This document shows positions 1-64,000 of a DNA stretch of 64,000 bases, piece by piece (within the stretch, counting starts at the first letter, position 1; each line of letters begins with the position of its first letter). The stretch comes from Ancylomarina salipaludis (GTDB taxonomy: Bacteria; Bacteroidota; Bacteroidia; Bacteroidales; Marinifilaceae). The notes beneath the pieces are model-generated. The model saw only the letters and a program-made list of their open reading frames with translations. It had not been told where the DNA came from and ran no database searches. Location: contig NZ_SAXA01000014.1 of assembly GCF_004122035.1 (NCBI RefSeq), positions 1 to 64,000 of the forward strand. The letters run 5' to 3'. Both the position numbers and the translations under genes were made by a program.

Positions 1-85
1 TTATTTCATAGTTATTGTAATTTATACTTTCACGTTTAAATCCACTCATTTCGTTGGTGAGCATCCCTTCTTTTCTTTTTTCCAT
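1..85 (-). CDS. 5' end of an unidentified gene (partial, runs off the window)
   Basis: On the minus strand an open frame begins at an ATG at position 85 and stays open to the window edge (28 codons seen, beginning MEKRKEGMLTNEMSGFK). Further in-frame ATGs lie at 64 and 49, so the true start is uncertain. An AGG sits a few bases before the first ATG. A short inverted repeat (CTTGAC/GTCAAG, 89-107) lies across the likely leader. The fragment is too short to name a family. The gene would run in the same direction as aroA but is separated from it by the palindromic repeat at 134-177. Confidence 0.4.
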   Translation of the reverse strand, partial: MEKRKEGMLTNEMSGFKRESINYNNYEI

Positions 86-133
86 TACCTTGACTTTTTG
101 TGTCAAGCTATTTCAGGGTATTACAAATAGCCA

Positions 134-177
134 CGAATTCACGAATTATATTTTTTAAAAATCCATTCGTGAATTCG
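134..177. repeat. 13-bp perfect inverted repeat (intergenic palindromic element)
   Basis: The arms CGAATTCACGAAT (134-146) and ATTCGTGAATTCG (165-177) are perfect inverted copies around an 18-base AT-rich spacer. Each arm contains the submotif CGAATTCACGAATT or its complement. It could end aroA transcription (minus strand) as a hairpin, but no clear T run follows it. It also looks like the short dispersed palindromes found between genes in many bacterial genomes. Confidence 0.6.
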
Positions 178-220
178 AGTTTTATTTTTCAAATAAGCAC
201 ATCATCAAATCATCATATCA

Positions 221-1447
221 TTACCCCTGATTAATCAGGAATCCTACTTCTTGTAATTGTTTCCAAAAGTTAGGGTAAGATTTGTTGACAACCATAGGGT
301 CGGCTATTTTGATTTCAGGACGAACCATTGCTATAGGCGCAAAAGCCATAGCCATTCGATGATCGTGATAGGTTTCGATGATAATCTCGTCGCTTTCATC
401 CTTCTTTTCGCCATCCCAAGCCAGCTCACCTTCCTGAGGCTCGTAAAGGACATAGCCCAGTTTCGCCAATTCGTCAATAAGCGCAGCAATACGATTGGTT
501 TCTTTAATTTTAAGGGTTTCCAGCCCTTTAAAATGGAAAGGAATGTTTTTTAATGCAGCGACAACAGCAAAGGTCTGAGCCAAATCAGGCATGTCAATAA
601 AATCGAAAACTAATTTTTTACAAACCTCATTCGTTTGTTCAATGTACATGCCTTTTTTCGAGAAATTGGTCTTTACACCGAGTTTTTCAAAGACTTCAAC
701 CAAACCAGAATCACCCTGAAAACTGTTTTTTCTTAGCCCATCCAAATAAAGCTTTCCCTTAGGAGCTAAGGCCATAAAGGCATACCAATACGAAGCACCC
801 GACCAGTCAGCTTCAACCGTATATGGCATCACTTTATAAGGCTGTTTAGCAACGTAAATTTCATTTCCTTTAAATTCTGATTGTATGCCAAACTCCTCCA
901 TGATTTTAAGAGTCATGTCGATGTATGATCGGGATACAACTTTACCTTGCAGTTTAATACGGAGCCCATTTTCAAGAGTAGGAGCGATAAGCAATAGGGC
1001 AGAGATGTATTGTGAACTGGTATTTCCGGCTAGTTCAACTTCTTTTCCGGTAATATTCGATCCTAAAACCTTCAATGGTGGATAGCCTTCTTTTTCAAGA
1101 TATGAGATTTGTGCACCCAACGAGTTTAGAGCATCGACCAAAACCGAAATAGGGCGTTCCTTCATTCGGTCAGATCCGGTAAGTGTCCATTCGCCTAGTA
1201 TTTTTGATAAATAAGCAGTCAAAAATCGCATACTGGTGCCGGCATGTCCCACGTCAAAAACGTTGGTGTTCGAAAATAAAACCTCCTGCATAACCTTAGA
1301 ATCGTCGCAAGTAGAGAGATTCTTAATCGGTTCAAAACTATAACTTAAAGCATTGATAATTTGCACACGATTCGAAATGCTTTTCGATGAGGGAATTGTA
1401 ATTTTTCCATCAATGTTTTTTTCCGGCTTTGATATAGTATAATGCAT
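221..1447 (-). CDS. aroA: 3-phosphoshikimate 1-carboxyvinyltransferase (EPSP synthase)
   Basis: This is the sixth step of the shikimate pathway: it transfers the enolpyruvyl group of PEP to shikimate-3-phosphate in the cytoplasm. The protein (408 aa) has the N-terminal IPSSKSISNR substrate motif, the AGTSMRFL PEP-binding segment (GTxxRxL type), the RMKERPI signature and the late DHRMAMAFA motif. Length is slightly below the usual 420-430 aa but both domains appear complete. It lies downstream of aroB-apt on the same strand, but a strong terminator (1475-1514) separates them, so aroA probably has its own promoter or depends on readthrough. Confidence 0.95.
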   Translation of the reverse strand: MHYTISKPEKNIDGKITIPSSKSISNRVQIINALSYSFEPIKNLSTCDDSKVMQEVLFSNTNVFDVGHAGTSMRFLTAYLSKILGEWTLTGSDRMKERPISVLVDALNSLGAQISYLEKEGYPPLKVLGSNITGKEVELAGNTSSQYISALLLIAPTLENGLRIKLQGKVVSRSYIDMTLKIMEEFGIQSEFKGNEIYVAKQPYKVMPYTVEADWSGASYWYAFMALAPKGKLYLDGLRKNSFQGDSGLVEVFEKLGVKTNFSKKGMYIEQTNEVCKKLVFDFIDMPDLAQTFAVVAALKNIPFHFKGLETLKIKETNRIAALIDELAKLGYVLYEPQEGELAWDGEKKDESDEIIIETYHDHRMAMAFAPIAMVRPEIKIADPMVVNKSYPNFWKQLQEVGFLINQG

Positions 1448-1474
1448 GCTATTGATCTTAAAAAAGATTGTACA

Positions 1475-1514
1475 AAAAATCAGCCGTTAGAAAAACTGAA
1501 TTTCCCAACGGCTG
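1475..1514 (-). terminator. Rho-independent terminator of aroB-apt
   Basis: The arms CAGCCGTT (1481-1488) and AACGGCTG (1507-1514) form a GC-rich stem. On the minus strand it is followed by ATTTTTTG, a proper U tract. It lies just after the apt stop and just before aroA. Confidence 0.75.
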
Positions 1515-1542
1515 TATGGTGTAATTCCTTAATTTCTATTGT

Positions 1543-2073
1543 TTAGAAATGGAATAGAGAATCGACTTGATAGTTTGTATCTAATTTCTCACGTCCGTTT
1601 AAGAAGTCAAGTTCAACAAGGAAGTTGACAAATACATTCTTAACATTGAACTTGCTAATTAGATTGATAGACGCTTTAGCTGTTCCACCAGTTGCTAATA
1701 AATCGTCGTGCAATAAAATAACATCATCAGAATTTAAAGCATCCTGGTGAATGAACATTTCATCTTCGCCATACTCAAGTGAATATTTTTCAGAATAAGT
1801 AGGGGCTGGTAATTTACCTGGTTTACGAACCGGAACAAATCCTGCACCTAATTTATAGGCCAAAACTGTACCTAGAATAAATCCACGACTTTCAAGCCCT
1901 ACAATTTTAGTAATCCCCTTGTCTTTGTATTGTTCATAAAGAGATTCTACCAAAGTGTTAAGATGTTTTTCATCCTTCAACATGGTGGTGATATCCTTAA
2001 ATACAATACCTTCTTTAGGAAAATCAACGATATCTCTAATTGAGTTTTTTGCTTCTTGAAGTTTTACGTCCAT
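1543..2073 (-). CDS. apt: adenine phosphoribosyltransferase
   Basis: This purine salvage enzyme makes AMP from adenine and PRPP. The PRPP-binding loop is visible as HDDLLATGGTAKAS, and GLESRGFILG matches the conserved APT segment. I chose the ATG at 2073 (MDVKLQEA, 176 aa), which fits the family length of 170-180 aa and begins one base after the aroB stop. An in-frame ATG at 2091 would overlap aroB and add six residues; still longer readings (to 2190) lie wholly inside aroB and are not credible. The near-zero spacing indicates translational coupling with aroB. Confidence 0.93.
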   Translation of the reverse strand: MDVKLQEAKNSIRDIVDFPKEGIVFKDITTMLKDEKHLNTLVESLYEQYKDKGITKIVGLESRGFILGTVLAYKLGAGFVPVRKPGKLPAPTYSEKYSLEYGEDEMFIHQDALNSDDVILLHDDLLATGGTAKASINLISKFNVKNVFVNFLVELDFLNGREKLDTNYQVDSLFHF

Positions 2074-2074
2074 T

Positions 2075-3136
2075 TTAATTTCTTTTTCCATACTGATTAA
2101 GAGCTTCAAATACTTCCTCTTCCGTGCAGATGTTATTAATCGTATAAGCACCAACATTCGGAAGAAGTGTAAAATTAACTCCTTCGTCACTATTTTTCTT
2201 ATCGTGTAACATCAATTGATATAATTCGGGGTAATCCTTCGCAAAAATAGAAAAGTCTGAGTAAATATCTGTTATATATTTCACTATCTCTTTAAATTTA
2301 TCTTTCGGGAATGCATTTTTCTTTACCGAAAGATAGAGTTCGCCTATCATACCGAGTGCTACCGCCTCACCATGTGAAAGTTCAAGTTTATGATGATGTG
2401 CATAACTTTCGAGTGCATGACCGATAGTATGCCCAAAGTTCAGAACTTTTCGAATATCTCTTTCCATTGGATCTTTCATCACAAACTCTTGTTTTACAGC
2501 GACTGATTTACGAATCAGTGTCAGTAGCTTGGAATAATTGATATCATTAAGGTTAAAAGCAATAAGTTCATCCAAATAATTTTGACTATAGATCATGGCA
2601 TGTTTCAACATTTCGGCAAAGCCCGATTTGAATTCTTTCATCGGTAGGGTTTTCAAGAATTCAGGGCATAAAATCACGATGTCGGGTTGGTTGATGACTC
2701 CAATTTCGTTTTTTAAACCGTTAAAATTGAAACCTGTTTTTCCACCGACCGAAGCATCAATTTGCGAAAGGAGAGTGGTTGGCACATTAATAAAGTGACA
2801 GCCTCGTTTGAATGTTGAAGCAACAAATCCACCTAAATCACAGATTAAACCTCCACCAATATTAATGACTAAGCTGTGACGGTTGGCACCGTTTTGACTT
2901 AGGAATGTCCAGGCCTTTGCTACTGACTCCAGTGATTTGTTTTGCTCACCAGATTCAATTATTAGTTTTGGGATATTCTGAAGTTTTTCGTTTCCTGATA
3001 AGAGATGCCAACAGTGTTCTTGTGCACCTGAATCCATAAGGATAAAGATTTTTGTTTTGGAATAAGTTTCCAAAATTCTACCAAGCTCTTTTTCTATGCT
3101 TTCAGTAAAAATTAAATCGTAAGATTGAGGACTCAT
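2075..3136 (-). CDS. aroB: 3-dehydroquinate synthase
   Basis: This is the second step of the shikimate pathway: NAD- and metal-dependent cyclisation of DAHP to 3-dehydroquinate. The 353-aa protein shows the nucleotide-binding GGGLICDLGGFVAST segment, the VPTTLLSQIDASVGGKTG signature, the metal-site helix SGFAEMLKHAMI and the FGHTIGHALE motif. Length is typical. It is the first gene of an aroB-apt operon and has a good Bacteroidota-type promoter just upstream (3169-3199). Confidence 0.95.
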   Translation of the reverse strand: MSPQSYDLIFTESIEKELGRILETYSKTKIFILMDSGAQEHCWHLLSGNEKLQNIPKLIIESGEQNKSLESVAKAWTFLSQNGANRHSLVINIGGGLICDLGGFVASTFKRGCHFINVPTTLLSQIDASVGGKTGFNFNGLKNEIGVINQPDIVILCPEFLKTLPMKEFKSGFAEMLKHAMIYSQNYLDELIAFNLNDINYSKLLTLIRKSVAVKQEFVMKDPMERDIRKVLNFGHTIGHALESYAHHHKLELSHGEAVALGMIGELYLSVKKNAFPKDKFKEIVKYITDIYSDFSIFAKDYPELYQLMLHDKKNSDEGVNFTLLPNVGAYTINNICTEEEVFEALNQYGKRN

Positions 3137-3168
3137 TTGCGAACTTATTTATAGTTTCTAACTTTGGT

Positions 3169-3199
3169 CAAATATAATATTTTAGCGAGTGATGTCAAA
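3169..3199 (-). promoter_or_regulatory. Bacteroidota sigma-A type promoter of aroB
   Basis: Read on the minus strand: -33 TTTG (3199-3196), exactly 19 bp spacing, then -7 TATATTTG (3176-3169). This matches the known TTTG-N19-TAnnTTTG consensus. It predicts a transcript start about 25-30 bases before the aroB ATG at 3136. Confidence 0.75.
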
Positions 3200-3278
3200 C
3201 TCGCCGAATTTAAAAATACGGGCTTGTTCTATTAAAATAAGCCGTAATATTATACTCTAAATTTATATTGATACACAT

Positions 3279-3743
3279 ATGACACTTAGCAATCAAAGTA
3301 GGGCAGCAAACATAAAGCTCTTTTATTACATTATCACATTTATTTACTTGAGTTTAACTGTTTTAACTGTTTATCTCAGTCCTGCTTATATGATACTTAT
3401 ATTGGCTTCGTTGTTTGCCTTTTTTGTTATTTTAGTTAGCCTTAATCTGACTCGAGAATATAATTTTATTATTTATAAGGATACCGATGATAAAATTATC
3501 ATGCGATATTATCCTTTACATCCTTTTCATGATAAGTTTAAATCCATTGAAATAAGCAAGCAAACCTTTTCTCATTTCGAGCTTAAGAAACGCAGTATGG
3601 GATTGCGCGAAGATTTATTTCTTTATCAGATGAGTGCAAAAGGTTTGGCCAAATATCCGGGAATAAGTTTATCTGCATTGTCAAAAAAACAGAAAGCAGA
3701 GGTATTGGACTCTCTTTCGAAGTATTCGAAGAAGAAGTTGTAA
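3279..3743 (+). CDS. small membrane-anchored protein of unknown function
   Basis: The 154-aa protein has two adjacent hydrophobic helices (about residues 12-33 and 36-56) followed by a soluble basic domain of about 95 residues. That layout resembles membrane-anchored PH-like proteins, but I do not recognise a family. It is divergent from aroB and 37 bp ahead of the next gene, which may be co-transcribed. A small hairpin (ACGGGCTT/AAGCCGT, 3218-3245) lies in the upstream gap. Confidence 0.75.
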   Translation: MTLSNQSRAANIKLFYYIITFIYLSLTVLTVYLSPAYMILILASLFAFFVILVSLNLTREYNFIIYKDTDDKIIMRYYPLHPFHDKFKSIEISKQTFSHFELKKRSMGLREDLFLYQMSAKGLAKYPGISLSALSKKQKAEVLDSLSKYSKKKL

Positions 3744-3780
3744 GATCGTTTAGTTTTTATAAATAGTCATTCTGAAGTAT

Positions 3781-4347
3781 ATGAAAAGAAAATTCTTCTC
3801 CATTATTCTTGTTTTTCTATCACTATCCTTATTCGCTCAAAAAAATGAAGAAGGCTTAAGAATTCAAGTTGGTTTACCTTTTGTAAAATATGGCAAGTTT
3901 GATCATAATTTTCAAAATGGGGATGAAACACAGTACCCTACATTTTTAATTCAGGCAGATAAGCCCTGGCGCGACGGCTTTCGTTTAGGAGCTTATGTTG
4001 GATTTGCAGGTCAGAGGAATGAATCTCTTTTCTACGATTTCTCGGAAATTACCCATAACTATTATCGTTTGGGAGCTGTTGTTTCATATGATTTGAATGA
4101 TTTATTGGATGCGATAAATATATCTCCGGAAATTGGAGTGGAATTGTATGCATCATTGAAAACGGGTTTTTCTCTGGAGCATATAAAGTCTGAAAAAGGG
4201 ATTAATATCAAGGAAAATAATGTGTTGTTCGATCTCGGACTTCTAATTGGAGGTCGATACAATATCAGTGAAAATATCGACATTTTTTCAGAGTTGGGAT
4301 ATGGTAATGCCGGTTTTGTTACTATCGGTTTTGCATTTGATCTGTAA
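3781..4347 (+). CDS. secreted protein, probably small outer-membrane beta-barrel
   Basis: The 188-aa protein starts with a clear signal peptide (KRKFFSIILVFLSLSLFAQ, cut after AQ). The rest is built of alternating polar and aromatic beta strands with G-Y/F-G patterns and ends in a hydrophobic strand (VTIGFAFDL), as in outer-membrane barrels of the PorT/OmpW-like kind. No specific family can be named. It follows the membrane protein at 3279 closely and precedes dprA. Confidence 0.75.
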   Translation: MKRKFFSIILVFLSLSLFAQKNEEGLRIQVGLPFVKYGKFDHNFQNGDETQYPTFLIQADKPWRDGFRLGAYVGFAGQRNESLFYDFSEITHNYYRLGAVVSYDLNDLLDAINISPEIGVELYASLKTGFSLEHIKSEKGINIKENNVLFDLGLLIGGRYNISENIDIFSELGYGNAGFVTIGFAFDL

Positions 4348-4409
4348 CATCTTTCTTTTTTTTGATTTCCGGATACAATTTTTTAATTTGGATGTTCTAA
4401 ATCCAAACG

Positions 4410-5513
4410 ATGGAAACTCTTTATAAAGTAGCCTTTAGCTTTTTGAATGGTCTTGGCAGTATTAATGCCAGAAAGGTGATTGCTTATACGGGGGGTGTTG
4501 ACGGATTTTTTAGAGTGAAAAAGCAAGAATTGCTGAAGGTTCCTGGTATCGGGAAGCATATCATACAAAAGTTGGATCGGGATGCGGCTCTTCGTGAGGC
4601 AGAAGCCGAACTGAAGTTTATTAATGACAATGATATAAAAGTCGCTTTCTATCTTGATGAAAATTTTCCTCAACGTTTATTGAATTGTTCTGATTCACCA
4701 ACGACACTATATTATAAAGGAGAGATTAACTTTAATGCGTCTCGTATTTTAAGTGTGGTGGGAACCCGTAATGCTACGGAGTATGGTAAAGAAAATTGCC
4801 GCAAGATTATAAAAGCACTTGCTTCGCACAGCGAGAAGACGATTATAGTAAGTGGTTTGGCTTATGGGATTGATATTTGTGCCCATAAGGCGGCATTGAA
4901 ATATAAGTTGCCAACTGTTGCCGTTGTAGGTCATGGTTTTCATATGATGTATCCGGCACAGCATCGTAAATATGCCGAAGAGATTATTCATCAAGGTGGT
5001 CTGGTTTCAGAGTTTACATCGCAAAGTGTTATCGATCCGAGACACTTTGTCCGTCGAAATAGAATTATTGCCGGTATGGCTGATGCTACCCTGATTGTTG
5101 AATCTGCAAAAAAGGGAGGTGCCTTAATAACAGCTGAAATTGCAAATTCATATAATAGAGATGTATTGGCATTTCCCGGCAGGCCGGGGGATGTTTATTC
5201 AAAAGGTTGTAATCACCTGATTAAAACCAATCAGGCTCATTTGATTGAGTCGGTAGCAGATCTTGAATATATTCTAGGCTGGGAGAATGATTTGAGCCAG
5301 AAGGATGCGGTTCAGTCTAAAATGTTTGTAGAACTCTCACCTGAAGAAGATTTTATTGTGAGCTTATTGAGAGATGAAGGCAAATTAGGAATTGATATCC
5401 TTTCTGTAAAATCGAATTTACCCATGAGTCGGGTTTCAAGTTTGCTATTAAAAATGGAATTTGAAGGTCTTGTGAGAGCTTTGCCTGGCAAAATTTACGC
5501 TTTGACTTCTTAA
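4410..5513 (+). CDS. dprA: DNA-processing protein DprA
   Basis: DprA loads RecA onto incoming single-stranded DNA during transformation. The 367-aa protein has an N-terminal helix-hairpin-helix region (residues 1-75, with VPGIGKHIIQKL), the Rossmann-like DprA core (VVGTRNATEYG, VSGLAYGIDICAHKAAL, AVVGHGFHMMYPAQH, RRNRIIAGMADATLIVES, GGALITAEIA) and a C-terminal winged helix (about 305-367). All parts are present. No other competence gene is nearby. DprA is widespread in Bacteroidota even where natural transformation is not shown. Confidence 0.95.
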   Translation: METLYKVAFSFLNGLGSINARKVIAYTGGVDGFFRVKKQELLKVPGIGKHIIQKLDRDAALREAEAELKFINDNDIKVAFYLDENFPQRLLNCSDSPTTLYYKGEINFNASRILSVVGTRNATEYGKENCRKIIKALASHSEKTIIVSGLAYGIDICAHKAALKYKLPTVAVVGHGFHMMYPAQHRKYAEEIIHQGGLVSEFTSQSVIDPRHFVRRNRIIAGMADATLIVESAKKGGALITAEIANSYNRDVLAFPGRPGDVYSKGCNHLIKTNQAHLIESVADLEYILGWENDLSQKDAVQSKMFVELSPEEDFIVSLLRDEGKLGIDILSVKSNLPMSRVSSLLLKMEFEGLVRALPGKIYALTS

Positions 5514-5626
5514 AAAATCTCTTTTTTTTTGCTTAATGTTGTAGAGCAGGATGTTGTGATGCTTAATTAACTGGTAATCAGTGCGTCGTGATTTTTTAAA
5601 ACGTTTGAATTTTTTTAAGAAAAAAA

Positions 5627-5656
5627 TTTGAGGTTCTTAAAATTTATATACATTTG
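5627..5656 (+). promoter_or_regulatory. Bacteroidota sigma-A type promoter of gdhA
   Basis: -33 TTTG (5627-5630), 18 bp, then -7 TACATTTG (5649-5656), a full TAnnTTTG match. It predicts a leader of about 55 bases before the gdhA ATG. Confidence 0.7.
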
Positions 5657-5718
5657 AACCAAAATATTAACAATTGTATCACAATAACATTATTTTAATT
5701 TCATAACATACTTAGGAC

Positions 5719-7053
5719 ATGGAAGCAAAGATTAATGAATTCATGGAAGCCCTTAAGGGTAGAACTCCAGGTGAAGCAGAATTTCACCAGGCTGCACAAG
5801 AAGTAATAGAATCTGTATGGGAAACTTATGATTCTAATCCTAAATACAAGAATGCAAAACTTCTTGAAAAAATGTGTGAGCCAGAACGTACTATCATGTT
5901 CCGCGTGCCTTGGTTCAATGATAACGGTGAAGTAGAAATCAACCGTGGTTACCGTGTTGAGTTTAACAGCGCAATCGGACCATATAAAGGTGGTTTACGT
6001 TTTCACCCTTCAGTAACTTTAAGTGCTCTTAAATTCTTAGGTTTTGAACAAACTTTCAAGAACTCTTTGACTACTCTACCTATGGGTGGTGGTAAAGGTG
6101 GTTCTGACTTCAATCCAAAAGGAAGATCAGATAATGAAATCATGCGTTTTTGCCAAAGTTTCATGACTGAGTTGTGTAAACATATTGGTCCTAACACTGA
6201 CGTTCCTGCAGGTGATATCGGAGTAGGTGGTCGTGAGATCGGATACCTTTTCGGACAATACAAGAGAATTCGTAACGAATTTACTGGTGTGTTAACTGGT
6301 AAGCCACTTGAGTTTGGTGGTTCTTTAATCCGTCCTGAAGCGACTGGTTTTGGTTCTGTTTATTTCGCTCAGCATATGGTTGCTGAAAACAATGAAACAT
6401 TAGAAGGAAAAACTGTAGCTCTTTCTGGTTTTGGTAATGTAACTTGGGGTGCTGCTCTTAAATTAGTTGAGCTAGGTGCTAAAGTTGTTACTGTATCAGG
6501 TCCTGATGGATACGTATACGATAAAGAAGGTTTAGATGCTGAGAAGATTGATTATTTATTGGATCTTCGTGCTTCTAACAATGATGTTGTAGCTCCTTAT
6601 GCTGAGAAATTTGGTGCTGAATTCTTCCCAGGACAGAAGCCTTGGGGTGTGAAAGTTGATATGGCTTTCCCATGTGCAATTCAGAACGAGTTGAACGAAG
6701 AAGATGCTAAGACTCTTGTAGCAAACGGATGTAAATATGTAGTAGAGACTTCAAACATGGGTTGTACTGCTGAAGCAATGCTTTATTTATCATCACATAT
6801 TGCTTTCGCTCCTGGTAAAGCTGCTAATGCTGGTGGTGTTGCTGTTTCAGGTCTTGAAATGTCACAAAACTCACTACGTTTTAACTGGACTGCTGAAGAA
6901 GTTGATGAGAAATTAGCTCGTATTATGAAAGATATTCACGATACTTGTGTACGTTTTGGTACTAAAGATGGTAAAATCAACTATGTAAACGGTGCAAACA
7001 TCGGTGGTTTCGTTAAAGTTGCTGAAGCAATGTTAGCTCAAGGATGCGTTTAA
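5719..7053 (+). CDS. gdhA: glutamate dehydrogenase, NADP-type hexameric family
   Basis: The enzyme interconverts 2-oxoglutarate plus ammonium and glutamate, the main ammonium entry point in many Bacteroidota. The 444-aa length fits the hexameric class. The substrate/catalytic lysine segments are visible (GPYKGGLRFHP and LPMGGGKGGSDF), as is the dinucleotide-binding stretch with GFGNVTWG. Coenzyme preference (NADP versus NAD) is inferred from overall family resemblance only. Codon choice is strongly biased, as expected for an abundant protein. It is a single-gene unit with its own promoter and terminator. Confidence 0.95.
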   Translation: MEAKINEFMEALKGRTPGEAEFHQAAQEVIESVWETYDSNPKYKNAKLLEKMCEPERTIMFRVPWFNDNGEVEINRGYRVEFNSAIGPYKGGLRFHPSVTLSALKFLGFEQTFKNSLTTLPMGGGKGGSDFNPKGRSDNEIMRFCQSFMTELCKHIGPNTDVPAGDIGVGGREIGYLFGQYKRIRNEFTGVLTGKPLEFGGSLIRPEATGFGSVYFAQHMVAENNETLEGKTVALSGFGNVTWGAALKLVELGAKVVTVSGPDGYVYDKEGLDAEKIDYLLDLRASNNDVVAPYAEKFGAEFFPGQKPWGVKVDMAFPCAIQNELNEEDAKTLVANGCKYVVETSNMGCTAEAMLYLSSHIAFAPGKAANAGGVAVSGLEMSQNSLRFNWTAEEVDEKLARIMKDIHDTCVRFGTKDGKINYVNGANIGGFVKVAEAMLAQGCV

Positions 7054-7080
7054 TTCTTTAACGCTTTAAATATTTAAAAG

Positions 7081-7104
7081 AGCCGGCTTAGCCGGCTTTT
7101 TTTC
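7081..7104 (+). terminator. Rho-independent terminator of gdhA
   Basis: AGCCGGC-TTA-GCCGGCT followed by seven T residues: a perfect 7-bp GC stem with a 3-base loop, about 30 bases after the gdhA stop. Confidence 0.9.
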
Positions 7105-7149
7105 ATTAGACCCCAGGTTTTCGGGTAGTCACAATCAACACAATTTAGT

Positions 7150-7917
7150 ATGAAATTAATCGATACGCATTCTCATATTTATTCTGAAGCTTTTAACGAG
7201 GATATTGCAGAAGCAATTCAGCGTGCAAAAGATGCAAATGTTGGGCAGATTCTTTTGCCTAATATTGATTCCGAATCAATTGAACCCATGCTCAATTTGG
7301 TTAGAGACTATCCTGGTTATTGTTTGCCGATGATGGGATTGCATCCAACCTCGGTTAAAGAGAATTATCAAGAGGAGTTACTGATTTGTGAAAAATGGTT
7401 GAACGAAGAAGGTTTTATTGCAATTGGTGAAATTGGAATTGATTTGTATTGGGATAAAACGTTTTTGAAGGAGCAGCAATTTGTTTTCGAACAACAATTA
7501 AATTGGGCTGTCGAGAAAGAATTACCCGTTGTGATTCATGCTCGGGATTCTTTTTCGGAAATATTCGAAGTGTTGGAATCTTTTAGGTTGAAGAGTCTTC
7601 AAGGGGTGTTTCATTCTTTTACCGGAAATCTGGAGCAAGCCAATAAAGCAATTGAGATGGGATTTTTATTGGGCTTGAATGGTATTCTTACTTTTAAGAA
7701 TTCTGGATTGGATCGTGTTGTTAAGGAAATTGGGATGAAACATTTGATTTTGGAAACTGATTCGCCATATTTGGCACCAATTCCAAAGCGAGGAAAACGA
7801 AATGAATCAGCTTATGTTGCTTATGTAGCTGAAAAATTGGCTGAGATTCATAATTTAAGTTTGGATGAGGTGGCAGAAGCAACAAGCCGCAATGCCAAAA
7901 AACTATTTAGAATATAA
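7150..7917 (+). CDS. tatD: TatD family metal-dependent hydrolase (putative DNase)
   Basis: The 255-aa TIM-barrel hydrolase has the metal-binding DTHSHIYSE motif (HxH) at the N-terminus, the GEIGIDLYW glutamate segment, VIHARDSF, HSFTGN and the C-terminal ETDSPYLAP aspartate motif. TatD proteins have 3'-5' exonuclease or deaminase-like activity depending on subfamily; the exact substrate cannot be read here. It lies between the gdhA terminator and ansA. The 142-bp gap to ansA makes co-transcription uncertain. Confidence 0.92.
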   Translation: MKLIDTHSHIYSEAFNEDIAEAIQRAKDANVGQILLPNIDSESIEPMLNLVRDYPGYCLPMMGLHPTSVKENYQEELLICEKWLNEEGFIAIGEIGIDLYWDKTFLKEQQFVFEQQLNWAVEKELPVVIHARDSFSEIFEVLESFRLKSLQGVFHSFTGNLEQANKAIEMGFLLGLNGILTFKNSGLDRVVKEIGMKHLILETDSPYLAPIPKRGKRNESAYVAYVAEKLAEIHNLSLDEVAEATSRNAKKLFRI

Positions 7918-8059
7918 CAAGGCTGGTTTTGATTGCCGATATTTTCTAATTAGGTGTTGAGTTAATTCTGATGAAAAATGATTTTTCATCCGGTTAGTGT
8001 TAGTATTAATAATTCTCCGATAATGATCGGGATATCGAAAATATGAAATTTTAAAAAAT

Positions 8060-9082
8060 ATGAAGACTTCAATCTTGATAATTTATACCGGGGGAACCAT
8101 TGGGATGGTGAAAGATCCGGTAAATGGTTCTTTAAAACCCTTCGATTTTGATCATATTTTAAAACAGGTGCCCGAGCTTAAAAAATTCGGTTTTGAATTG
8201 TTTTCTATAGCTTTTGATCCATTGATTGATTCATCGAATTTAAATCCGGATGTTTGGATTAAGATTGCGAATATCATTAAGGAAAACTATGAGAAATATG
8301 CCGGTTTTGTTGTGCTTCATGGAACCGACACGATGTCATATACGGCATCAGCGTTAAGTTTCATGCTTGATAATCTTGACAAACCAGTTGTGTTGACAGG
8401 ATCTCAGTTGCCAATTGGGATGATTCGTACCGATGGTAAAGAAAATTTAATAACGGCTATTGAAGTTGCAGCCGACTATAAGGATGGTAAAGCAATTGTT
8501 CCGGAAGTTTGTGTCCTTTTCGAAAACCAATTGTTCAGAGGAAATCGAACAACCAAGCACAATGCTGAATATTTCAATGCTTTTCATTCATACAACTACC
8601 CAAATTTAGCAAAGGTTGGTATTCATATTCATTACAATGAATCGTCAATTCAAAAAGCCACAGGAAAACCCTTTGTCATAAATACCGATTTGGATACCAA
8701 TATCGCCATTCTTAAAATATTTCCTGGAATAAATAAGAGAACGGTTGATGCGATTCTGAATATTGAAGGATTAAAAGCTGTTGTTATTGAAACCTACGGA
8801 GCAGGGAATGCACCCACTGATGCTTGGTTTGTGAATTCAATTAAGCAGGCCATCGATAATGGTATTATTGTATATAATGTGACTCAATGTCCATCGGGAA
8901 GTGTAGATATGGGCTTGTATGAGACAAGTGTTGAATTATTAAAAATTGGGGTCGTGAGTGGTTATGATATCACTACAGAAGCCGCTATTACCAAGCTGAT
9001 GTTTTTACTTGGACAGCAGCTTGATTCAGATAAGATAAAATTCTTTTTAAATAAGTCCATCAAAGGTGAATTATGCCAATAG
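8060..9082 (+). CDS. ansA: type I (cytoplasmic) L-asparaginase
   Basis: The enzyme hydrolyses asparagine to aspartate and ammonia. The 340-aa protein has the first catalytic threonine motif IIYTGGTIGM near the N-terminus and the second, LHGTDTMSYTASAL, near residue 95. TQCPSGSVDMG lies in the C-terminal half. There is no signal peptide, consistent with the cytoplasmic low-affinity type. A small palindrome (CCGAT/ATCGG, about 8017-8030) lies in the upstream gap. Confidence 0.93.
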   Translation: MKTSILIIYTGGTIGMVKDPVNGSLKPFDFDHILKQVPELKKFGFELFSIAFDPLIDSSNLNPDVWIKIANIIKENYEKYAGFVVLHGTDTMSYTASALSFMLDNLDKPVVLTGSQLPIGMIRTDGKENLITAIEVAADYKDGKAIVPEVCVLFENQLFRGNRTTKHNAEYFNAFHSYNYPNLAKVGIHIHYNESSIQKATGKPFVINTDLDTNIAILKIFPGINKRTVDAILNIEGLKAVVIETYGAGNAPTDAWFVNSIKQAIDNGIIVYNVTQCPSGSVDMGLYETSVELLKIGVVSGYDITTEAAITKLMFLLGQQLDSDKIKFFLNKSIKGELCQ

Positions 9083-9295
9083 AAAATTTGTTTTTCACTT
9101 TTTTTTTGTAATTTGGTGCACTGTTAAAATCAGCTTAGATTACATAAGAATAGGAGTGAGATATAGATAATATAAGAGGTTTTGGCATGTTCTTTAAAAA
9201 GAAAAAACAGTTGATTATTGTTAATCAATTTTAGAAAAGTAACCGTTTAATTTTGTAAAAAATAATTTCGTTAATTAAAATTTGAAAAACAGACT

Positions 9296-10129
9296 ATGAA
9301 AAAGTTATTTGCATTTATAGCAGTTATCGGGATGCTGAATTTTGGAGCATCATTTAATGTAGTTGCTCAAGATGAGACAGCTCAAACTACCGAAGCTACC
9401 GTAGATACTCAGGATCAAAATACTGAGGAAGTTGCAGCACAGGAAACAGCTGTAGAAGAAGTAGCTCCAGTTGCTGATGAAGAAGTAGAGAGTACTTCAT
9501 TTCACGCTGAAGTAAAGAGACAATTCATCCAGGGTGGTGCGATGTTTATGAGTTTTGTATTGTTGACTCTTATTTTAGGTTTGGCTCTTTCAATTGAGAG
9601 AATCATTTACTTGAATATGTCAACTACAAATACTAAGAAGTTACTTACTAATTTAGAAGAAGCTTTGAATAATGGTGGTGTTGAAGCTGCTAAGGAAGTT
9701 TGTAGAGAAACTCGCGGACCTATCGCTAGTATCTTCTATCAAGGTCTTGATCGTATTGATGAAGGTGTAGAGGTTGTTGAGAAATCAGTAATTGCTTACG
9801 GTTCTGTTCAAATGGGTCTTTTAGAGAAAGGTCTTTCTTGGATTTCATTGATGATCGGTCTTGCTCCTATGTTGGGTTTCATGGGTACAGTAATCGGTAT
9901 GATTGGTGCGTTTGACTCAATTCAGTCTATGGGTACTATCTCTCCTGCTGCTGTAGCTGGTGGTATTAAAGTTGCTTTGATTACAACTGTATCTGGTTTG
10001 ATCGTAGCGATGATTCTTCAGGTATTCTATAACTACTGTACTGCTAAAATTGATAGTATTGTAAACAACATGGAAGATGCATCTATTTCTCTTCTTGATA
10101 TCTTAGTAAAATACAACTTGAAAAAATAA
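9296..10129 (+). CDS. exbB: MotA/TolQ/ExbB proton channel protein with signal peptide and acidic extension
   Basis: This is the proton channel subunit of a TonB- or Tol-type energiser in the inner membrane. The 277-aa protein begins with a signal-peptide-like segment (to about residue 24, ...NVVAQ). An acidic T/E/Q/A-rich stretch follows (25-68), then the first channel helix (about 82-102). The conserved channel helices come later (APMLGFMGTVIGMIGAF and the helix after GGIKVALITTVSGLIVAM). The N-terminal extension is much longer than in E. coli ExbB. It heads a four-gene operon. A TAATTTTG -7 motif (9248-9255) lies upstream without a good -33. Confidence 0.93.
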   Translation: MKKLFAFIAVIGMLNFGASFNVVAQDETAQTTEATVDTQDQNTEEVAAQETAVEEVAPVADEEVESTSFHAEVKRQFIQGGAMFMSFVLLTLILGLALSIERIIYLNMSTTNTKKLLTNLEEALNNGGVEAAKEVCRETRGPIASIFYQGLDRIDEGVEVVEKSVIAYGSVQMGLLEKGLSWISLMIGLAPMLGFMGTVIGMIGAFDSIQSMGTISPAAVAGGIKVALITTVSGLIVAMILQVFYNYCTAKIDSIVNNMEDASISLLDILVKYNLKK

Positions 10130-10138
10130 TTTCCGACT

Positions 10139-10588
10139 ATGTCAAATACATTGAGTAAATATTTAAATATTCTTACCTATGTAATGCTTGGTCTTACAGT
10201 TGTTTTTGTAGCCATGTTTTACTTTGGTGGAGAGGTGCCAAATGCAGCATATCCAACTCCGGTTTATACTGATTCGTTGATTTATTGGGCTAAGGCATTA
10301 TTCTATATCACTGTTGGCTTGTCAATTCTATTCCCTGTTTTACAGATTATATCTGATCCTAAGGGAGCAATTAAGGGTTTGATTGGACTTGCAGGTCTTG
10401 GAGTAATTATCTTGATAGCATATTCTTTATCTGATGGAACTTTATTGAACTTACCTGGTTACACAGGAGGAGATAATAATGAAGGTTCGTTGAAATTTGC
10501 AGATACAGTTCTTTATACCATGTATATTTTAGGTGTAGGTGCTATCGTTTCAATCGTCGTGACTGAGGCATTAAGAAAATTACGCTAA
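10139..10588 (+). CDS. four-helix membrane protein of the ExbB/ExbD operon
   Basis: The 149-aa protein is almost entirely four hydrophobic helices (about residues 9-31, 48-69, 77-95, 122-143). It lies 9 bp after exbB and about 50 bp before the first exbD, so it is almost surely co-expressed with them. I recognise the position (between exbB and exbD genes) as typical of Bacteroidota but no named function. A near-perfect palindrome (GATTCGA/TCGAATC, 10595-10614) lies in the gap to exbD. Confidence 0.88.
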   Translation: MSNTLSKYLNILTYVMLGLTVVFVAMFYFGGEVPNAAYPTPVYTDSLIYWAKALFYITVGLSILFPVLQIISDPKGAIKGLIGLAGLGVIILIAYSLSDGTLLNLPGYTGGDNNEGSLKFADTVLYTMYILGVGAIVSIVVTEALRKLR

Positions 10589-10636
10589 GACAATGATTCG
10601 ATTTAATTCGAATCGTAAACCTTAAGAAATAATATT

Positions 10637-11212
10637 ATGGCAAGAAAAACACCAGAGATAAATTCGAGTTCGATGGCCGATATCGCTTTCTTGTTGCTTA
10701 TTTTCTTCTTGGTGACAACTACAATGGATGTGGATACTGGTATCTACAAAAAGTTGCCACCGATTCCAGAGAATGAGACTCAAGAGCCAGATGTTAAGGT
10801 CAAGAAACGTAATGTTTTGTCCATTTTGGTGAACCGTAACAATGAGTTGTTGGTAAACGGAGAAGTTCTAAGTATTTCACAATTGCGTGATAAGACTAAA
10901 GAATTCTTTCTGAATCCTGCAAACAAAGAAAATCTTCCTGAAAAAAGCCTTAAAACTGTACCCTACTTTGGGGACGTGATGGTTTCAAAAGGGTTGATTT
11001 CGTTACAGAACGACCGTGGAACACAATACGCAACTTATATTCGCGTTCAGGATGAACTTGCAGCGGCTTCTCGTGAGTTGAAAGATGAGAAGGCAATGCA
11101 GAAATGGGGTAAAAAATATGACGAGCTTACTGAAGATCAGCAAGATGCAGTTAGAAAATATATCCCTGTACAGATTTCTGAAGCAGAACCAAGAAATACA
11201 GGAGGTAAATAA
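10637..11212 (+). CDS. exbD: ExbD/TolR family biopolymer transport protein (first copy)
   Basis: This is the partner of ExbB in converting proton motive force into work on TonB. The 191-aa protein has a short cytoplasmic N-terminus, one helix (about residues 14-31, MADIAFLLLIFFLVTTT) with the conserved membrane aspartate in ADIAF, then a periplasmic domain. The domain is longer than usual because of a charged insertion (about 105-170). Its stop codon overlaps the start of the second exbD. Confidence 0.92.
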   Translation: MARKTPEINSSSMADIAFLLLIFFLVTTTMDVDTGIYKKLPPIPENETQEPDVKVKKRNVLSILVNRNNELLVNGEVLSISQLRDKTKEFFLNPANKENLPEKSLKTVPYFGDVMVSKGLISLQNDRGTQYATYIRVQDELAAASRELKDEKAMQKWGKKYDELTEDQQDAVRKYIPVQISEAEPRNTGGK

Positions 11213-11679
11213 TGTCAAAGTTTAGAAAAGACGGTAAAAAAGACTTACCGGCCATATCAACAGCTTCTCTTCCTGATATCGTATTTATGTTGTTATTCTT
11301 CTTTATGGTTGCAACAACCATGCGAGAAGTTGACTTGAATGTAGATATTATGGTTCCTGAAGCGAAAGAGGTAACAAAATTGGAGAAAAAGGATCTTGTA
11401 AGTAACATCTATGTGGGTGTACCTATGAGAAAGTTTCAGAAAACTTTCGGAACTGAGCCTCGTATTCAGTTGAACGACCAATTTGCAACAGTTGAAGATA
11501 TTCAAGCTTTTATTGCTTCAGAACGTGAATCAAGAAAAGAAGAATTGCGTAATAAGTTGACTACTTCATTGAAAGTTGATCAATACACTAAAATGGGTAT
11601 TGTAACTGATATTAAGCAGGAGCTTAGAAAAGCAAGTTCACTTAAGTTGAATTATTCAACCAGACAAACTGCAGAATAA
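11212..11679 (+). CDS. exbD: ExbD/TolR family biopolymer transport protein (second copy)
   Basis: The 155-aa protein has one helix (LPDIVFMLLFFFMVATTM) with the conserved membrane aspartate (PDIVF), then a periplasmic domain. It overlaps the preceding exbD by one base (TAATG junction), so it is translationally coupled. Two unlike ExbD subunits with one ExbB is a recurring Bacteroidota arrangement. No tonB gene follows; the operon ends in a terminator. Confidence 0.92.
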   Translation: MSKFRKDGKKDLPAISTASLPDIVFMLLFFFMVATTMREVDLNVDIMVPEAKEVTKLEKKDLVSNIYVGVPMRKFQKTFGTEPRIQLNDQFATVEDIQAFIASERESRKEELRNKLTTSLKVDQYTKMGIVTDIKQELRKASSLKLNYSTRQTAE

Positions 11680-11702
11680 TTTATTATTCTATATATAATT
11701 AA

Positions 11703-11733
11703 AAGGAGTCCATGTCGGACTCCTTTTTTTTTT
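11703..11733 (+). terminator. Rho-independent terminator of the exbB operon
   Basis: AAGGAGTCC and GGACTCCTT arms around a short ATGTC loop, followed by a long T run, 25 bases after the last exbD. Confidence 0.9.
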
Positions 11734-11760
11734 GCTTTCTTTTGCAAACAGTGGAAAAAG

Positions 11761-11790
11761 AAAAAGCCCGAAGTATCTGCTTCGGGCTTT
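11761..11790 (-). terminator. Terminator of tRNA-Arg (possibly bidirectional)
   Basis: AAAGCCCGAAG/CTTCGGGCTTT is an 11-bp stem with a 6-base loop. On the minus strand it is followed by a T-rich stretch, immediately after the tRNA 3' end. Confidence 0.8.
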
Positions 11791-11795
11791 ATTTG

Positions 11796-11869
11796 TGACT
11801 CCAATGGGATTCAAACCCATGACCTTCAGAACCGGAATCTGACGTTCTATTCAGCTGAACTATGGAGCC
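11796..11869 (-). tRNA. tRNA-Arg(CCG)
   Basis: Folding the minus strand by eye gives acceptor arms GGCTCCA/TGGAGTC (one G-U pair), D stem GTTC/GAAC, anticodon stem TCAGA/TCTGA with loop TTCCGGT (anticodon CCG, codon CGG), T stem ATGGG/CCCAT and discriminator A. Length is 74 nt. The 3' CCA is not encoded. The gene stands alone between the exbD terminator and leuS, with its own -7 element (11880-11887) and terminator. Confidence 0.95.
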
Positions 11870-11879
11870 AATTCGAACA

Positions 11880-11887
11880 CAAATTTA
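11880..11887 (-). promoter_or_regulatory. -7 element of tRNA-Arg
   Basis: The minus strand reads TAAATTTG, a full TAnnTTTG match, ending 11 bases before the mature tRNA 5' end. No convincing -33 TTG lies at 18-20 bp. Confidence 0.45.
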
Positions 11888-12036
11888 GAAAATAAATCTA
11901 ATTATTTGTTTAAAAAGTGCTCTTGCTTCAGTTGTAAATTTTTAAAATATTGTGAAGATATGCTAAAGCTCTAATAGACAATTTTTAATAATTTCTCTTT
12001 CCTAAAATAAAGTCCTCATTTATTTCAAACTTTTAC

Positions 12037-12044
12037 TAATTTTG
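12037..12044 (+). promoter_or_regulatory. -7 element of leuS with a long (about 170 nt) leader
   Basis: TAATTTTG followed by CGCC is a full TAnnTTTG match; the -33 region is weak. A start here would give leuS a leader of about 170 bases. The leader ends in a small hairpin (CCCGA/TCGGG, about 12179-12194) close to the start codon. No known riboswitch or T-box pattern was recognised. Apart from this, the tRNA and the terminators, the 540 bases between exbD and leuS hold nothing I can name. Confidence 0.4.
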
Positions 12045-12219
12045 CGCCTTAATGAAGAGTTGGATTTTCTTGGGTATTGGTGATGTATTTTAATTGCTGG
12101 AATCTTTGAAATTCATATTATTTATTTATCAATCAGATTGAAAGAGAGGGGTTGTCTAGATTTTTAGTGCGGCCTAAACCCGATTAAATTCGGGATTCAT
12201 ATCTATTTAGCTATTGAAC

Positions 12220-14982
12220 ATGGAATACAATTTTAAAGAAATAGAAAAGAAGTGGCAGAAGTTTTGGGTAGATAACAAGACTTATAAAGTTGATGTTGAT
12301 ACAAGTAGACCAAAATTTTATGTGCTCGATATGTTTCCCTACCCATCCGGAGCGGGTTTGCATGTTGGTCACCCACTTGGCTATATTGCTTCTGATATTT
12401 ATTCTCGCTATAAGCGTTTAAAAGGATTTAATGTGTTGCACCCAATGGGATACGATGCTTATGGTTTACCAGCTGAGCAATATGCCATTCAAACGGGTCA
12501 GCATCCTGCTATTACTACTGAAGTAAATATTAAAAGATACCGTGAGCAATTAGATAAGATTGGTTTCTCTTATGATTGGGATAGAGAGGTGCGTACTTGT
12601 GATCCTGAATATTACAAGTGGACACAATGGGCGTTTGTCGAAATGTTCAAGCACTATTTCAATAATAAAACGCAAAAAGCTGAGGCGATTTCTGATTTGG
12701 TTGAAGAGTTTAAGATAAATGGGAATGCCAATGTTGATGCCGCGACATCTCAGGAAGATATCTTTACTGCTGATGAGTGGAATTCTTTGTCAGAAAAGGA
12801 GCAAGATGGTATTCTGTTAAATTACCGTTTGGCTTATTTGGCTGACACAATGGTTAACTGGTGTCCTAAATTGGGTACTGTACTTGCCAACGATGAAATT
12901 AAAGAAGGTCTGTCTGTTAGAGGAGGGCATCCTGTTGAGCAGAAAAAAATGCGTCAATGGTCTTTAAGAGTATCTGCTTATGCCAAGCGTTTGCTTGAAG
13001 ATATGGAGAAGTTGGAGTGGACGGATTCATTGAAAGAAATCCAGCGTAACTGGATCGGTCGTTCCGAAGGTGCTGAGATGGATTTTCAGGTGAAGGATTC
13101 TGAAGTTGTGATGACAATTTTCACAACTCGTCCCGACACAATTTTTGGTGTGAGTTTCATGGTTTTGGCTCCGGAAAGCGAACTAGTTGATCAACTAACC
13201 ACACCTGAATATAAAGAAAAGATTGCAGCCTATATTGCAGCCACTAAAAAGCGTACCGAAAGAGAACGTATGGCCGATGTTAAGACAGTTAGTGGTGAAT
13301 TTACAGGCTCATATGCGATACATCCATTTACAGGTGAGGCAATTCCTGTTTGGGTAAGTGATTACGTATTGGCTGGATATGGAACGGGTGCTATTATGGC
13401 CGTTCCTGCTCACGATAGTCGTGATTATGCTTTTGCCAAGCATTTCGATTTACCGATTGTGCCTGTGGTTTCAGGTGGCGATTTAAGCGATGGTTCTTAT
13501 GATGCGAAGTCTGGCGAAATGATCAATTCTGATTTTATGAATGGATTGGATGTTAAAGACGCCATTGTAAAAGTGAACAACGAAATTGAAGAAAGAGGTT
13601 TAGGTAAGTGTAAAGTTAATTTCCGTTTGCGTGATGCGATTTTTTCACGCCAGCGTTATTGGGGTGAACCATTCCCTGTATATTTTAAGGATGGTATGCC
13701 ACAAATGATGGACCTTGATAAGTTGCCTCTTGAGTTACCGGAAGTTGATAAGTATTTACCAACAGAAACAGGTGAACCTCCATTGGGACGTGCGGAAAAC
13801 TGGACAACAGAAGATGGCTACCCAATTGAGTTGAATACTATGCCTGGTTTTGCAGGTTCATCTGCATATTATTTGCGTTATATGGATCCTCGAAATCAGG
13901 AAGCCTTGGTTTCTGAGGAAGTAAATGAATATTGGCAAGATGTTGATTTGTATATTGGGGGTACCGAACATGCAACAGGTCATTTGATTTATTCTCGTTT
14001 CTGGAATAAATTCCTTTTCGATATCGGTAAGGTTTGTAAGGATGAGCCTTTCAGAAAATTAATCAATCAAGGTATGATTCAAGGTCGTTCAAACTTTGTA
14101 TATCGTATTAAGAATACCAATAAGTATGTGTCTTATGGTCTTAGAAAAGATTATGACACAACCCAAATTCATGTTGATGTAAACATTGTGAAAAATGATG
14201 TTTTAGATATTGAAGCTTTCAAAAATTGGATGCCGGAGTATGCTGATGCTGAATTTGTTTTGGAAGATGGTAAATACATTTGTGGATGGGCTGTAGAGAA
14301 AATGTCGAAGTCGATGTTTAATGTGGTTAATCCTGATGTGATTGTTGAAGAATATGGTGCGGATACACTTCGTTTGTATGAGATGTTCTTGGGCCCCTTG
14401 GAAGCTTCAAAACCGTGGGATACGAATGGAATAGATGGTGTTCATAAATTTTTGAAGAAGTTGTGGCGCTTGTTCCATAATGACCAGAACGAATTCTGTA
14501 TTTCTACTGATGCACCAACTAAAGCTGAGTATAAAATTCTGCATAAGTCAATAAAGAAAATTCAGGATGATATTGAACGATTCTCATTCAATACATCGGT
14601 ATCAGCCTTTATGATTTGTGTGAACGAACTGAGTAGTATTAAGTGTAATAAGAAAGATATTTTGGAAGAGTTACTTGCTCTTTTAGCGCCTTTTGCACCA
14701 CATATAACAGAGGAATTATGGGCACTGTGTGGAAATGAAAATAGCATTACAGATGCAACTTTCCCAGTATTAAATGAATCGTATTTGGAAGAAGATGTAC
14801 ATTCATATCCGGTTTCATTTAATGGTAAAATGAGATTTAAGCTGGAACTTTCGTTGAGTCTGAGTAAAGATGAAATTGAGCAGGCAGTAATGACTTGTGA
14901 ACAGGCCCAAAAGTGGATCGATGGTAAAACGCCTAAAAAGGTGATTATCGTTCCTAAAAAAATTATAAACATAGTAGTCTAG
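12220..14982 (+). CDS. leuS: leucyl-tRNA synthetase
   Basis: This class I synthetase charges tRNA-Leu. The 920-aa protein has the HIGH-type motif HVGH in [16 protein letters not shown], the editing (CP1) domain with TTRPDTIFG and [15 protein letters not shown], the KMSKS loop (EKMSKSMFN) and the C-terminal anticodon-binding region. I placed the start at the ATG at 12220 ([13 protein letters not shown]); a TTG two codons upstream is less likely. It is slightly longer than E. coli LeuS, including a charged segment near residues 150-190. Confidence 0.96.
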
Positions 14983-15008
14983 ACAGGAAGCTAATAACTT
15001 ATATTAAG

Positions 15009-15056
15009 AAAAGCTTTAGTTACATTGACTACTCAATGAAACTAAAGCTTTTTTAT
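15009..15056 (+). terminator. Rho-independent terminator of leuS
   Basis: A long near-perfect hairpin: outer arms AAAAGCTTTAGTT / AACTAAAGCTTTT and inner arms CATTGA / TCAATG around a CTAC loop, followed by a T-rich tail. Confidence 0.85.
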
Positions 15057-15104
15057 TTATCTATCAATTAGAAACACAAGCTTTTAAAAGTAATAATTAA
15101 GAAA

Positions 15105-15965
15105 ATGAAATTGAACACCTCGGAATTGAAATCCTATTTTATCATTGCATTAGGATTGGCAATTTATAGTTTTGGTTGGACAGCATTTTTAATCCCTTCA
15201 GAGATTATTGGTGGTGGCGTGAGTGGTATTGGGACTTTAATCTTTTACGGTTCAGGAAAAACGATACCTGTAGGGGTGTCGTATTTTATCATCAATTGTT
15301 TTCTCATAATAATTGCCTTAAAGATTTTGGGACCTAAATTTGGTGCGAAAACTATTTATGCCATCTTGTTGGGCTCGGTTTTTCTTAGTTTTCAACAAAA
15401 AATATTTACGGTACCTTTAGTCGATGATAAATTTATGGCTGCTATTATTGGTGGAATACTTGGAGGTGCCGGAGTCGGAATTACGATTTCTCAAGGCGGT
15501 AGTAGCGGGGGAACCGACATCATCGCCATGATTATAAATAAGTATAAAAACATAAGTCCGGGACGTATTATTTTGTATTTCGATGTATTTATTATAGCGT
15601 CTTCTTATCTGGTTTTTGGAGATGTTCCTACTATTGTTTATGGCTATGTTTCAATGGGAATTGCATCTTATGCTATTGATATGGTGATCAGTGGAGCCAA
15701 GCAGTCCGCACAGATGTTTATCATTACTAACGAGCATGAGAAAATTGCCAATGAAATTGCAGCGAGTCTTAATCGCGGGATTTCTGTAATTGATAGCGTT
15801 GGTTGGTATTCAAAAGAAAATAGAAAAATACTAATGGTGGTTGTACGTAAACACGAAACGCCTCAAGTCTTTAAGTTGGTTAAACATTTTGATCCGGATG
15901 CATTTATATCAATGGCATCGGTTATGGGAGTTTATGGTTCTGGCTTCGAAGAAATTCGTGCATAA
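15105..15965 (+). CDS. YitT family membrane protein (first tandem copy)
   Basis: The 286-aa protein has five to six hydrophobic helices in the first 200 residues, with the glycine-rich YitT signatures IPSEIIGGGVSGIGT and ISQGGSSGGTDIIAMIINKY. A cytoplasmic DUF2179-type domain follows (about 205-280, ending DPDAFISMASVMGVYGSGF). The family's transported substrate, if any, is not established. It is followed 67 bp later by a clear paralogue of identical length. Confidence 0.88.
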   Translation: MKLNTSELKSYFIIALGLAIYSFGWTAFLIPSEIIGGGVSGIGTLIFYGSGKTIPVGVSYFIINCFLIIIALKILGPKFGAKTIYAILLGSVFLSFQQKIFTVPLVDDKFMAAIIGGILGGAGVGITISQGGSSGGTDIIAMIINKYKNISPGRIILYFDVFIIASSYLVFGDVPTIVYGYVSMGIASYAIDMVISGAKQSAQMFIITNEHEKIANEIAASLNRGISVIDSVGWYSKENRKILMVVVRKHETPQVFKLVKHFDPDAFISMASVMGVYGSGFEEIRA

Positions 15966-16032
15966 GTAAATTCTTACTAGCTTTGTGCCCGAAAAAAAAT
16001 CCCAATAGGGAAAATGATTCTAAAATTATATC

Positions 16033-16893
16033 ATGACAAAGATTCTAGATTTTACCAAGCAGTTTAAGTCGTATTTTATTATCGCAATAGGACTTTTTAT
16101 TGGATCTATTGGCTGGACAGGTTTTTTAATACCATCTGAAATTGTTGGGGGAGGGGTGAGTGGTATTGCAACCATTATCTATTTTGCGACAGGTTTCAAA
16201 GTAGGATATTCTGTTTTTATTATCAATGGCTTACTACTTGTTATGGCTATGAGGGTTTTGGGCTTTGGTTTTGGTATAAAAACCATTTTTGCAACTTTTG
16301 TACTATCATTCTTTTTGTGGCTTTTGCAATCAATTATTACAGAACCCTTGGTTAGTGATCGTTTCATGTGTGCAATAATTGGAGGTATTTTGGCCGGAGC
16401 AAGTGCTGGTATTATTTTGTCACAGGGTGGTAGTACCGGGGGAACCGATATTATTGCCATGATGATAAATAAATATCGAAATTACAGTCCGGGACAGCTT
16501 CTTCTGACATTGGATTTAATTATTATTTCATCATCTTATTTTCTGTCAAATTCGATTGAGCAAGTTGTTTATGGTTTTGTTGCTATGGGCGTGAGCGCTT
16601 ATTGTGTTGATATGGTGATCGAGGGGAGTAAGCAATCTGTTCAGATTTTTATCTTCACGAAGAAATACGATGAGATTAGAAATGAAGTTGTTTTTAAACT
16701 TGATTTAGGCCTGACAGAGCTTCAAGCTAAAGGGGGCTACTCTCAGGAAGAAGTTAAAGTTCTGATGCTTTTGGCTAAGAAAAAAGATTCACAAGCAATT
16801 TTGAAAATGGTTAAAATTGTTGACCCTGATGCATTTATTTCTATGGGATCAGTAATGGGAGTCTATGGCCAGGGGTTTGATAAAATAAAATAA
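16033..16893 (+). CDS. YitT family membrane protein (second tandem copy)
   Basis: The 286-aa protein is a paralogue of its upstream neighbour: same length, same motifs (IPSEIVGGGVSGIAT, LSQGGSTGGTDIIAMMINKY, DPDAFISMGSVMGVYGQGF) and the same order of helices and DUF2179-type tail. It differs most in the loop helices and in about residues 225-250. This points to an old tandem duplication with both copies retained. The pair may be one transcription unit closed by the hairpin at 16940-16977. Confidence 0.88.
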   Translation: MTKILDFTKQFKSYFIIAIGLFIGSIGWTGFLIPSEIVGGGVSGIATIIYFATGFKVGYSVFIINGLLLVMAMRVLGFGFGIKTIFATFVLSFFLWLLQSIITEPLVSDRFMCAIIGGILAGASAGIILSQGGSTGGTDIIAMMINKYRNYSPGQLLLTLDLIIISSSYFLSNSIEQVVYGFVAMGVSAYCVDMVIEGSKQSVQIFIFTKKYDEIRNEVVFKLDLGLTELQAKGGYSQEEVKVLMLLAKKKDSQAILKMVKIVDPDAFISMGSVMGVYGQGFDKIK

Positions 16894-16939
16894 TGCAGCT
16901 TCTTTAAAAAGCAGTGGCAGATAGGTTTAATAATGTTAA

Positions 16940-16977
16940 AATTGCCGGGTAGTAGACGAATCTACTACCCGGCAATT
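16940..16977. terminator. 17-bp perfect hairpin after the YitT pair
   Basis: AATTGCCGGGTAGTAGA and TCTACTACCCGGCAATT are perfect inverted arms around a CGAA tetraloop. The T run after it is poor (TTTG), so termination may be weak or the hairpin may protect an RNA 3' end. Confidence 0.6.
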
Positions 16978-17104
16978 TGTATCAGCATGTAATAAATCTT
17001 AACTTCGGCGACGATGTCGGCAAATAGATTAGAATTGTGAGGATGATTAGCCGATATGAAGAAGAAATCCGACCAAAGTTCCATTTTGAAGATTTAAGTA
17101 TTTT

Positions 17105-18412
17105 ATGAAGCGTTTCCTAAAGGTGCAATACCTAATTATCCCGGTTTTGATTCTTGCAGGCTTGTTTTTTTTGAAGAACAGAACTGAGATTGAATTAACT
17201 CCTGCTGACAAGGCCACTCCTGTTTTAATTGATTCTGTTCAGAATCAGGAAATCAATTACAAATATGGTTTCCCTATTGATGATTTTCTTCTTGAAGATT
17301 ATAAGGTGAAGCGCAATCAGACACTTTCGGTAATTTTAGATCAATATAAGGTTTCGTCCAAACGTATTTATGAAATTCAAGAAAAGGCCAAAAAGGTTTT
17401 TAATGTTCGTAAGATAAAGGCAGGTCGAAAATATGCTATGCTTTTTACAAAAGATAGTTTAAAGACTGCTGAATATTTTATTTATGAGAATACATCTAAA
17501 GAGTATATTGTTTTTGACTTAAGAGATACGGTTCAGGTTTATAAGGGACAGAAGGAAATTACGAAAGTTCGTAAACAGGTAAAGGGTAAGATTGAGTCTT
17601 CGTTGTGGAATGCAATGGTTGATGCCAATGCCGATCCTTTGCTCTCAATGAAATTGTCAGATATATATGCCTGGACAATTGATTTCTTCGGGATAGGTAA
17701 GGGTGATGAATTTCATGTTATTTACGATGAAGAAATGATAGATGGAGAGTCGATACATCAGATCGATGTTATTGCTGCAAATTTCGTTCATCACAACTCG
17801 GATAACTATGCAATTGCTTTTAAGGATGGAGAGAAAGTTGGTTATTTTGATGAAGAAGGCAGAAGCTTACAGAAAGCTTTCTTGAAAGCACCTCTGCATT
17901 ATTCAAGAATCAGTTCCGCTTTTTCGAATAATCGATATCATCCTGTTCTTAAGCGTTTTCGCCCGCATCATGGTGTCGATTATGCAGCTCCAACAGGAAC
18001 ACCTGTAATGTCTATTGGCGATGGGATTGTGGTTAAAAAAGGGAATCAAAAAAATGGAGGCGGTCGCTACCTTAAAATAAAGCACAATTCCGTTTATTCT
18101 ACCACATATATGCATTTTTCACGCTTTGGGAAGAATGTTGGTGTTGGTTCACATGTGAAACAGGGACAGATAATTGGATATGTTGGAGCAAGTGGTTTAG
18201 CCACTGGCCCTCATTTGGATTTCAGAGTGCATAAAAATGGTATGGCTATTAATCCATTAAAAATGCAATCGCCTCCTGTGGCTCCGGTTTCAGAACAAAA
18301 TATTGAGGCTTATAATAAAATCAAAAATCAGCTGCTAGTGGAATTGGGTTATCAAGTAAGATTGGCCAAAGAAGAGGTTATTTCTGACTCTAGTATGCAG
18401 ATAATGAATTAA
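17105..18412 (+). CDS. M23 family metallopeptidase (putative murein endopeptidase)
   Basis: The 435-aa protein has an N-terminal membrane anchor or signal (residues 6-23), a LysM/OapA-like region (about 62-115), a linker domain and a C-terminal LytM/M23 peptidase (about 265-380). The first zinc motif HxxxD is intact (H288, D292 in RPHHGVDYAAPTGTP). The second motif reads H370-L-D372 in TGPHLDFRV where the classic form is HLH, so one metal ligand may be Asp. It probably cleaves peptidoglycan cross-links. It stands alone and ends in a strong terminator shared with convergent purN. Confidence 0.9.
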   Translation: MKRFLKVQYLIIPVLILAGLFFLKNRTEIELTPADKATPVLIDSVQNQEINYKYGFPIDDFLLEDYKVKRNQTLSVILDQYKVSSKRIYEIQEKAKKVFNVRKIKAGRKYAMLFTKDSLKTAEYFIYENTSKEYIVFDLRDTVQVYKGQKEITKVRKQVKGKIESSLWNAMVDANADPLLSMKLSDIYAWTIDFFGIGKGDEFHVIYDEEMIDGESIHQIDVIAANFVHHNSDNYAIAFKDGEKVGYFDEEGRSLQKAFLKAPLHYSRISSAFSNNRYHPVLKRFRPHHGVDYAAPTGTPVMSIGDGIVVKKGNQKNGGGRYLKIKHNSVYSTTYMHFSRFGKNVGVGSHVKQGQIIGYVGASGLATGPHLDFRVHKNGMAINPLKMQSPPVAPVSEQNIEAYNKIKNQLLVELGYQVRLAKEEVISDSSMQIMN

Positions 18413-18432
18413 TAGATAAAGAGGCAAAATAT

Positions 18433-18473
18433 AAATGGGAGATTGTTTGACTTAAAACAATCTCCCATTTTTG
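18433..18473. terminator. Bidirectional terminator between the M23 gene and purN
   Basis: AAATGGGAGATTGTTT/AAACAATCTCCCATTT is a 16-bp perfect stem with a 6-base loop, with T runs suitable on both strands. It sits between convergent genes. Confidence 0.85.
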
Positions 18474-18489
18474 ATATATGGAATTAAAA

Positions 18490-19065
18490 CTATTTTTTAA
18501 TCTTGTCCAGATATTCTTCAACGGCACGAGGGAAGTATTCATATTCCAATTCATGAATTTTGTTGGCAAGATCTTCTGCGGTGTCATTTTCTTCGATTTG
18601 GCATTTTGCCTGAAGAATTGTTTCCCCATCATCGTATTTTTCATTGACCACATGAATAGTTATACCGCTTTCTTTTTCTTTGTTAGCAATAATGGCCTTG
18701 TGAACATTCATGCCATACATACCTTTCCCACCATAATTGGGAAGAAGAGCCGGGTGAATATTAATAATAGCATCAGAATATGCCTTTATAAGTGAATCAG
18801 GTACAAGCCATAAAAAACCTGCTAATACAATCAGATCAATTTGTTTTTCTTTCAATAAATTAACAATGGAGTCTGTCTCATAAAAGTCATTTCGGGTGAA
18901 GGTTTGACTCGGGATATTGAGTTTTTTTGCTCTTTCCAGAACAAAGGCATCTGTCTTGTTGCTTAGAATAATTGATATTTCAACTTCAGGATTTGATTCG
19001 AAATAATGAGCGATATTTTCAGCGTTACTTCCTGAGCCGGAAGCAAAAATGGCAATTCTTTTCAT
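18490..19065 (-). CDS. purN: phosphoribosylglycinamide formyltransferase (GAR transformylase)
   Basis: This is the third step of de novo purine synthesis, using 10-formyltetrahydrofolate. The 191-aa protein has the N-terminal ASGSGSNAENI phosphate-binding motif, the folate-site segment GFLWLVP and the catalytic INIHPALLPNYGGKGMYG region. Length is typical. A TAACTTTG -7 element lies on the minus strand at 19098-19091, close upstream, without a clear -33. Confidence 0.93.
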   Translation of the reverse strand: MKRIAIFASGSGSNAENIAHYFESNPEVEISIILSNKTDAFVLERAKKLNIPSQTFTRNDFYETDSIVNLLKEKQIDLIVLAGFLWLVPDSLIKAYSDAIINIHPALLPNYGGKGMYGMNVHKAIIANKEKESGITIHVVNEKYDDGETILQAKCQIEENDTAEDLANKIHELEYEYFPRAVEEYLDKIKK

Positions 19066-19339
19066 GCTAGTTGTTTGGTATTTATGCCCGCAAAGTTAAT
19101 GAATAAATAAATTTATACTCTGTTGATTATCATCAATTTTAATACAATGCTATATTTTGAAAGTTTGGACTTGTTTTACTTATTATTCAGGAGTTTATGC
19201 TTATTCCCTTAATAATTATGGGCTTAATGTCTTTTGTTGGAGTAATTTACAGAGAGTGTATTTGTTTGATTATCAGTGATTAACATTTTGAGAGTGTGAA
19301 TTTAATGGAAAAACCTTTCACATGAGAGAGAAAAAGGAT

Positions 19340-19347
19340 TATCTTTG
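19340..19347 (+). promoter_or_regulatory. -7 element of acpP; contents of the 387-bp purN-acpP gap
   Basis: TATCTTTG followed by CGACC is a full TAnnTTTG match, about 100 bases before acpP; the -33 (TTTC) is imperfect. The rest of the gap holds the purN promoter element and a 28-codon hydrophobic frame (19197-19283) preceded by AGGAG, too short to call a gene. Confidence 0.45.
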
Positions 19348-19452
19348 CGACCAACTATGTGGAAATAAGTTTGATTTTATAATCTATATTTATTTCTTTG
19401 CAGAGTTAGAAATTAATTAGTTTTTTAAATATTAATCTAAAATTTTAAAGTT

Positions 19453-19689
19453 ATGTCTGATATTGCATCTAGAGTAAAAGCAATCATTGTTGACAAATTA
19501 GGTGTTGATGAAACAGAAGTTGCTGTTGAAGCTAGCTTCACTAACGACCTAGGAGCTGATTCATTGGATACTGTTGAGTTAATCATGGAATTCGAAAAAG
19601 AATTTAACATCGCTATTCCAGATGATCAAGCTGAGAACATCGGGACTGTAGGTGCCGCTATTTCTTATATCGAAGAAAACGCTAAGTAA
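19453..19689 (+). CDS. acpP: acyl carrier protein
   Basis: The 78-aa acidic helical carrier of fatty acid synthesis has the phosphopantetheine attachment site [10 protein letters not shown], with Ser37. Length and motif are canonical. It is 23 bp ahead of fabF, in the usual acpP-fabF-rnc order of Bacteroidota. Confidence 0.97.
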
Positions 19690-19712
19690 TTAATTAACCC
19701 AGAACCTTTTTT

Positions 19713-20966
19713 ATGGAACTTAGAAGAGTAGTAGTAACTGGTCTTGGAACCATTAACCCAATTGGTAATAACATTGCCGAATATTGGGAGAATTTGAAGA
19801 ATGGAGTGAGTGGTTCAGATAAAATCACTCATTTTGATGCTTCAAAATTCAAGACTCAGTTTGCTTGCGAAGTTAAAAATTTCGATCCGATGGCGCATTT
19901 CGATCGCAAAGAAGTTCGTAAACTTGATGTCTATACACAGTTTGCTTTAGTAGCTGTTAAAGAAGCCATTGAGGATGCGGGTTTCGATTTGGAGGCGGAA
20001 GATTTAACAAGAGCCGGAGTTATTTGGGGTTCTGGAATTGGCGGTATTAAGACTTTCTTAGATGAAGTTACAGGATATGCAAACGGGGACGGAACTCCTC
20101 GTTTCTCTCCTTTTTTTATTCCTAAGATGATCTCTGATATTGCTGCAGGTCATATTTCTATGAAATATGGTTTCCAGGGACCGAACTACGGTACAGTTTC
20201 TGCATGTGCTTCTTCCACTCACGCTATGATTGATGCAATGAACTATATCCGTATGGGTAAAGCTGATATCTTTATTTCAGGTGGTTCAGAAGCTTCAATT
20301 AATGAAGCAGGAGTGGGTGGATTCAACTCAATGCAGGCCTTATCAACGAACAACGATGAGTATAAAGAAGCATCTCGTCCATTCTGTAAAACCCGTGATG
20401 GTTTTGTAATGGGAGAAGGTGCAGGAGCTCTTATTCTAGAAGAATATGAACACGCTAAAAAGCGTGGAGCAAAGATTTATGCTGAAGTTGTTGGTGGAGG
20501 CATGTCTGGTGATGCTTATCACTTGACTGCAACACATCCTGAAGGACGTGGTGCCATCAATGCGATGAAAATGGCATTGAACGACGCAAACATGAAACCA
20601 GAAGATTTGGATTATATCAATGTTCATGGAACATCAACTCCGGTAGGGGATATTCCAGAATTGAGAGCAGTACAATCCGTTTTTGGGGAGCATGCTTATA
20701 AAATGAACATTAGTTCCACAAAATCAATGACAGGTCACCTCTTGGGGGCTGCCGGTTCAGTTGAAGCTATTGCCAGTATTTTGGCAATCACAAACTCTAC
20801 TGTACCGCCAACGATCAATCACAGAGAACAAGATCCTGAAATTGACGAAAAACTAAACTTAACTCTACACACAGCTCAGAAGCGCGAAATCAGAGCCGCT
20901 TTAAGCAACACGTTTGGTTTCGGTGGACACAATGCTTCAGTAATTCTTAAATCATTTACTGAATAA
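19713..20966 (+). CDS. fabF: 3-oxoacyl-ACP synthase II
   Basis: This condensing enzyme elongates the fatty acyl chain from malonyl-ACP. The 417-aa protein has the active-site cysteine C165 in SACASSTHAM and the two histidine motifs NVHGTSTPVGD and SMTGHLLGAAGSVEA, giving the C-H-H triad of KAS I/II. Length is typical. It is in an operon with acpP (upstream) and rnc (3 bp downstream). Confidence 0.96.
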   Translation: MELRRVVVTGLGTINPIGNNIAEYWENLKNGVSGSDKITHFDASKFKTQFACEVKNFDPMAHFDRKEVRKLDVYTQFALVAVKEAIEDAGFDLEAEDLTRAGVIWGSGIGGIKTFLDEVTGYANGDGTPRFSPFFIPKMISDIAAGHISMKYGFQGPNYGTVSACASSTHAMIDAMNYIRMGKADIFISGGSEASINEAGVGGFNSMQALSTNNDEYKEASRPFCKTRDGFVMGEGAGALILEEYEHAKKRGAKIYAEVVGGGMSGDAYHLTATHPEGRGAINAMKMALNDANMKPEDLDYINVHGTSTPVGDIPELRAVQSVFGEHAYKMNISSTKSMTGHLLGAAGSVEAIASILAITNSTVPPTINHREQDPEIDEKLNLTLHTAQKREIRAALSNTFGFGGHNASVILKSFTE

Positions 20967-20969
20967 TTT

Positions 20970-21716
20970 GTGATTAAGTCTATTATTCAATCCATAAAAC
21001 TTCGATTCTTGCCAAAGAGGGAGTTTTATGGATTGTCTTTTGATCTTTTGGGATTTGTTCCCAATAAACTTGAATTGTACGAACTTGCGTTGGTGCATAA
21101 ATCAGCATCTATTCCAACTAAGGATGGAGCTCCTATGAATAATGAACGTCTTGAATTCTTAGGTGATGCCATACTGGGATCTGTTACAGCTGATATCTTG
21201 TACAAATACTTTCCCAATAAGAGTGAGGGGTTTCTTACTCAAATTCGATCTAAGATTGTAAGTCGTGAATCTTTAAACAGATTAGCGCTTAAGATAGGGT
21301 TGAATAAACAGGTTATGTCGAATGTAAATCTAAATAATAACAAACATATTTATGGTGATGCATTCGAAGCTTTGGTTGGAGCTATTTATCTTGATCAAGG
21401 CTATATTGTGACTAAAACTTTTATTGAAGATAAAATCTTTCGTAACTTCATTAACATCGAAGAAGTTGTTACTGTGGAAACAAATTTTAAGAGTAAGCTA
21501 ATTGAGTGGGCTCAAAAAAATAAGAAAGATGTTGTTTTTGATACTCGAGAAGATGGATTAGATCAGGAGATGAAATTGCCTGTATTTATTTCAGAGGTTG
21601 AGGTTGAAAAAAACATGATGGGGAAAGGAATTGGTGCTTCTAAGAAGGAGGCTCAGCAAATGGCAGCAAAAGAAGCTTTATTGCGCCTTGAGGAACCTTT
21701 GGTAGCTACAGCATAG
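20970..21716 (+). CDS. rnc: ribonuclease III
   Basis: This endonuclease cuts double-stranded RNA in rRNA and mRNA processing. The 248-aa protein has the catalytic signature NNERLEFLGDAILG, the second metal site GDAFEALVGAIYLDQGY and a C-terminal double-stranded-RNA-binding domain (about 170-242, with GKGIGASKKEAQQMAAKEAL). The start is a GTG at 20970, three bases after the fabF stop, which suggests translational coupling. The transcript ends at a strong hairpin 30 bases later. Confidence 0.95.
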   Translation: MIKSIIQSIKLRFLPKREFYGLSFDLLGFVPNKLELYELALVHKSASIPTKDGAPMNNERLEFLGDAILGSVTADILYKYFPNKSEGFLTQIRSKIVSRESLNRLALKIGLNKQVMSNVNLNNNKHIYGDAFEALVGAIYLDQGYIVTKTFIEDKIFRNFINIEEVVTVETNFKSKLIEWAQKNKKDVVFDTREDGLDQEMKLPVFISEVEVEKNMMGKGIGASKKEAQQMAAKEALLRLEEPLVATA

Positions 21717-21747
21717 TTTGTAGTTAAATTTTATTCTGCTCGCAGAG

Positions 21748-21787
21748 CAAAAGAGGATGATAGTTAGCTATCATCCTCTTTTGTGTT
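21748..21787. terminator. Terminator between rnc and the convergent gene
   Basis: CAAAAGAGGATGATAG and CTATCATCCTCTTTTG form a 16-bp perfect stem with a TTAG loop between convergent genes, so it probably acts both ways. Confidence 0.85.
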
Positions 21788-21799
21788 TTAGGGTTTTAA

Positions 21800-22351
21800 T
21801 CAATTACTTTTCTTTTTTCTGAACCTTTTTTTCTTGATCGTTTTTTTCACATCCCTGTTGGTATCATTGATTTCAATCTCGACTTCTTCTTTGCCATCAT
21901 AGGTGACTTTATTGTTTGATTTTGAATTGATGTGAATTATTTTCATATCCTTGTCTATATCGATATCATCATCTTCAAAAATTACTTTTACATGTTTGCA
22001 GATGCTGCGTTTCATTTTTGAATGCTCCATTGAGTCACAATCTAAAAATTCTTTGATGATGACTTTGTGTTTGTCGTGTGAATCTTTGTCATCCGATACC
22101 CATATTAGGTCTTCACCTTCGAAATTCTTAAGCAATGAGTCGGGAATGTTTCTTGATTTGATAATCTTCATGATTTCTTTTTGGTCTTTGAAATCATGAA
22201 TGATGGTGTCGAATTTTACAGATTTCCCATCTTTATTAATATGAACTTTAACTTTGGCTTCCTTTTTCGTTTTATTTTCTTGTGCATTGGTGTTCTGTGA
22301 ACTGAATAAAATGAATCCCATTATTAAAAGTAAGAGTGCTAATCGTTTCAT
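21800..22351 (-). CDS. secreted, highly charged protein of unknown function
   Basis: The 183-aa protein has a signal peptide (residues 1-24, ending ...TNAQ). The mature part is very rich in Lys and Asp, with repeated short beta-like motifs of alternating V/I and K/E/D (KVKVHINKDGKSVKFD, KVIFEDDDIDIDKDMK) and a strongly basic C-terminus (KKKRFRKKK). No family recognised. It is convergent with rnc and stands alone. Confidence 0.7.
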   Translation of the reverse strand: MKRLALLLLIMGFILFSSQNTNAQENKTKKEAKVKVHINKDGKSVKFDTIIHDFKDQKEIMKIIKSRNIPDSLLKNFEGEDLIWVSDDKDSHDKHKVIIKEFLDCDSMEHSKMKRSICKHVKVIFEDDDIDIDKDMKIIHINSKSNNKVTYDGKEEVEIEINDTNRDVKKTIKKKRFRKKKSN

Positions 22352-22488
22352 AATGATTAAAATTGAGTTTTGATTAAATATCTACTTCCAAAATTAAAGG
22401 TCGTCATATTTAAAAGGCGTTAAGTTTTGGCTAAAAAGAGTTAAGGAAAACTTAAGGTTAGATGGAATATTTATCCAGAGCGATGTCA

Positions 22489-22520
22489 AATAAAAAACCC
22501 TTCGAAAAATCGAAGGGTTT
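22489..22520 (-). terminator. Rho-independent terminator of lepA
   Basis: AAACCCTTCGA/TCGAAGGGTTT is an 11-bp stem with a 4-base loop; on the minus strand it is followed by TTTTTTA. It lies about 27 bases after the lepA stop. Confidence 0.85.
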
Positions 22521-22546
22521 AAATATATTGCTAAGAATAGCCTGGT

Positions 22547-24334
22547 TTAGTCTAATTTTAAAACTGCCAGGAAGGCTTTTTGTGGGACTTCCACATTACC
22601 TACTTGTTTCATCTTTTTCTTACCTTTCTTTTGTTTCTCAAGCAGCTTACGTTTACGTGTGATATCACCACCATAACATTTCGCGGTTACATCCTTACGA
22701 ACGGCTTTAACTGTCTCTCTGGAGATAATTTTAGCACCAATTGCCCCTTGAATAGCAATGTCAAATTGCTGACGTGGAATGAGCTCTTTCAGCTTTTCAC
22801 ACATTCTTCGTCCGAAAGATTGCGCATTGTCAAAGTGAATTAGAGTTGATAAGGCATCAACACCTTCTCCATTTAAAAGGATGTCTAACTTCACCAATTT
22901 GGCTGCTTTAAAACCAATTTGGAAGTAGTCAAACGATGCGTAACCTTTTGAAATACTCTTAAGTTTATCGTAGAAATCGAATACAATCTCGCCCAGAGGC
23001 ATTTCGTAAGTCAATTCAACACGGTCACTCGTTAGATATTGCTGATTGGTCATCATCCCACGCTTTGACATACAAAGGGTCATCAATGAACCAACAAATT
23101 CAGATTTTGTGATGATTTGGGCTCGAATAAAAGGCTCTTCGATAAAATCCAAAGAATTTGGATCCGGCATATCCGATGGGTTATGCATTTCGAAAACATC
23201 ACCTTTTTTAGTATGAGCAATATAAGATACGTTAGGTACGGTTGTGATAACATTCATTCCAAATTCACGATCCAGACGTTCTTGAATAATTTCCATATGA
23301 AGCAGACCAAGGAAACCACAACGGAAACCAAAACCCAGTGCCAATGATGATTCTGGTTCAAATGTCAGCGAAGCATCATTAAGTTTTAATTTTTCCATTG
23401 AGGCACGTAAGTCTTCATAATCCTCACTATCAATAGGATAAACACCTGCAAACACCATAGGTTTCACCTCTTCGAACCCTTCAATAGCTTTATCGCAAGG
23501 GTTTTCTTTATTTGTAATGGTTTCACCGACTTTAACTTCAGTAGATGTTTTGATACCTAAAATAATATAACCAACATCTCCCGTACTCAAGATTTTGCGA
23601 GGTTCTCGTTCCAAGCGTAAAACTCCAACTTCATCAGCGTAATATTCTTTATCGGTATTCAGGAATTTCACCATATCACCTTTTCGAATTTCACCATTCA
23701 TTATTCGAATATAAGTGATGATGCCACGAAAAGCATTGTATGTTGAATCGAAGATTAAGGCTTGCAAAGGTGCTTTTTTATCGCCACTTGGTGCAGGAAC
23801 TCTGTCAACAATAGCTTCTAAGATTTCAGGAACACCCTCTCCAGTTTTTCCACTCGCGGATAAAATCTCGTCTCTGTCGCAACCCAGAAGGTCAACAATC
23901 TGATCTTTTACATCTTCAGGATTGGCATTTGGCAAATCAATTTTATTCAGGACAGGGATAATTTCCAAATCCTGCTCAATTGCTAAATAGAGATTTGAGA
24001 TGGTTTGTGCCTGTATCCCTTGAGTAGAATCAACAATTAATAAGGCACCTTCACAGGCAGCAATCGATCTGGAAACTTCATAAGAGAAATCGACGTGACC
24101 TGGGGTGTCAATTAGGTTTAATACATAATCTTCACCATTCGTGTTATAATCCATCTGAATGGCGTGACTTTTAATGGTGATGCCACGTTCACGTTCCAAA
24201 TCCATATCGTCAAGAACTTGCGCTTGCTGCTGGCGTTCGCTAACAGTTTCAGTTACTTGTAACAAGCGGTCGGCAAGTGTGCTTTTCCCGTGGTCGATAT
24301 GGGCTATTATGCAAAAATTACGTATGTTTTTCAT
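22547..24334 (-). CDS. lepA: elongation factor 4 (LepA), ribosome back-translocation GTPase
   Basis: LepA acts on ribosomes during initiation and elongation. The 595-aa protein has the G1 motif AHIDHGKST, switch segment [11 protein letters not shown]3 DTPGHVDF, G4 NKIDLP and the LepA-specific C-terminal domain ([17 protein letters not shown]). The start is the ATG at 24334 ([14 protein letters not shown]); a TTG two codons upstream is not needed. It is a single-gene unit with a well-formed promoter (24420-24449) and terminator. Confidence 0.96.
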
Positions 24335-24419
24335 CTTCAAAAATCAATTAAATAATGCTTGAGACTCCTATCGTTTTATGACAGATTCAACTACTATACG
24401 GAGCTTCTTAATCAATCTA

Positions 24420-24449
24420 CAAAGATATTCAATTCCTTGGATTAGACAA
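24420..24449 (-). promoter_or_regulatory. Bacteroidota sigma-A type promoter of lepA
   Basis: On the minus strand: -33 TTG (24449-24447), 19 bp, -7 TATCTTTG (24427-24420). A full consensus match about 85 bases upstream of the lepA start. Confidence 0.7.
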
Positions 24450-24620
24450 GATAGGTAAGGGTTTAGTAATTAAACTTATATCAGATAACTTAGAGGTTTA
24501 TTTTCTATTTGAAGGGTATTCTTAATGATGGAGATTTATCTTTTTGTTTTTTTTGAGAATGGATAATGAAATGTTTGTGATAAGAACGTTGTTCCCTCTG
24601 AAAAATTAAATCTTAGTTTG

Positions 24621-24667
24621 TTCTTGCCAATACTGAATAGGGGTAATATCTTCATTATTGGCAAGAA
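24621..24667. repeat. 12-bp perfect inverted repeat
   Basis: TTCTTGCCAATA (24621-24632) and TATTGGCAAGAA (24656-24667) are perfect inverted arms around 23 bases. It lies just downstream (minus strand) of the small open frame at 24683-24853 and may end its transcript, but no strong T run follows. Confidence 0.5.
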
Positions 24668-24682
24668 ATTGTGAGTTTCTAC

Positions 24683-24853
24683 TTAAAAATTCCTGATGGC
24701 TTTTATTAATGCAATTAAGCATATACTTGATCCTAATATTAACAATGCATAGCCATTGTTCTCTGAAAAAAATTGTACTATTCCTCCTGCAGCAATAATG
24801 CTGAAGCCCCAAACGGAATAAATTTGGGCTTTTTTTAACTTCCTTTCCTTCAC
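24683..24853 (-). CDS. candidate 56-aa membrane protein
   Basis: A GTG-initiated frame (MKERKLKKAQ...) encodes a short basic N-terminus and two hydrophobic helices (about residues 12-30 and 36-54) separated by a polar turn (SENNG), ending IRNF-stop. The upstream AAAGAAAGATAA could serve as a weak ribosome site. The composition looks coding and the helix hairpin is well formed. Against it: a terminator-like hairpin for the plus strand lies inside the frame (24803-24838). The rest of the 24335-25170 gap shows no gene. Confidence 0.4.
   Translation of the reverse strand: MKERKLKKAQIYSVWGFSIIAAGGIVQFFSENNGYALLILGSSICLIALIKAIRNF
24803..24838 (+). terminator. Terminator-like hairpin on the plus strand
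   Basis: AAGCCCCAAA and TTTGGGCTT arms (one bulged C) followed by a run of seven T residues. No plus-strand gene precedes it, so it would end an unknown transcript, or it is incidental to the minus-strand frame in which it lies. Confidence 0.4.
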
Positions 24854-25170
24854 TTATCTTTCTTTTTTAATCAACATGATATAATTCCTGTCATCCTATT
24901 AATTCTCTATAAAGAGGAAAAGTAACCCAAAAAAATGTTGATTTCCTTTAACGTACAAATGCTGTTGATGAAGGTCTTAAAAAGCCTGATGGCTGTTTGA
25001 GAATTTCTACAGATAGGCGTATTACATCTCTAAGTTTTCTTAAAAAATGATTTTTTTTTGGGATAAAAAGGTAGGGTAAAACCAGATTGATACGGTACAT
25101 ATACAAAAGCTTGAATGACGAAACATTCTAAGGTTAATAAAATGAGTTAAACCCATAAAAATCTATAATC

Positions 25171-26085
25171 ATGAAAAAGTTATTATTTGTTTTTTTATTA
25201 GGAATAGCTTTTGCGTTTACATCATGCGATAAAGCGGATGACAATGTGAAACTTATTGGAGAAGATGAAATAAGTATTACCGATGTGGCAGCAGTTGTTG
25301 ATACTGAAGTTGCAATTGCAAATGTGATGACGGAAGCTGATTACGAAAGTGATATGTTCTCTTTTGTTGAGAGCTCGACAAAAGATGGTGGTAATGAATA
25401 TTGCCAAAGAAACTATACTGAGCTTTATTACAGGTGGCGTTGTTACAATAATGATGAAGGGCCTGAGGTAACGGTTGTTGAAGGTGAAAATAATGGTTTT
25501 CCCAAGACAATTACGATTGACTATGGTGATGGAATTGAACTTAGAAACGGTCGGCTTATTAGTGGGATTATTACCATTATAATTTCGGCACCTCAGGGAA
25601 CCGATGGTGCTATGCGTGAAATGACTTATCAAAATTTCATGGTTGATTCAATTGGAATTGAGGGGTATAAAAAGGTTGTATTCACAGGTGAAACAGGTGT
25701 GTTAGTAAAATTTGAACATACTTATGATCTGAATTTTACTTTTGCAGATAATACAGAAGTGTCATGTGTTGGTAATAAAACCAAGGAATGGGTTGAAGGC
25801 TTTGATACCAGCTACGATAGAGCTGATGATAAAATTCATATCTCAGGACAAGATGTTTATGTGGATACCGAGAATAATGAGTTTAAAAAGGAAATTGACG
25901 ATTACCTTCTTCGATTGGGAACATGTAAATATATCGTAAGTGGTATTGTGGTTTATTCTCAGAATGGAGATGAGTTTGCCCGCGTTGATTTTGGGGATGG
26001 AACATGTGATAATATTGCGGTGAAAACGACAGCTGACGGGGAACAGGAAATTACGTTGGGAAATCATCGACATGGTAGAAAATAA
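25171..26085 (+). CDS. predicted lipoprotein of unknown function
   Basis: The 304-aa protein has a lipoprotein signal (residues 1-19, FAFTSC with Cys19 as the acylated residue) and an acidic N-terminal segment. The body is beta-rich, with paired motifs TIDYGDGIELRNGR near residue 115 and VDFGDGTCDNIAV near 272, which suggests two related domains. No family named. It sits 130 bp ahead of the sigma factor gene, separated by two hairpins, so it is likely a separate transcript. A link to the sigma/FecR system is only positional. Confidence 0.8.
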   Translation: MKKLLFVFLLGIAFAFTSCDKADDNVKLIGEDEISITDVAAVVDTEVAIANVMTEADYESDMFSFVESSTKDGGNEYCQRNYTELYYRWRCYNNDEGPEVTVVEGENNGFPKTITIDYGDGIELRNGRLISGIITIIISAPQGTDGAMREMTYQNFMVDSIGIEGYKKVVFTGETGVLVKFEHTYDLNFTFADNTEVSCVGNKTKEWVEGFDTSYDRADDKIHISGQDVYVDTENNEFKKEIDDYLLRLGTCKYIVSGIVVYSQNGDEFARVDFGDGTCDNIAVKTTADGEQEITLGNHRHGRK

Positions 26086-26101
26086 TAATTTGGGGTGATC
26101 A

Positions 26102-26141
26102 TTGGAATAGTAGTTGGCCAGTTGGCTAATTGCTATTCCAA
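26102..26141 (+). terminator. Hairpin after the lipoprotein gene
   Basis: TTGGAATAG (26102-26110) and CTATTCCAA (26133-26141) arms with a smaller inner GGCCA/TGGCT pairing. The tail is only weakly T-rich (CTTT). Confidence 0.5.
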
Positions 26142-26164
26142 CTTTAAGAAAATAAATTGATTAA

Positions 26165-26186
26165 AGCTTATTGTAAAAAATAAGCT
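26165..26186 (+). terminator. Second hairpin upstream of the sigma factor gene
   Basis: AGCTTATT/AATAAGCT with a short A-rich loop, followed by ATTTTT. It lies in the presumed leader of the sigma gene, about 30 bases before its start, so it could end lipoprotein transcription or affect sigma gene expression. Confidence 0.45.
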
Positions 26187-26215
26187 ATTTTTAAGGGAAC
26201 CATTTCTACGCTGTT

Positions 26216-26716
26216 TTGAATCAAGACCATTTTAAATATCTTTTCGATACCTATTTCGATGCGATACGAAACTATTTGTATTTCCGATCGGGTGATTCAG
26301 ACTTGGCAACTGATATTGCACAAGAGTGTTTTATGCGGGTGTGGGAAAAGCGTAAAAGTTTTAAAGAGCCTCCAACTAAAGCCTTGTTATATAAAATAGC
26401 AAACGATTTTTTTATCAGTCGATATAGAAAGGATGTTGTGGCTCAAAATTATGTTGCAAATGCGAAGCGAAATGATAAAATGGAATCACCGGAAGAAATT
26501 TTGCAGTATAAAGAGTTGAGGAATAAATATGAGCTGGCCTTAAGCCAGCTGTCTGAAAAACAAAGAATTGTTTTTTTAATGAGTCGGACTGAAGGCTTTA
26601 AATATTTTGAAATCGCAGAAAGATTAAATCTTTCAGTAAAAGCGGTTGAAAAAAGAATGAAACATGCCTTGCAGTTTTTGAAAGAAGCATTGAAAAATGA
26701 AAGCATTTATGAGTAA
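26216..26716 (+). CDS. ECF-type RNA polymerase sigma factor (FecI-like)
   Basis: The 166-aa protein has sigma region 2 (about residues 8-75, with DIAQECFMRVWEKR) and region 4 (about 108-155, LSEKQRIVFLMSRTEGFKYFEIAERL). The only start that keeps region 2 is a TTG at 26216; a stop codon lies eight codons upstream and the next ATG is inside region 2. That rare start may keep the level low. It heads a sigma / anti-sigma / TonB-receptor set and should direct RNA polymerase to the receptor's own promoter or regulon when the receptor binds its ligand. Confidence 0.92.
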   Translation: MNQDHFKYLFDTYFDAIRNYLYFRSGDSDLATDIAQECFMRVWEKRKSFKEPPTKALLYKIANDFFISRYRKDVVAQNYVANAKRNDKMESPEEILQYKELRNKYELALSQLSEKQRIVFLMSRTEGFKYFEIAERLNLSVKAVEKRMKHALQFLKEALKNESIYE

Positions 26717-26742
26717 CTATTTAATCACCGATAAACAGATTC

Positions 26743-27615
26743 ATGAGTTTTGATTTTAAAAATATGGACAACTATTCTGATGAGGAGTTATTAAACTCAT
26801 TACCAGAGATTGAATTGCCTTATTCAAAATCGAAAGATGAGGTTTGGGCTGAGATGATTTCTGAGATAGAGAAGACTCAGACTTCTGTGAAGAAAACCAG
26901 GTCTTTGTGGGTGATGTATTCGATTGCTGCAAGTCTGATGCTTGTAATAGCTAGTGCTGCTTTTATGCGTTTTTATACCGAAACCCAATATTGTCCCAAG
27001 GGTGAGCATTTGTCTGTTTTACTGCCTGATGAAAGCCGTGTAGAGCTTAATGCCAACTCAAGTTTAACTTATCATCCCTATTGGTGGCAATTTTCACGGG
27101 AAGTGAAATTCGAAGGAGAGGCATTTTTTAATATTAGTAAAGGGAATCGTTTTGATATCATATCGCGGTATGGCTCCACTCAGATCCTAGGGACGAGTTT
27201 TAATATCTACACCCGTAAGAATACTTATAAAGTAACCTGTTTTACCGGGAAAGTTAAGGTCCTCTCAAATTTCACTCAGGATGAAGTGGTTTTGTACCCT
27301 AAAGATTATGCCTCAATCAATAGAAATGGTCAAATTGAATTGGAAAAAGGCATAAATATCAAAGAAAAAACCATGTGGCGAGATCATATCTTTTTCTTTA
27401 CAGGTACGCCTATTCAGCAAGTTTTTGAGGAGATAGAATTGCAATATGATATTCGAATTGTAAGAAAAGATTTATCGAAAATATCCTACACTGGTAACTT
27501 CAAAAAAGGCGATTCAGTTGATGAAATATTGAATTGGGTTTGTTTACCTTTAGGATTAGAATATTCGAAAGTTTCATCAAAGAAATTTATTGTTCGTCCA
27601 AAACAAACCCAGTGA
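26743..27615 (+). CDS. FecR-family anti-sigma factor
   Basis: The 290-aa inner-membrane protein has a cytoplasmic N-terminus (residues 1-54, sigma-binding), one membrane helix (about 55-77), a periplasmic FecR domain (about 85-190) and a C-terminal DUF4974 domain (about 215-288), which contacts the receptor's STN domain in related systems. It begins 26 bp after the sigma gene. Its TGA stop overlaps the GTG start of the receptor (GTGA), showing translational coupling. Confidence 0.94.
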   Translation: MSFDFKNMDNYSDEELLNSLPEIELPYSKSKDEVWAEMISEIEKTQTSVKKTRSLWVMYSIAASLMLVIASAAFMRFYTETQYCPKGEHLSVLLPDESRVELNANSSLTYHPYWWQFSREVKFEGEAFFNISKGNRFDIISRYGSTQILGTSFNIYTRKNTYKVTCFTGKVKVLSNFTQDEVVLYPKDYASINRNGQIELEKGINIKEKTMWRDHIFFFTGTPIQQVFEEIELQYDIRIVRKDLSKISYTGNFKKGDSVDEILNWVCLPLGLEYSKVSSKKFIVRPKQTQ

Positions 27616-30095
27616 GATTAAAAATCATCATTCTACTCTGTTTTGTTTTCGCTATCAGTCTAAGGTCATATTCACAAGAAATAAGGGTTCAGGCGAAACA
27701 ACAAACTTTGAATCAAGTTTTAATTGATTTAAGAGAGAGGTATGATGTGCAATTTTCTTTTGATGATGAGCTACTCTCTGAATTTATAATTACGGCATCG
27801 AGAACTTTCCCCAAACTTGAAGAAGCGATAAAATTCTTATTAAAAAATACTTCACTTGCCTATCAGTACACGGATGGGATTTTTCTTATTTATGCAGATA
27901 AGAGAAAAAAGAAATATAATCTTAAAGGTTATCTCTACGATATTGAGACCAATGAAAGCTTGCCTTATTCACATTTGTCTATAAATGAGATCCCCCAGGT
28001 GAGCGATATGAGTGGTGGTTTTTCTTTCACTTCAGATGAAGATAAAAATTTACATTTGCAGGCTTCGCATCTTGGCTATTTTATTTTGGATACTGTTTTA
28101 AATACGAAGCAGAGTCATAAGCTTTATCTTCAACCTGCACAGACTGATTTACCTGAGATACTGGTGTCAGATAGGATGGTTCAGAATTTTATAAAGATTG
28201 GAAATGAAGCGGGTAATATCAGTCTGAATCATAAGATTGTAAATTTTTTGCCGGGTAATGGTGATAATTCCGTGTTTGAGCTTTTGCGAATGCAACCCGG
28301 CATTGCAGCCTCAAATGAACAATCTGATCGTGTGATTATTTGGGGATCCTATAACGGTGAAACTCAGGTTCTCTTTGATAAAATAACGCTTTGGGGGCTG
28401 AAAAATTCTTATCAGGATATTGGGGATATCAATCCGCTTATGGCTAAGTATATCGATGTTGAAAAGGGAGGCTACGATGCACGTTATGATGGGCGAGTTG
28501 GAGGTTTTGTGAATATCACAGGTAAGAATGGGAGTAAAATTAAACCCGTTTTTAATTTGATTTTGAGTAATGTGACTGCTAACGCTTCATTTGAATACCC
28601 TTTGAGTAAAAAATCGTCATTAATTGCAGCATATCGACAGACTTATTACAATTTGTATGAAAATGAGTCGGTGGAACCCCTGGGGCTTAATTCTCAAAAT
28701 AATTCACGGGGAGCGACCAATCTTAGTTTGGTTCCGGAATATCAATTCAGGGATGTGAATTTAAAATATTCTTATTCAGGGGATAATGGGAATAGTTTTC
28801 AAGTGAGTTTGCTTCGTGGAACGAATGAATATGATTATCATTTTAATGATGGCCGAAATGATCAAATTAAAAAAAGTAAAAATGAAGATTCAGAGCAGTT
28901 TGGGGCTTCAGTTTCGTACAATATGCAATGGAATAAGGGAGGACGAAGTGAACTGTTTCTTACGAGTTCAGGATTAACATCTTCGTACAATAATTTAGTT
29001 GAAGTTTCCAGATTAAGAAATCAGTTGACTGAAATCCGTCGTAAGGATGATCGGAATACAAATATTGTGGAATACAAAGCCGGATTAAGACACGATTTTA
29101 ATCTCACGAAAAAGATTCTTGTTCAGACAGGAATGACCTATTTGTATAATAAAATTGAGTATTCTGAAGATTCTCTTGATGTGAGTACCATGAACTATGA
29201 TTCGGATTTTGGGAGACTCAGTGGATTTTTGCAGAATAAGATTTCTTTGAATAAAGATTTAACGGCTCAAATTGGGGTAAACTTAAGCTATCCAACTTTA
29301 ATCAATCAATTGTATGTTGATCCTCGGCTATCGTTGAGTTACAAGTTTTCTGAGACTGTTTCGGTAAATTCAGCCTGGGGCATTTACAGGCAATTTATGA
29401 GTCGCAGTATTATTTTGGATGATGAAGGAAATCGCCGCGAATTTTGGGTTGGAGCAGATAATGAAATCATTCCTGTTTTAAATTCTCAGCATCTGGTTTT
29501 GGGGACGTCCTATCACAAGGATGATTTTACTATAAGTTTGGAAGCTTATCAGAAATACACAAAAGGACACACGCGTTATTTTAGAAATAGAAGCGTTGAG
29601 GGAATTACAATAGGTAAAAGTCAGACCTATGGGCTCGATTTGTATTTAAAGAAGACGATAAATAAACATGCATTTTGGTTGGCTTATACGCTTGGGAGAA
29701 CCGAAGAGAAGTTTGAGTATGGGAAAGTCCAAACGTTCCAAAGGGCTCTTCACGATCAAACTCATGAACTGAAGTTTGCAGGTTTGGTTAATATTGGGCG
29801 GTTTTATTGTTCTGTGAATTATATATGGGGTTCAGGTTTCCCATCCTATGATGACTTGCAAAACACGATTGTGTCAGAACAGGATTATAGTCGACTGGAT
29901 GCTTCTATCATCTATAAAATGAAGCCTAAGAAATTTAAAACTGAGTTTGGGGTGATGTTTCTAAATGTGTTCGATAGAGAAAATCTTAATTATTTCGACT
30001 CAGAGCAGGTTAAAATAGGCCAGGAAACGATTTTGAGTATAAACGAAAAAACCACACCTTTTTCGGTGCGTCTATTCTTACGATTGGGATTCTGA
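27612..30095 (+). CDS. TonB-dependent outer-membrane transducer/receptor with STN domain
   Basis: I set the start at GTG 27612 (827 aa), which gives a proper signal peptide (RLKIIILLCFVFAISLRSYS) and a 4-base overlap with fecR; longer readings run deep inside fecR. Order of domains: STN signalling domain (about 23-92), carboxypeptidase-D-like regulatory fold (about 105-180), plug (about 200-320, with GGYDARYDGRVGGFVNITGK) and a 22-strand-type barrel ending in Phe (RLFLRLGF). The STN domain should signal to the neighbouring FecR. No SusD partner or degradative enzyme is adjacent, so the substrate is unknown. Confidence 0.93.
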   Translation: MRLKIIILLCFVFAISLRSYSQEIRVQAKQQTLNQVLIDLRERYDVQFSFDDELLSEFIITASRTFPKLEEAIKFLLKNTSLAYQYTDGIFLIYADKRKKKYNLKGYLYDIETNESLPYSHLSINEIPQVSDMSGGFSFTSDEDKNLHLQASHLGYFILDTVLNTKQSHKLYLQPAQTDLPEILVSDRMVQNFIKIGNEAGNISLNHKIVNFLPGNGDNSVFELLRMQPGIAASNEQSDRVIIWGSYNGETQVLFDKITLWGLKNSYQDIGDINPLMAKYIDVEKGGYDARYDGRVGGFVNITGKNGSKIKPVFNLILSNVTANASFEYPLSKKSSLIAAYRQTYYNLYENESVEPLGLNSQNNSRGATNLSLVPEYQFRDVNLKYSYSGDNGNSFQVSLLRGTNEYDYHFNDGRNDQIKKSKNEDSEQFGASVSYNMQWNKGGRSELFLTSSGLTSSYNNLVEVSRLRNQLTEIRRKDDRNTNIVEYKAGLRHDFNLTKKILVQTGMTYLYNKIEYSEDSLDVSTMNYDSDFGRLSGFLQNKISLNKDLTAQIGVNLSYPTLINQLYVDPRLSLSYKFSETVSVNSAWGIYRQFMSRSIILDDEGNRREFWVGADNEIIPVLNSQHLVLGTSYHKDDFTISLEAYQKYTKGHTRYFRNRSVEGITIGKSQTYGLDLYLKKTINKHAFWLAYTLGRTEEKFEYGKVQTFQRALHDQTHELKFAGLVNIGRFYCSVNYIWGSGFPSYDDLQNTIVSEQDYSRLDASIIYKMKPKKFKTEFGVMFLNVFDRENLNYFDSEQVKIGQETILSINEKTTPFSVRLFLRLGF

Positions 30096-30414
30096 TATTA
30101 TTAAATCTTGAAGAAGCTAAGTGATCGGAGAAGTGTTTTCTGCTTCAGAAATAAACTACTAATTCTAACAAAGGGATGGTTCACAATCGTATCTAACATG
30201 ACCCTACGAAGCGATTTGTTCACTTTCCTCACGACTTAGTTTTCTTCAGATTTGGTTACTAGTTAAACAACAAAAACAGAGGGAAAACTGTTTCGGTTGA
30301 TTGCATCATTAAATCGTTTTTTCAATTTCTGATACACAGTATTTGATTGACTTTTAGCTATTATTTCATCAAGATATAAATTGGAAAAGTCGATTTATTG
30401 ATATTTTAAATAAG
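30096..30414. other. 319-bp intergenic stretch without recognised features
   Basis: I see no gene, RNA, strong hairpin or promoter of good quality here. It separates the TonB-receptor gene from the convergent small gene at 30415. Confidence 0.6.
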
Positions 30415-30735
30415 TTATAAGATACTGTCTGCAGAAAGCCCCTCGAAACAAGATCTTAGAGTTTTGAGACGTCTGTTGTAGTTGACAGTTTGATATTCAG
30501 TTGTCTGTTTTGATGAGAATTTTAATTCCAATTCTGATCTGAAAACATCCATTTCTTCTTTACTAATCAATTGTTCAATCAATCTTAGTCCTTTATCGAT
30601 ATCCTGATTTAGGATGCCGGATAGTTTGTCTAAGATCATTTTATGAAGAGATTGTTTTTGACTCGTATTGATTGAATTAGATTCAATCTCATTCGTTAAA
30701 ACAGGTTTGCCGAATTTTATTACATTTGAACGCAT
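30415..30735 (-). CDS. small helical protein of unknown function
   Basis: The 106-aa reading frame has no signal peptide. Its middle (about 28-75) is predicted helical with regular charged and leucine positions (HKMILDKLSGIL, GLRLIEQLISKEEMDVF). The composition is protein-like and the opposite strand has no competing gene. It is divergent from the 514-aa gene next to it. No family recognised; an AT-rich chance frame cannot be excluded. Confidence 0.5.
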   Translation of the reverse strand: MRSNVIKFGKPVLTNEIESNSINTSQKQSLHKMILDKLSGILNQDIDKGLRLIEQLISKEEMDVFRSELELKFSSKQTTEYQTVNYNRRLKTLRSCFEGLSADSIL

Positions 30736-30892
30736 ATCCTATGTTGCTGACTGTGTTAATTTGAAAATCGACATGAATGTAGCACATAGCTTAGGCTCTG
30801 GAAAATCACTTTTATTGATTATTTCCGAAGTTCAAAGTTCGTTTGTGCGATAAATCACTTGTTTATTAGTTAGATACAGAAAAAAAACTACT

Positions 30893-32437
30893 ATGTCTAA
30901 GCATCAAATTGAACCCTTGTTTCAGCTTATAAAATCGATGACTAAGTCGGAAAAGAGGAATTTTAAACTTTATGCCAATCGGATAGGGAGCGGAAAAGAG
31001 AGTAAATTCATACAAGTTTTCGACTCTATCGATAAGATGGAGACGTATAAGGAGGAACTCATTACTAAACGGGCAAAGGATATAAAGTTGTCGCAACTTC
31101 CCAACCTGAAAGCGCATCTTTACAAGCAATTGTTAACGAGTTTGCGACTCACGCAAGTGAATCATGATATTTCGATTAGTATTCGTGAGCAGATTGATCA
31201 TGCTAAGGTTTTATACAATAAAGGTTTGTATCAACAAAGCTTGCGAATGTTGGAAAAAAGTAAGACTCTGGCTGAGAAATATGAGCGAAAATTGCTGCAT
31301 CTGGAGATTGTTGAATTCGAAAAATTGATTGAATCTCAATATATTACTAAAAGTATGGAGACCAGAGCAGATGAGATCACCTCTGAGTCGAAAGGGCTTA
31401 ACCAGGAGATGGGAGGGATCATATATTTTTCTAATATGTCTATTCGTTTGTATGCTTTATACCTTAAGGTTGGCTATGCTCGAAACGATAAGGATCTTCT
31501 GATGGTGAGTGAGTTTTTTAATGCCAATATTCGATCGGTGGATCTGACGAAATTGAGTTTCTACGAAAAGCTGTATCTCTATCAGTCCTATGTTTGGTAC
31601 TATCTGATCATTCAGGATTTTTTGATGTGTTATAAGTACGCACAAAAATGGGTCGATTTATTTCAGATGAATCCCGATATGATCACCAGCCAGTGTGATT
31701 TGTATCTGAAAGCTCTGAATAATGTTTTGGTCGCTTTATTCTACACCAATCATTTAAGTAAGTTTAAGAAGAACTTAAAAATTCTTAAGAATCTTGAAGA
31801 TGTCGAACAGGTGAAGGCTAACTCCAATCTTTGTATTTTGCAGGAACAGTTTTTCTTTATGCACCAAATTAATCAGTATTTTATGGAGGGGCAGTTCAAG
31901 ACCGGGATCGCAATTGTTCCCAAAATTGAGAGCTTTATCGAAGCCAATAAATACAGTTTGGATAAACATCGAAATTTGGTTTTCTATTATAAAATAGCTT
32001 GTCTTTATTTTGGTTGTGGCGAATACCGTGAGGCGATTAAATACCTGAATCGAATTATTGAGGAAAAAGATACCTCTCTGAGGTCTGATATTCATTGTTT
32101 TGCCCGTATTTTGAACCTGATCAGCCATTATGAATTGGAGCATACCGATCATCTGGATTACCAAATCAGATCGACGTATCGATTTTTGGCGAAGATGGAA
32201 GACTTGCAAGAGGTACAAAAATACATTCTTCGCTTTATCCGACGCTTAAGTGGTATCAGTCCTGATCAGTTGAAAGAAGAATTTATAAAATCGAGGCGGG
32301 ATTTAATGAAATGGGTAGACGATCCATTCGAAAAGAGAGCCTTTCTATATCTCGATCTGATCTCGTGGTTGGATTCTAAAATTGAGAAACGCCCTGTGCA
32401 GGACGTCATAATGGAAAAAGCTAGAAATAATAAATAA
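30893..32437 (+). CDS. large helical-repeat protein of unknown function (TPR-like)
   Basis: The 514-aa cytoplasmic protein has no signal peptide and is nearly all alpha-helical. Several 30-40 residue helix pairs resemble degenerate tetratricopeptide repeats (for example VLYNKGLYQQSLRMLEKSK near 108-127 and CLYFGCGEYREAIKYLNRII near 373-392). The N-terminus (QLIKSMTKSEKRNFKLYA) is a basic helix. I recognise the general type as common in Bacteroidota but no function. It ends in a strong terminator. Confidence 0.85.
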   Translation: MSKHQIEPLFQLIKSMTKSEKRNFKLYANRIGSGKESKFIQVFDSIDKMETYKEELITKRAKDIKLSQLPNLKAHLYKQLLTSLRLTQVNHDISISIREQIDHAKVLYNKGLYQQSLRMLEKSKTLAEKYERKLLHLEIVEFEKLIESQYITKSMETRADEITSESKGLNQEMGGIIYFSNMSIRLYALYLKVGYARNDKDLLMVSEFFNANIRSVDLTKLSFYEKLYLYQSYVWYYLIIQDFLMCYKYAQKWVDLFQMNPDMITSQCDLYLKALNNVLVALFYTNHLSKFKKNLKILKNLEDVEQVKANSNLCILQEQFFFMHQINQYFMEGQFKTGIAIVPKIESFIEANKYSLDKHRNLVFYYKIACLYFGCGEYREAIKYLNRIIEEKDTSLRSDIHCFARILNLISHYELEHTDHLDYQIRSTYRFLAKMEDLQEVQKYILRFIRRLSGISPDQLKEEFIKSRRDLMKWVDDPFEKRAFLYLDLISWLDSKIEKRPVQDVIMEKARNNK

Positions 32438-32440
32438 ACA

Positions 32441-32476
32441 AAAAGCTCTCAGGACAACAACCTGAGAGCTTTTTTT
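32441..32476 (+). terminator. Rho-independent terminator (possibly bidirectional)
   Basis: AAAAGCTCTCAGG/CCTGAGAGCTTTT, 7-base loop, followed by more T. It lies between the 514-aa gene and the convergent M56 gene. Confidence 0.9.
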
Positions 32477-32502
32477 ACATACTTAAAAGGTATAAATCCT
32501 TT

Positions 32503-33777
32503 TTATTTTAAAGCAAAGTTGATAGGTACTGTGTATTGTACGCTGACTGCTTCACCTCTTTGTTTGCCTGGTGTCCATTTAGGCATAGCACTTACAACAC
32601 GAAGACCTTCTGCATCTAATGATGGTGATGCTCCTCTTGCTATTTTTACATCTTTAACAGCACCATCTTTATTAACTACAAAGCTGATGAAAACACGACC
32701 TTCAATACTGTTTTTTTGTGCTTCAGCAGGGTATTTCACATTTTGTGAGATCCAAGTTTGTAGTGCTTTTTCTCCTCCCGGGAATTGGGGCATTTCTTCG
32801 CATACTGCAAAAATTTGTTCACCATTTACAATATCTGATTTAATTGTGGTCTGATCCCCTTTTGAAATTGTGATAAGTTCTTCTTCAACTGGCTTTTCAT
32901 TTTCTGATGTACACTTTAAATTTAGTGTTAATGCAATCGCAATTGCCGGTATTATAAACAGGAGTCTTAACATCCTGTTTTTTGATGTATTGGTTTTCGT
33001 CATCATTATCATTCGTTTTTTAGTAATAGAGCAATTGAAGTTATTGGCCAGGCCCATCACTTCAACCCCCATTATTTGGTTTAAAATACTCGCCTGATAT
33101 TGTCCGATGTTGCAGCCTTGCGCAATAACCCCTTCATCAGCTAATAATTCATGCGTTTGTTTTATAGCGCGCTCAAAGAGCCAGACAAAGGGATTAAACC
33201 ACAATACGATTGTTGTTAATTCCACCAAAAGCAGATCGATCCAATGCTTTTGTTCCACATGTACTTTTTCGTGTGCTATAATATTTCTAAATGATTCAGT
33301 ATTTAGGTTTTTATTGTTTATTACAATTTTCCCAAGGAATGAGAAATTTGGTGTATCCTCATCAACTTTTATTAATTCTTGTCCTTCAAATTCATCTTTG
33401 GGATTGTTTTTTATAACCCTCTGGGTTTTGCAAATTCTGATAACAGATCTTAGAATTAAGATGAAACAAATTAAAACGTAAAGCCCTGTGAATAATTGTG
33501 ATGAAGAGAAGTTCTCTAATAAACCTGTTGATTCACTTGTTTTACTGCTTAAATTGATTGCGTTTAGCAGTAAAACAATATTTGAATTACCTGCAGAATT
33601 GGCAATTGCAAAATCCATCTTAACCAAGGGTAATATAAATGCCATTAGCAAAGAAGAGGCCAGATAAAAACGGATCCCTTTATAGAATTTTTCATCTTGT
33701 AAAAAGAAATGATAAACCCCATAAAATAAAGCTAAAGCAGCTGATGATTTAAGCAGATAAATATATAGGTCGTTCAT
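32503..33777 (-). CDS. BlaR1-like M56 peptidase fused to a TonB C-terminal domain
   Basis: The 424-aa membrane protein has helices at about 5-22, 36-55, 94-112 and 270-286. The zinc peptidase motif HExxH is present (H169-E-K-V-H173), placed before the last helix as in BlaR1/MecR1. The periplasmic C-terminus is not a penicillin-binding sensor but a TonB_C-type domain (about 330-424, with FPGGEKALQTWISQNVKYP and GRVFISFVVNKDGAV). In the BlaR1 model the peptidase relieves BlaI repression after a signal. Here the signal sensed is unknown. It is 1 bp downstream of blaI. Confidence 0.92.
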   Translation of the reverse strand: MNDLYIYLLKSSAALALFYGVYHFFLQDEKFYKGIRFYLASSLLMAFILPLVKMDFAIANSAGNSNIVLLLNAINLSSKTSESTGLLENFSSSQLFTGLYVLICFILILRSVIRICKTQRVIKNNPKDEFEGQELIKVDEDTPNFSFLGKIVINNKNLNTESFRNIIAHEKVHVEQKHWIDLLLVELTTIVLWFNPFVWLFERAIKQTHELLADEGVIAQGCNIGQYQASILNQIMGVEVMGLANNFNCSITKKRMIMMTKTNTSKNRMLRLLFIIPAIAIALTLNLKCTSENEKPVEEELITISKGDQTTIKSDIVNGEQIFAVCEEMPQFPGGEKALQTWISQNVKYPAEAQKNSIEGRVFISFVVNKDGAVKDVKIARGASPSLDAEGLRVVSAMPKWTPGKQRGEAVSVQYTVPINFALK

Positions 33778-33778
33778 G

Positions 33779-34150
33779 TTATTTATCTTTATTGATTTCC
33801 TTCTTTGTTATTTCAATCATCTCCTCCAAATCAGAAATACTTAAGTTGTTTTCTTTTGCAAAAAAGGAAGCCATTTTTGAAAATGACCCATTAAAATAGT
33901 CTTTTAATAAGCTCCCCATTTGATGTCCGGAATATTCTTCTTTTGTTATTTGAGGGAGGAATAAGTGAGTTTTCCCTTGTGGGATCTTAGTTACGAAACC
34001 TTTCTTCTCCAGAACTTTTAAGACTGTTGCCACAGTTGTGTAAGCAGGTTTTGGGGTATCAAATCTATCCACAATACTTCTCACATTGCTTTCTTTCAGA
34101 TCCCACAATATCTGCATCACTTGTTCTTCTGCTTTCGTCATTTGTTTCAT
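33779..34150 (-). CDS. blaI: BlaI/MecI-family transcriptional repressor
   Basis: The 123-aa winged-helix repressor (KAEEQVMQILWDLKESNVR, PAYTTVATVLKVLEKKGFV) has a C-terminal dimerisation part (about 75-123). It is the first gene of a two-gene unit with the M56-TonB_C protein. Two dyads of BlaI-operator type lie in its promoter (34191-34250), pointing to autorepression. No beta-lactamase is adjacent, so the regulated process is not necessarily beta-lactam response. Confidence 0.93.
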   Translation of the reverse strand: MKQMTKAEEQVMQILWDLKESNVRSIVDRFDTPKPAYTTVATVLKVLEKKGFVTKIPQGKTHLFLPQITKEEYSGHQMGSLLKDYFNGSFSKMASFFAKENNLSISDLEEMIEITKKEINKDK

Positions 34151-34190
34151 AGCTGTACTCTTATTTTTAATTGCAATTATAGATTTTGAA

Positions 34191-34250
34191 TCTACTACAA
34201 ATATAGTAGAAAAAGATTAAGTAACAAACGGTATTACTATTTTTATAGTA
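34191..34250 (-). promoter_or_regulatory. Promoter and paired BlaI-type operators of the blaI-M56 unit
   Basis: On the minus strand: -33 TTTG (34228-34225), 19 bp, -7 TATATTTG (34205-34198). The -7 box lies inside a dyad with arms TCTACTA and TAGTAGA (34191-34210). A second dyad, TACTAT/ATAGTA (34235-34250), lies just upstream of the -33. BlaI/MecI operators are of the TACTA/TAGTA kind, so repressor bound here would block RNA polymerase. Confidence 0.75.
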
Positions 34251-34259
34251 GCATGGTCG

Positions 34260-34296
34260 AAAAAAAATCCTCACAGCATTAGCAGAGAGGATTTTT
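34260..34296 (-). terminator. Terminator of the two-component system
   Basis: AAAAATCCTC/GAGGATTTTT stem with a 14-base loop; on the minus strand the 3' arm runs into eight T residues. It follows the response regulator stop by about 20 bases. Confidence 0.8.
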
Positions 34297-34317
34297 AGTG
34301 GAATTATATTTTGAACC

Positions 34318-35004
34318 TTACATGATCAGCTTATATCCTTTACCATGTACGTTAATAATTTCGATATCTGTTTCCGGCTTAAGATGTTTGCGGAGTTTTG
34401 TAATGTAAACATCCATGCTTCGAGCGTTAAAATAATTGTCGTCGAGCCAGATAGTTTTAAGGGCAAAATTACGCTCCAATACTTCATTGGCATTATTGCA
34501 AAGGAGTTTAAGGAGTTCTGATTCTTTAGTTGTTAACTTGATTGCTTTTTCGCCATCGTGCAACAATTGCTTCTTCGAATCGAAAAGGAACCGACCTAAT
34601 TTGAATTCTTCCTGTTTGTTCTCATGTATGCCACCAGCTCTTCTAAGGACAGCCTCAATCCGAACCAAAAGTTCTTCCATACTAAATGGTTTGGTCATAT
34701 AATCGTCAGCACCCAATTTGAACCCTTCCAATACATCATCTTTCATTGATTTTGCAGTAAGAAAGATAATCGGAATTTCAGAGTTGATTAATCGAATATC
34801 TTTAGCCAGAGTGAAGCCATCACGATGTGGCATCATCACATCGAAGATACCAATATCAAAAGGGTTTTTTAAAAATGCATCGTATGCCTTATCTCCATCT
34901 TCGCATAAGGTCGTGTTGTAGCCCTTAGCTACTAAATATTCTTTAAGAAGAAGGCCGAGATTTGTATCATCTTCAGCCAATAAGACTTTTATTTCTTTTT
35001 CCAT
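34318..35004 (-). CDS. OmpR/PhoB-family response regulator
   Basis: The 228-aa protein has a receiver domain (1-120; acidic pocket E11-D12-D13, phospho-acceptor D55 in IFDVMMPHRDG, conserved K105 in DYMTKPFS) and a C-terminal winged-helix DNA-binding domain (about 130-228). It is encoded 5 bp after the histidine kinase and is surely its partner. The overall form resembles the RprY regulators of Bacteroides, but target genes cannot be read from the sequence. Confidence 0.94.
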   Translation of the reverse strand: MEKEIKVLLAEDDTNLGLLLKEYLVAKGYNTTLCEDGDKAYDAFLKNPFDIGIFDVMMPHRDGFTLAKDIRLINSEIPIIFLTAKSMKDDVLEGFKLGADDYMTKPFSMEELLVRIEAVLRRAGGIHENKQEEFKLGRFLFDSKKQLLHDGEKAIKLTTKESELLKLLCNNANEVLERNFALKTIWLDDNYFNARSMDVYITKLRKHLKPETDIEIINVHGKGYKLIM

Positions 35005-35009
35005 AATGT

Positions 35010-36524
35010 CTATTTTTTAAATGGCAGGTATACTTCAAATTTTGTGCCCTTTCCAAGGCTACTTTCTACACTGGCGTATCCACCGTGTGCATCAGCAATT
35101 CGTTTCACATAGGATAAGCCTAGTCCAAAGCCTTTTACATCGTGAACATTTCCTGTGTGTACTCTATAAAAACGTTCGAAAACCATTTTTTGATCTTCTT
35201 TTGATATGCCAATACCATTATCGGTAACAGATATCACAATTCCTTTGTCTTTGTTCCTTGTACTGATGCTTATTTCCGGAGCATCTTTACTATATTTTAT
35301 GGCATTGTCAAGTAAATTTGAAAGAAGATTACCTATATGAACCTCATCCAGCATTACAAGATCCTCTCTGGCATCAAGATGCTGGTAAGTGTTTCCTTTT
35401 CGATCTTCAACTCTAATCGTGAAGTTAGGCATAAGATTTTCAATTATCTTATGAACATTAACTGCTTTTAATTTTAGTTTCAAACGTCCTTCGTTAAAGA
35501 TAGCCATTTGTAAGACTTTTTCAACCTGATAACTTAATCTTCTGCTTTCATCGTTGATGATTTTAGCCATATGATTGATGCTTTCGGCTGTTGTAGTTAC
35601 CGAGCTATCTCTAAGCATCTGAGAGGCTAACGAAATGGTTGAAATAGGCGTTTTAAACTCATGCGTCATATTGTTGATGAAGTCATTCTTTATTTTAGAT
35701 AAACGCTTCTGTCTGAATATGATGAAGATCGTAAAGGCACAGCATAAAATCAAAATCATTGATAAAATCAATGAAGGAAATAGCATGGTGTACGACCTTA
35801 GAATGTATTTATGTAATCCTGGGAAAAAGATGTATAAATAATGTGAGTTTTTAAATAAATCGTTTGGAAATAATTGCTTGGAATATTTCTCAAGATGGTT
35901 ATAGTTAAAATAGTCTTTTGATTTCTTTACAAATAGGTTATTATCTGATTTTACTGCAAATTCAAAATCTAATTTAATTCCATTATTTTTTAACTTTTCT
36001 TTAATCAGTTTCTGGATTGAATTCAGGTCAATTCGTTCTTTCAGTGGCATGTTTGAACGAGCCATATGAGTGGCCATTCGGGATGTTTGAAATTGATTTC
36101 CCATAACCGAGAACAGGGATTGTGGGTCCTGAACTTTCTTCATCAGTTCACTGAAGCTTTTGGCATTCAGTTCGGTTTCTTTTTTGTAAAGGATTTTGTT
36201 CTCCTGATAGTAACTGACTTCAGCAGTTGGGTGTTGACCAGGGTTCAGTGGGAAATCGATTTTGTAACCGTAACCATTAATTTTTTTCTTTCTGTTGACA
36301 CCATTTGTCGGTTGATTGCTGCTACTGCCTTCGAGAATACTTTGAGCTTCGTCATCAGATTCCAATTCATCAACAACCTGGTCGAGCGCTTTACTTACTG
36401 TAAGTATAAACTGGTCTTCTTTAATTTTTGCTGTAGACTGGTAGTACTTGATCTGAATAAAGATTAGACCGCATAATGATATCGCTAAAACGATTGTTAC
36501 TAACCATATGTATTTTTTGCTCAT
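35010..36524 (-). CDS. membrane sensor histidine kinase
   Basis: The 504-aa kinase has helix 1 (about 7-25), a periplasmic sensor region of about 220 residues, helix 2 (about 248-270), then HisKA with H288 in FINNMTHEFKTPIS and a complete HATPase (N box LLSNLLDNAIKYS, G1 VTDNGIGIS, G2 GFGLGLSYVK). There is no HAMP domain of obvious form between helix 2 and HisKA. The sensor domain is not recognised. A TATATTTG -7 element lies at 36635-36628 on the minus strand, about 105 bases upstream. Confidence 0.94.
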   Translation of the reverse strand: MSKKYIWLVTIVLAISLCGLIFIQIKYYQSTAKIKEDQFILTVSKALDQVVDELESDDEAQSILEGSSSNQPTNGVNRKKKINGYGYKIDFPLNPGQHPTAEVSYYQENKILYKKETELNAKSFSELMKKVQDPQSLFSVMGNQFQTSRMATHMARSNMPLKERIDLNSIQKLIKEKLKNNGIKLDFEFAVKSDNNLFVKKSKDYFNYNHLEKYSKQLFPNDLFKNSHYLYIFFPGLHKYILRSYTMLFPSLILSMILILCCAFTIFIIFRQKRLSKIKNDFINNMTHEFKTPISTISLASQMLRDSSVTTTAESINHMAKIINDESRRLSYQVEKVLQMAIFNEGRLKLKLKAVNVHKIIENLMPNFTIRVEDRKGNTYQHLDAREDLVMLDEVHIGNLLSNLLDNAIKYSKDAPEISISTRNKDKGIVISVTDNGIGISKEDQKMVFERFYRVHTGNVHDVKGFGLGLSYVKRIADAHGGYASVESSLGKGTKFEVYLPFKK

Positions 36525-36916
36525 AAATGTAATTCTGACTTTCTGTCCCTCTTATAGACTGGGATTTAGTGGAAACTAAAAATGAATTTCTTATTGATAT
36601 TCAAATAAAAATCCGTTCTCATTGATACAAATATAGAAAAATACTAATGAGCTAATTCATGCTTAACAATCTTTAACGGAGCAAGAAAGCCTTAAAGTAT
36701 ATATGATTAATGAAATTTTTATAGTTTTTGTGTGAAAGGCTTTGTTTCTAAGATTAATAAATGACCACGTGTTGTTATTAACCTATCAATATTTACGAGT
36801 CAATATTTATTTATTCATGAGGTGTATTATTATAAATAGATATTTGCGTTCCAGTAGCCTGTCTTGATTGATAATATGTTATAGGACATTTTAGCTTATT
36901 TTTCACAATTATAATG

Positions 36917-36945
36917 TTGAATTTAATTTCAAGATCTTATTTTTG
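36917..36945 (+). promoter_or_regulatory. Promoter of a candidate small RNA
   Basis: -33 TTG (36917-36919), 18 bp, -7 TATTTTTG (36938-36945). A good Bacteroidota match in a gene-free region, about 390 bases after the divergent kinase gene start. Confidence 0.5.
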
Positions 36946-36950
36946 CTCCC

Positions 36951-37034
36951 GAAGACTGAATTCTTGGTATTCATCTTCAAATTTTGGTTAATAGTTAGAA
37001 GAAAGGATGGTTGTGGTTACCATCCTTTTTCTTT
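36951..37034 (+). ncRNA. candidate small RNA (about 84 nt) with promoter and terminator
   Basis: A promoter ends six bases upstream. The RNA would start with a hairpin: GAAGA pairs TCTTC and GAAT pairs ATTC around a TCTTGGT loop (36951-36978). A short single-stranded U/A-rich stretch follows (36979-37001), and it would end in a rho-independent terminator (AAAGGATGG/CCATCCTTT, 37002-37028) with a T-rich tail. No open frame of useful length fits inside. The rest of the 856-bp gap (36525-37380) holds only the promoters of the flanking genes. Confidence 0.45.
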
Positions 37035-37240
37035 TTCTGTGTCCTGCCCAGAGTTATGCTGATTAGCTTTTCTCAGATATTAAGTAATAACTTGGTTCAT
37101 GTATTTTTTTTCTTTCAGTATCAGGTTAATTCCTATTAGTGTTTCGTTTGTATTTGCTTGATATGTTGTGTTCTAAGGGTGCTTTGTTTTTGTGTTTTTT
37201 AACGATGTAAAAGAGAAATCTTATCAATCGTTAAATTATA

Positions 37241-37270
37241 TTTGAAGCTAGATATTTTTGATTATTTTTG
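37241..37270 (+). promoter_or_regulatory. Promoter of the SPOR-domain gene
   Basis: -33 TTTG (37241-37244), 18 bp, -7 TATTTTTG (37263-37270). Two other TAnnTTTG matches (37237-37244 and 37253-37260) lie close by but lack a -33 at the right distance. The region is AT-rich, which weakens the call. Confidence 0.45.
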
Positions 37271-37380
37271 GAATCTATTCTGGAAATCTAAAAGGTCTTG
37301 ATAATCAGTTGTATTTGTATGATATATCTGTTGGATTGAATGAATAGGATAGGAATTAGTTTTGGAAAAATACATATCAA

Positions 37381-37947
37381 ATGAAGTATCCTTTTTATTT
37401 ACTTAGCTTAGTATTTGTTTTTTGTCTGTCATCTCTGAATGCACAAACATATGAAACAACTCAGAGCCTCGATTCTCTTGATCAGCAAGTTCAGGATACT
37501 ATGCATGTGAAAAAGATACAATTCTATAAAGGGAATGTAGAATTTATTGAGAGATTGAGATTGGATAATGAGGGACAGGGTAAAGTAAGAATTGTTGAGG
37601 ATTATCGTATAGATGATCTGCTTAAAATCGATCGGGCAGAGAATTCAGAGTTGCCCGGATTTCAGGGATATCGAATTCAGGTTTTCTCAGGTGGAGGACG
37701 TGATCGTGAAAAGGCTTTTTCCATTCGTCAGGATTTAGAAGAACGATTTCCTGAAGAAAAGGTGTATGTAAAATATCAAGCTCCGGATTTCAGAGTGCGT
37801 ATTGGCAACTTTAGGAATAAATTCGAAGCGATGTATTTGTATAAACAGTGTGTGAAATTATATCCTTATTGTTATCTAGTGAAGGATCAAATAAATTTAG
37901 TTGATCTTGAGTTGGAACAAAAAAATGTGATTGACGAAATAGAATAA
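37381..37947 (+). CDS. secreted SPOR-domain protein
   Basis: The 188-aa protein has a signal peptide (residues 1-21, ...SLNA) and a C-terminal SPOR domain (about 94-170) with the family's pattern GYRIQVFSGGGRDREKAFSI, then VKYQAPDFRVRIGNFRNKFEA. SPOR domains bind peptidoglycan strands lacking stem peptides at division sites, so a septal envelope role is likely. It is a single-gene unit with its own promoter and terminator. Confidence 0.9.
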   Translation: MKYPFYLLSLVFVFCLSSLNAQTYETTQSLDSLDQQVQDTMHVKKIQFYKGNVEFIERLRLDNEGQGKVRIVEDYRIDDLLKIDRAENSELPGFQGYRIQVFSGGGRDREKAFSIRQDLEERFPEEKVYVKYQAPDFRVRIGNFRNKFEAMYLYKQCVKLYPYCYLVKDQINLVDLELEQKNVIDEIE

Positions 37948-37951
37948 TATT

Positions 37952-37984
37952 AAACTGCTTGGGTAATTCTAAGCGGTTTTTTTT
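37952..37984 (+). terminator. Rho-independent terminator of the SPOR-domain gene
   Basis: AAACTGCTT/AAGCGGTTT (one G-U pair) with a 10-base loop and a following T run. The -7 element of the next gene (TAATTTTG, 37997-38004) lies immediately after it. Confidence 0.8.
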
Positions 37985-38056
37985 ATTAATAAATTGTAAT
38001 TTTGCCTTTTACAAGAGTAAAAAGAAAGTACTAAATAACCATTATAATAAATCGAA

Positions 38057-39958
38057 ATGAGTGATCAACTTAAACACGAGTGCGGAATAGCTTTGGTCCG
38101 TTTGCGCAAACCACTTGAGTATTATCAGGAAAAGTATGGGACTTGGCAATACGGAATTCAAAAGCTTTGTCTTTTGATGGAGAAGCAGCATAACAGAGGA
38201 CAAGAAGGAGCAGGGGCCGCAAGTATAAAAATCGATCAACAGCCAGGTACAAAATATATTCATCGCCATCGTTCAAATGGGAATCAGCCTATCAAAGATG
38301 TATTCGATAGTATATACGGCGATTTAGCAACTGTACGAGCAACTAATCCTGAAAAATTTGAAGATGCGAAATGGGCAAAAGAAAACGTTCCTTTTGCTGG
38401 TGAGGTTTATTTAGGTCATCTTCGTTACGGAACTTTTGGTCGTAATAGTATCGATTTCGTTCATCCGGTTAAGCGTGAAAATAACTGGCGTTCTCGTAAC
38501 TTGGTATTGGCAGGTAATTTCAATCTGACTAATGTAGATGAGTTGTTTAATTTATTGGTATCATTAGGTCAAAGCCCAAGCGATTATACAGATACCGTTA
38601 CAATTCTTGAGAAAGTTGGTCATTATCTTGATGAAGAAAATCAACTTAAATTCAGACAATATAAAAACGAAGGTTACAGCTCTCAAGCTATTTCTCCTCT
38701 TATCGAAGAGAATCTTGATGTACAAAAGGTACTGGCGAGTGCGTCGCGTGACTGGGATGGTGGTTATGCTATTGCAGGTATGTTCGGTCATGGAGATTCC
38801 TTTGTAATGCGTGATCCATGGGGTATTCGTCCAGCTTACTATTATCAGGATGATGAGATTGTGGTGGTTGCTTCGGAACGTCCGGTGATTCAAACTGCTT
38901 TAAATGTCAGAGCTAAAGATATTAAGGAAATTGAACCGGGAAATGGTGTTATCATTCGTAAAAATGGTGATGTGTCAGAAGTTCCTGTTCGTGTTCCACA
39001 GAAAAGAAGATCTTGTTCATTTGAACGAATTTATTTCTCAAGAGGATCGGATAAGGATATATATTTAGAGAGAAAAAAACTCGGTCAATTATTAACGCCA
39101 GCTATCCTTGATAGTATCGATCATGATATTGCAAATTCGGTTTTTTCATTTATTCCTAATACAGCTGAAACAGCTTTCTACGGGATGATGGAAGGCGTTC
39201 GTAATCACTTGCAGGAAGATAAAATGCGAAAGATTCATGACCTAAATGGGGAGTGGACTGAAGAAAAGCTACAAGAGATTATTTCTGTAGAGCCTCGCGT
39301 TGAGAAAATTGCCGTAAAAGATGTGAAGCTTCGAACGTTTATTTCAGGCGATGAAGGTCGTGATGACTTGGTTGGCCATGTTTATGATGTGACTTATGGT
39401 ATTGTTCGTAACGATGTTGATAACTTGGTTATTATTGACGATTCAATTGTTCGCGGTACAACTCTTAAGAAAAGTATCTTAAGAATCTTAGATCGATTAC
39501 ATCCAAAGAAAATTGTGGTTGTATCATCGGCACCGCAGATTCGTTATCCGGACTGTTATGGTATCGATATGACCCGAATGGGCGATTTCTGTGCTTTTAA
39601 TGCGGCAATTGCTTTGCTTAAAGAGCGAAATATGGCGCATATTATCGATGAGGTTTATCAGAAATGTAAGGCTCAGGAGAACTTGCCTAAGGAAGAGGTT
39701 ATGAATTACGTGACTGAAATTTACAAACCATTTACACCGGAAGAAATTTCAGATAAAATATCGGAACAGTTAACTCCGGATGATATGCACGCTGAGGTGA
39801 AAATTGTTTTCCAATCGGTTGATAATTTACACGCCGCTTGCCCTGAAAATAATGGAGATTGGTATTTTACCGGAGATTATCCAACGCCTGGAGGAAACAA
39901 GGTGGTGAACACCTCATTCATCAACTATGTGGAAGGAAATACCAGAAGAGCCTATTAA
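38057..39958 (+). CDS. PurF-like glutamine amidotransferase/phosphoribosyltransferase (Bacteroidales long form)
   Basis: The 633-aa protein joins an N-terminal class II glutamine amidotransferase domain to a C-terminal PRTase domain with a PRPP loop (VIIDDSIVRGTTLKKS, about residue 465). The nucleophile would be Cys9 (KHECGIALVRL), so an eight-residue propeptide must be removed, as in B. subtilis PurF. It is about 130 residues longer than ordinary PurF, with extra segments around 50-100 and 345-420. Such long forms occur in Bacteroidota. It may be the pathway enzyme or a paralogue with another amine product. Confidence 0.85.
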   Translation: MSDQLKHECGIALVRLRKPLEYYQEKYGTWQYGIQKLCLLMEKQHNRGQEGAGAASIKIDQQPGTKYIHRHRSNGNQPIKDVFDSIYGDLATVRATNPEKFEDAKWAKENVPFAGEVYLGHLRYGTFGRNSIDFVHPVKRENNWRSRNLVLAGNFNLTNVDELFNLLVSLGQSPSDYTDTVTILEKVGHYLDEENQLKFRQYKNEGYSSQAISPLIEENLDVQKVLASASRDWDGGYAIAGMFGHGDSFVMRDPWGIRPAYYYQDDEIVVVASERPVIQTALNVRAKDIKEIEPGNGVIIRKNGDVSEVPVRVPQKRRSCSFERIYFSRGSDKDIYLERKKLGQLLTPAILDSIDHDIANSVFSFIPNTAETAFYGMMEGVRNHLQEDKMRKIHDLNGEWTEEKLQEIISVEPRVEKIAVKDVKLRTFISGDEGRDDLVGHVYDVTYGIVRNDVDNLVIIDDSIVRGTTLKKSILRILDRLHPKKIVVVSSAPQIRYPDCYGIDMTRMGDFCAFNAAIALLKERNMAHIIDEVYQKCKAQENLPKEEVMNYVTEIYKPFTPEEISDKISEQLTPDDMHAEVKIVFQSVDNLHAACPENNGDWYFTGDYPTPGGNKVVNTSFINYVEGNTRRAY

Positions 39959-40001
39959 GCTATAAGTTGATTGGTGGATTTTTAAGATGTCACCAATTTT
40001 C

Positions 40002-40040
40002 AAAAAAAAAAAGTCATCCACAAGGATGACTTTTTTTTTT
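40002..40040. terminator. Bidirectional terminator
   Basis: AAGTCATCC/GGATGACTT with a four-base ACAA loop, flanked by a long A run on the left and a long T run on the right, so it works on both strands. It lies between the convergent PurF-like and acyltransferase genes. Confidence 0.9.
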
Positions 40041-40056
40041 GAGCAAGCTGAATTGC

Positions 40057-41037
40057 TTAATGTTTTTTCTTGAACAAATGGAACTTTGTTCTTGGTAAAC
40101 GAATTTTCAAGAAGTTTAGATAAGAAGAGATATGGCGCTCAACTTTATTTTCATAAACATCCTCAATCGTAATCATGATACCTGTTTCTTCAACATCACC
40201 AAAGTGAGTATTTACCGCTGTTCCAAAGCTTCTCATCGATGGAGATAAACCCATATAGGCATTAATCAGAGGCGGAATGTTGGCGCCGTTTTCACGAACA
40301 ATTCTGGATAATATCTTGTAGTTTTCTTTAAAATCAACCCCATTGTAGGTGGCATCCATTGCAGCAGTGTCCGTGTTTGTTTTTAGCGGATTTAATGGCC
40401 AGGCAAGATTATCTGGATCATTGAACATGCGGTTCATGAAATATAGAATATGATTACGAGCCTCAGTGTTGAAATGAGGGTACATCGTCACTTTCCCGAA
40501 GAAATATTTGATCTCAGGATACTCAACAATTAGGGCTCCTAGTCCATCCCATAAGTTATCAAGTGCATAAAGACTCTTTCTGCCTTTTAGAATTGATTGG
40601 TATTCTGGCTGAACAAATGAACGGCCCAATTCAATCATATTAGGGATATACTCAGTTTTGAATTCATCAGAGAAGTCAAAAAGTCTTGAAGTTGCCAATA
40701 AATAATCACCTTGTTTATTTTTATGAGCGTCTTTACAAATAATATAGCGATAACCTCCTAAAATTTCTTTTGCACTGGGATCCCAAACAATAAGCTGATG
40801 ATAAGGTTTTTCGTCCAGATCGTAATGATCGATATCGGTTTCTTTGCCTGTTCCACCACCTGCTTTTCTAAATGTAATTTCTCGTAAACGTCCCACTTCA
40901 CGCATTAAATTTGGCGAATCGTGATGTGTAAAGCAATAAATTTCGTTCGATCCCTTATTGGTTTTTCTTACAAATCTATCCTCGGTGAGTTCTTTTTCAA
41001 GAAGCTCTCTATCTACTGGAGGGATAATCTCTTTCAT
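40057..41037 (-). CDS. glsB: GNAT-type N-acyltransferase, probable glycine-lipid synthase subunit GlsB
   Basis: The 326-aa protein belongs to the ornithine-lipid OlsB / autoinducer-synthase-like acyltransferases (visible: VGRLREITFRKAGGGTG, YDLDEKPYHQLIVWD, ILGGYRYI, ELGRSFVQPEYQ). In Bacteroides the GlsB N-acyltransferase makes N-acyl-glycine (commendamide) from acyl-ACP. I set the start at ATG 41037 (MKEIIPPVDREL); the longer frame to 41070 begins with TTG. It follows a PlsC-type acyltransferase gene, the expected GlsA partner. The gap between them holds a TATATTTG -7 element (41197-41190), so separate expression is possible. Confidence 0.75.
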   Translation of the reverse strand: MKEIIPPVDRELLEKELTEDRFVRKTNKGSNEIYCFTHHDSPNLMREVGRLREITFRKAGGGTGKETDIDHYDLDEKPYHQLIVWDPSAKEILGGYRYIICKDAHKNKQGDYLLATSRLFDFSDEFKTEYIPNMIELGRSFVQPEYQSILKGRKSLYALDNLWDGLGALIVEYPEIKYFFGKVTMYPHFNTEARNHILYFMNRMFNDPDNLAWPLNPLKTNTDTAAMDATYNGVDFKENYKILSRIVRENGANIPPLINAYMGLSPSMRSFGTAVNTHFGDVEETGIMITIEDVYENKVERHISSYLNFLKIRLPRTKFHLFKKKH

Positions 41038-41228
41038 CTGTTTTCTTTTAATTTGGTGACGATGTTTCAATTCTTAAACTAAGAATAAAGAAATTCGTTT
41101 GTGGTGTATTTAAAGCAATATAAGTGAAAATAAGGAAATCACCATAGTTATTTTTATTGATTGACTATGAGAATAGACTTAAATTCGGACAAATATAATG
41201 CATCTTGTGGATTTGTGATTAAAAATAA

Positions 41229-42062
41229 TTAATCGGCAAGATCGTAACATTGTTTCTTTATTGCTTCAGCCCACTGGTTTGGGGTTAAGCTACTATCAAT
41301 ATTTGTATATGGAATAGGCTCACCAATTGTAATTTTAAATTGTTTTCCTCTTTGTTTGAATAATTCATTCACAAGATAGAGCATTTCAATATTGGCTTTA
41401 AGCCCCATAAACTTTCTGAGATTGGCTAGATTGTAAAAGAAATTTGAGTTTCGACCACTGATATGAATTGGAACAATATCGCGCTGATGTTTTTTTGCTT
41501 TTACAATAAAGCTCTTTTTCCATTCCAGATCTTTAATTGTCCCTTTTTGTTTTCTGGAGACTAAGCCAGCCGGAAAGGTTAAGATGGTAGAATCAGATTC
41601 GTAAGCCGATTCAATAATTGTAGCAGCTTCCTTTGCCTGACCACCATGCTTATTGATAGGAACAAAAACATTGCCCATGTTTTTAATATTCATCAGAATA
41701 TCGTTTACTAAAAAGCGAATGGTTTTGAAATGTTTTCCAAAAATGCTGATAAGGATTAGTCCATCAGGCCCTCCAAGCGGGTGATTGGCGACCAAAAGGT
41801 AACGTTTGTTCTTGTCAAGTTTTTCGAGTCCATTAATTTCGTAGGTAATTGATAATTCATCTAAAACCGCTTGAGAGAAGTCAATACCTTGTTTCTGATG
41901 GTTTCTGGAAAGAAAATCATTCAGTTCATCCTGGTGGATAATGCGTTTTAAATAAGATATGATGAAACCAGGAATTAGTCGGGCAACTTTCTCGCTTTTA
42001 CTGGCAAATACTTGTTTGAGATCTATCTTTTGAAAATCCTGAGATTTTGATTGGTCTTGCAT
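41229..42062 (-). CDS. glsA: PlsC-type O-acyltransferase, probable glycine-lipid synthase subunit GlsA
   Basis: The 277-aa lysophospholipid-acyltransferase-like protein carries the catalytic His-Asp block as NHPLGGPDG, with five residues between H and D rather than the classic four. FPAGLVSRK stands in place of the usual FPEGTRS, and VPIHISGRN follows. In Bacteroides, GlsA adds the second acyl chain to N-acyl-glycine to give glycine lipids. The pairing with the OlsB-like gene next door supports that role over ordinary phospholipid synthesis. Confidence 0.72.
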   Translation of the reverse strand: MQDQSKSQDFQKIDLKQVFASKSEKVARLIPGFIISYLKRIIHQDELNDFLSRNHQKQGIDFSQAVLDELSITYEINGLEKLDKNKRYLLVANHPLGGPDGLILISIFGKHFKTIRFLVNDILMNIKNMGNVFVPINKHGGQAKEAATIIESAYESDSTILTFPAGLVSRKQKGTIKDLEWKKSFIVKAKKHQRDIVPIHISGRNSNFFYNLANLRKFMGLKANIEMLYLVNELFKQRGKQFKITIGEPIPYTNIDSSLTPNQWAEAIKKQCYDLAD

Positions 42063-42285
42063 TTTGGTATAATTCTAAAAATATAGCTTAGTTGTGATTT
42101 ATTGTGATCAATAAAAAGCTGATTTGAACTCAATAAAGTCAATTACGGCCTAAATATCGGAATTTTATATTGACTTCTTTAAGAAACAAAGAGCCAATCC
42201 GTATAAAAGTACACGAAGTGTTTATTTTTTTGCTTGAATGCTTGTGTTTACTGAGTCTATATCAGGATATTTTAGACTTCTCCAA

Positions 42286-42315
42286 TTGTCATTCAGCTAA
42301 TAAGATCTATCTTTG
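42286..42315 (+). promoter_or_regulatory. Bacteroidota sigma-A type promoter of miaB
   Basis: -33 TTG (42286-42288), 19 bp, -7 TATCTTTG (42308-42315), followed by CACG. Predicted leader about 62 bases. The rest of the 321-bp gap between glsA and miaB shows no gene. Confidence 0.7.
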
Positions 42316-42383
42316 CACGTTATAAAAAAACAATAACATTCCTTCGGTCATATTGAGGGATTTAAGGATAATTGGAAAAGACA

Positions 42384-43718
42384 ATGAGCAAAAGCAATAA
42401 GAAATTATTCATGGAAACCTATGGTTGTCAAATGAATGTTGCCGATAGTGAAGTCGTGGCTGCTATTATGGAACACGATGGTTTTGAGAGAACCGAAGAT
42501 AGAACTGAGGCAGATGTGATTTTGGTAAATACATGTTCGGTGCGTGAAAACGCTGAACAAAGAGTTCGGGGTAGGGTTCAAGGTTTTAGTGAGTTGAAAA
42601 AGAAAAATCCAAAACTCTTGGTAGGCGTTATTGGTTGTATGGCTGAGCGTTTGGGTGAGAAACTTTTTGAGCAGGAGAAGAACGTGAATATAGTTGTTGG
42701 TCCGGATGCTTATATGGACCTGCCTTTATTGGTAAAGAAAGCTGAACAAGGCGAAAAGGCTATTAATATTGATTTGTCGTTGACTGAGACCTATAAAGAT
42801 ATTTGTCCTTCCCGTATTGATGAGACTGCTATTTCAGGTTTTGTTTCGATTATGCGTGGATGCAACAATTTCTGTACCTATTGCATTGTTCCTTATACCA
42901 GAGGAAGGGAGAGAAGCCGTAATTTTGAGAGTATTCTGAAAGAGGTTCATGATTTAGCATCTAAAGGCTATAAAGAAGTAACTCTTTTGGGACAGAATGT
43001 CAATTCTTATCATTTTAAGAATTCCGTGTCAGAGATTACTTTTCCGGAACTTTTGGAAATGGTTGCTAAGGCTGAGCCAAATATGCGTATTCGTTTTGCA
43101 ACCTCGCATCCTAAAGATATGAGTGATGATACCTTGAAAGTGATGGCTGCTCATTCAAATATTTGTAAATGCATTCACTTACCTGTTCAGTCAGGAAGTA
43201 ACGAAGTGCTTAAGAATATGCGTCGTAAATATACTCGCGAGTGGTATATGGATCGTGTTGAAGCCATTCGTAAATATTTACCGGATTGTGGTTTAACATC
43301 TGATATTTTTGTAGGCTTCCATAACGAAACAGAAGAAGAATTTCAGGAAACATTAGACTTGATGCAGTGGGCTAAGTACGATTATGCTTATATGTTTAAG
43401 TACTCTGAGCGCCCGGGTACATATGCTTATAAAAACTTGAAGGATAATATCCCAGAGGATGTTAAGTCGAAGCGATTGGACGAGATGATTGCGCTACAAA
43501 GACAGTTGTCATTGGAAAGTAATCAGCGTGATTTGGGCAAAACCTTTGAGATTTTAATTGAGGGGGTTTCAAAAAAATCAGATCAGGAATTATACGGACG
43601 TAGTTCTCAGAATAAAGCTTTTGTTTTACCAAAGAAAAATTTTAAAGTTGGTGATTTTGTAAAAGTTAAAGCAGTTAGTTGCAATTCTGCTACCCTAATT
43701 GGCGAGATTGTTGAGTAG
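42384..43718 (+). CDS. miaB: tRNA-2-methylthio-N6-dimethylallyladenosine synthase
   Basis: This radical-SAM methylthiotransferase modifies A37 of tRNAs reading UNN codons. The 444-aa protein has the N-terminal cluster cysteines C15, C51 and C85, the radical-SAM triad C160-x3-C164-x2-C167 (RGCNNFCTYCIVPYTRGRE) and a C-terminal TRAM domain (about 380-444). The start is the ATG at 42384, with GGAAAAG in ribosome-site position; a TTG 12 bases earlier is less likely. Confidence 0.96.
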   Translation: MSKSNKKLFMETYGCQMNVADSEVVAAIMEHDGFERTEDRTEADVILVNTCSVRENAEQRVRGRVQGFSELKKKNPKLLVGVIGCMAERLGEKLFEQEKNVNIVVGPDAYMDLPLLVKKAEQGEKAINIDLSLTETYKDICPSRIDETAISGFVSIMRGCNNFCTYCIVPYTRGRERSRNFESILKEVHDLASKGYKEVTLLGQNVNSYHFKNSVSEITFPELLEMVAKAEPNMRIRFATSHPKDMSDDTLKVMAAHSNICKCIHLPVQSGSNEVLKNMRRKYTREWYMDRVEAIRKYLPDCGLTSDIFVGFHNETEEEFQETLDLMQWAKYDYAYMFKYSERPGTYAYKNLKDNIPEDVKSKRLDEMIALQRQLSLESNQRDLGKTFEILIEGVSKKSDQELYGRSSQNKAFVLPKKNFKVGDFVKVKAVSCNSATLIGEIVE

Positions 43719-43741
43719 GTCGTTCCGATACACATATATAC

Positions 43742-43777
43742 AAAAGAGGCTGTCAATTTGAACTGACAGCCTCTTTT
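43742..43777. terminator. Terminator between miaB and yqeY
   Basis: AAAAGAGGCTGTCA/TGACAGCCTCTTTT, a 14-bp perfect stem with an 8-base loop between convergent genes; probably bidirectional. It would also close the dcw/yqeY transcript. Confidence 0.9.
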
Positions 43778-43795
43778 ATATAGAGTCGTATTTAC

Positions 43796-44242
43796 TTAAG
43801 CAAGCAATGATTTGACTTTATCAGCAATGGTTTTTCCATCAGCACGTCCGGCTAATTCTTTCGATGCCATTCCTACAACCTTACCCATATCTTTGATTGA
43901 GCTTGCACCCGTTTTTTCAATTAATCCTTTGATAATCTCAGTTAGTTCTTCATCACTGATTTGTGCAGGAAGATATGCTTCGATAAAAGCCATTTCTTTT
44001 AATTCGATATCAGCGAGTTCCTGACGTCCACCTTCAGAATAGGTGTCTGCGGAGTCCTTTCTTTGTTTCGCAAGTTTTTGTACGATTTTCAAAGCATCAG
44101 CATCTGCTATTTCAGTGCTGCCGGTCTTAGTCATCTCGAGTGTAAAAGCTGTTTTAACAGCTCTTAAAGCCTGAAGTCTTTCTTTATCTTTGGCTTTCAT
44201 TGCAGCCTTTATATCGCTGTTTACTTGTTCTAATAATGTCAT
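43796..44242 (-). CDS. yqeY: GatB/YqeY domain protein
   Basis: The 148-aa helical protein resembles the tail domain of GatB (the tRNA-dependent amidotransferase subunit): SDIKAAMKAKDKERLQALRAVK at the start (seen in shorter pieces) and SIKDMGKVVGMA, AGRADGKTIADKVK near the end. Its own function is not settled. It lies 62 bp after the distal ftsZ on the same strand, the usual place at the end of the Bacteroidota dcw cluster. Confidence 0.92.
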   Translation of the reverse strand: MTLLEQVNSDIKAAMKAKDKERLQALRAVKTAFTLEMTKTGSTEIADADALKIVQKLAKQRKDSADTYSEGGRQELADIELKEMAFIEAYLPAQISDEELTEIIKGLIEKTGASSIKDMGKVVGMASKELAGRADGKTIADKVKSLLA

Positions 44243-44304
44243 GATATATCAGTTTATTGTATAAAAACCGAGTCTGATAAAACCAGTTTTATACGGATTT
44301 GTGA

Positions 44305-45579
44305 TTAATTATCGAAATCATCTAAGTCGAAATGAACCACATTAGCAGTTCTTGGCGGTTCTGTTCGATGCAAGTTGATTTGTTTACGCTTATATGCAGG
44401 AATATCTTCATTTTCCTGAATTTCAGCTTCATTCATATTGCTGGCATCCAGTTTTTCGTTAAGTCGGGTTTCCGGTTCAGTTTCCGGATCCAGTTCCAAT
44501 TGTAATTTTTGTGTCTCAGTGACTTTCGCCGGGCCTTTTCCTCCTTTGAAGGCATTCGGTTTAGTTGCTGTTATAGTTTGAGGTTTAGATTGGTGATTAT
44601 CAGATTCTTCATGATCAAATCCTGTCGCAATAATGGTTACAGAAACTTTGTTGCCTAAACTTTCATCCTGGCCGGTTCCCCAGATAATGTTGCCACTGTC
44701 ACCTACCGCTTCATAAACGTAATCCGTAATTTCACCGACTTCGTCCATGGTTACTTCTTCGGTGCCTGATGTGATATTTAGCAGAATTGATTTTGCTCCA
44801 CGCACATCGTTGTTATCCAGCAGAGGAGAGGTTAGTGCTTCACGAATAGCTTTTACCGCACGGCCTTCACCTTCAGCACTTGCCGATCCCATAACAGCCA
44901 CACCACTATCGGTCATCACCGTCTTAACATCTTCGAAGTCAACATTGATATAACCGTGTAGGGTGATAATCTCAGCAATTCCTTTTGCTGCTGTTGCCAA
45001 AACATCATCAGCTTTTGAAAATGCAGTAGATAATTTAAGATCGCCATATATTTCAGAAAGTTTGGCGTTATCAATTACTAAAAGTGAATCGACACTTTCT
45101 TTCAGTTTTCTAATTCCTTCGATAGCCTGATTGATACGTTGTCTTCCTTCAAAACGGAAAGGAATGGTTACGATACCAACAGTAAGGATTTTCATATCTT
45201 TTGCGGCCTTGGCAATGATGGGAGCAGCACCTGTACCAGTACCTCCGCCCATACCAGCTGTAATAAATACCATTTTGGTATTATCAGCCAGTACATCGGT
45301 TACATCATCTAAGTTCTCGATTGCTGATTGTTCTCCTTTTTCAGGCTTGTTACCAGCTCCTCGTCCTTCAGTTAACGACTCGCCAAGTTGTATTTTTTTT
45401 GGTACATTACTCTTTGCTAATGCTTGTGCATCGGTATTACAGATGACAAAATCAACATCTTTGATGCCTTGCTGAAACATGTAGTTAACAGCATTGCCTC
45501 CGCCTCCACCAACTCCAATTACTTTAATAATTGAAGATTCGTTTTCTACCAAGCCAAAGTCCATTAATTCTTCGCTCAT
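44305..45579 (-). CDS. ftsZ: cell division protein FtsZ, distal copy with canonical C-terminal peptide
   Basis: This tubulin-like GTPase forms the Z ring. The 424-aa protein has the tubulin signature GGGTGTG (111-117), NTDAQAL near residue 48 and the T7 loop NVDFEDV (212-218) with both catalytic aspartates. After the core (to about 320) comes a variable linker, then the conserved FtsA/ZipA-binding type peptide DIPAYKRKQ (392-400), followed by 24 extra residues rich in D/N. By this tail it is the orthodox FtsZ, although it is the second copy in the gene order. It lies 166 bp after the other ftsZ and may have its own promoter. Confidence 0.96.
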   Translation of the reverse strand: MSEELMDFGLVENESSIIKVIGVGGGGGNAVNYMFQQGIKDVDFVICNTDAQALAKSNVPKKIQLGESLTEGRGAGNKPEKGEQSAIENLDDVTDVLADNTKMVFITAGMGGGTGTGAAPIIAKAAKDMKILTVGIVTIPFRFEGRQRINQAIEGIRKLKESVDSLLVIDNAKLSEIYGDLKLSTAFSKADDVLATAAKGIAEIITLHGYINVDFEDVKTVMTDSGVAVMGSASAEGEGRAVKAIREALTSPLLDNNDVRGAKSILLNITSGTEEVTMDEVGEITDYVYEAVGDSGNIIWGTGQDESLGNKVSVTIIATGFDHEESDNHQSKPQTITATKPNAFKGGKGPAKVTETQKLQLELDPETEPETRLNEKLDASNMNEAEIQENEDIPAYKRKQINLHRTEPPRTANVVHFDLDDFDN

Positions 45580-45745
45580 TAATTCTATTGTATTTATCCT
45601 CTGTTGGATATGGATTGTAAAATATTGTATTTTGCGTTTTTGCGCCGCAAATTTAACGCTTAATTAGTTACGACCTTGTTTTTTATTCTGATTTTCCAGA
45701 TAAAATTTAACTTAATATTCGAGCTAATGATTAGTTATATGTGAG

Positions 45746-47047
45746 TTACATTGAAGTATCTTCTGTATCGAATAGAGAGCCCAGGGTATCTTTAAACCAC
45801 CCTGATTTTTTATCTTTCTTTTCTTTCTCAGCTGCAGGTGAAACAAAGGAATCATTTGATTTCTTAAATGTCTTTTTGTCTTTAAAATCGTCAACGATTT
45901 CTTCATCCTCAATTACTTCAGTCTGATTTGCGCTTTTCATTTTAGGGCTTACAGTTCTTCTTTTTGAGTTGTTGGCTTCTGCTTCAAGCATTTCTGGGTT
46001 TTCAATAATCAATTCGAGTTGAGGAGCCTTATTTTGCTCATGCTGTCGAGGCTGAATATTTAGTTCAGGAATCGGATTATCCGAGAATCCTGTAGCTATG
46101 ATGGTTACGCTTAATTCATCCTGACAGGATTCGCTATAACCATTTCCCCATATAATATTCACATCATTACCAACAACCGCTTGTACATATTCGGTGATTT
46201 CAGTTACTTCCATCATGGTTGCTTCTTCTTTTCCCGAAATGATATTAAGCAGAATATTGCGGGCACCGTAAATATTGTTGCTGTTTAATAATGGTGAATT
46301 TAGCGCTTGTTTAATTGCTTTAATCGCTCTGTCTTCACCTGCTATACTGGCAGATCCCATAATGGCAACTCCAGAGTTTCGCATCACTGTTTCAACATCG
46401 GCAAAATCGACATTAACATAGCCATGTACCGTGATAATTTCAGCAATCGATTTGGCAGCTATAGACAAAACACTATCGGCCTGAGCAAAAGCTTCGGAGA
46501 GTTTTAAGTCTCCAAACATGCTTCTGAGCTTCTCATTGTTGATAATCAATAAGGCATCGACATGTTTTTCTAAATTTTCGATTCCTTCAAGTGCTTGTTG
46601 AACCCGGCGTTTCCCTTCAAATAAGAAAGGTATCGTTACAATACCTACAGTAAGGATATCTTTTTCTTTAGCCAGTTCTGCAATAACAGGCGCGGCGCCT
46701 GTTCCGGTACCACCTCCCATACCAGCCGTGATGAAAACCATTTTGGTTTTTTCACCCAATATTTTATTAACCTCTTCAATGCTTTCTATAGCTGATTGCC
46801 GGCCCTTTTCCGGTTTATTGCCTGCTCCTCTACCTTCGGTCAAACTTTTCCCCAATTGTATTTTAAAAGGGATAGGACTGTCAGCTAAAGCCTGTGAATC
46901 GGTATTGCAGATAACAAAACCAACATCTTTAATGCCTTCCTTATACATGTGATTGACAGCGTTACTTCCACCGCCTCCTACACCAATAACTTTGATCATT
47001 GATTCTTCTTTTTCTTCGAAATCAACAGGTAGTAAATCGTCAATCAT
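45746..47047 (-). CDS. ftsZ: FtsZ paralogue, proximal copy without the C-terminal conserved peptide
   Basis: The 433-aa protein is a full-length FtsZ: GGGTGTG (111-117), NTDSQAL near 48 and T7 loop NVDFADV (212-218) are intact, and its core aligns without gaps to the distal copy from about residue 19 to 320. The linker (about 325-412) is long and charged. No IPAF/IPAY-type peptide is present. The protein ends in a basic stretch (KEKKDKK, 408-414), then GWFKDTLGSLFD (416-427), with hydrophobic residues on one helical face, and an acidic tail. That end resembles the membrane-targeting helix of FtsA encoded just upstream (GLKQFFETLFDN). It is 113 bp downstream of ftsA. Confidence 0.95.
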   Translation of the reverse strand: MIDDLLPVDFEEKEESMIKVIGVGGGGSNAVNHMYKEGIKDVGFVICNTDSQALADSPIPFKIQLGKSLTEGRGAGNKPEKGRQSAIESIEEVNKILGEKTKMVFITAGMGGGTGTGAAPVIAELAKEKDILTVGIVTIPFLFEGKRRVQQALEGIENLEKHVDALLIINNEKLRSMFGDLKLSEAFAQADSVLSIAAKSIAEIITVHGYVNVDFADVETVMRNSGVAIMGSASIAGEDRAIKAIKQALNSPLLNSNNIYGARNILLNIISGKEEATMMEVTEITEYVQAVVGNDVNIIWGNGYSESCQDELSVTIIATGFSDNPIPELNIQPRQHEQNKAPQLELIIENPEMLEAEANNSKRRTVSPKMKSANQTEVIEDEEIVDDFKDKKTFKKSNDSFVSPAAEKEKKDKKSGWFKDTLGSLFDTEDTSM

Positions 47048-47160
47048 AACTTAGGGTTTATTGTGTTTTTTAATAAATACAAATGAATGAAATTAGAATT
47101 TGATAGTGATATCCAGGGGAATTCATAATCCACACTAATTTGTTTTTTCAGATTCTCATA

Positions 47161-48411
47161 TTAATTGTCGAAAAGGGTTTCAAAGAATTGCTTTAAGCCC
47201 CTTTTTCTTGTTTTAGTATTTGTTTGGGTTGCAACACCATCGCTGGGTTTATGTTGAATTTTATTTAAACCATTCAATAGCAAACCAATACTGGTTGCGT
47301 ACATTGGAAGGTTTATTGCTTCGTCAACCTTAATCATAGATGATGCATTGGGATAACCAATTCTAACATCCAGCCCCAGGGTTTCTTTTGTTAATATATC
47401 CAGATTTTTAAGCATTGCACCTCCGCCGGTAAGGACGATTCCTGCACCGAGCTTATCGCCATAAGGCGTCATGTCAATCTGGTATTTCACACGATCCAGA
47501 ATTTCTTCCATACGGCATTGAATAATTTGTGCGACAGTTTTAAATGCAATTTCCTTAGGATCCCAACCACCTGTTTGTGGAATATTGACCACTTTGTCGC
47601 TATCAGCTAATTGTTCAACAGCTTCACCAAATTGAACCTTTAGGGCTTCTGCCTGTTTTAGTAACAGATGGCAACCTTCTTTAATATCCTTAGTTACCAC
47701 ATCGCCACCAAATGGAATGACAGCCGTGTGACGCAGAACGCCATCGAAATAGAGTGTAATATCTGTCGTTCCGCCACCTATATCAACCAAAACAACTCCG
47801 GCTTCCTTTTCTTCCTGTGTTAATACAGCTAGGGATGATGCCAGAGGTTCCAGTACAAGTTCTTCAATTTCAACATCAACTGCTTTTACACAGTTCTCTA
47901 TATTTCGTGCTGAAGCCGTTCTTCCGATAATGATATTAAAATTCCCATCAAGTCTGCGCCCTGCCATTCCCAAAGGATTGGTAATGCCTTTATCCTTGTC
48001 AACCACATAATCTTGTGGAATGACATGAAGAATTTGTTCGCCAACCTGAATTGGGATTCTGAAGTTTTCTTTCAGAATGGTATCAATATCTTCCTGAGTA
48101 ATAATCTCAGATCCGTTTTGTATGTATTTAAATTGTCGGTTTTTTAAACTTCTGATATGTTGCCCGGCGATACCAACGTATGCCTTATCAATTTTAAGAT
48201 TGGTGTTCTTTTGTAATTTTTCAACCACTTCGCGAATTGCTTCAATGGTCAGATTAATATTTTGGATTACTCCTTTAACAACTCCTGTTGATTTGGTTTT
48301 TTCTAATCCCAGTATTTGAAGTTCTCCGTTGGATGTAACCTTCCCCGCAATGGCAACAATTTTGGTTGTTCCAATATCTATGGCCGCTATAATTTCATTT
48401 GTATTGATCAT
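47161..48411 (-). CDS. ftsA: cell division protein FtsA
   Basis: This actin-like protein tethers FtsZ to the membrane. The 416-aa protein has the phosphate-1 motif AIDIGTTKIVAIAG at the N-terminus, phosphate-2 VLVDIGGGTTDITLY near residue 205 and the adenosine motif GIVLTGGGAMLKN. The C-terminal targeting helix is preceded by a basic linker (RKRGLKQFFETLFDN). It begins one base after the ftsQ stop. Confidence 0.96.
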   Translation of the reverse strand: MINTNEIIAAIDIGTTKIVAIAGKVTSNGELQILGLEKTKSTGVVKGVIQNINLTIEAIREVVEKLQKNTNLKIDKAYVGIAGQHIRSLKNRQFKYIQNGSEIITQEDIDTILKENFRIPIQVGEQILHVIPQDYVVDKDKGITNPLGMAGRRLDGNFNIIIGRTASARNIENCVKAVDVEIEELVLEPLASSLAVLTQEEKEAGVVLVDIGGGTTDITLYFDGVLRHTAVIPFGGDVVTKDIKEGCHLLLKQAEALKVQFGEAVEQLADSDKVVNIPQTGGWDPKEIAFKTVAQIIQCRMEEILDRVKYQIDMTPYGDKLGAGIVLTGGGAMLKNLDILTKETLGLDVRIGYPNASSMIKVDEAINLPMYATSIGLLLNGLNKIQHKPSDGVATQTNTKTRKRGLKQFFETLFDN

Positions 48412-48412
48412 C

Positions 48413-49144
48413 CTATTGCCTTTTTGTACATACGACTTGATTCTCGTATTTCAAATTTATCTTTTTGTATTTGTTCCAACCTACGGTTGAAAACCCTTCT
48501 TTGTATAATGCCAAAAGTTTTGAAAATTTTCTTTCAAAATTGTCGATCTTACCGAGTTCAATTTTTTGACCACCAACTCTTGGAATTAAAATGTATTCAT
48601 CATTCGAATCTACATAGATTTGGTTAATTTGTGAAGACCAAAATTCATCTTTTGTGATAAAATTGACGAGTGGCATTAATTCGGCCTCAATCATTTTATC
48701 TTTGATGTGTCCTGAGACGACCAAAACCCTTGATGTATAGTTTGAAGACAGTGGCATTCTTTTACCTTCTTCGTCGATATAAAAGCCTTTTCCTTTTAAC
48801 AAACGTACAATTGGCTTGCGCTGTTCTATTTCAAGATGCAAGCAACCCGAAAGAGAGTTAAAAACTTCAGTATTCTTAACCGAAGGGATTTTATTGATCA
48901 ATGTTTCTAATTTCTCCTTATTGATGCTTGCTGCGCTTTTGCCAATGATATTGGGATGATTTTTAAGAATAAGGTTTTTGATTTCAGAATCGGAAATAAA
49001 ATGAGTGTTTAAACTATCAATAATATTGATATCAATACCTGTAATCAGCATAGCATCATTTTTTTTGTTCACAAAGGCAAACGTAAAAATGATATAGGCT
49101 AATAATGCCAAAGTGATTAATATGGGTTTGATTTTTTTTATCAT
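48413..49144 (-). CDS. ftsQ: cell division protein FtsQ
   Basis: The 243-aa bitopic protein links cytoplasmic and periplasmic division proteins. It has one N-terminal helix (about 8-26), then a POTRA-like region (about 34-105, with GIDINIIDSLNTHFISDSEI and KIPSVKNTEVFNSLSG) and the FtsQ beta domain. Its sequence is diverged, as usual in Bacteroidota; the name rests on the layout and its place between murC and ftsA. It overlaps murC by 4 bases. Confidence 0.9.
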   Translation of the reverse strand: MIKKIKPILITLALLAYIIFTFAFVNKKNDAMLITGIDINIIDSLNTHFISDSEIKNLILKNHPNIIGKSAASINKEKLETLINKIPSVKNTEVFNSLSGCLHLEIEQRKPIVRLLKGKGFYIDEEGKRMPLSSNYTSRVLVVSGHIKDKMIEAELMPLVNFITKDEFWSSQINQIYVDSNDEYILIPRVGGQKIELGKIDNFERKFSKLLALYKEGFSTVGWNKYKKINLKYENQVVCTKRQ

Positions 49145-50511
49145 TTTATTTTTTGAATCATAGCATGTTCCAGTGGTTCAATAAGCTTGTCAATATCGCC
49201 TGCTCCCAAAGTTAATAATACTTCTATTTTGCTTAGTTTAATTTGTTCAATTAATTCTTCTTTCGAGCAGATTCTGCCCTTCTTAGTCATCTTATCTAAA
49301 ATTAGATTTGAGTCGACACCTTCAATTGGTAATTCTCTTGCAGGGTAAATATCCAACAAAATAATTTCATCCAGCAGATCTAAACTTTCTGCAAACCCAT
49401 CGGCAAAATCACGCGTTCGGGTATACAGATGAGGCTGAAATATGCCTGTAATTTTTTTATCAGGATAAATGGCTTTTACCGATGAAATACTTTCCCAAAG
49501 TTCTTTGGGATGATGTGCATAGTCATCAATAAAGATTAAATCCTCAGTTTTAATTCGGTAGTCGAATCTTCGACGAACACCCTTAAAATTATTCAGAGCT
49601 AGTCGGAGTTCATCCTGACTGACTCCGCATATTAGGGCAACGGCACTTGCGGCAACGGCATTTTCAACATTTATCCGACCAGGATATGCAAGTTTTAATC
49701 CTTCGATACAACCCTTTGGGTGTACCAGATCGAATTGATATAAACCCTGAACCAGCTTCAGATTTTTGGCGTAAAAATCGGCTTCTTCCGTCAGAGAATA
49801 TGAGTAAAGATTGATATCAGGCGGATTTAGAGGCAGGCCTTTTTTGTATACCAAATGACCTCCTTTTTTTATTTGTCTGGCATAATCGTGAAATGTTTTT
49901 TCCAATTCCTCTTTCTTGCCATAGATATCCAAATGGTCAGCATCCATTGATGTGACAACGGCTATCTGAGGATGAAGTTGAAGAAAAGATCGGTCGAATT
50001 CATCGGCTTCTAAAACCACCCACTGACTTGTTTTTGACAGAAGCAGATTGGTGTTGTAGTTTCTTGAGATGCCACCTAAAAAGGCGTTACAATCCAGAGC
50101 CGAACTTTTAAATATGTGAGCTGTTAAAGTTGATACAGTCGTTTTGCCATGCGTTCCGGCAATACCAACTCCATTTAAAGGATCAGACAAAAAACCCAGC
50201 ACCTGAGCTCTTTTCATCAGAAGAAAATTCTCATTTTTGAAAAAAGTTAACTGTTCGTGATTGGACGGAATAGCAGGTGTGTAGACAACCAGTGTCTCTT
50301 TTTTGTTGAGATATATTTCAGGAATGTGTTGAATGCCATCGCTAAAAACAATACCGATGCCTTCTTTCTCTAATTCACCAGTAAGTAAGGTTTGGGTTTT
50401 GTCATAACCGTATACATTTTTCCCAATAGCTTTGAAATAGCGCGCAATAGCACTCATACCAATGCCTCCAATCCCAACAAAATAGATGTTTTTATAATTC
50501 TCTATATTCAT
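49141..50511 (-). CDS. murC: UDP-N-acetylmuramate--L-alanine ligase
   Basis: MurC adds the first stem residue, L-Ala, to UDP-MurNAc with ATP. The 456-aa protein has the N-terminal nucleotide motif FVGIGGIGMSAIA, the P loop GIAGTHGKTTVSTL, the Mur ligase motif EADEFDRSF and DDYAHHPKE. Length is typical. It lies 46 bp after murG and overlaps ftsQ by 4 bases. Confidence 0.96.
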   Translation of the reverse strand: MNIENYKNIYFVGIGGIGMSAIARYFKAIGKNVYGYDKTQTLLTGELEKEGIGIVFSDGIQHIPEIYLNKKETLVVYTPAIPSNHEQLTFFKNENFLLMKRAQVLGFLSDPLNGVGIAGTHGKTTVSTLTAHIFKSSALDCNAFLGGISRNYNTNLLLSKTSQWVVLEADEFDRSFLQLHPQIAVVTSMDADHLDIYGKKEELEKTFHDYARQIKKGGHLVYKKGLPLNPPDINLYSYSLTEEADFYAKNLKLVQGLYQFDLVHPKGCIEGLKLAYPGRINVENAVAASAVALICGVSQDELRLALNNFKGVRRRFDYRIKTEDLIFIDDYAHHPKELWESISSVKAIYPDKKITGIFQPHLYTRTRDFADGFAESLDLLDEIILLDIYPARELPIEGVDSNLILDKMTKKGRICSKEELIEQIKLSKIEVLLTLGAGDIDKLIEPLEHAMIQKIK

Positions 50512-50556
50512 TATTACTACCTGTATGTGAATTAAATTAACTTTTTAAACCTAAAG

Positions 50557-51660
50557 TTATTGCTTAATCATTTTTAAAATCTCTTCTGCTATTTCGTCTG
50601 CGGCATTTGGTTTTGCGAGCAAAGCAATATTCTCGCGAAGCTTTACTAGTTTCGATTCATCGTGTAATAGCAATAAGGATTCGTCTACCAATCGTTTTTT
50701 TGATTCAATATCCGGAATCATTAGGGCTGCATCCTGATCAACCAGAGCCATGGCATTTTTTGTTTGATGATCTTCCGAAACATTCGGCGATGGCACCAGA
50801 ATACATGCCTTTTTAACCAAACAAAGTTCTGAAATTGTTCCCGCACCCGCTCTTGAGATAACAAGGTCGGCACAGGCATAAGCTAAATCCATTCGGGATA
50901 CAAAATCAAAAATCTGAATGTTGTCCACATTAGCTTTTGCAAGTTTTTCTTTCATCTCCTGATGATAGAATTTACCACATTGCCAAATGACTTGAACAGG
51001 CTCATTTCTGAAAGCCTCAATATTTTCGATAATACTGTGATTAATGGTTCTTGCTCCTAAGCTGCCTCCAATAACCAGAAGTGTTTTTTTGTTTGGATCG
51101 AGATTGAAAAATTGCTGAGCTTCCGATTTTAAATTGTCTAGTTTAGCAAGGTCTTTTCTCACCGGATTTCCTGTGAACAATATCTTATCGGCAGGGAAAA
51201 AGCGCTCCATGCCGCTATAGGCCACACATATTTTATTGGCTTTTTTAGCGAGCAATTTATTTGTGATGCCTGCATATGAATTTTGTTCCTGTATCAATGA
51301 CGGGATACCCATTTTGTTTGCAGCATGCAATAGTGGTCCACTGGCATAGCCACCCACGCCAACAACTGCATTCGGCTTAAACTCTTTTATAATTTTTTTT
51401 GCCTTGCGAAGACTTTTGAATAACCGTGAGAAAAATTTCAGGTTCTCTTTGTTGAAATTTCGTTGTAAACCTCTAATGGGAAGACCGACAATTTTATAAC
51501 CAGCTGCCGGAACTTTTTCCATTTCCATTTTACCTTCGGCACCTACGAAAAGAATCTCGATATCGTCTTGTTTAGCTTTTAAGGCATTGGCAATAGAAAT
51601 TGCAGGATAGATATGTCCTCCTGTTCCTCCTCCGCTAACTATTATTTTAATTTTCTGCAT
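50557..51660 (-). CDS. murG: UDP-GlcNAc : lipid I N-acetylglucosaminyltransferase
   Basis: MurG makes lipid II at the inner face of the membrane. The 367-aa GT28 protein has the first G loop GGGTGGHIYPA, GVGGYASGPLL, the GGSLGARTIN loop and the donor-site segment SRAGAGTISELCL. It overlaps ftsW by 14 bases, so the two are translationally coupled. Confidence 0.96.
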   Translation of the reverse strand: MQKIKIIVSGGGTGGHIYPAISIANALKAKQDDIEILFVGAEGKMEMEKVPAAGYKIVGLPIRGLQRNFNKENLKFFSRLFKSLRKAKKIIKEFKPNAVVGVGGYASGPLLHAANKMGIPSLIQEQNSYAGITNKLLAKKANKICVAYSGMERFFPADKILFTGNPVRKDLAKLDNLKSEAQQFFNLDPNKKTLLVIGGSLGARTINHSIIENIEAFRNEPVQVIWQCGKFYHQEMKEKLAKANVDNIQIFDFVSRMDLAYACADLVISRAGAGTISELCLVKKACILVPSPNVSEDHQTKNAMALVDQDAALMIPDIESKKRLVDESLLLLHDESKLVKLRENIALLAKPNAADEIAEEILKMIKQ

Positions 51661-52819
51661 GCTTTAATACGTCTTGTTCTTTAACTGATCGGCTAACACT
51701 TAAAATCATCCCCAGGGCAGCACTTGTAAATATTAGTGAGGTTCCCCCCATACTAACCAGTGGCAGGGGTTGCCCTGTTACGGGTATTAAATTTATCGAA
51801 ACGGCCATATTGGTTAATGCTTGCGCTACAATGCTTAAACTGAGACCAATGACGAGAAAGGCCGGAAAAGTCCGGTCGCATTTCCGAACTATGGAGCCTG
51901 CCCGATATATTAGAAACAGGTATAAGGCCAGAATCCCAAAGCCACCAACCCAGCCCCATTCTTCAAGAATGATGGCGTAGATAAAATCGGAATAAGGGTG
52001 AGGTAAGAAGTTTCGCTGATCACTATTACCGGGTCCTTTCCCCAATATACCACCGGATACAATCGCTATTTTTGCTTGATCGACCTGATAGTTTTGTCCA
52101 TTATCCTCTTTTTGTTCACCAGGACTGGCAAAATTGAGAATCCTGTTTCTGACGGTATGAATACGTCCAAAGCTATCGGGTAGGAATGGGGCAATAATTA
52201 GTAATACAATGATTAGACCCAAGCCCACTCCCATAGTGCCAAGCAGGTATTTGGCTGAAATTCGTCCGATAAACATGAGCATCAAACAAATGCCGCCTAA
52301 AAGGGCCGAGGTGGAAAAGTCATCGAGAAAGATAATGCCACAGACTACACCAATAGAAGCAATAATTTTCCAAAAGGCTTCTTTTTGACACTCTTTATCT
52401 GTTTGAAACTTAGAGAGTATTCTTGAAACAAATAGAATTAAGGCAAGCTTGGCGAGTTCTGAAGGTTGAAAGTTAAAACCAATAACCGGGATGGTAATCC
52501 ATCTTGAAGCCTGATTTAAGTTTACCCCCACTATTTTTGCCAGTAATAACATGCCTACAGCCACCACCAAGCCCATATTGGCCCAGCTGGAATAATGTTT
52601 ATAAGGAATTTTGTGGGTGACCCAAATAATAAAGTAACACCCAAGCAGTAAAACCAATTGTTTGATGAAAAAATAGGACGTATTTCCCCCTTTAACCTTA
52701 TACGCCAGGGTACCGGTTGAACTGTAGACTACTAAAAGCGAGATGATCGAAAGGAGAAATATGATGATCCATATGACCTTATCGCCTTGTAATTTAAAAT
52801 TGTTGATAAATCGTCCCAT
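51647..52819 (-). CDS. ftsW: septal peptidoglycan polymerase FtsW (SEDS family)
   Basis: The 390-aa protein has nine to ten membrane helices. SEDS-family markers are visible: GFNFQPSELAKLALILF, the long periplasmic loop with KIAIVSGGILGKGPGNSDQRNF (seen in parts) and TGQPLPLVSMGGTSL near the C-terminus. It should polymerise glycan strands together with the class B penicillin-binding protein encoded in the same cluster. Confidence 0.95.
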   Translation of the reverse strand: MGRFINNFKLQGDKVIWIIIFLLSIISLLVVYSSTGTLAYKVKGGNTSYFFIKQLVLLLGCYFIIWVTHKIPYKHYSSWANMGLVVAVGMLLLAKIVGVNLNQASRWITIPVIGFNFQPSELAKLALILFVSRILSKFQTDKECQKEAFWKIIASIGVVCGIIFLDDFSTSALLGGICLMLMFIGRISAKYLLGTMGVGLGLIIVLLIIAPFLPDSFGRIHTVRNRILNFASPGEQKEDNGQNYQVDQAKIAIVSGGILGKGPGNSDQRNFLPHPYSDFIYAIILEEWGWVGGFGILALYLFLIYRAGSIVRKCDRTFPAFLVIGLSLSIVAQALTNMAVSINLIPVTGQPLPLVSMGGTSLIFTSAALGMILSVSRSVKEQDVLKHAEN

Positions 52820-52830
52820 CTAATTTAAAA

Positions 52831-54174
52831 CTATAATTTTAGCACTTCTTCCTTAAATTGTTGGCCCCTGTCTTCGTAACTCTTAAACAGATCGAAGCTG
52901 GCACAGGCTGGCGATAATAAAACGGTTGCTTCGCCATTCGCTATTTCAAAGGCTGTTTTAACAGCATCCTGCATCGAATTTGTATCTACAATTGTTTCGA
53001 TAACGCCATCAAAGGCCTGGTGAATCTTGGAATTATCGATTCCTAAACACACGATTGCCTTAACCTTTTCTTTCACTAAATCCATTAGCTCGTTATAGTC
53101 GTTGCCTTTATCAACCCCTCCAACAATCCAAACGGTTTCGTCATCCATACTTTCAAGGGCATACCAGGTTGAATTGATGTTGGTCGCTTTTGAATCGTTT
53201 ATAAAATCGACCCCATTAACATTTGAAAGCTTTTCGAGGCGGTGTTCCACGCCTTTAAAATCACTTAAGCTTTCTCTGATCACCTCGTTGCGAATGCCCA
53301 GTATGCTGCCTGCTATTCCTGCAGCCATCGAGTTGTAAGTATTGTGTTTCCCTTTTAGAGAAAGTTCATTTTGTTTCATATTAAGATTGATGTTTTCATT
53401 CTTAATAATTAATTCATCGTTCTTGAGGCTAGCCCCCTTTGGTAAACATTCATAAATACTAAACGGATGTTTTTGTACCTGAACTGAAATTTGTTCCAAT
53501 TCTTTGGTGATGATTTCGTCATCCTGACAGAAAATGAAGGCGTCATTTTCTGTTTGATTTTGAATAATTCGGAATTTTGAATCGATATAATTTTTCATTT
53601 TATAATCGTAACGATCCAAATGGTCTGGTGTAATATTCATCAAAATAGCAATATCAGCTTTGAACTGTTTCATACCATCCAGTTGGAAACTGCTCAATTC
53701 AACAACAAAGTGACTAAAATCGTTTTCTGCAACCTGACGAGCCAGGCTGTGGCCAACATTACCTGCTAAACCAACATGAATTCCTGCTTTTTTCAGCATG
53801 TGATAGAGAAGTAGTGTTGTTGTCGTTTTACCGTTACTACCTGTTATGCAAATCATTTTTGCATTAGAATAGCGTCCTGCAAATTCAATTTCTGAAATGA
53901 CAGGAATATTCAAGTCATTCAGTTTTTTAATTAGTGGAGCGGTGTCAGGAATCCCCGGACTTTTAATGACTTCACTCGCATTTAAAATAAGCTCTTCACT
54001 ATGTTTTCCTTCTTCGAAAGGAATATTGTATTCCTTAAGGATTTTGCAATAGTTTGATGTAATTTGCCCTTTGTCCGAAACAAAAACGGGGAATCCCTTG
54101 CTTTGAGCTAGAATTGCAGCTCCAACACCACTTTCTCCGGCGCCTAAAACAACGATGTTTTTCTGACTATCCAT
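52831..54174 (-). CDS. murD: UDP-N-acetylmuramoyl-L-alanine--D-glutamate ligase
   Basis: MurD adds D-Glu to the stem peptide. The 447-aa protein has the N-terminal GAGESGVGAAILA fold, the P loop ITGSNGKTTTTLLLY, VELSSFQLDG and INDSKATNINSTWYAL. It directly abuts mraY (no gap) and is followed 11 bp later by ftsW. Confidence 0.96.
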   Translation of the reverse strand: MDSQKNIVVLGAGESGVGAAILAQSKGFPVFVSDKGQITSNYCKILKEYNIPFEEGKHSEELILNASEVIKSPGIPDTAPLIKKLNDLNIPVISEIEFAGRYSNAKMICITGSNGKTTTTLLLYHMLKKAGIHVGLAGNVGHSLARQVAENDFSHFVVELSSFQLDGMKQFKADIAILMNITPDHLDRYDYKMKNYIDSKFRIIQNQTENDAFIFCQDDEIITKELEQISVQVQKHPFSIYECLPKGASLKNDELIIKNENINLNMKQNELSLKGKHNTYNSMAAGIAGSILGIRNEVIRESLSDFKGVEHRLEKLSNVNGVDFINDSKATNINSTWYALESMDDETVWIVGGVDKGNDYNELMDLVKEKVKAIVCLGIDNSKIHQAFDGVIETIVDTNSMQDAVKTAFEIANGEATVLLSPACASFDLFKSYEDRGQQFKEEVLKL

Positions 54175-55428
54175 TTATCTGATTTTAAGGGTCACAATAG
54201 TGATAACTGCAAGGAAAATACCAATGATCCAAAAACGTGTTACAATTTTAGCTTCAGGATATCCCTTTAACTGATAATGGTGGTGCAGAGGAGCCATTCT
54301 GAAAATGCGTCGCCCTTCACCGAATTTCTTTTTGGTGTATTTAAACCACGAAACTTGCATCATAACAGAAACATTTTCCACCAGAAAAATCCCGCATAGA
54401 ATTGGAATAAGGAGCTCTTTGTGAATAATGATTGCCAAAACTGCAATAATACCTCCCAATGATAAACTTCCGGTATCGCCCATAAATACCTGAGCAGGAT
54501 AAGAGTTGTACCAAAGGAAACCAATGGTTGCTCCAATAAAGGCTGAAATATAAACTACAAGTTCTCCTGAAAGAGGAATGTACATAATGTTGAGGTAGCT
54601 GGCATATACCAAGTGACCGGATACGTATGCTAAAATACCAAGCGTTGCCCCAACAATTGCTGAGGTTCCGGTTGCCAGGCCATCTAATCCATCAGTCATA
54701 TTCGCACCATTGGATACAGCCGTTACAATAAAAATGGTAACAATTATGAAAAGAATCCATGCAAAAAGTGATGAATATTCTCCCGTAAAACGGACAAGGC
54801 TTTCGTAATCAAATTCATTGTTTTTAAAGAAGGGAATGGTCGTTTTAGTCGACTTGATATCCTTGGTCATAGCTGTTGCATTGGTATGATCGTTGGTGAA
54901 ACCTTCGTCAACGACTTCGGTTTTTGTGCCAATATCATAAATACTAGCTCTTTCACGAATCACAACATCATCGTTGATGTATAAGGTTAAGCCAACGATT
55001 AAACCCAAACCAATTTGGCCTGCAATTTTAAATCGCCCTTTTAAGCCCTCCTTGTCTTTCTTAAAAACTTTAATGTAGTCGTCTATAAAACCAATTAGCC
55101 CCAACCAAACGGTTGTGATAATCATTAAGATGATATAAATGTTTTCAAGTTTAGCGAATAACAAAACGGGCACTAAAATTGAGATCAATATAATAAGTCC
55201 CCCCATGGTAGGCGTGCCTTTTTTCTCAATTTGGCCAGCTAAACCCAGATCTCTTACAATTTCACCAATTTGTTGTTTTTGCAGGTAATAAATGATTTTT
55301 TTACCAAAAACAGTTGCAATAAATAGTGACGTCATGATACTTAATGCGGCACGGAATGAAATATAATCAAACATTCCTGCTCCTGGGAAATCGAGTTCGT
55401 TTAGGTATTTGAAAAGATAGTATAACAT
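54175..55428 (-). CDS. mraY: phospho-N-acetylmuramoyl-pentapeptide transferase
   Basis: MraY makes lipid I by moving phospho-MurNAc-pentapeptide onto undecaprenyl phosphate. The 417-aa membrane protein has [10 protein letters not shown], the metal/substrate motif FIDDYIK (D116, D117), the [11 protein letters not shown] signature (240-250) and [11 protein letters not shown]. It is about 55 residues longer than E. coli MraY because of an insertion (about 152-220) between two helices. It is 2 bp from murE and abuts murD. Confidence 0.95.
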
Positions 55429-55430
55429 GC

Positions 55431-56897
55431 TTATTGGTTAAATATTTCGTTTATAATTTCTTTGTCGTCAAAGTGGTATTTGACGCCTTTAATTTCTTGA
55501 TAATCTTCGTGGCCTTTACCTGCTACAAGAATAATGTCATCTTTTTGCGCTAACATTATTGCTGTGCGAATTGCCTCTTTTCTGTCTGAAATGGCTAATA
55601 CTTTTCTGAGCTTGTCTGCAGAAACACCTTCTTTCATTTCTGAAATAATTGTATCAGGATCTTCTGATCGTGGATTGTCTGAAGTCAAAATAACCTTATC
55701 GCTATATTCGGCGGCAACATTCCCCATCAAAGGGCGCTTGGTTTTATCCCTGTCGCCACCGGCGCCAACAACAGTAATAACTGTTTCGTTTTTGGTTCTG
55801 AGTTGGTCGATTGTTTGTAAAACATTTTTCAGCGCATCGGGGGTGTGGGCATAGTCAACGATTGCCATCACACCATTGGGTGAAACCAGACTCTCAAAAC
55901 GTCCCGCTACTGATTTGAGTTCGCTCATTTTCATCAAAACTTCTTCTTTTGATTGATCGAGAAGTCGGGCCGCGCTGTAAACTGCTAAAAGGTTGTGTGC
56001 ATTAAAATCACCAATAAAATTGGTCCATAATTCAATCCCGTCCATTTCCAATAGCATGCCATTGAAATGCTTTTCAAGAATTTGAGCTCTAAAGTCGGCA
56101 AAGGCACGGGTTGAGTAGGTGAACTTGTGCGCTTTGGTATTTTGCAGCATGATTTTTCCGTTCTTATCATCCGCATTGGTAATGGCGAATGCCGTTTTGC
56201 CCAACTGATCGAAAAAGCCTTTTTTTGCTCTTAGATACGAATCAAAAGTCTTGTGGTAATCAAGATGATCGTGAGTCAGATTTGTGAAAATTCCGCCTTT
56301 GAAATTTAAATCAGCAGTTCTGTGCTGATCCACAGCATGTGAACTAACTTCCATGAAGCAATATTCGCAGCCTGCAGCAACCATTTCATTTAAAAGTGCT
56401 GAAATTTGGATGGCATCAGGTGTTGTATGCGTTGCTTTTACGACTTTGGAGTCGATATAATTGGTGACCGTAGATAGTAAACCAACTTTGTAGCCTAATT
56501 TTCTGAATAGCTCATAAAGCAAACTGGCAATGGTTGTTTTGCCATTTGTTCCCGTTACACCGACAAGTTTTAGGTGATCTGATGGACGATTGTAATAATT
56601 ATGTGCTAATACAGAAAGGGCTTTAGATGTGTTTTCAACTCTAAAATAGCTTACATCAGGATGAGTAAGCTCTGGTAAACGCTCACATAAAATAGCTTTT
56701 GCGCCCTGTTCAATAGCCTTTGTTATATAATCGTGACCATCGGATTGGGTACCGACTTGTGCAATGAAGAAATCTCCTGTCTCCACTTTTCTTGAATCGA
56801 AATGTATGGCGTTGATCTCTCTTTCCAGATCGCCGATACTTTCAACTATATTTATGGATCCTAACAGATCTGTTATTTTTTTAGTCATCTTAATCAT
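55431..56897 (-). CDS. murE: UDP-MurNAc-tripeptide synthetase, meso-diaminopimelate type
   Basis: MurE adds the third stem residue. The 488-aa protein has the P loop [15 protein letters not shown] (about 112-126), [24 protein letters not shown] and DYAHTPDAL. The DNPR motif ([11 protein letters not shown], about residue 410) is the known mark of ligases that use meso-diaminopimelate. A second in-frame ATG three codons later (MTKKITDLL) could also be the start. Confidence 0.95.
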
Positions 56898-56953
56898 TTC
56901 TTATTTATGATATCGGTCCTTATTTTCTTGTTTTTTACAATTTCTATCTATGT

Positions 56954-59071
56954 TTAGGATAGTTCAATGTAAATTTGATCGCCGCTCTGAAAATTAGATC
57001 CTGGTCGCAGTGATTGCTTTGTTACGGATCCAAATCCATTTATCTTAACTTTTAAGCCTGCATTTTCTAAAATATACAAGGCATCTTGCAGTCCCATTCC
57101 TTTTACATTGGGGACAAGGTGATTGTTTATTGATCTGTTTTTGTATTTGATAATGGAATCCTGGCGCGAAGTTAAAACCCAATCGCTATAGATATCTTTT
57201 TCATCAACGGTTACGCCTAATTCTTTGAATACTTTATCCAGATCTTCCTTATTTCCATTCAATGAAATTGGTACTTTTACTTCGTACTCTTGTTCATCTT
57301 GCTTGGGTGGATGCATGGCATAGGTCATGGCATAAACCTTATCAGCAATAGTTTTAAAAACGGGGCCAGCAACCTGATTCCCGTAAAACCCTTTCTTTTT
57401 GTCAGGACTATTGATGACGACTATGCACGAATATTTGGGGTTATCTGCAGGGAAATAACCCGCAAAAGAAGCTTGATAGACTTTATGTCCGTAGCCTTTA
57501 TTCTTATCTGCAATTTGAGCCGTTCCCGTTTTGCCTGCAATGCTATAACTTGAATTTCTCAGATTTGTTGCTGTCCCTCTTAATACAACACCCTCAAGCA
57601 TTTTTTTGATTTTTCGTAGCGTTTCTCTGGAGCAAAGGCTATTTTTGAGGACTTCTTCATCAAAATGTTTTAAGACTTTCCCATGATATTTAATTTTGTG
57701 GACGAACATGGGTTTCATCATTTTTCCATTATTAGCAATGGCATTGTATAAACTTAGAGTTTGCAAAGGTGTTTGTTGTACCTCGTAGCCAATAGACATC
57801 CATGGAAGTGAAATCCCAGACCATCCTTCTTCGCCCGGGTATTTGATTTTTGGTATACCTTCACCTTTGATGTCCAAATCAAGGGGTTTATTTAATCGAA
57901 ACTCATATAATCGATTGATAAAATTACGGGGTTTATCCTTATAATATTGATTGACTAATTTTGAAACCCCAACATTTGAAGATTTTTCAAAGGCCTCTTG
58001 AACCGTTATTTTTCCATAGCCGCCTATATGAGAGTCGCGCATTTTATCGTTATAGAAACGATGCACACCATTACCTGTATCAATAGAGTCGTCTGGTTGA
58101 ACATAGCCATCCTCAAGTAGAGCCATCATAGAGGCTAACTTGAAAGTAGAACCCGGTTCAGTGGCTTCACCAATGGCATAATTGTAAATTTCCTCGTAGG
58201 TATTTGTTTTCTGATTCAACCCCAGGTTTGCAATGGCTTTTATTGCACCGGTTTCAACTTCCATAAGGATAGCAGAGCCATGGTCAGCATGATATGCTTG
58301 CAATTGCTGCAGAAGGGCAGATTGAGCAACATCTTGAAAATTGACGTCTATTGTGGTTATGATGTCGTTTCCATCCTTAGGGTCAGCCTGATTGACAGGA
58401 AGCCATTTGCCAGACATTTTTTGCATCATGGAAATGCCATTAATCCCTTTGAGTTCATTTTCAAATAAACCTTCAAGCCCAACTTTACCTATAAGTTCAT
58501 TTCCATTCCCTTTATTTAGATAACCTATGGTTCGGGTGGCTAAATTGATATGCGGCTGAACTCTTTTGTTTTCTTGCGAACAAATTAATCCCCCTTTGTT
58601 GGGAGATAGTCTGAAAAGAGGGAATGTTTTGATTTGTTTGAGTTCGTTATAATTTATTTTTTTGTTGTTAATGAGTACGTAGCGGTTCTTTTTGGAGTGG
58701 AACTTGGCATCCCATAGCATTCTGTGATAAGCTGACTTGCTTTTGTCTCCAAAAAATTTGGATAAGCAAAGTGCTAAAGAATCGACGTTCTTTTTAAAAA
58801 CAACATCAGTTAGTCCGGGAGCCTGAAAGTCCATTCTCAGTTCGTAATAGGGTATGGAACTGGCTAAAAGGCGACCATCTTCTGCACAAATGTCGCCTCT
58901 GTTTGCATAAACAGTAATATCTTTTTTGCTGATGGATTGTGCACGTCCTCTCCATTTTTCTCCTTCGAAAACCTGCAGGTAGACAACTCGCCCAACCACA
59001 CAGAATGCGAAGAGTAAAATTAGAGTGTAACAGACGCCCACTCGCCACATGATATCGTTCTTTATTTGCAC
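56954..59071 (-). CDS. ftsI: class B penicillin-binding protein FtsI with a PASTA domain
   Basis: This is the septal transpeptidase. The 705-aa protein has an N-terminal membrane helix (about 8-30), a dimerisation/pedestal domain, the transpeptidase motifs S308-x-x-K311 (EPGSTFKLAS), S364-x-N366 and K514-T-G516, and a C-terminal PASTA domain (about 650-705, VPNVKGMGLQDALYILENAG). The start is taken as GTG 59071, which keeps the IKNDIMWR segment typical of Bacteroidota homologues; ATG 59050 is the alternative. It is 3 bp from ftsL. Confidence 0.95.
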   Translation of the reverse strand: MQIKNDIMWRVGVCYTLILLFAFCVVGRVVYLQVFEGEKWRGRAQSISKKDITVYANRGDICAEDGRLLASSIPYYELRMDFQAPGLTDVVFKKNVDSLALCLSKFFGDKSKSAYHRMLWDAKFHSKKNRYVLINNKKINYNELKQIKTFPLFRLSPNKGGLICSQENKRVQPHINLATRTIGYLNKGNGNELIGKVGLEGLFENELKGINGISMMQKMSGKWLPVNQADPKDGNDIITTIDVNFQDVAQSALLQQLQAYHADHGSAILMEVETGAIKAIANLGLNQKTNTYEEIYNYAIGEATEPGSTFKLASMMALLEDGYVQPDDSIDTGNGVHRFYNDKMRDSHIGGYGKITVQEAFEKSSNVGVSKLVNQYYKDKPRNFINRLYEFRLNKPLDLDIKGEGIPKIKYPGEEGWSGISLPWMSIGYEVQQTPLQTLSLYNAIANNGKMMKPMFVHKIKYHGKVLKHFDEEVLKNSLCSRETLRKIKKMLEGVVLRGTATNLRNSSYSIAGKTGTAQIADKNKGYGHKVYQASFAGYFPADNPKYSCIVVINSPDKKKGFYGNQVAGPVFKTIADKVYAMTYAMHPPKQDEQEYEVKVPISLNGNKEDLDKVFKELGVTVDEKDIYSDWVLTSRQDSIIKYKNRSINNHLVPNVKGMGLQDALYILENAGLKVKINGFGSVTKQSLRPGSNFQSGDQIYIELS

Positions 59072-59074
59072 AGT

Positions 59075-59455
59075 TTACTTTTCTAAATAGATTTTTATTG
59101 GAGGCTCTGTAGATTCAATTAAATCCAGACCCTCTTTTTCTACTCGTTTGACTACCTCTGATTGTTTACTCATATACATCAAATCGGATGCTGTTGTGAT
59201 GTATTCAAAACGAAGTTCTTTGAGTTCTTTTTCAAGGCCAATCATTTCCCTATAGACTCTTTCTGATTGATATCGGTTACTGATATAATAAATGCCCAAT
59301 ATTGCAATGAAAAGAATGAATGGGAGGTGGTGTACAACCACATCTTTAGACAAGACACTACCTGAAAGAATATCTTTAAAGGATCCCGAAGGTGTCTCTT
59401 TAATTTCTTCTTTTGGGCTAATGAAATCGTTATATTTTCGCTTGAATCCAAACAT
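59075..59455 (-). CDS. ftsL: FtsL-like bitopic division protein
   Basis: The 126-aa protein has a cytoplasmic N-terminus (about 45 residues), one membrane helix (about 42-62, PFILFIAILGIYYIS), then a periplasmic coiled coil (EMIGLEKELKELRFEYIT). Size, layout and position between rsmH and ftsI identify it as the FtsL analogue; sequence similarity to E. coli FtsL is low, as usual for this group. Confidence 0.87.
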   Translation of the reverse strand: MFGFKRKYNDFISPKEEIKETPSGSFKDILSGSVLSKDVVVHHLPFILFIAILGIYYISNRYQSERVYREMIGLEKELKELRFEYITTASDLMYMSKQSEVVKRVEKEGLDLIESTEPPIKIYLEK

Positions 59456-59476
59456 TGTTTTTCGCTTTGAACGGTT

Positions 59477-60382
59477 TTATTTTGTTCTGGGTTGTGCAAT
59501 TCTCAGCTTGGCACTTCTCGATCTGTTATTAAGTTCCAGTTCTTCTTCGCTTGGTAGAATAACTTTCCGATTCACAGCTTCGAGTGGTGCATTGGTTTTG
59601 CCATAAAAATCTTTTTCTGCTCCTCCGGCAAATTTGCCATCTCTGATGAAATTTTTCACCAGCCTGTCTTCCAGGGAATGGTAAGTGATGACGGCCAGTC
59701 TGCCGTTTGGTTTAAGAACTTCAGGAATCTGGTTTAGCATATCCTTTAAAACGTCCATCTCAGCATTGACTTCGATACGTAAGGCTTGGAAAACCTGGGC
59801 CCAGTATCTGTGTTCCTTGAATTTTGGCGTACAAGGCATGATGACTTCTTTCAGTTGTTGTATGGTTTTGAATTCGTTATCCGCACGGTGCGCTATAATT
59901 AATCGCACGAGTTTGCCCGGATTTTTAACCTCACCATAATACTTGAACACTCTGAATAATTCGTCTGAGGAATAGGTGTTGAGAAGGTCAGCGGCATTGA
60001 ATTCGGCACTTTGATTCATTCTCATATCCAGATCCCCGTCAAATCGGAATGAAAATCCTCGTTCGGCCACATCAAATTCATGTGACGAGACGCCTAAGTC
60101 CGCAAGAATCCCATCAACCTTTTCGTAGCCGATGTATTTCAGGAAGTTTTTGAAATATCTGAAATTGTGACGAATAAAGATGAATCTTTCGTCGTCGATG
60201 ATGTTTCTTTCGGCGTCAACATCCTGATCGAAACCAATCAGTTTCCCTGTAGTGAGGTGTTTTATGATTTCACGAGAGTGCCCGCCGCCTCCAAAGGTTA
60301 AGTCGACATATATCCCGTCGGGTTTAATGTCTAAAGCTTCGATGCTTTCGTTTAAAAGTACAGGTACGTGATATGATGTCAT
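59477..60382 (-). CDS. rsmH: 16S rRNA (cytosine-1402-N4)-methyltransferase
   Basis: The enzyme methylates C1402 in the 16S decoding site using SAM. The 301-aa protein has HVPVLLNESIEAL at the N-terminus, the SAM loop DLTFGGGGHSREI, ILADLGVSSHEFD and the late TYHSLEDRLVKNF motif. It is the second gene of the dcw cluster, after mraZ. Confidence 0.96.
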   Translation of the reverse strand: MTSYHVPVLLNESIEALDIKPDGIYVDLTFGGGGHSREIIKHLTTGKLIGFDQDVDAERNIIDDERFIFIRHNFRYFKNFLKYIGYEKVDGILADLGVSSHEFDVAERGFSFRFDGDLDMRMNQSAEFNAADLLNTYSSDELFRVFKYYGEVKNPGKLVRLIIAHRADNEFKTIQQLKEVIMPCTPKFKEHRYWAQVFQALRIEVNAEMDVLKDMLNQIPEVLKPNGRLAVITYHSLEDRLVKNFIRDGKFAGGAEKDFYGKTNAPLEAVNRKVILPSEEELELNNRSRSAKLRIAQPRTK

Positions 60383-60431
60383 GTTATATGATTATTACAA
60401 AATTTGAAAATATATTCTAATTGGTCTTGGC

Positions 60432-60896
60432 TTATTCAGCCATATTGCTTCCAAAAATGTCATTTGCCAATTGGTTGAACTCCTTTAGGTTCATTCCGGA
60501 GTCTTCGTATTGTTTTGAATCCCAGATTTCAATTTTACCATCTTGGCCAACAAGGGTTAGCCCATCGGAAAGATTGGTGTCTGCAAAAAACTTTTTAGGG
60601 ATAAGGATGCGTCCGTTACCATCGATTTGAACTTCGGCAGTTCCTCTAAAAAACTCTCTTAAGAAAGTCGCATGTTTGCGATTGAATGGATTTAATTGGC
60701 TCCGAATCATTGTTAATTGTTTGTTCCATTCCGATATCGGGAAAAGGTCCAAACAATCTTCATATAGATTTTTTCGCATAACAAATCTGTCTTCGGAAGA
60801 AGCTGTAAGCAACTTTCGAAAAGCAGAGGGGAGCAGGACTCGTCCCTTTGCGTCTAGTTTGCATGGATAATCACCTATAAATGTTAACATTGACAA
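60432..60896 (-). CDS. mraZ: transcriptional regulator MraZ
   Basis: The 154-aa protein has two AbrB-like SpoVT domains, each with the conserved DxKGR/DxNGR type core (KLDAKGRVLLPSAFRK and QIDGNGRILIPKKFF). MraZ binds repeats upstream of its own gene and controls the dcw operon. The three repeats at 60931-60960 fit that role. First gene of the cluster. Confidence 0.95.
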   Translation of the reverse strand: MSMLTFIGDYPCKLDAKGRVLLPSAFRKLLTASSEDRFVMRKNLYEDCLDLFPISEWNKQLTMIRSQLNPFNRKHATFLREFFRGTAEVQIDGNGRILIPKKFFADTNLSDGLTLVGQDGKIEIWDSKQYEDSGMNLKEFNQLANDIFGSNMAE

Positions 60897-60930
60897 AATT
60901 GGTTTTCATTTGTAAAAGTAAGAAATTTCC

Positions 60931-60960
60931 TTACCACTTTCAACCACTTCTACCCACTTT
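60931..60960 (-). promoter_or_regulatory. MraZ operator: three 10-bp direct repeats upstream of mraZ
   Basis: On the minus strand the 30 bases read as three consecutive 10-mers, AAAGTGGGTA, GAAGTGGTTG and AAAGTGGTAA, each with an AAGTGG core in the same register. MraZ sites in other bacteria are GTGGG-type repeats at 10-bp spacing, AAAGTG-type in Mollicutes. A near-consensus -7 (TACTTTTA) with a TTG 20 bp upstream would place the last repeat over the promoter, fitting autorepression. The rest of the 60897-61215 gap holds nothing else I can support. Confidence 0.75.
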
Positions 60961-61215
60961 ACTGCATTTGTTGAAAACTTTTTATTTGAAACACTTTTAA
61001 GGTGTGTTTAGTAATGCTATGGGTTTGGTTTTCTACAATTTAGTTTCTTTGGCAGACGGGGCTTCCGACTTGTTTTGATACCCGTTTGAAAATTCATTTT
61101 GTCATTAATTTATCAGAGAAGAAGATTAAAGCGTCTTTTTGTTATTTTTACTCAATAAAAATAAGGTTTGGCAGTTTTCTGCTCTTGAATACTGCAAAAA
61201 TATAAAAATATAAGT

Positions 61216-61653
61216 ATGAAAAAACTGGTAAAGTATGGGTTTGTAGTGAGTTTTATTTGGGTAGGTTTTATATTGTCTATCAGCTTTATGGAAGCTTGGG
61301 TGAAGTTTCGGGCAGAGAGTTTGGATTTGCCTACAGCACTTGATGTAGGGCGACATGTTTTTGGGGCTTTGAATGGCGTCGAGAGAGTGTTCTCTGTTTT
61401 TTTACTGGTCGTTCTTTTTTATGAATATACCGATAAGCTTATTGTAGTGACTGGAGTGTTGATTTTTACCTTTATTGTAGCACAATCCGGCTATTTGCTG
61501 CCAGAGTTGAATGAGCATGCACAATTAATTATGCAAGGTATGAAGCCGGAGAAAAGCTCTGTCCATATGACTTACGTTGTGATGGAAGTTCTAAAAGTTG
61601 TTGCACTGTTTGTTTTGGGCTTTAGGCAAGTTAAATTGTTTAAAGCGAACTAG
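61216..61653 (+). CDS. small four-helix membrane protein of unknown function
   Basis: The 145-aa protein has four hydrophobic segments (about 7-26, 54-71, 76-94, 120-138) with a polar loop near residues 100-115 (QGMKPEKSSVH). The layout resembles DUF4149-like membrane proteins, but I am not certain of the family. It is divergent from mraZ and 40 bp ahead of the methyltransferase gene, likely the same transcript. Confidence 0.78.
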   Translation: MKKLVKYGFVVSFIWVGFILSISFMEAWVKFRAESLDLPTALDVGRHVFGALNGVERVFSVFLLVVLFYEYTDKLIVVTGVLIFTFIVAQSGYLLPELNEHAQLIMQGMKPEKSSVHMTYVVMEVLKVVALFVLGFRQVKLFKAN

Positions 61654-61693
61654 AACTTGAGACTTGGTTGTTAAGTCCGGTTAAATAGAAATT

Positions 61694-62335
61694 ATGGGAA
61701 ATATTTGTTCATTATGCCATTCCGGGGAGACATCTCTCTATCATGAGGGGGAATCCCGAGAGTATTTTCTTTGTTCTATTTGTCATGTTGTTTTTGTTCC
61801 AAAAACGTTTTTTCATTCTGATCTGATTGAAAAAGAGATGTATGATAAGCATCAGAATTCGATTGATGACTTGGTTTATCAGAAGTATCTGAAACGATTG
61901 ATGGATCCGGTCTTGGATCGTGTTCATTCTAGGGCATGCGGTTTGGATTTTGGTTGTGGACCAGGTCCGGCTTTGTCCCTGTTGTTTGAAAAGTGCGGTT
62001 TTGAGATGGACATTTATGATGTGTTTTATGCTCCTGATTCAGGGATTTTTCAAAAAAAATACGATTTTATTACAGCTTCGGAGGTTGTTGAGCATTTTCA
62101 TGATCCCAAAATGGAACTCGATCGTTTATTTAATTTGTTGAATCCTGGAGGAGTACTTGCAATAAAAACTCAGATGGTACCTGCGGATGAGGATTTCCCA
62201 CAATGGTATTATAAGCGTGATACCACGCATGTGTGTTTGTTTTCAAAGAAAAGCTTTGAGTTTCTTGCCGTTCGCTGGGGAGCAAAACTGGAATTTATTG
62301 ACTCTGATATTGTAATTATTACGAAGTCGTCTTAA
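61694..62335 (+). CDS. SAM-dependent methyltransferase with N-terminal zinc-ribbon-like motif
   Basis: The 213-aa protein starts with two Cys pairs (C5-x2-C8 and C27-x2-C30) of zinc-ribbon form. A class I methyltransferase domain follows: SAM-binding loop LDFGCGPGPALSL (about 82-94), acidic DVYDV-like strand end and ASEVVEHFHDP. It belongs to the broad Methyltransf_23 type; the substrate is unknown. It follows a membrane protein gene and ends in a clear terminator. Confidence 0.88.
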   Translation: MGNICSLCHSGETSLYHEGESREYFLCSICHVVFVPKTFFHSDLIEKEMYDKHQNSIDDLVYQKYLKRLMDPVLDRVHSRACGLDFGCGPGPALSLLFEKCGFEMDIYDVFYAPDSGIFQKKYDFITASEVVEHFHDPKMELDRLFNLLNPGGVLAIKTQMVPADEDFPQWYYKRDTTHVCLFSKKSFEFLAVRWGAKLEFIDSDIVIITKSS

Positions 62336-62358
62336 TTAAATAAATCGATTTAAACTTG

Positions 62359-62391
62359 AAGGCTTGCTGGTGTTTATCAGCAAGCCTTTTT
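62359..62391 (+). terminator. Rho-independent terminator of the methyltransferase gene
   Basis: AAGGCTTGCTG/CAGCAAGCCTT stem with an 8-base loop and a following TTTTTA tail. Confidence 0.9.
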
Positions 62392-62564
62392 AGTTTCTGT
62401 TTTCAAGACTTATTTTAGCTGAGGGTAAGGTGTTTTCTTGTTTTTATTTAGACCTATAATGGATTTCTAATTGAGTATAAATATCATTGATATTTAACAT
62501 GAATAGACCTTATCTTTAGAATCGTGAAATTGTTAAGCTCAGTTTTGAATCTAAACCTTTGAAT

Positions 62565-63770
62565 ATGAAATCCCTGTTTTTATTGATTTTTAGTTTTTTG
62601 TTTGTTTTTCAGTCTTATGCTCAGGAGGAATCGCAGTGGCGCGGACCGAACCGAGATGGGAAATATCCAGCGAAAAACCTGTTGAAAAAGTGGCCTGCGA
62701 CTGGTCCAAAATTGTTATGGCATTATGATGATTTAGGTGACGGACATGCTTCAGCAACTGTGACTGATACACGGATTTATACAGCTGGCGTTGATGGAGA
62801 ACAGGGGTTTGTTATAGCCTTTGATTATTCTGGTAAGCAGTTGTGGAAAACAAATTACGCAAAAGAATGGTTGGAAAATTATGATGGCGTGAGAGGGACT
62901 CCCTTACTTGATCATGGGATGCTCTATATCATGAGTGGTCATGGTGAATTGGTCGCATTGTCGGCAAATTCAGGTGAAATAATATGGTCTAAAAACATGT
63001 TGACTGAATACGGAGGTAGAAACCTTCGTTTTGGAATGACTGAGAATCTTCTGATTGAAGGGGATAAGATCTTTTGTACGCCTGGCGGTGAAGAGGTTAA
63101 TATTATCGCATTGAATAAAAAGACAGGCGATTTGATCTGGAAAACAAAAGCAAATGGCGAAACATCGGCATATTGCTCGCCTTTGTTTGTAAAATTAGCA
63201 AATCGCTCTTTGATGGTCACTCATACTGCTAACTCAATTGTTGGAATTGATACACAAAACGGTGAGATGATGTGGCGTTTTGAGCATAAAAATCAATACA
63301 GTATTCATCCCAATACGCCGCTTTATCAGGATGGTATGTTGTTTTGCTTTAGTGGATATGGCAAAGGCGGAGTTATGCTGCAATTATCAGCTGATGGTCG
63401 CTCGGTAAAGGAAGTCTGGAGAAATGCATCTTTGGATAGTCAGATGGGTGGCGCTGTTTTACTTGATGGGAAAATTTATGGCTCAGGTCATACCAATCGT
63501 CAGTGGTTTTGTCTGGATTGGAAAACAGGACAAGAAATTTATTCTTCAAAGGCTTTGGCAAAGGGAAATGTGATTTATGCTGATGGCATGTTGTATTGTT
63601 ACGGCGATAACGGAGAGATTGGATTAGTTGATGTGAAAGATGGGGCTTTTAATAAAGTGAGTTCGTTTCGCGTGCCATACGGAAGTAAACAGCATTGGGC
63701 ACATTTGGTCATTCATAAGAATAGGCTATATGTGCGTCATGGAAATGCTTTTATGGTGTATGAAATTTAA
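62565..63770 (+). CDS. secreted PQQ-like beta-propeller protein
   Basis: The start is the ATG at 62565 (401 aa; a TTG two codons earlier is not needed). A signal peptide (residues 1-20, ...QSYAQ) is followed by propeller repeats of the PQQ/BamB-like type, seen as repeated W-x-n-G/N-G-E/K blades (SQWRGPNRDGKYP, GKQLWKTNYAKEW, SGEIIWSKNML, TGDLIWKTKANGE, NGEMMWRFEHKN, TGQEIYSSK). There is no lipobox, so it is unlikely to be BamB itself. The motif WRGPNRDG is typical of family members in Bacteroidota and Planctomycetes; the ligand is unknown. Confidence 0.88.
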   Translation: MKSLFLLIFSFLFVFQSYAQEESQWRGPNRDGKYPAKNLLKKWPATGPKLLWHYDDLGDGHASATVTDTRIYTAGVDGEQGFVIAFDYSGKQLWKTNYAKEWLENYDGVRGTPLLDHGMLYIMSGHGELVALSANSGEIIWSKNMLTEYGGRNLRFGMTENLLIEGDKIFCTPGGEEVNIIALNKKTGDLIWKTKANGETSAYCSPLFVKLANRSLMVTHTANSIVGIDTQNGEMMWRFEHKNQYSIHPNTPLYQDGMLFCFSGYGKGGVMLQLSADGRSVKEVWRNASLDSQMGGAVLLDGKIYGSGHTNRQWFCLDWKTGQEIYSSKALAKGNVIYADGMLYCYGDNGEIGLVDVKDGAFNKVSSFRVPYGSKQHWAHLVIHKNRLYVRHGNAFMVYEI

Positions 63771-63975
63771 GCTTAAATCGAGTTTGAAAATGATCTTAAT
63801 AAGACTCAATCTTAATACTATTCTTCTTTAGATTAATTAATGATTAAATCTTGTTAATCAAATGTTAACGAGCTTATTGTTTGTTTAATTAACTGATAGA
63901 ATTAATAGGTTTGAAAGACCTGTTCCCAGAAAATTAATAGTTCATTCTGATAATTAAGAAAATAAAAAAATAAAA

Positions 63976-64000
63976 ATGAAACGACTGCTTTTTTTAGGCT
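63976..64000 (+). CDS. start of a secreted protein gene (partial, cut by the window end)
   Basis: Eight codons are visible from ATG 63976 (MKRLLFLG), the beginning of a likely signal peptide. An A-rich stretch with AAGAAAAT lies upstream. The 205-bp gap before it is AT-rich with no clear hairpin. Confidence 0.5.

Follow-up and report, generated by a model that had tools for sequence, protein, structure and literature searches.

A conserved small RNA gene upstream of rprX in the Marinifilaceae and its likely kinship with the FopS-like RNAs

Positions 36951-37034 (+ strand) of the DNA analysed here, a 64,000-nucleotide stretch from Ancylomarina salipaludis (the window), very probably form a real and conserved small RNA gene of about 84 nt, which we call type 1. 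Its conservation in relatives is the deciding evidence, and because of it we judge the locus genuine. Type 1 is conserved and is covered by no Rfam family at its cut-off. Taking all the data together, we consider it probable that it is a free-standing, trans-acting and diverged FopS-like RNA of the Marinifilaceae, located in the regulatory region of the rprXY two-component system.

The gene lies in an intergenic gap of 856 bp (36525-37380), between a kinase gene that ends at 36524 and a gene that starts at 37381. A preliminary description of this DNA had reported a promoter, a 5′ hairpin and a terminator in the gap, and each was found in place, with the terminator stem and its U tract at 37002-37030. 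The promoter, TTG-N18-TATTTTTG (36917-36945, + strand), has its TTG at 36917-36919 and, after the N18 spacer, TATTTTTG at 36938-36945. It is of the sigma-ABfr type, the consensus of which (TTTG / TAnnTTTG) is quoted in PMC7366714; a blind scan for E. coli-type promoters found none at the type 1 gene. TTG-N18-TAnnTTTG is present with identical spacing in 14 of the 15 loci compared, the other locus (L015) having the -7 box only. On the same strand, the 5′ hairpin predicted by folding and by the 15-locus comparison (GAAGA..UCUUC, or GGAGA..UCUCC in other genera) occupies 36951-36978. It is followed by a conserved linker, AATTTTGGTTAATAGTTAGAAGAAAGG (36980-37006), which is the probable pairing region and has one variable position in 27 among the 15 loci, and by an intrinsic terminator and U tract (37002-37036), the final bases of the linker doubling as the foot of the terminator stem. 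The terminator was recovered by a blind scan that gave four terminator-like sites in 2 kb (shuffle mean 1.0), and its loop, TGTGGTT, is the same in 14/15 loci. The RNA has a predicted minimum free energy of -23.8 kcal/mol (z -2.68), with equal stability in 1 of 200 shuffles. The gene is defined by covariance model R1 and alignment A1; its start (36951) and end (about 37034) are placed from the consensus promoter spacing and the U tract.

DNA searches matched type 1 in 15 of 58 genomes, its own included: all five of the genus and ten from the rest of the family, with no match in 24 genomes from other families of the order. The entire element is 87-96% identical in the four other Ancylomarina genomes, and DNA alignment of the linker and terminator gives 87-93% in the ten further family genomes. 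The linker, AATTTTGGTTAATAGTTAGAWGAAAGG, varies at one position in the 15 loci and has 20 consecutive invariant bases; most of the terminator is likewise invariant in the alignment. Of 56 family genomes, 23 (from 7 of 17 genera) each hold a single match at 86-99 bits to model R1, which was built from the linker and terminator of the 15 DNA-matched loci; all remaining matches in the 56 reach 38 bits or less. Among 198 genomes of the order, our genome alone falls in the 86-99-bit range, with ten others at 30-41 bits. We rejected these ten, and the weak matches in other genera of the family, as homologues, since by eye they look like terminators beside GGTTAATA-like words. The exact linker pattern was found on 19 contigs of a named genome collection, all Marinifilaceae by NCBI taxonomy and labelled Ancylomarina, Labilibaculum, Marinifilum or Marinifilaceae bacterium.

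Loss of the hairpins in relatives, which the preliminary description had named as evidence against the gene, was looked for and not found. The 5′ hairpin is predicted in all 15 loci, its position kept and its letters differing between genera; one outer pair is A-U in the five Ancylomarina loci and G-C in the other ten. In the terminator, 99.1% of 110 alignment cells are paired; two of its ten pairs have changed on both sides, which is not above shuffles (mean 1.5), and its covariation score was equalled by 1 of 500 shuffles. For both hairpins together, a covariation search with homologues, also proposed in that description, found that 3 of the 19 predicted pairs had changed on both sides. The covariation signal is modest and tracks the split between genera. 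In the other genera, the linker can also be folded into a weak hairpin.

These data bear on whether the region encodes something other than a small RNA. Frames starting with TTG or ATG can be drawn in single loci, as would be expected of a small protein gene, but no frame is common in phase and length to the 15 loci, and a linker invariant at all but one position is unlike a run of codons; we regard coding as extremely improbable. The earlier proposal of a small RNA of about 84 nt agrees with the covariance search, with synteny, with the conserved promoter and with the absence of a frame common to the 15 loci.

A second alternative is that type 1 is the attenuated leader, a terminator-bearing 5′ UTR or riboswitch, of the gene at 37381, with which it shares a strand in the five Ancylomarina loci. 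The 3′ neighbour varies, however: that gene follows type 1 in these five loci, and opposite-strand genes in others. In nine of them (L006-L014), the opposite strand carries the next genes, judged from their sequences to be RNase III-like and FabF-like, yet the linker and terminator are still nearly identical. In addition, a separate block at about 37212-37326, conserved in five Ancylomarina genomes upstream of the 37381 gene, is perhaps that gene's own promoter region. A leader is therefore very unlikely. Of the two neighbours named in the preliminary description, the kinase stands (HisKA and HATPase_c domains), whereas the 37381 gene, named there as SPOR, matched no Pfam family at E <= 0.001; an RlpA-type NCBIfam model gives it 21 bits, and it is not the neighbour in the ten loci outside the genus.

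The sensor histidine kinase gene (35010-36524, - strand) adjoins an OmpR/PhoB-type response regulator gene (34318-35004, - strand) that matches the NCBIfam model for RprY (NF051850; 377.7 bits, cut-off 370), and the kinase was therefore taken as RprX. Its promoter has a -7 box, TATATTTG, at 36628-36635 (- strand). The earlier observation that the RNA borders the promoter of a two-component system extends to relatives, with type 1 lying beside the same kinase gene, upstream of it and transcribed away from it, in 14 of 15 loci. L015 is the sole homologue not beside rprX. A search for the kinase gave a match in 30 of 30 genomes, with best E values from 9e-175 to 1e-50 (29 at E <= 1.3e-85 and one at 1e-50). 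The 30 include three family genomes without a strong R1 match (G009, G027 and G058), indicating that the two-component system can exist without the RNA. Known RprXY systems resemble the neighbouring operon, but a small RNA beside rprXY was not found in the literature searched. Downstream of rprXY (32503-34150), a BlaI/MecI-type repressor gene lies beside one for an M56 (BlaR1-type) membrane peptidase with a TonB C-terminal domain.

The position upstream of rprX in 14/15 homologues could mean that type 1 acts in cis on rprX, or pairs with its mRNA, and so restrains the two-component system locally. Yet the RNA is transcribed away from rprX, L015 is located elsewhere, and the duplex predicted between the linker and the start region of rprX is unremarkable (-10.6 to -13.1 kcal/mol in the 5 of 14 loci where the start was located, values that stand without a shuffled control). 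We consider a local brake unlikely, and return to a free-standing RNA acting in trans.

According to PMC11697453, FopS-10 blocks SusC translation at the start region in Bacteroides thetaiotaomicron and is counteracted by RbpB, FopS RNAs are reported as conserved in Bacteroidaceae, and their induction by bile salts is attributed to a regulator called unknown. The Rfam search suggested in the preliminary description yielded no family for type 1 at cut-off, the tRNA at 11796-11869 being the sole match at gathering score in the whole window; the FopS model (RF04319) gives type 1 20.0 bits (E 0.39; gathering cut-off 56). Other Rfam candidates in the gap (ctRNA_p42d, sraA, L10/L20 leaders, mir-703 and others) were rejected as far below their cut-offs and mostly terminator or AT-rich matches.

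RF04319 at E <= 0.1 matches all 13 Marinifilaceae genomes searched, never above cut-off, which is exceeded in 26 of 149 genomes of the order. Four of the five matches in our genome form a tandem array on contig C54 (89237-90122; 33.0-34.5 bits), every copy being preceded by a TAnnTTTG promoter box and TTAACNNTCTTTAAC. The same contig has a SusC gene some 6 kb from this array. Another Ancylomarina genome (G001) has six matches, with FopS-like copies on four contigs (L107, L120, L132 and L177), as against one array of four in our genome, so the arrangement varies within the genus.

A second model, R2, built from 20 Marinifilaceae FopS-like RNAs without any type 1 sequence, detects type 1 in 15/15 loci (26.9-40.2 bits, rough E 4.6e-4 to 0.11). 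The best R2 match taken as unrelated, in 0.78 Mb of our genome, scores 29.0 bits; 14 of the 15 loci exceed this background, two of them by 0.1 bit only. Loci L003-L005 (29.1, 29.1 and 26.9 bits) are thus at background level, and L001-L002 reach 33.6-33.9 bits. From these scores, kinship with the FopS-like RNAs appears likely for the loci of other genera and for L001-L002, and marginal for L003-L005. In the other direction, R1 finds Marinifilaceae FopS-like copies at E values from 1.8e-4 upwards, and FopS genes of other families at 0.03-0.9, mixed with background. At E <= 0.1, it also detects weaker copies beyond type 1, some in tandem, with up to eight matches per genome including type 1; our own genome has one further copy (contig C1, 303734-303794; L082).

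The likeness to B. thetaiotaomicron FopS is also one of organization. Both are short RNAs with a sigma-ABfr promoter (14/15 type 1 loci), an AU-rich stretch containing GGUUAAUA and then an intrinsic terminator; both belong to groups that are multicopy within their bacterial family, and a relative of type 1 in the same genome matches SusC start regions, as described below. Unlike FopS, which consists of a single-stranded 5′ part and one terminator hairpin, type 1 has an extra 5′ hairpin (15/15 loci), lacks the UUUUUCAU..UUAGAUUUAAGG seed and occurs as one strong copy in each of the 23 genomes having it. It does not share the FopS R1/R1′ seed (UUUUUCAU..UUAGAUUUAAGGUUAA), having in common mainly UUCAU (in the window copy) and GGUUAAUA. 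It also differs in having no SusC match; and a search of its genome for RRM_1 proteins, the class to which the FopS partner RbpB belongs, gave no match, while the Bacteroides control matched. A parallel is provided by GibS of B. thetaiotaomicron, a FopS-related RNA with a different target set according to PMC11697453; the likeness is by description, not sequence. GibS differs in having another promoter type and in sharing the R1 seed.

The resemblance might instead be convergence, with type 1 belonging to an independent small RNA family whose AT-rich linker and terminator happen to look like FopS. In keeping with this, RF04319 scores are far from the cut-off (20 vs. 56 bits), terminators after similar words reach 30-41 bits in 10 of the 198 order genomes (our own excluded), the seed differs, a 5′ hairpin has been added, and the R1 scores of FopS genes from other families are intermingled with background. 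On the other hand, the two models cross-detect both ways among Marinifilaceae copies; paralogues of intermediate type have, by eye, GGTTAnTA, GGTTAGAAGAAA and a GG-GUGG-ACC loop in common; and type 1 promoters may bear a vestigial control site in the register of the FopS-like copies (see below). Convergence seems to us rather unlikely, and the balance of these comparisons leans towards type 1 being a diverged relative of the FopS-like RNAs. A second group of related RNAs (L016-L021, near position 1500) is found mostly near an outer-membrane-efflux-like gene; none of the six has TAnnTTTG, and an AACC-N16-CGTA sequence resembles, by eye, an ECF sigma promoter.

We propose that type 1 of Ancylomarina, Labilibaculum and Marinifilum would have a housekeeping promoter of its own, with transcription stopping at its intrinsic terminator. 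The near-invariant linker, AAUUUUGGUUAAUAGUUAGA, would then pair with a few mRNAs immediately 5′ of their start codons, most likely in trans, and block ribosome loading in the manner of FopS-10. By this analogy, we think it fairly likely that type 1 acts in trans by pairing at start regions. As to descent, it would most likely be a member of the Marinifilaceae FopS-like group whose targets have changed.

A change of targets is suggested by duplex predictions within the same genome, for which the FopS-like copy was represented by the linker common to the third and fourth copies of the C54 array. Start codons were picked by a simple rule, and 628 start regions were sampled from about one-fifth of the genome. 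Against 25 SusC start regions, the FopS-like copy gave a mean of -17.2 kcal/mol (shuffles -9.8; 0/40 as low), with 84% of regions reaching -12 vs. 19% for shuffles. It also beat shuffles on start regions in general (-11.7 vs. -10.1; 0/40), so the SusC excess is the strongest, not the sole one. The L082 copy showed a mild pairing trend, equalled by 3-4 of 40 shuffles. Type 1, in contrast, had no excess on the 25 SusC start regions (-9.19 vs. -9.31 for shuffles; 26/40 as low) nor on the sampled start regions, of which every third of the 628 was used (-9.70 vs. -9.64). Type 1 thus seems to have left the SusC role.

Near-complements of the type 1 linker over whole genomes were not above the reversed pattern, and there is therefore no firm support yet for pairing in trans. 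Five of seven linker-complement words showed no excess in start regions. The other two were borderline, at one mismatch threshold each and before multiple-test correction: TAACTATTAACC in 11 start regions at <=2 mismatches (shuffles 4.9 and 5.7, p 0.04 and 0.07) and AACTATTAACCAAAA in 12 at <=3 mismatches (shuffles 6.7 and 6.8, p 0.05). Single candidate sites 10-40 nt upstream of start codons precede genes that, named from reading their proteins, are ACR3-like transporter (two Ancylomarina genomes), AsnA-like, biotin-carboxylase-like (two genomes) and acetyl-CoA-synthetase-like; a second batch of 20 sites was chosen for a recurring word, and no rate can be derived from it. A LeuA-like gene, named in the same way, gave the best duplex (-22.8), with 4/60 shuffled linkers equal or better.

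A link between RprXY and the FopS-like RNAs is suggested by a shared DNA element. The sequence TTAACAATCTTTAAC (36663-36677), or GTTAAAGATTGTTAA on the rprX strand, is a proposed RprY site of the form TTAAC-N5-TTAAC found in all 14 rprX-linked loci, always 42 nt from the rprX -7 box and reading GTTAA-N5-GTTAA on the rprX strand. The pattern TTAACNNTCTTTAAC has five exact matches in the 4.15-Mb genome: the TTAACAATCTTTAAC site and one before each of the four array copies. The expected number is 0.56 per genome (300 shuffled patterns), which overstates the case because the pattern was refined after the sites had been seen; at one mismatch, its 13 matches are fewer than those of the reversed control (40). 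Stronger evidence than the rarity of the pattern comes from its fixed spacing and from its occurrence in other families; the tandem copies are not independent.

Among 40 distinct Marinifilaceae FopS-like copies, 37 have TTAAC-N5-TTAAC at <=1 mismatch (shuffles mean 1.6, maximum 4); spacers of 4 or 6 bases give 3 and 7 matches, respectively (shuffle means 1.4 and 1.7). In 31 of the 40, the distance from the start of the site to the -7 box is exactly 47 nt; four copies have no TAnnTTTG box. For FopS of other families, 27 copies were scorable, being those with the anchor word in 30 loci taken from a longer match list. GTTAA-N5-GTTAA at <=1 mismatch is present in 12 of the 27 (shuffles mean 0.7, maximum 3); at <=2 mismatches, 16 copies have it starting 63-65 nt ahead of the -7 box, 4 have it at another position and 7 lack it. 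Upstream of 30 kinase genes taken as rprX orthologues, it is found in nine at <=1 mismatch (shuffles mean 1.95, maximum 5) and exactly in five (shuffle mean 0.08). The other 21, including 20 of the 26 outside the family, have no such site (<=1 mismatch) within 350 nt upstream, and the autoregulation part of the idea is consequently not general.

The full site in the window stands 275 nt before the -7 box of type 1; in the 47-nt register, the promoter of the window RNA itself retains a degenerate site at best. In this register, two of the 15 loci (L007 and L011, both Marinifilum) have one mismatch, one has two, one has three and the window locus has four. The 47-nt register is the best on average of 101 in the 15 loci, a result driven by Marinifilum and obtained with related loci, for which no significance is claimed.

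OmpR/PhoB regulators bind repeats with a period of about 10 bp, and RprY is the putative binder of this repeat by virtue of its position at RprY's own operon. As the rprXY site is common to the FopS-like RNAs, the two-component system probably controls them through TTAAC-N5-TTAAC, and the data suggest that RprXY controls FopS. A broader proposal, which we judge to be evenly balanced, is that RprXY is the missing FopS regulator across the order: RprY would bind upstream of FopS and rprX, so that an envelope-type signal, in Bacteroides bile salts, would lead to the shut-down of SusC translation, and type 1 would be a diverged member beside the controlling operon, with new targets. A literature search, covering few subscription papers and no bioRxiv preprints, gave no link between RprXY and small RNAs and none for their control by RprY. 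A word search of the FopS paper for two-component or response regulator likewise gave no RprXY link in 12 of the 16 places, and the words motif, consensus, binding site and direct repeat were absent from the main text of two P. gingivalis RprY papers.

New here are the FopS-like arrays in marine Marinifilaceae, one RNA of which also matches SusC start regions, and RprY as a concrete candidate for the bile-salt regulator of FopS, with a DNA site of fixed spacing; no other lead here is as consequential as the possible link between RprXY and FopS. A second fixed element, ATGT-N6-ACAT, was also observed in 13 of the 27 FopS copies from other families (L192-L221), at -42 to -45 from the anchor CAT in 11 copies and at -76 in two (shuffles mean 0.11, maximum 1).
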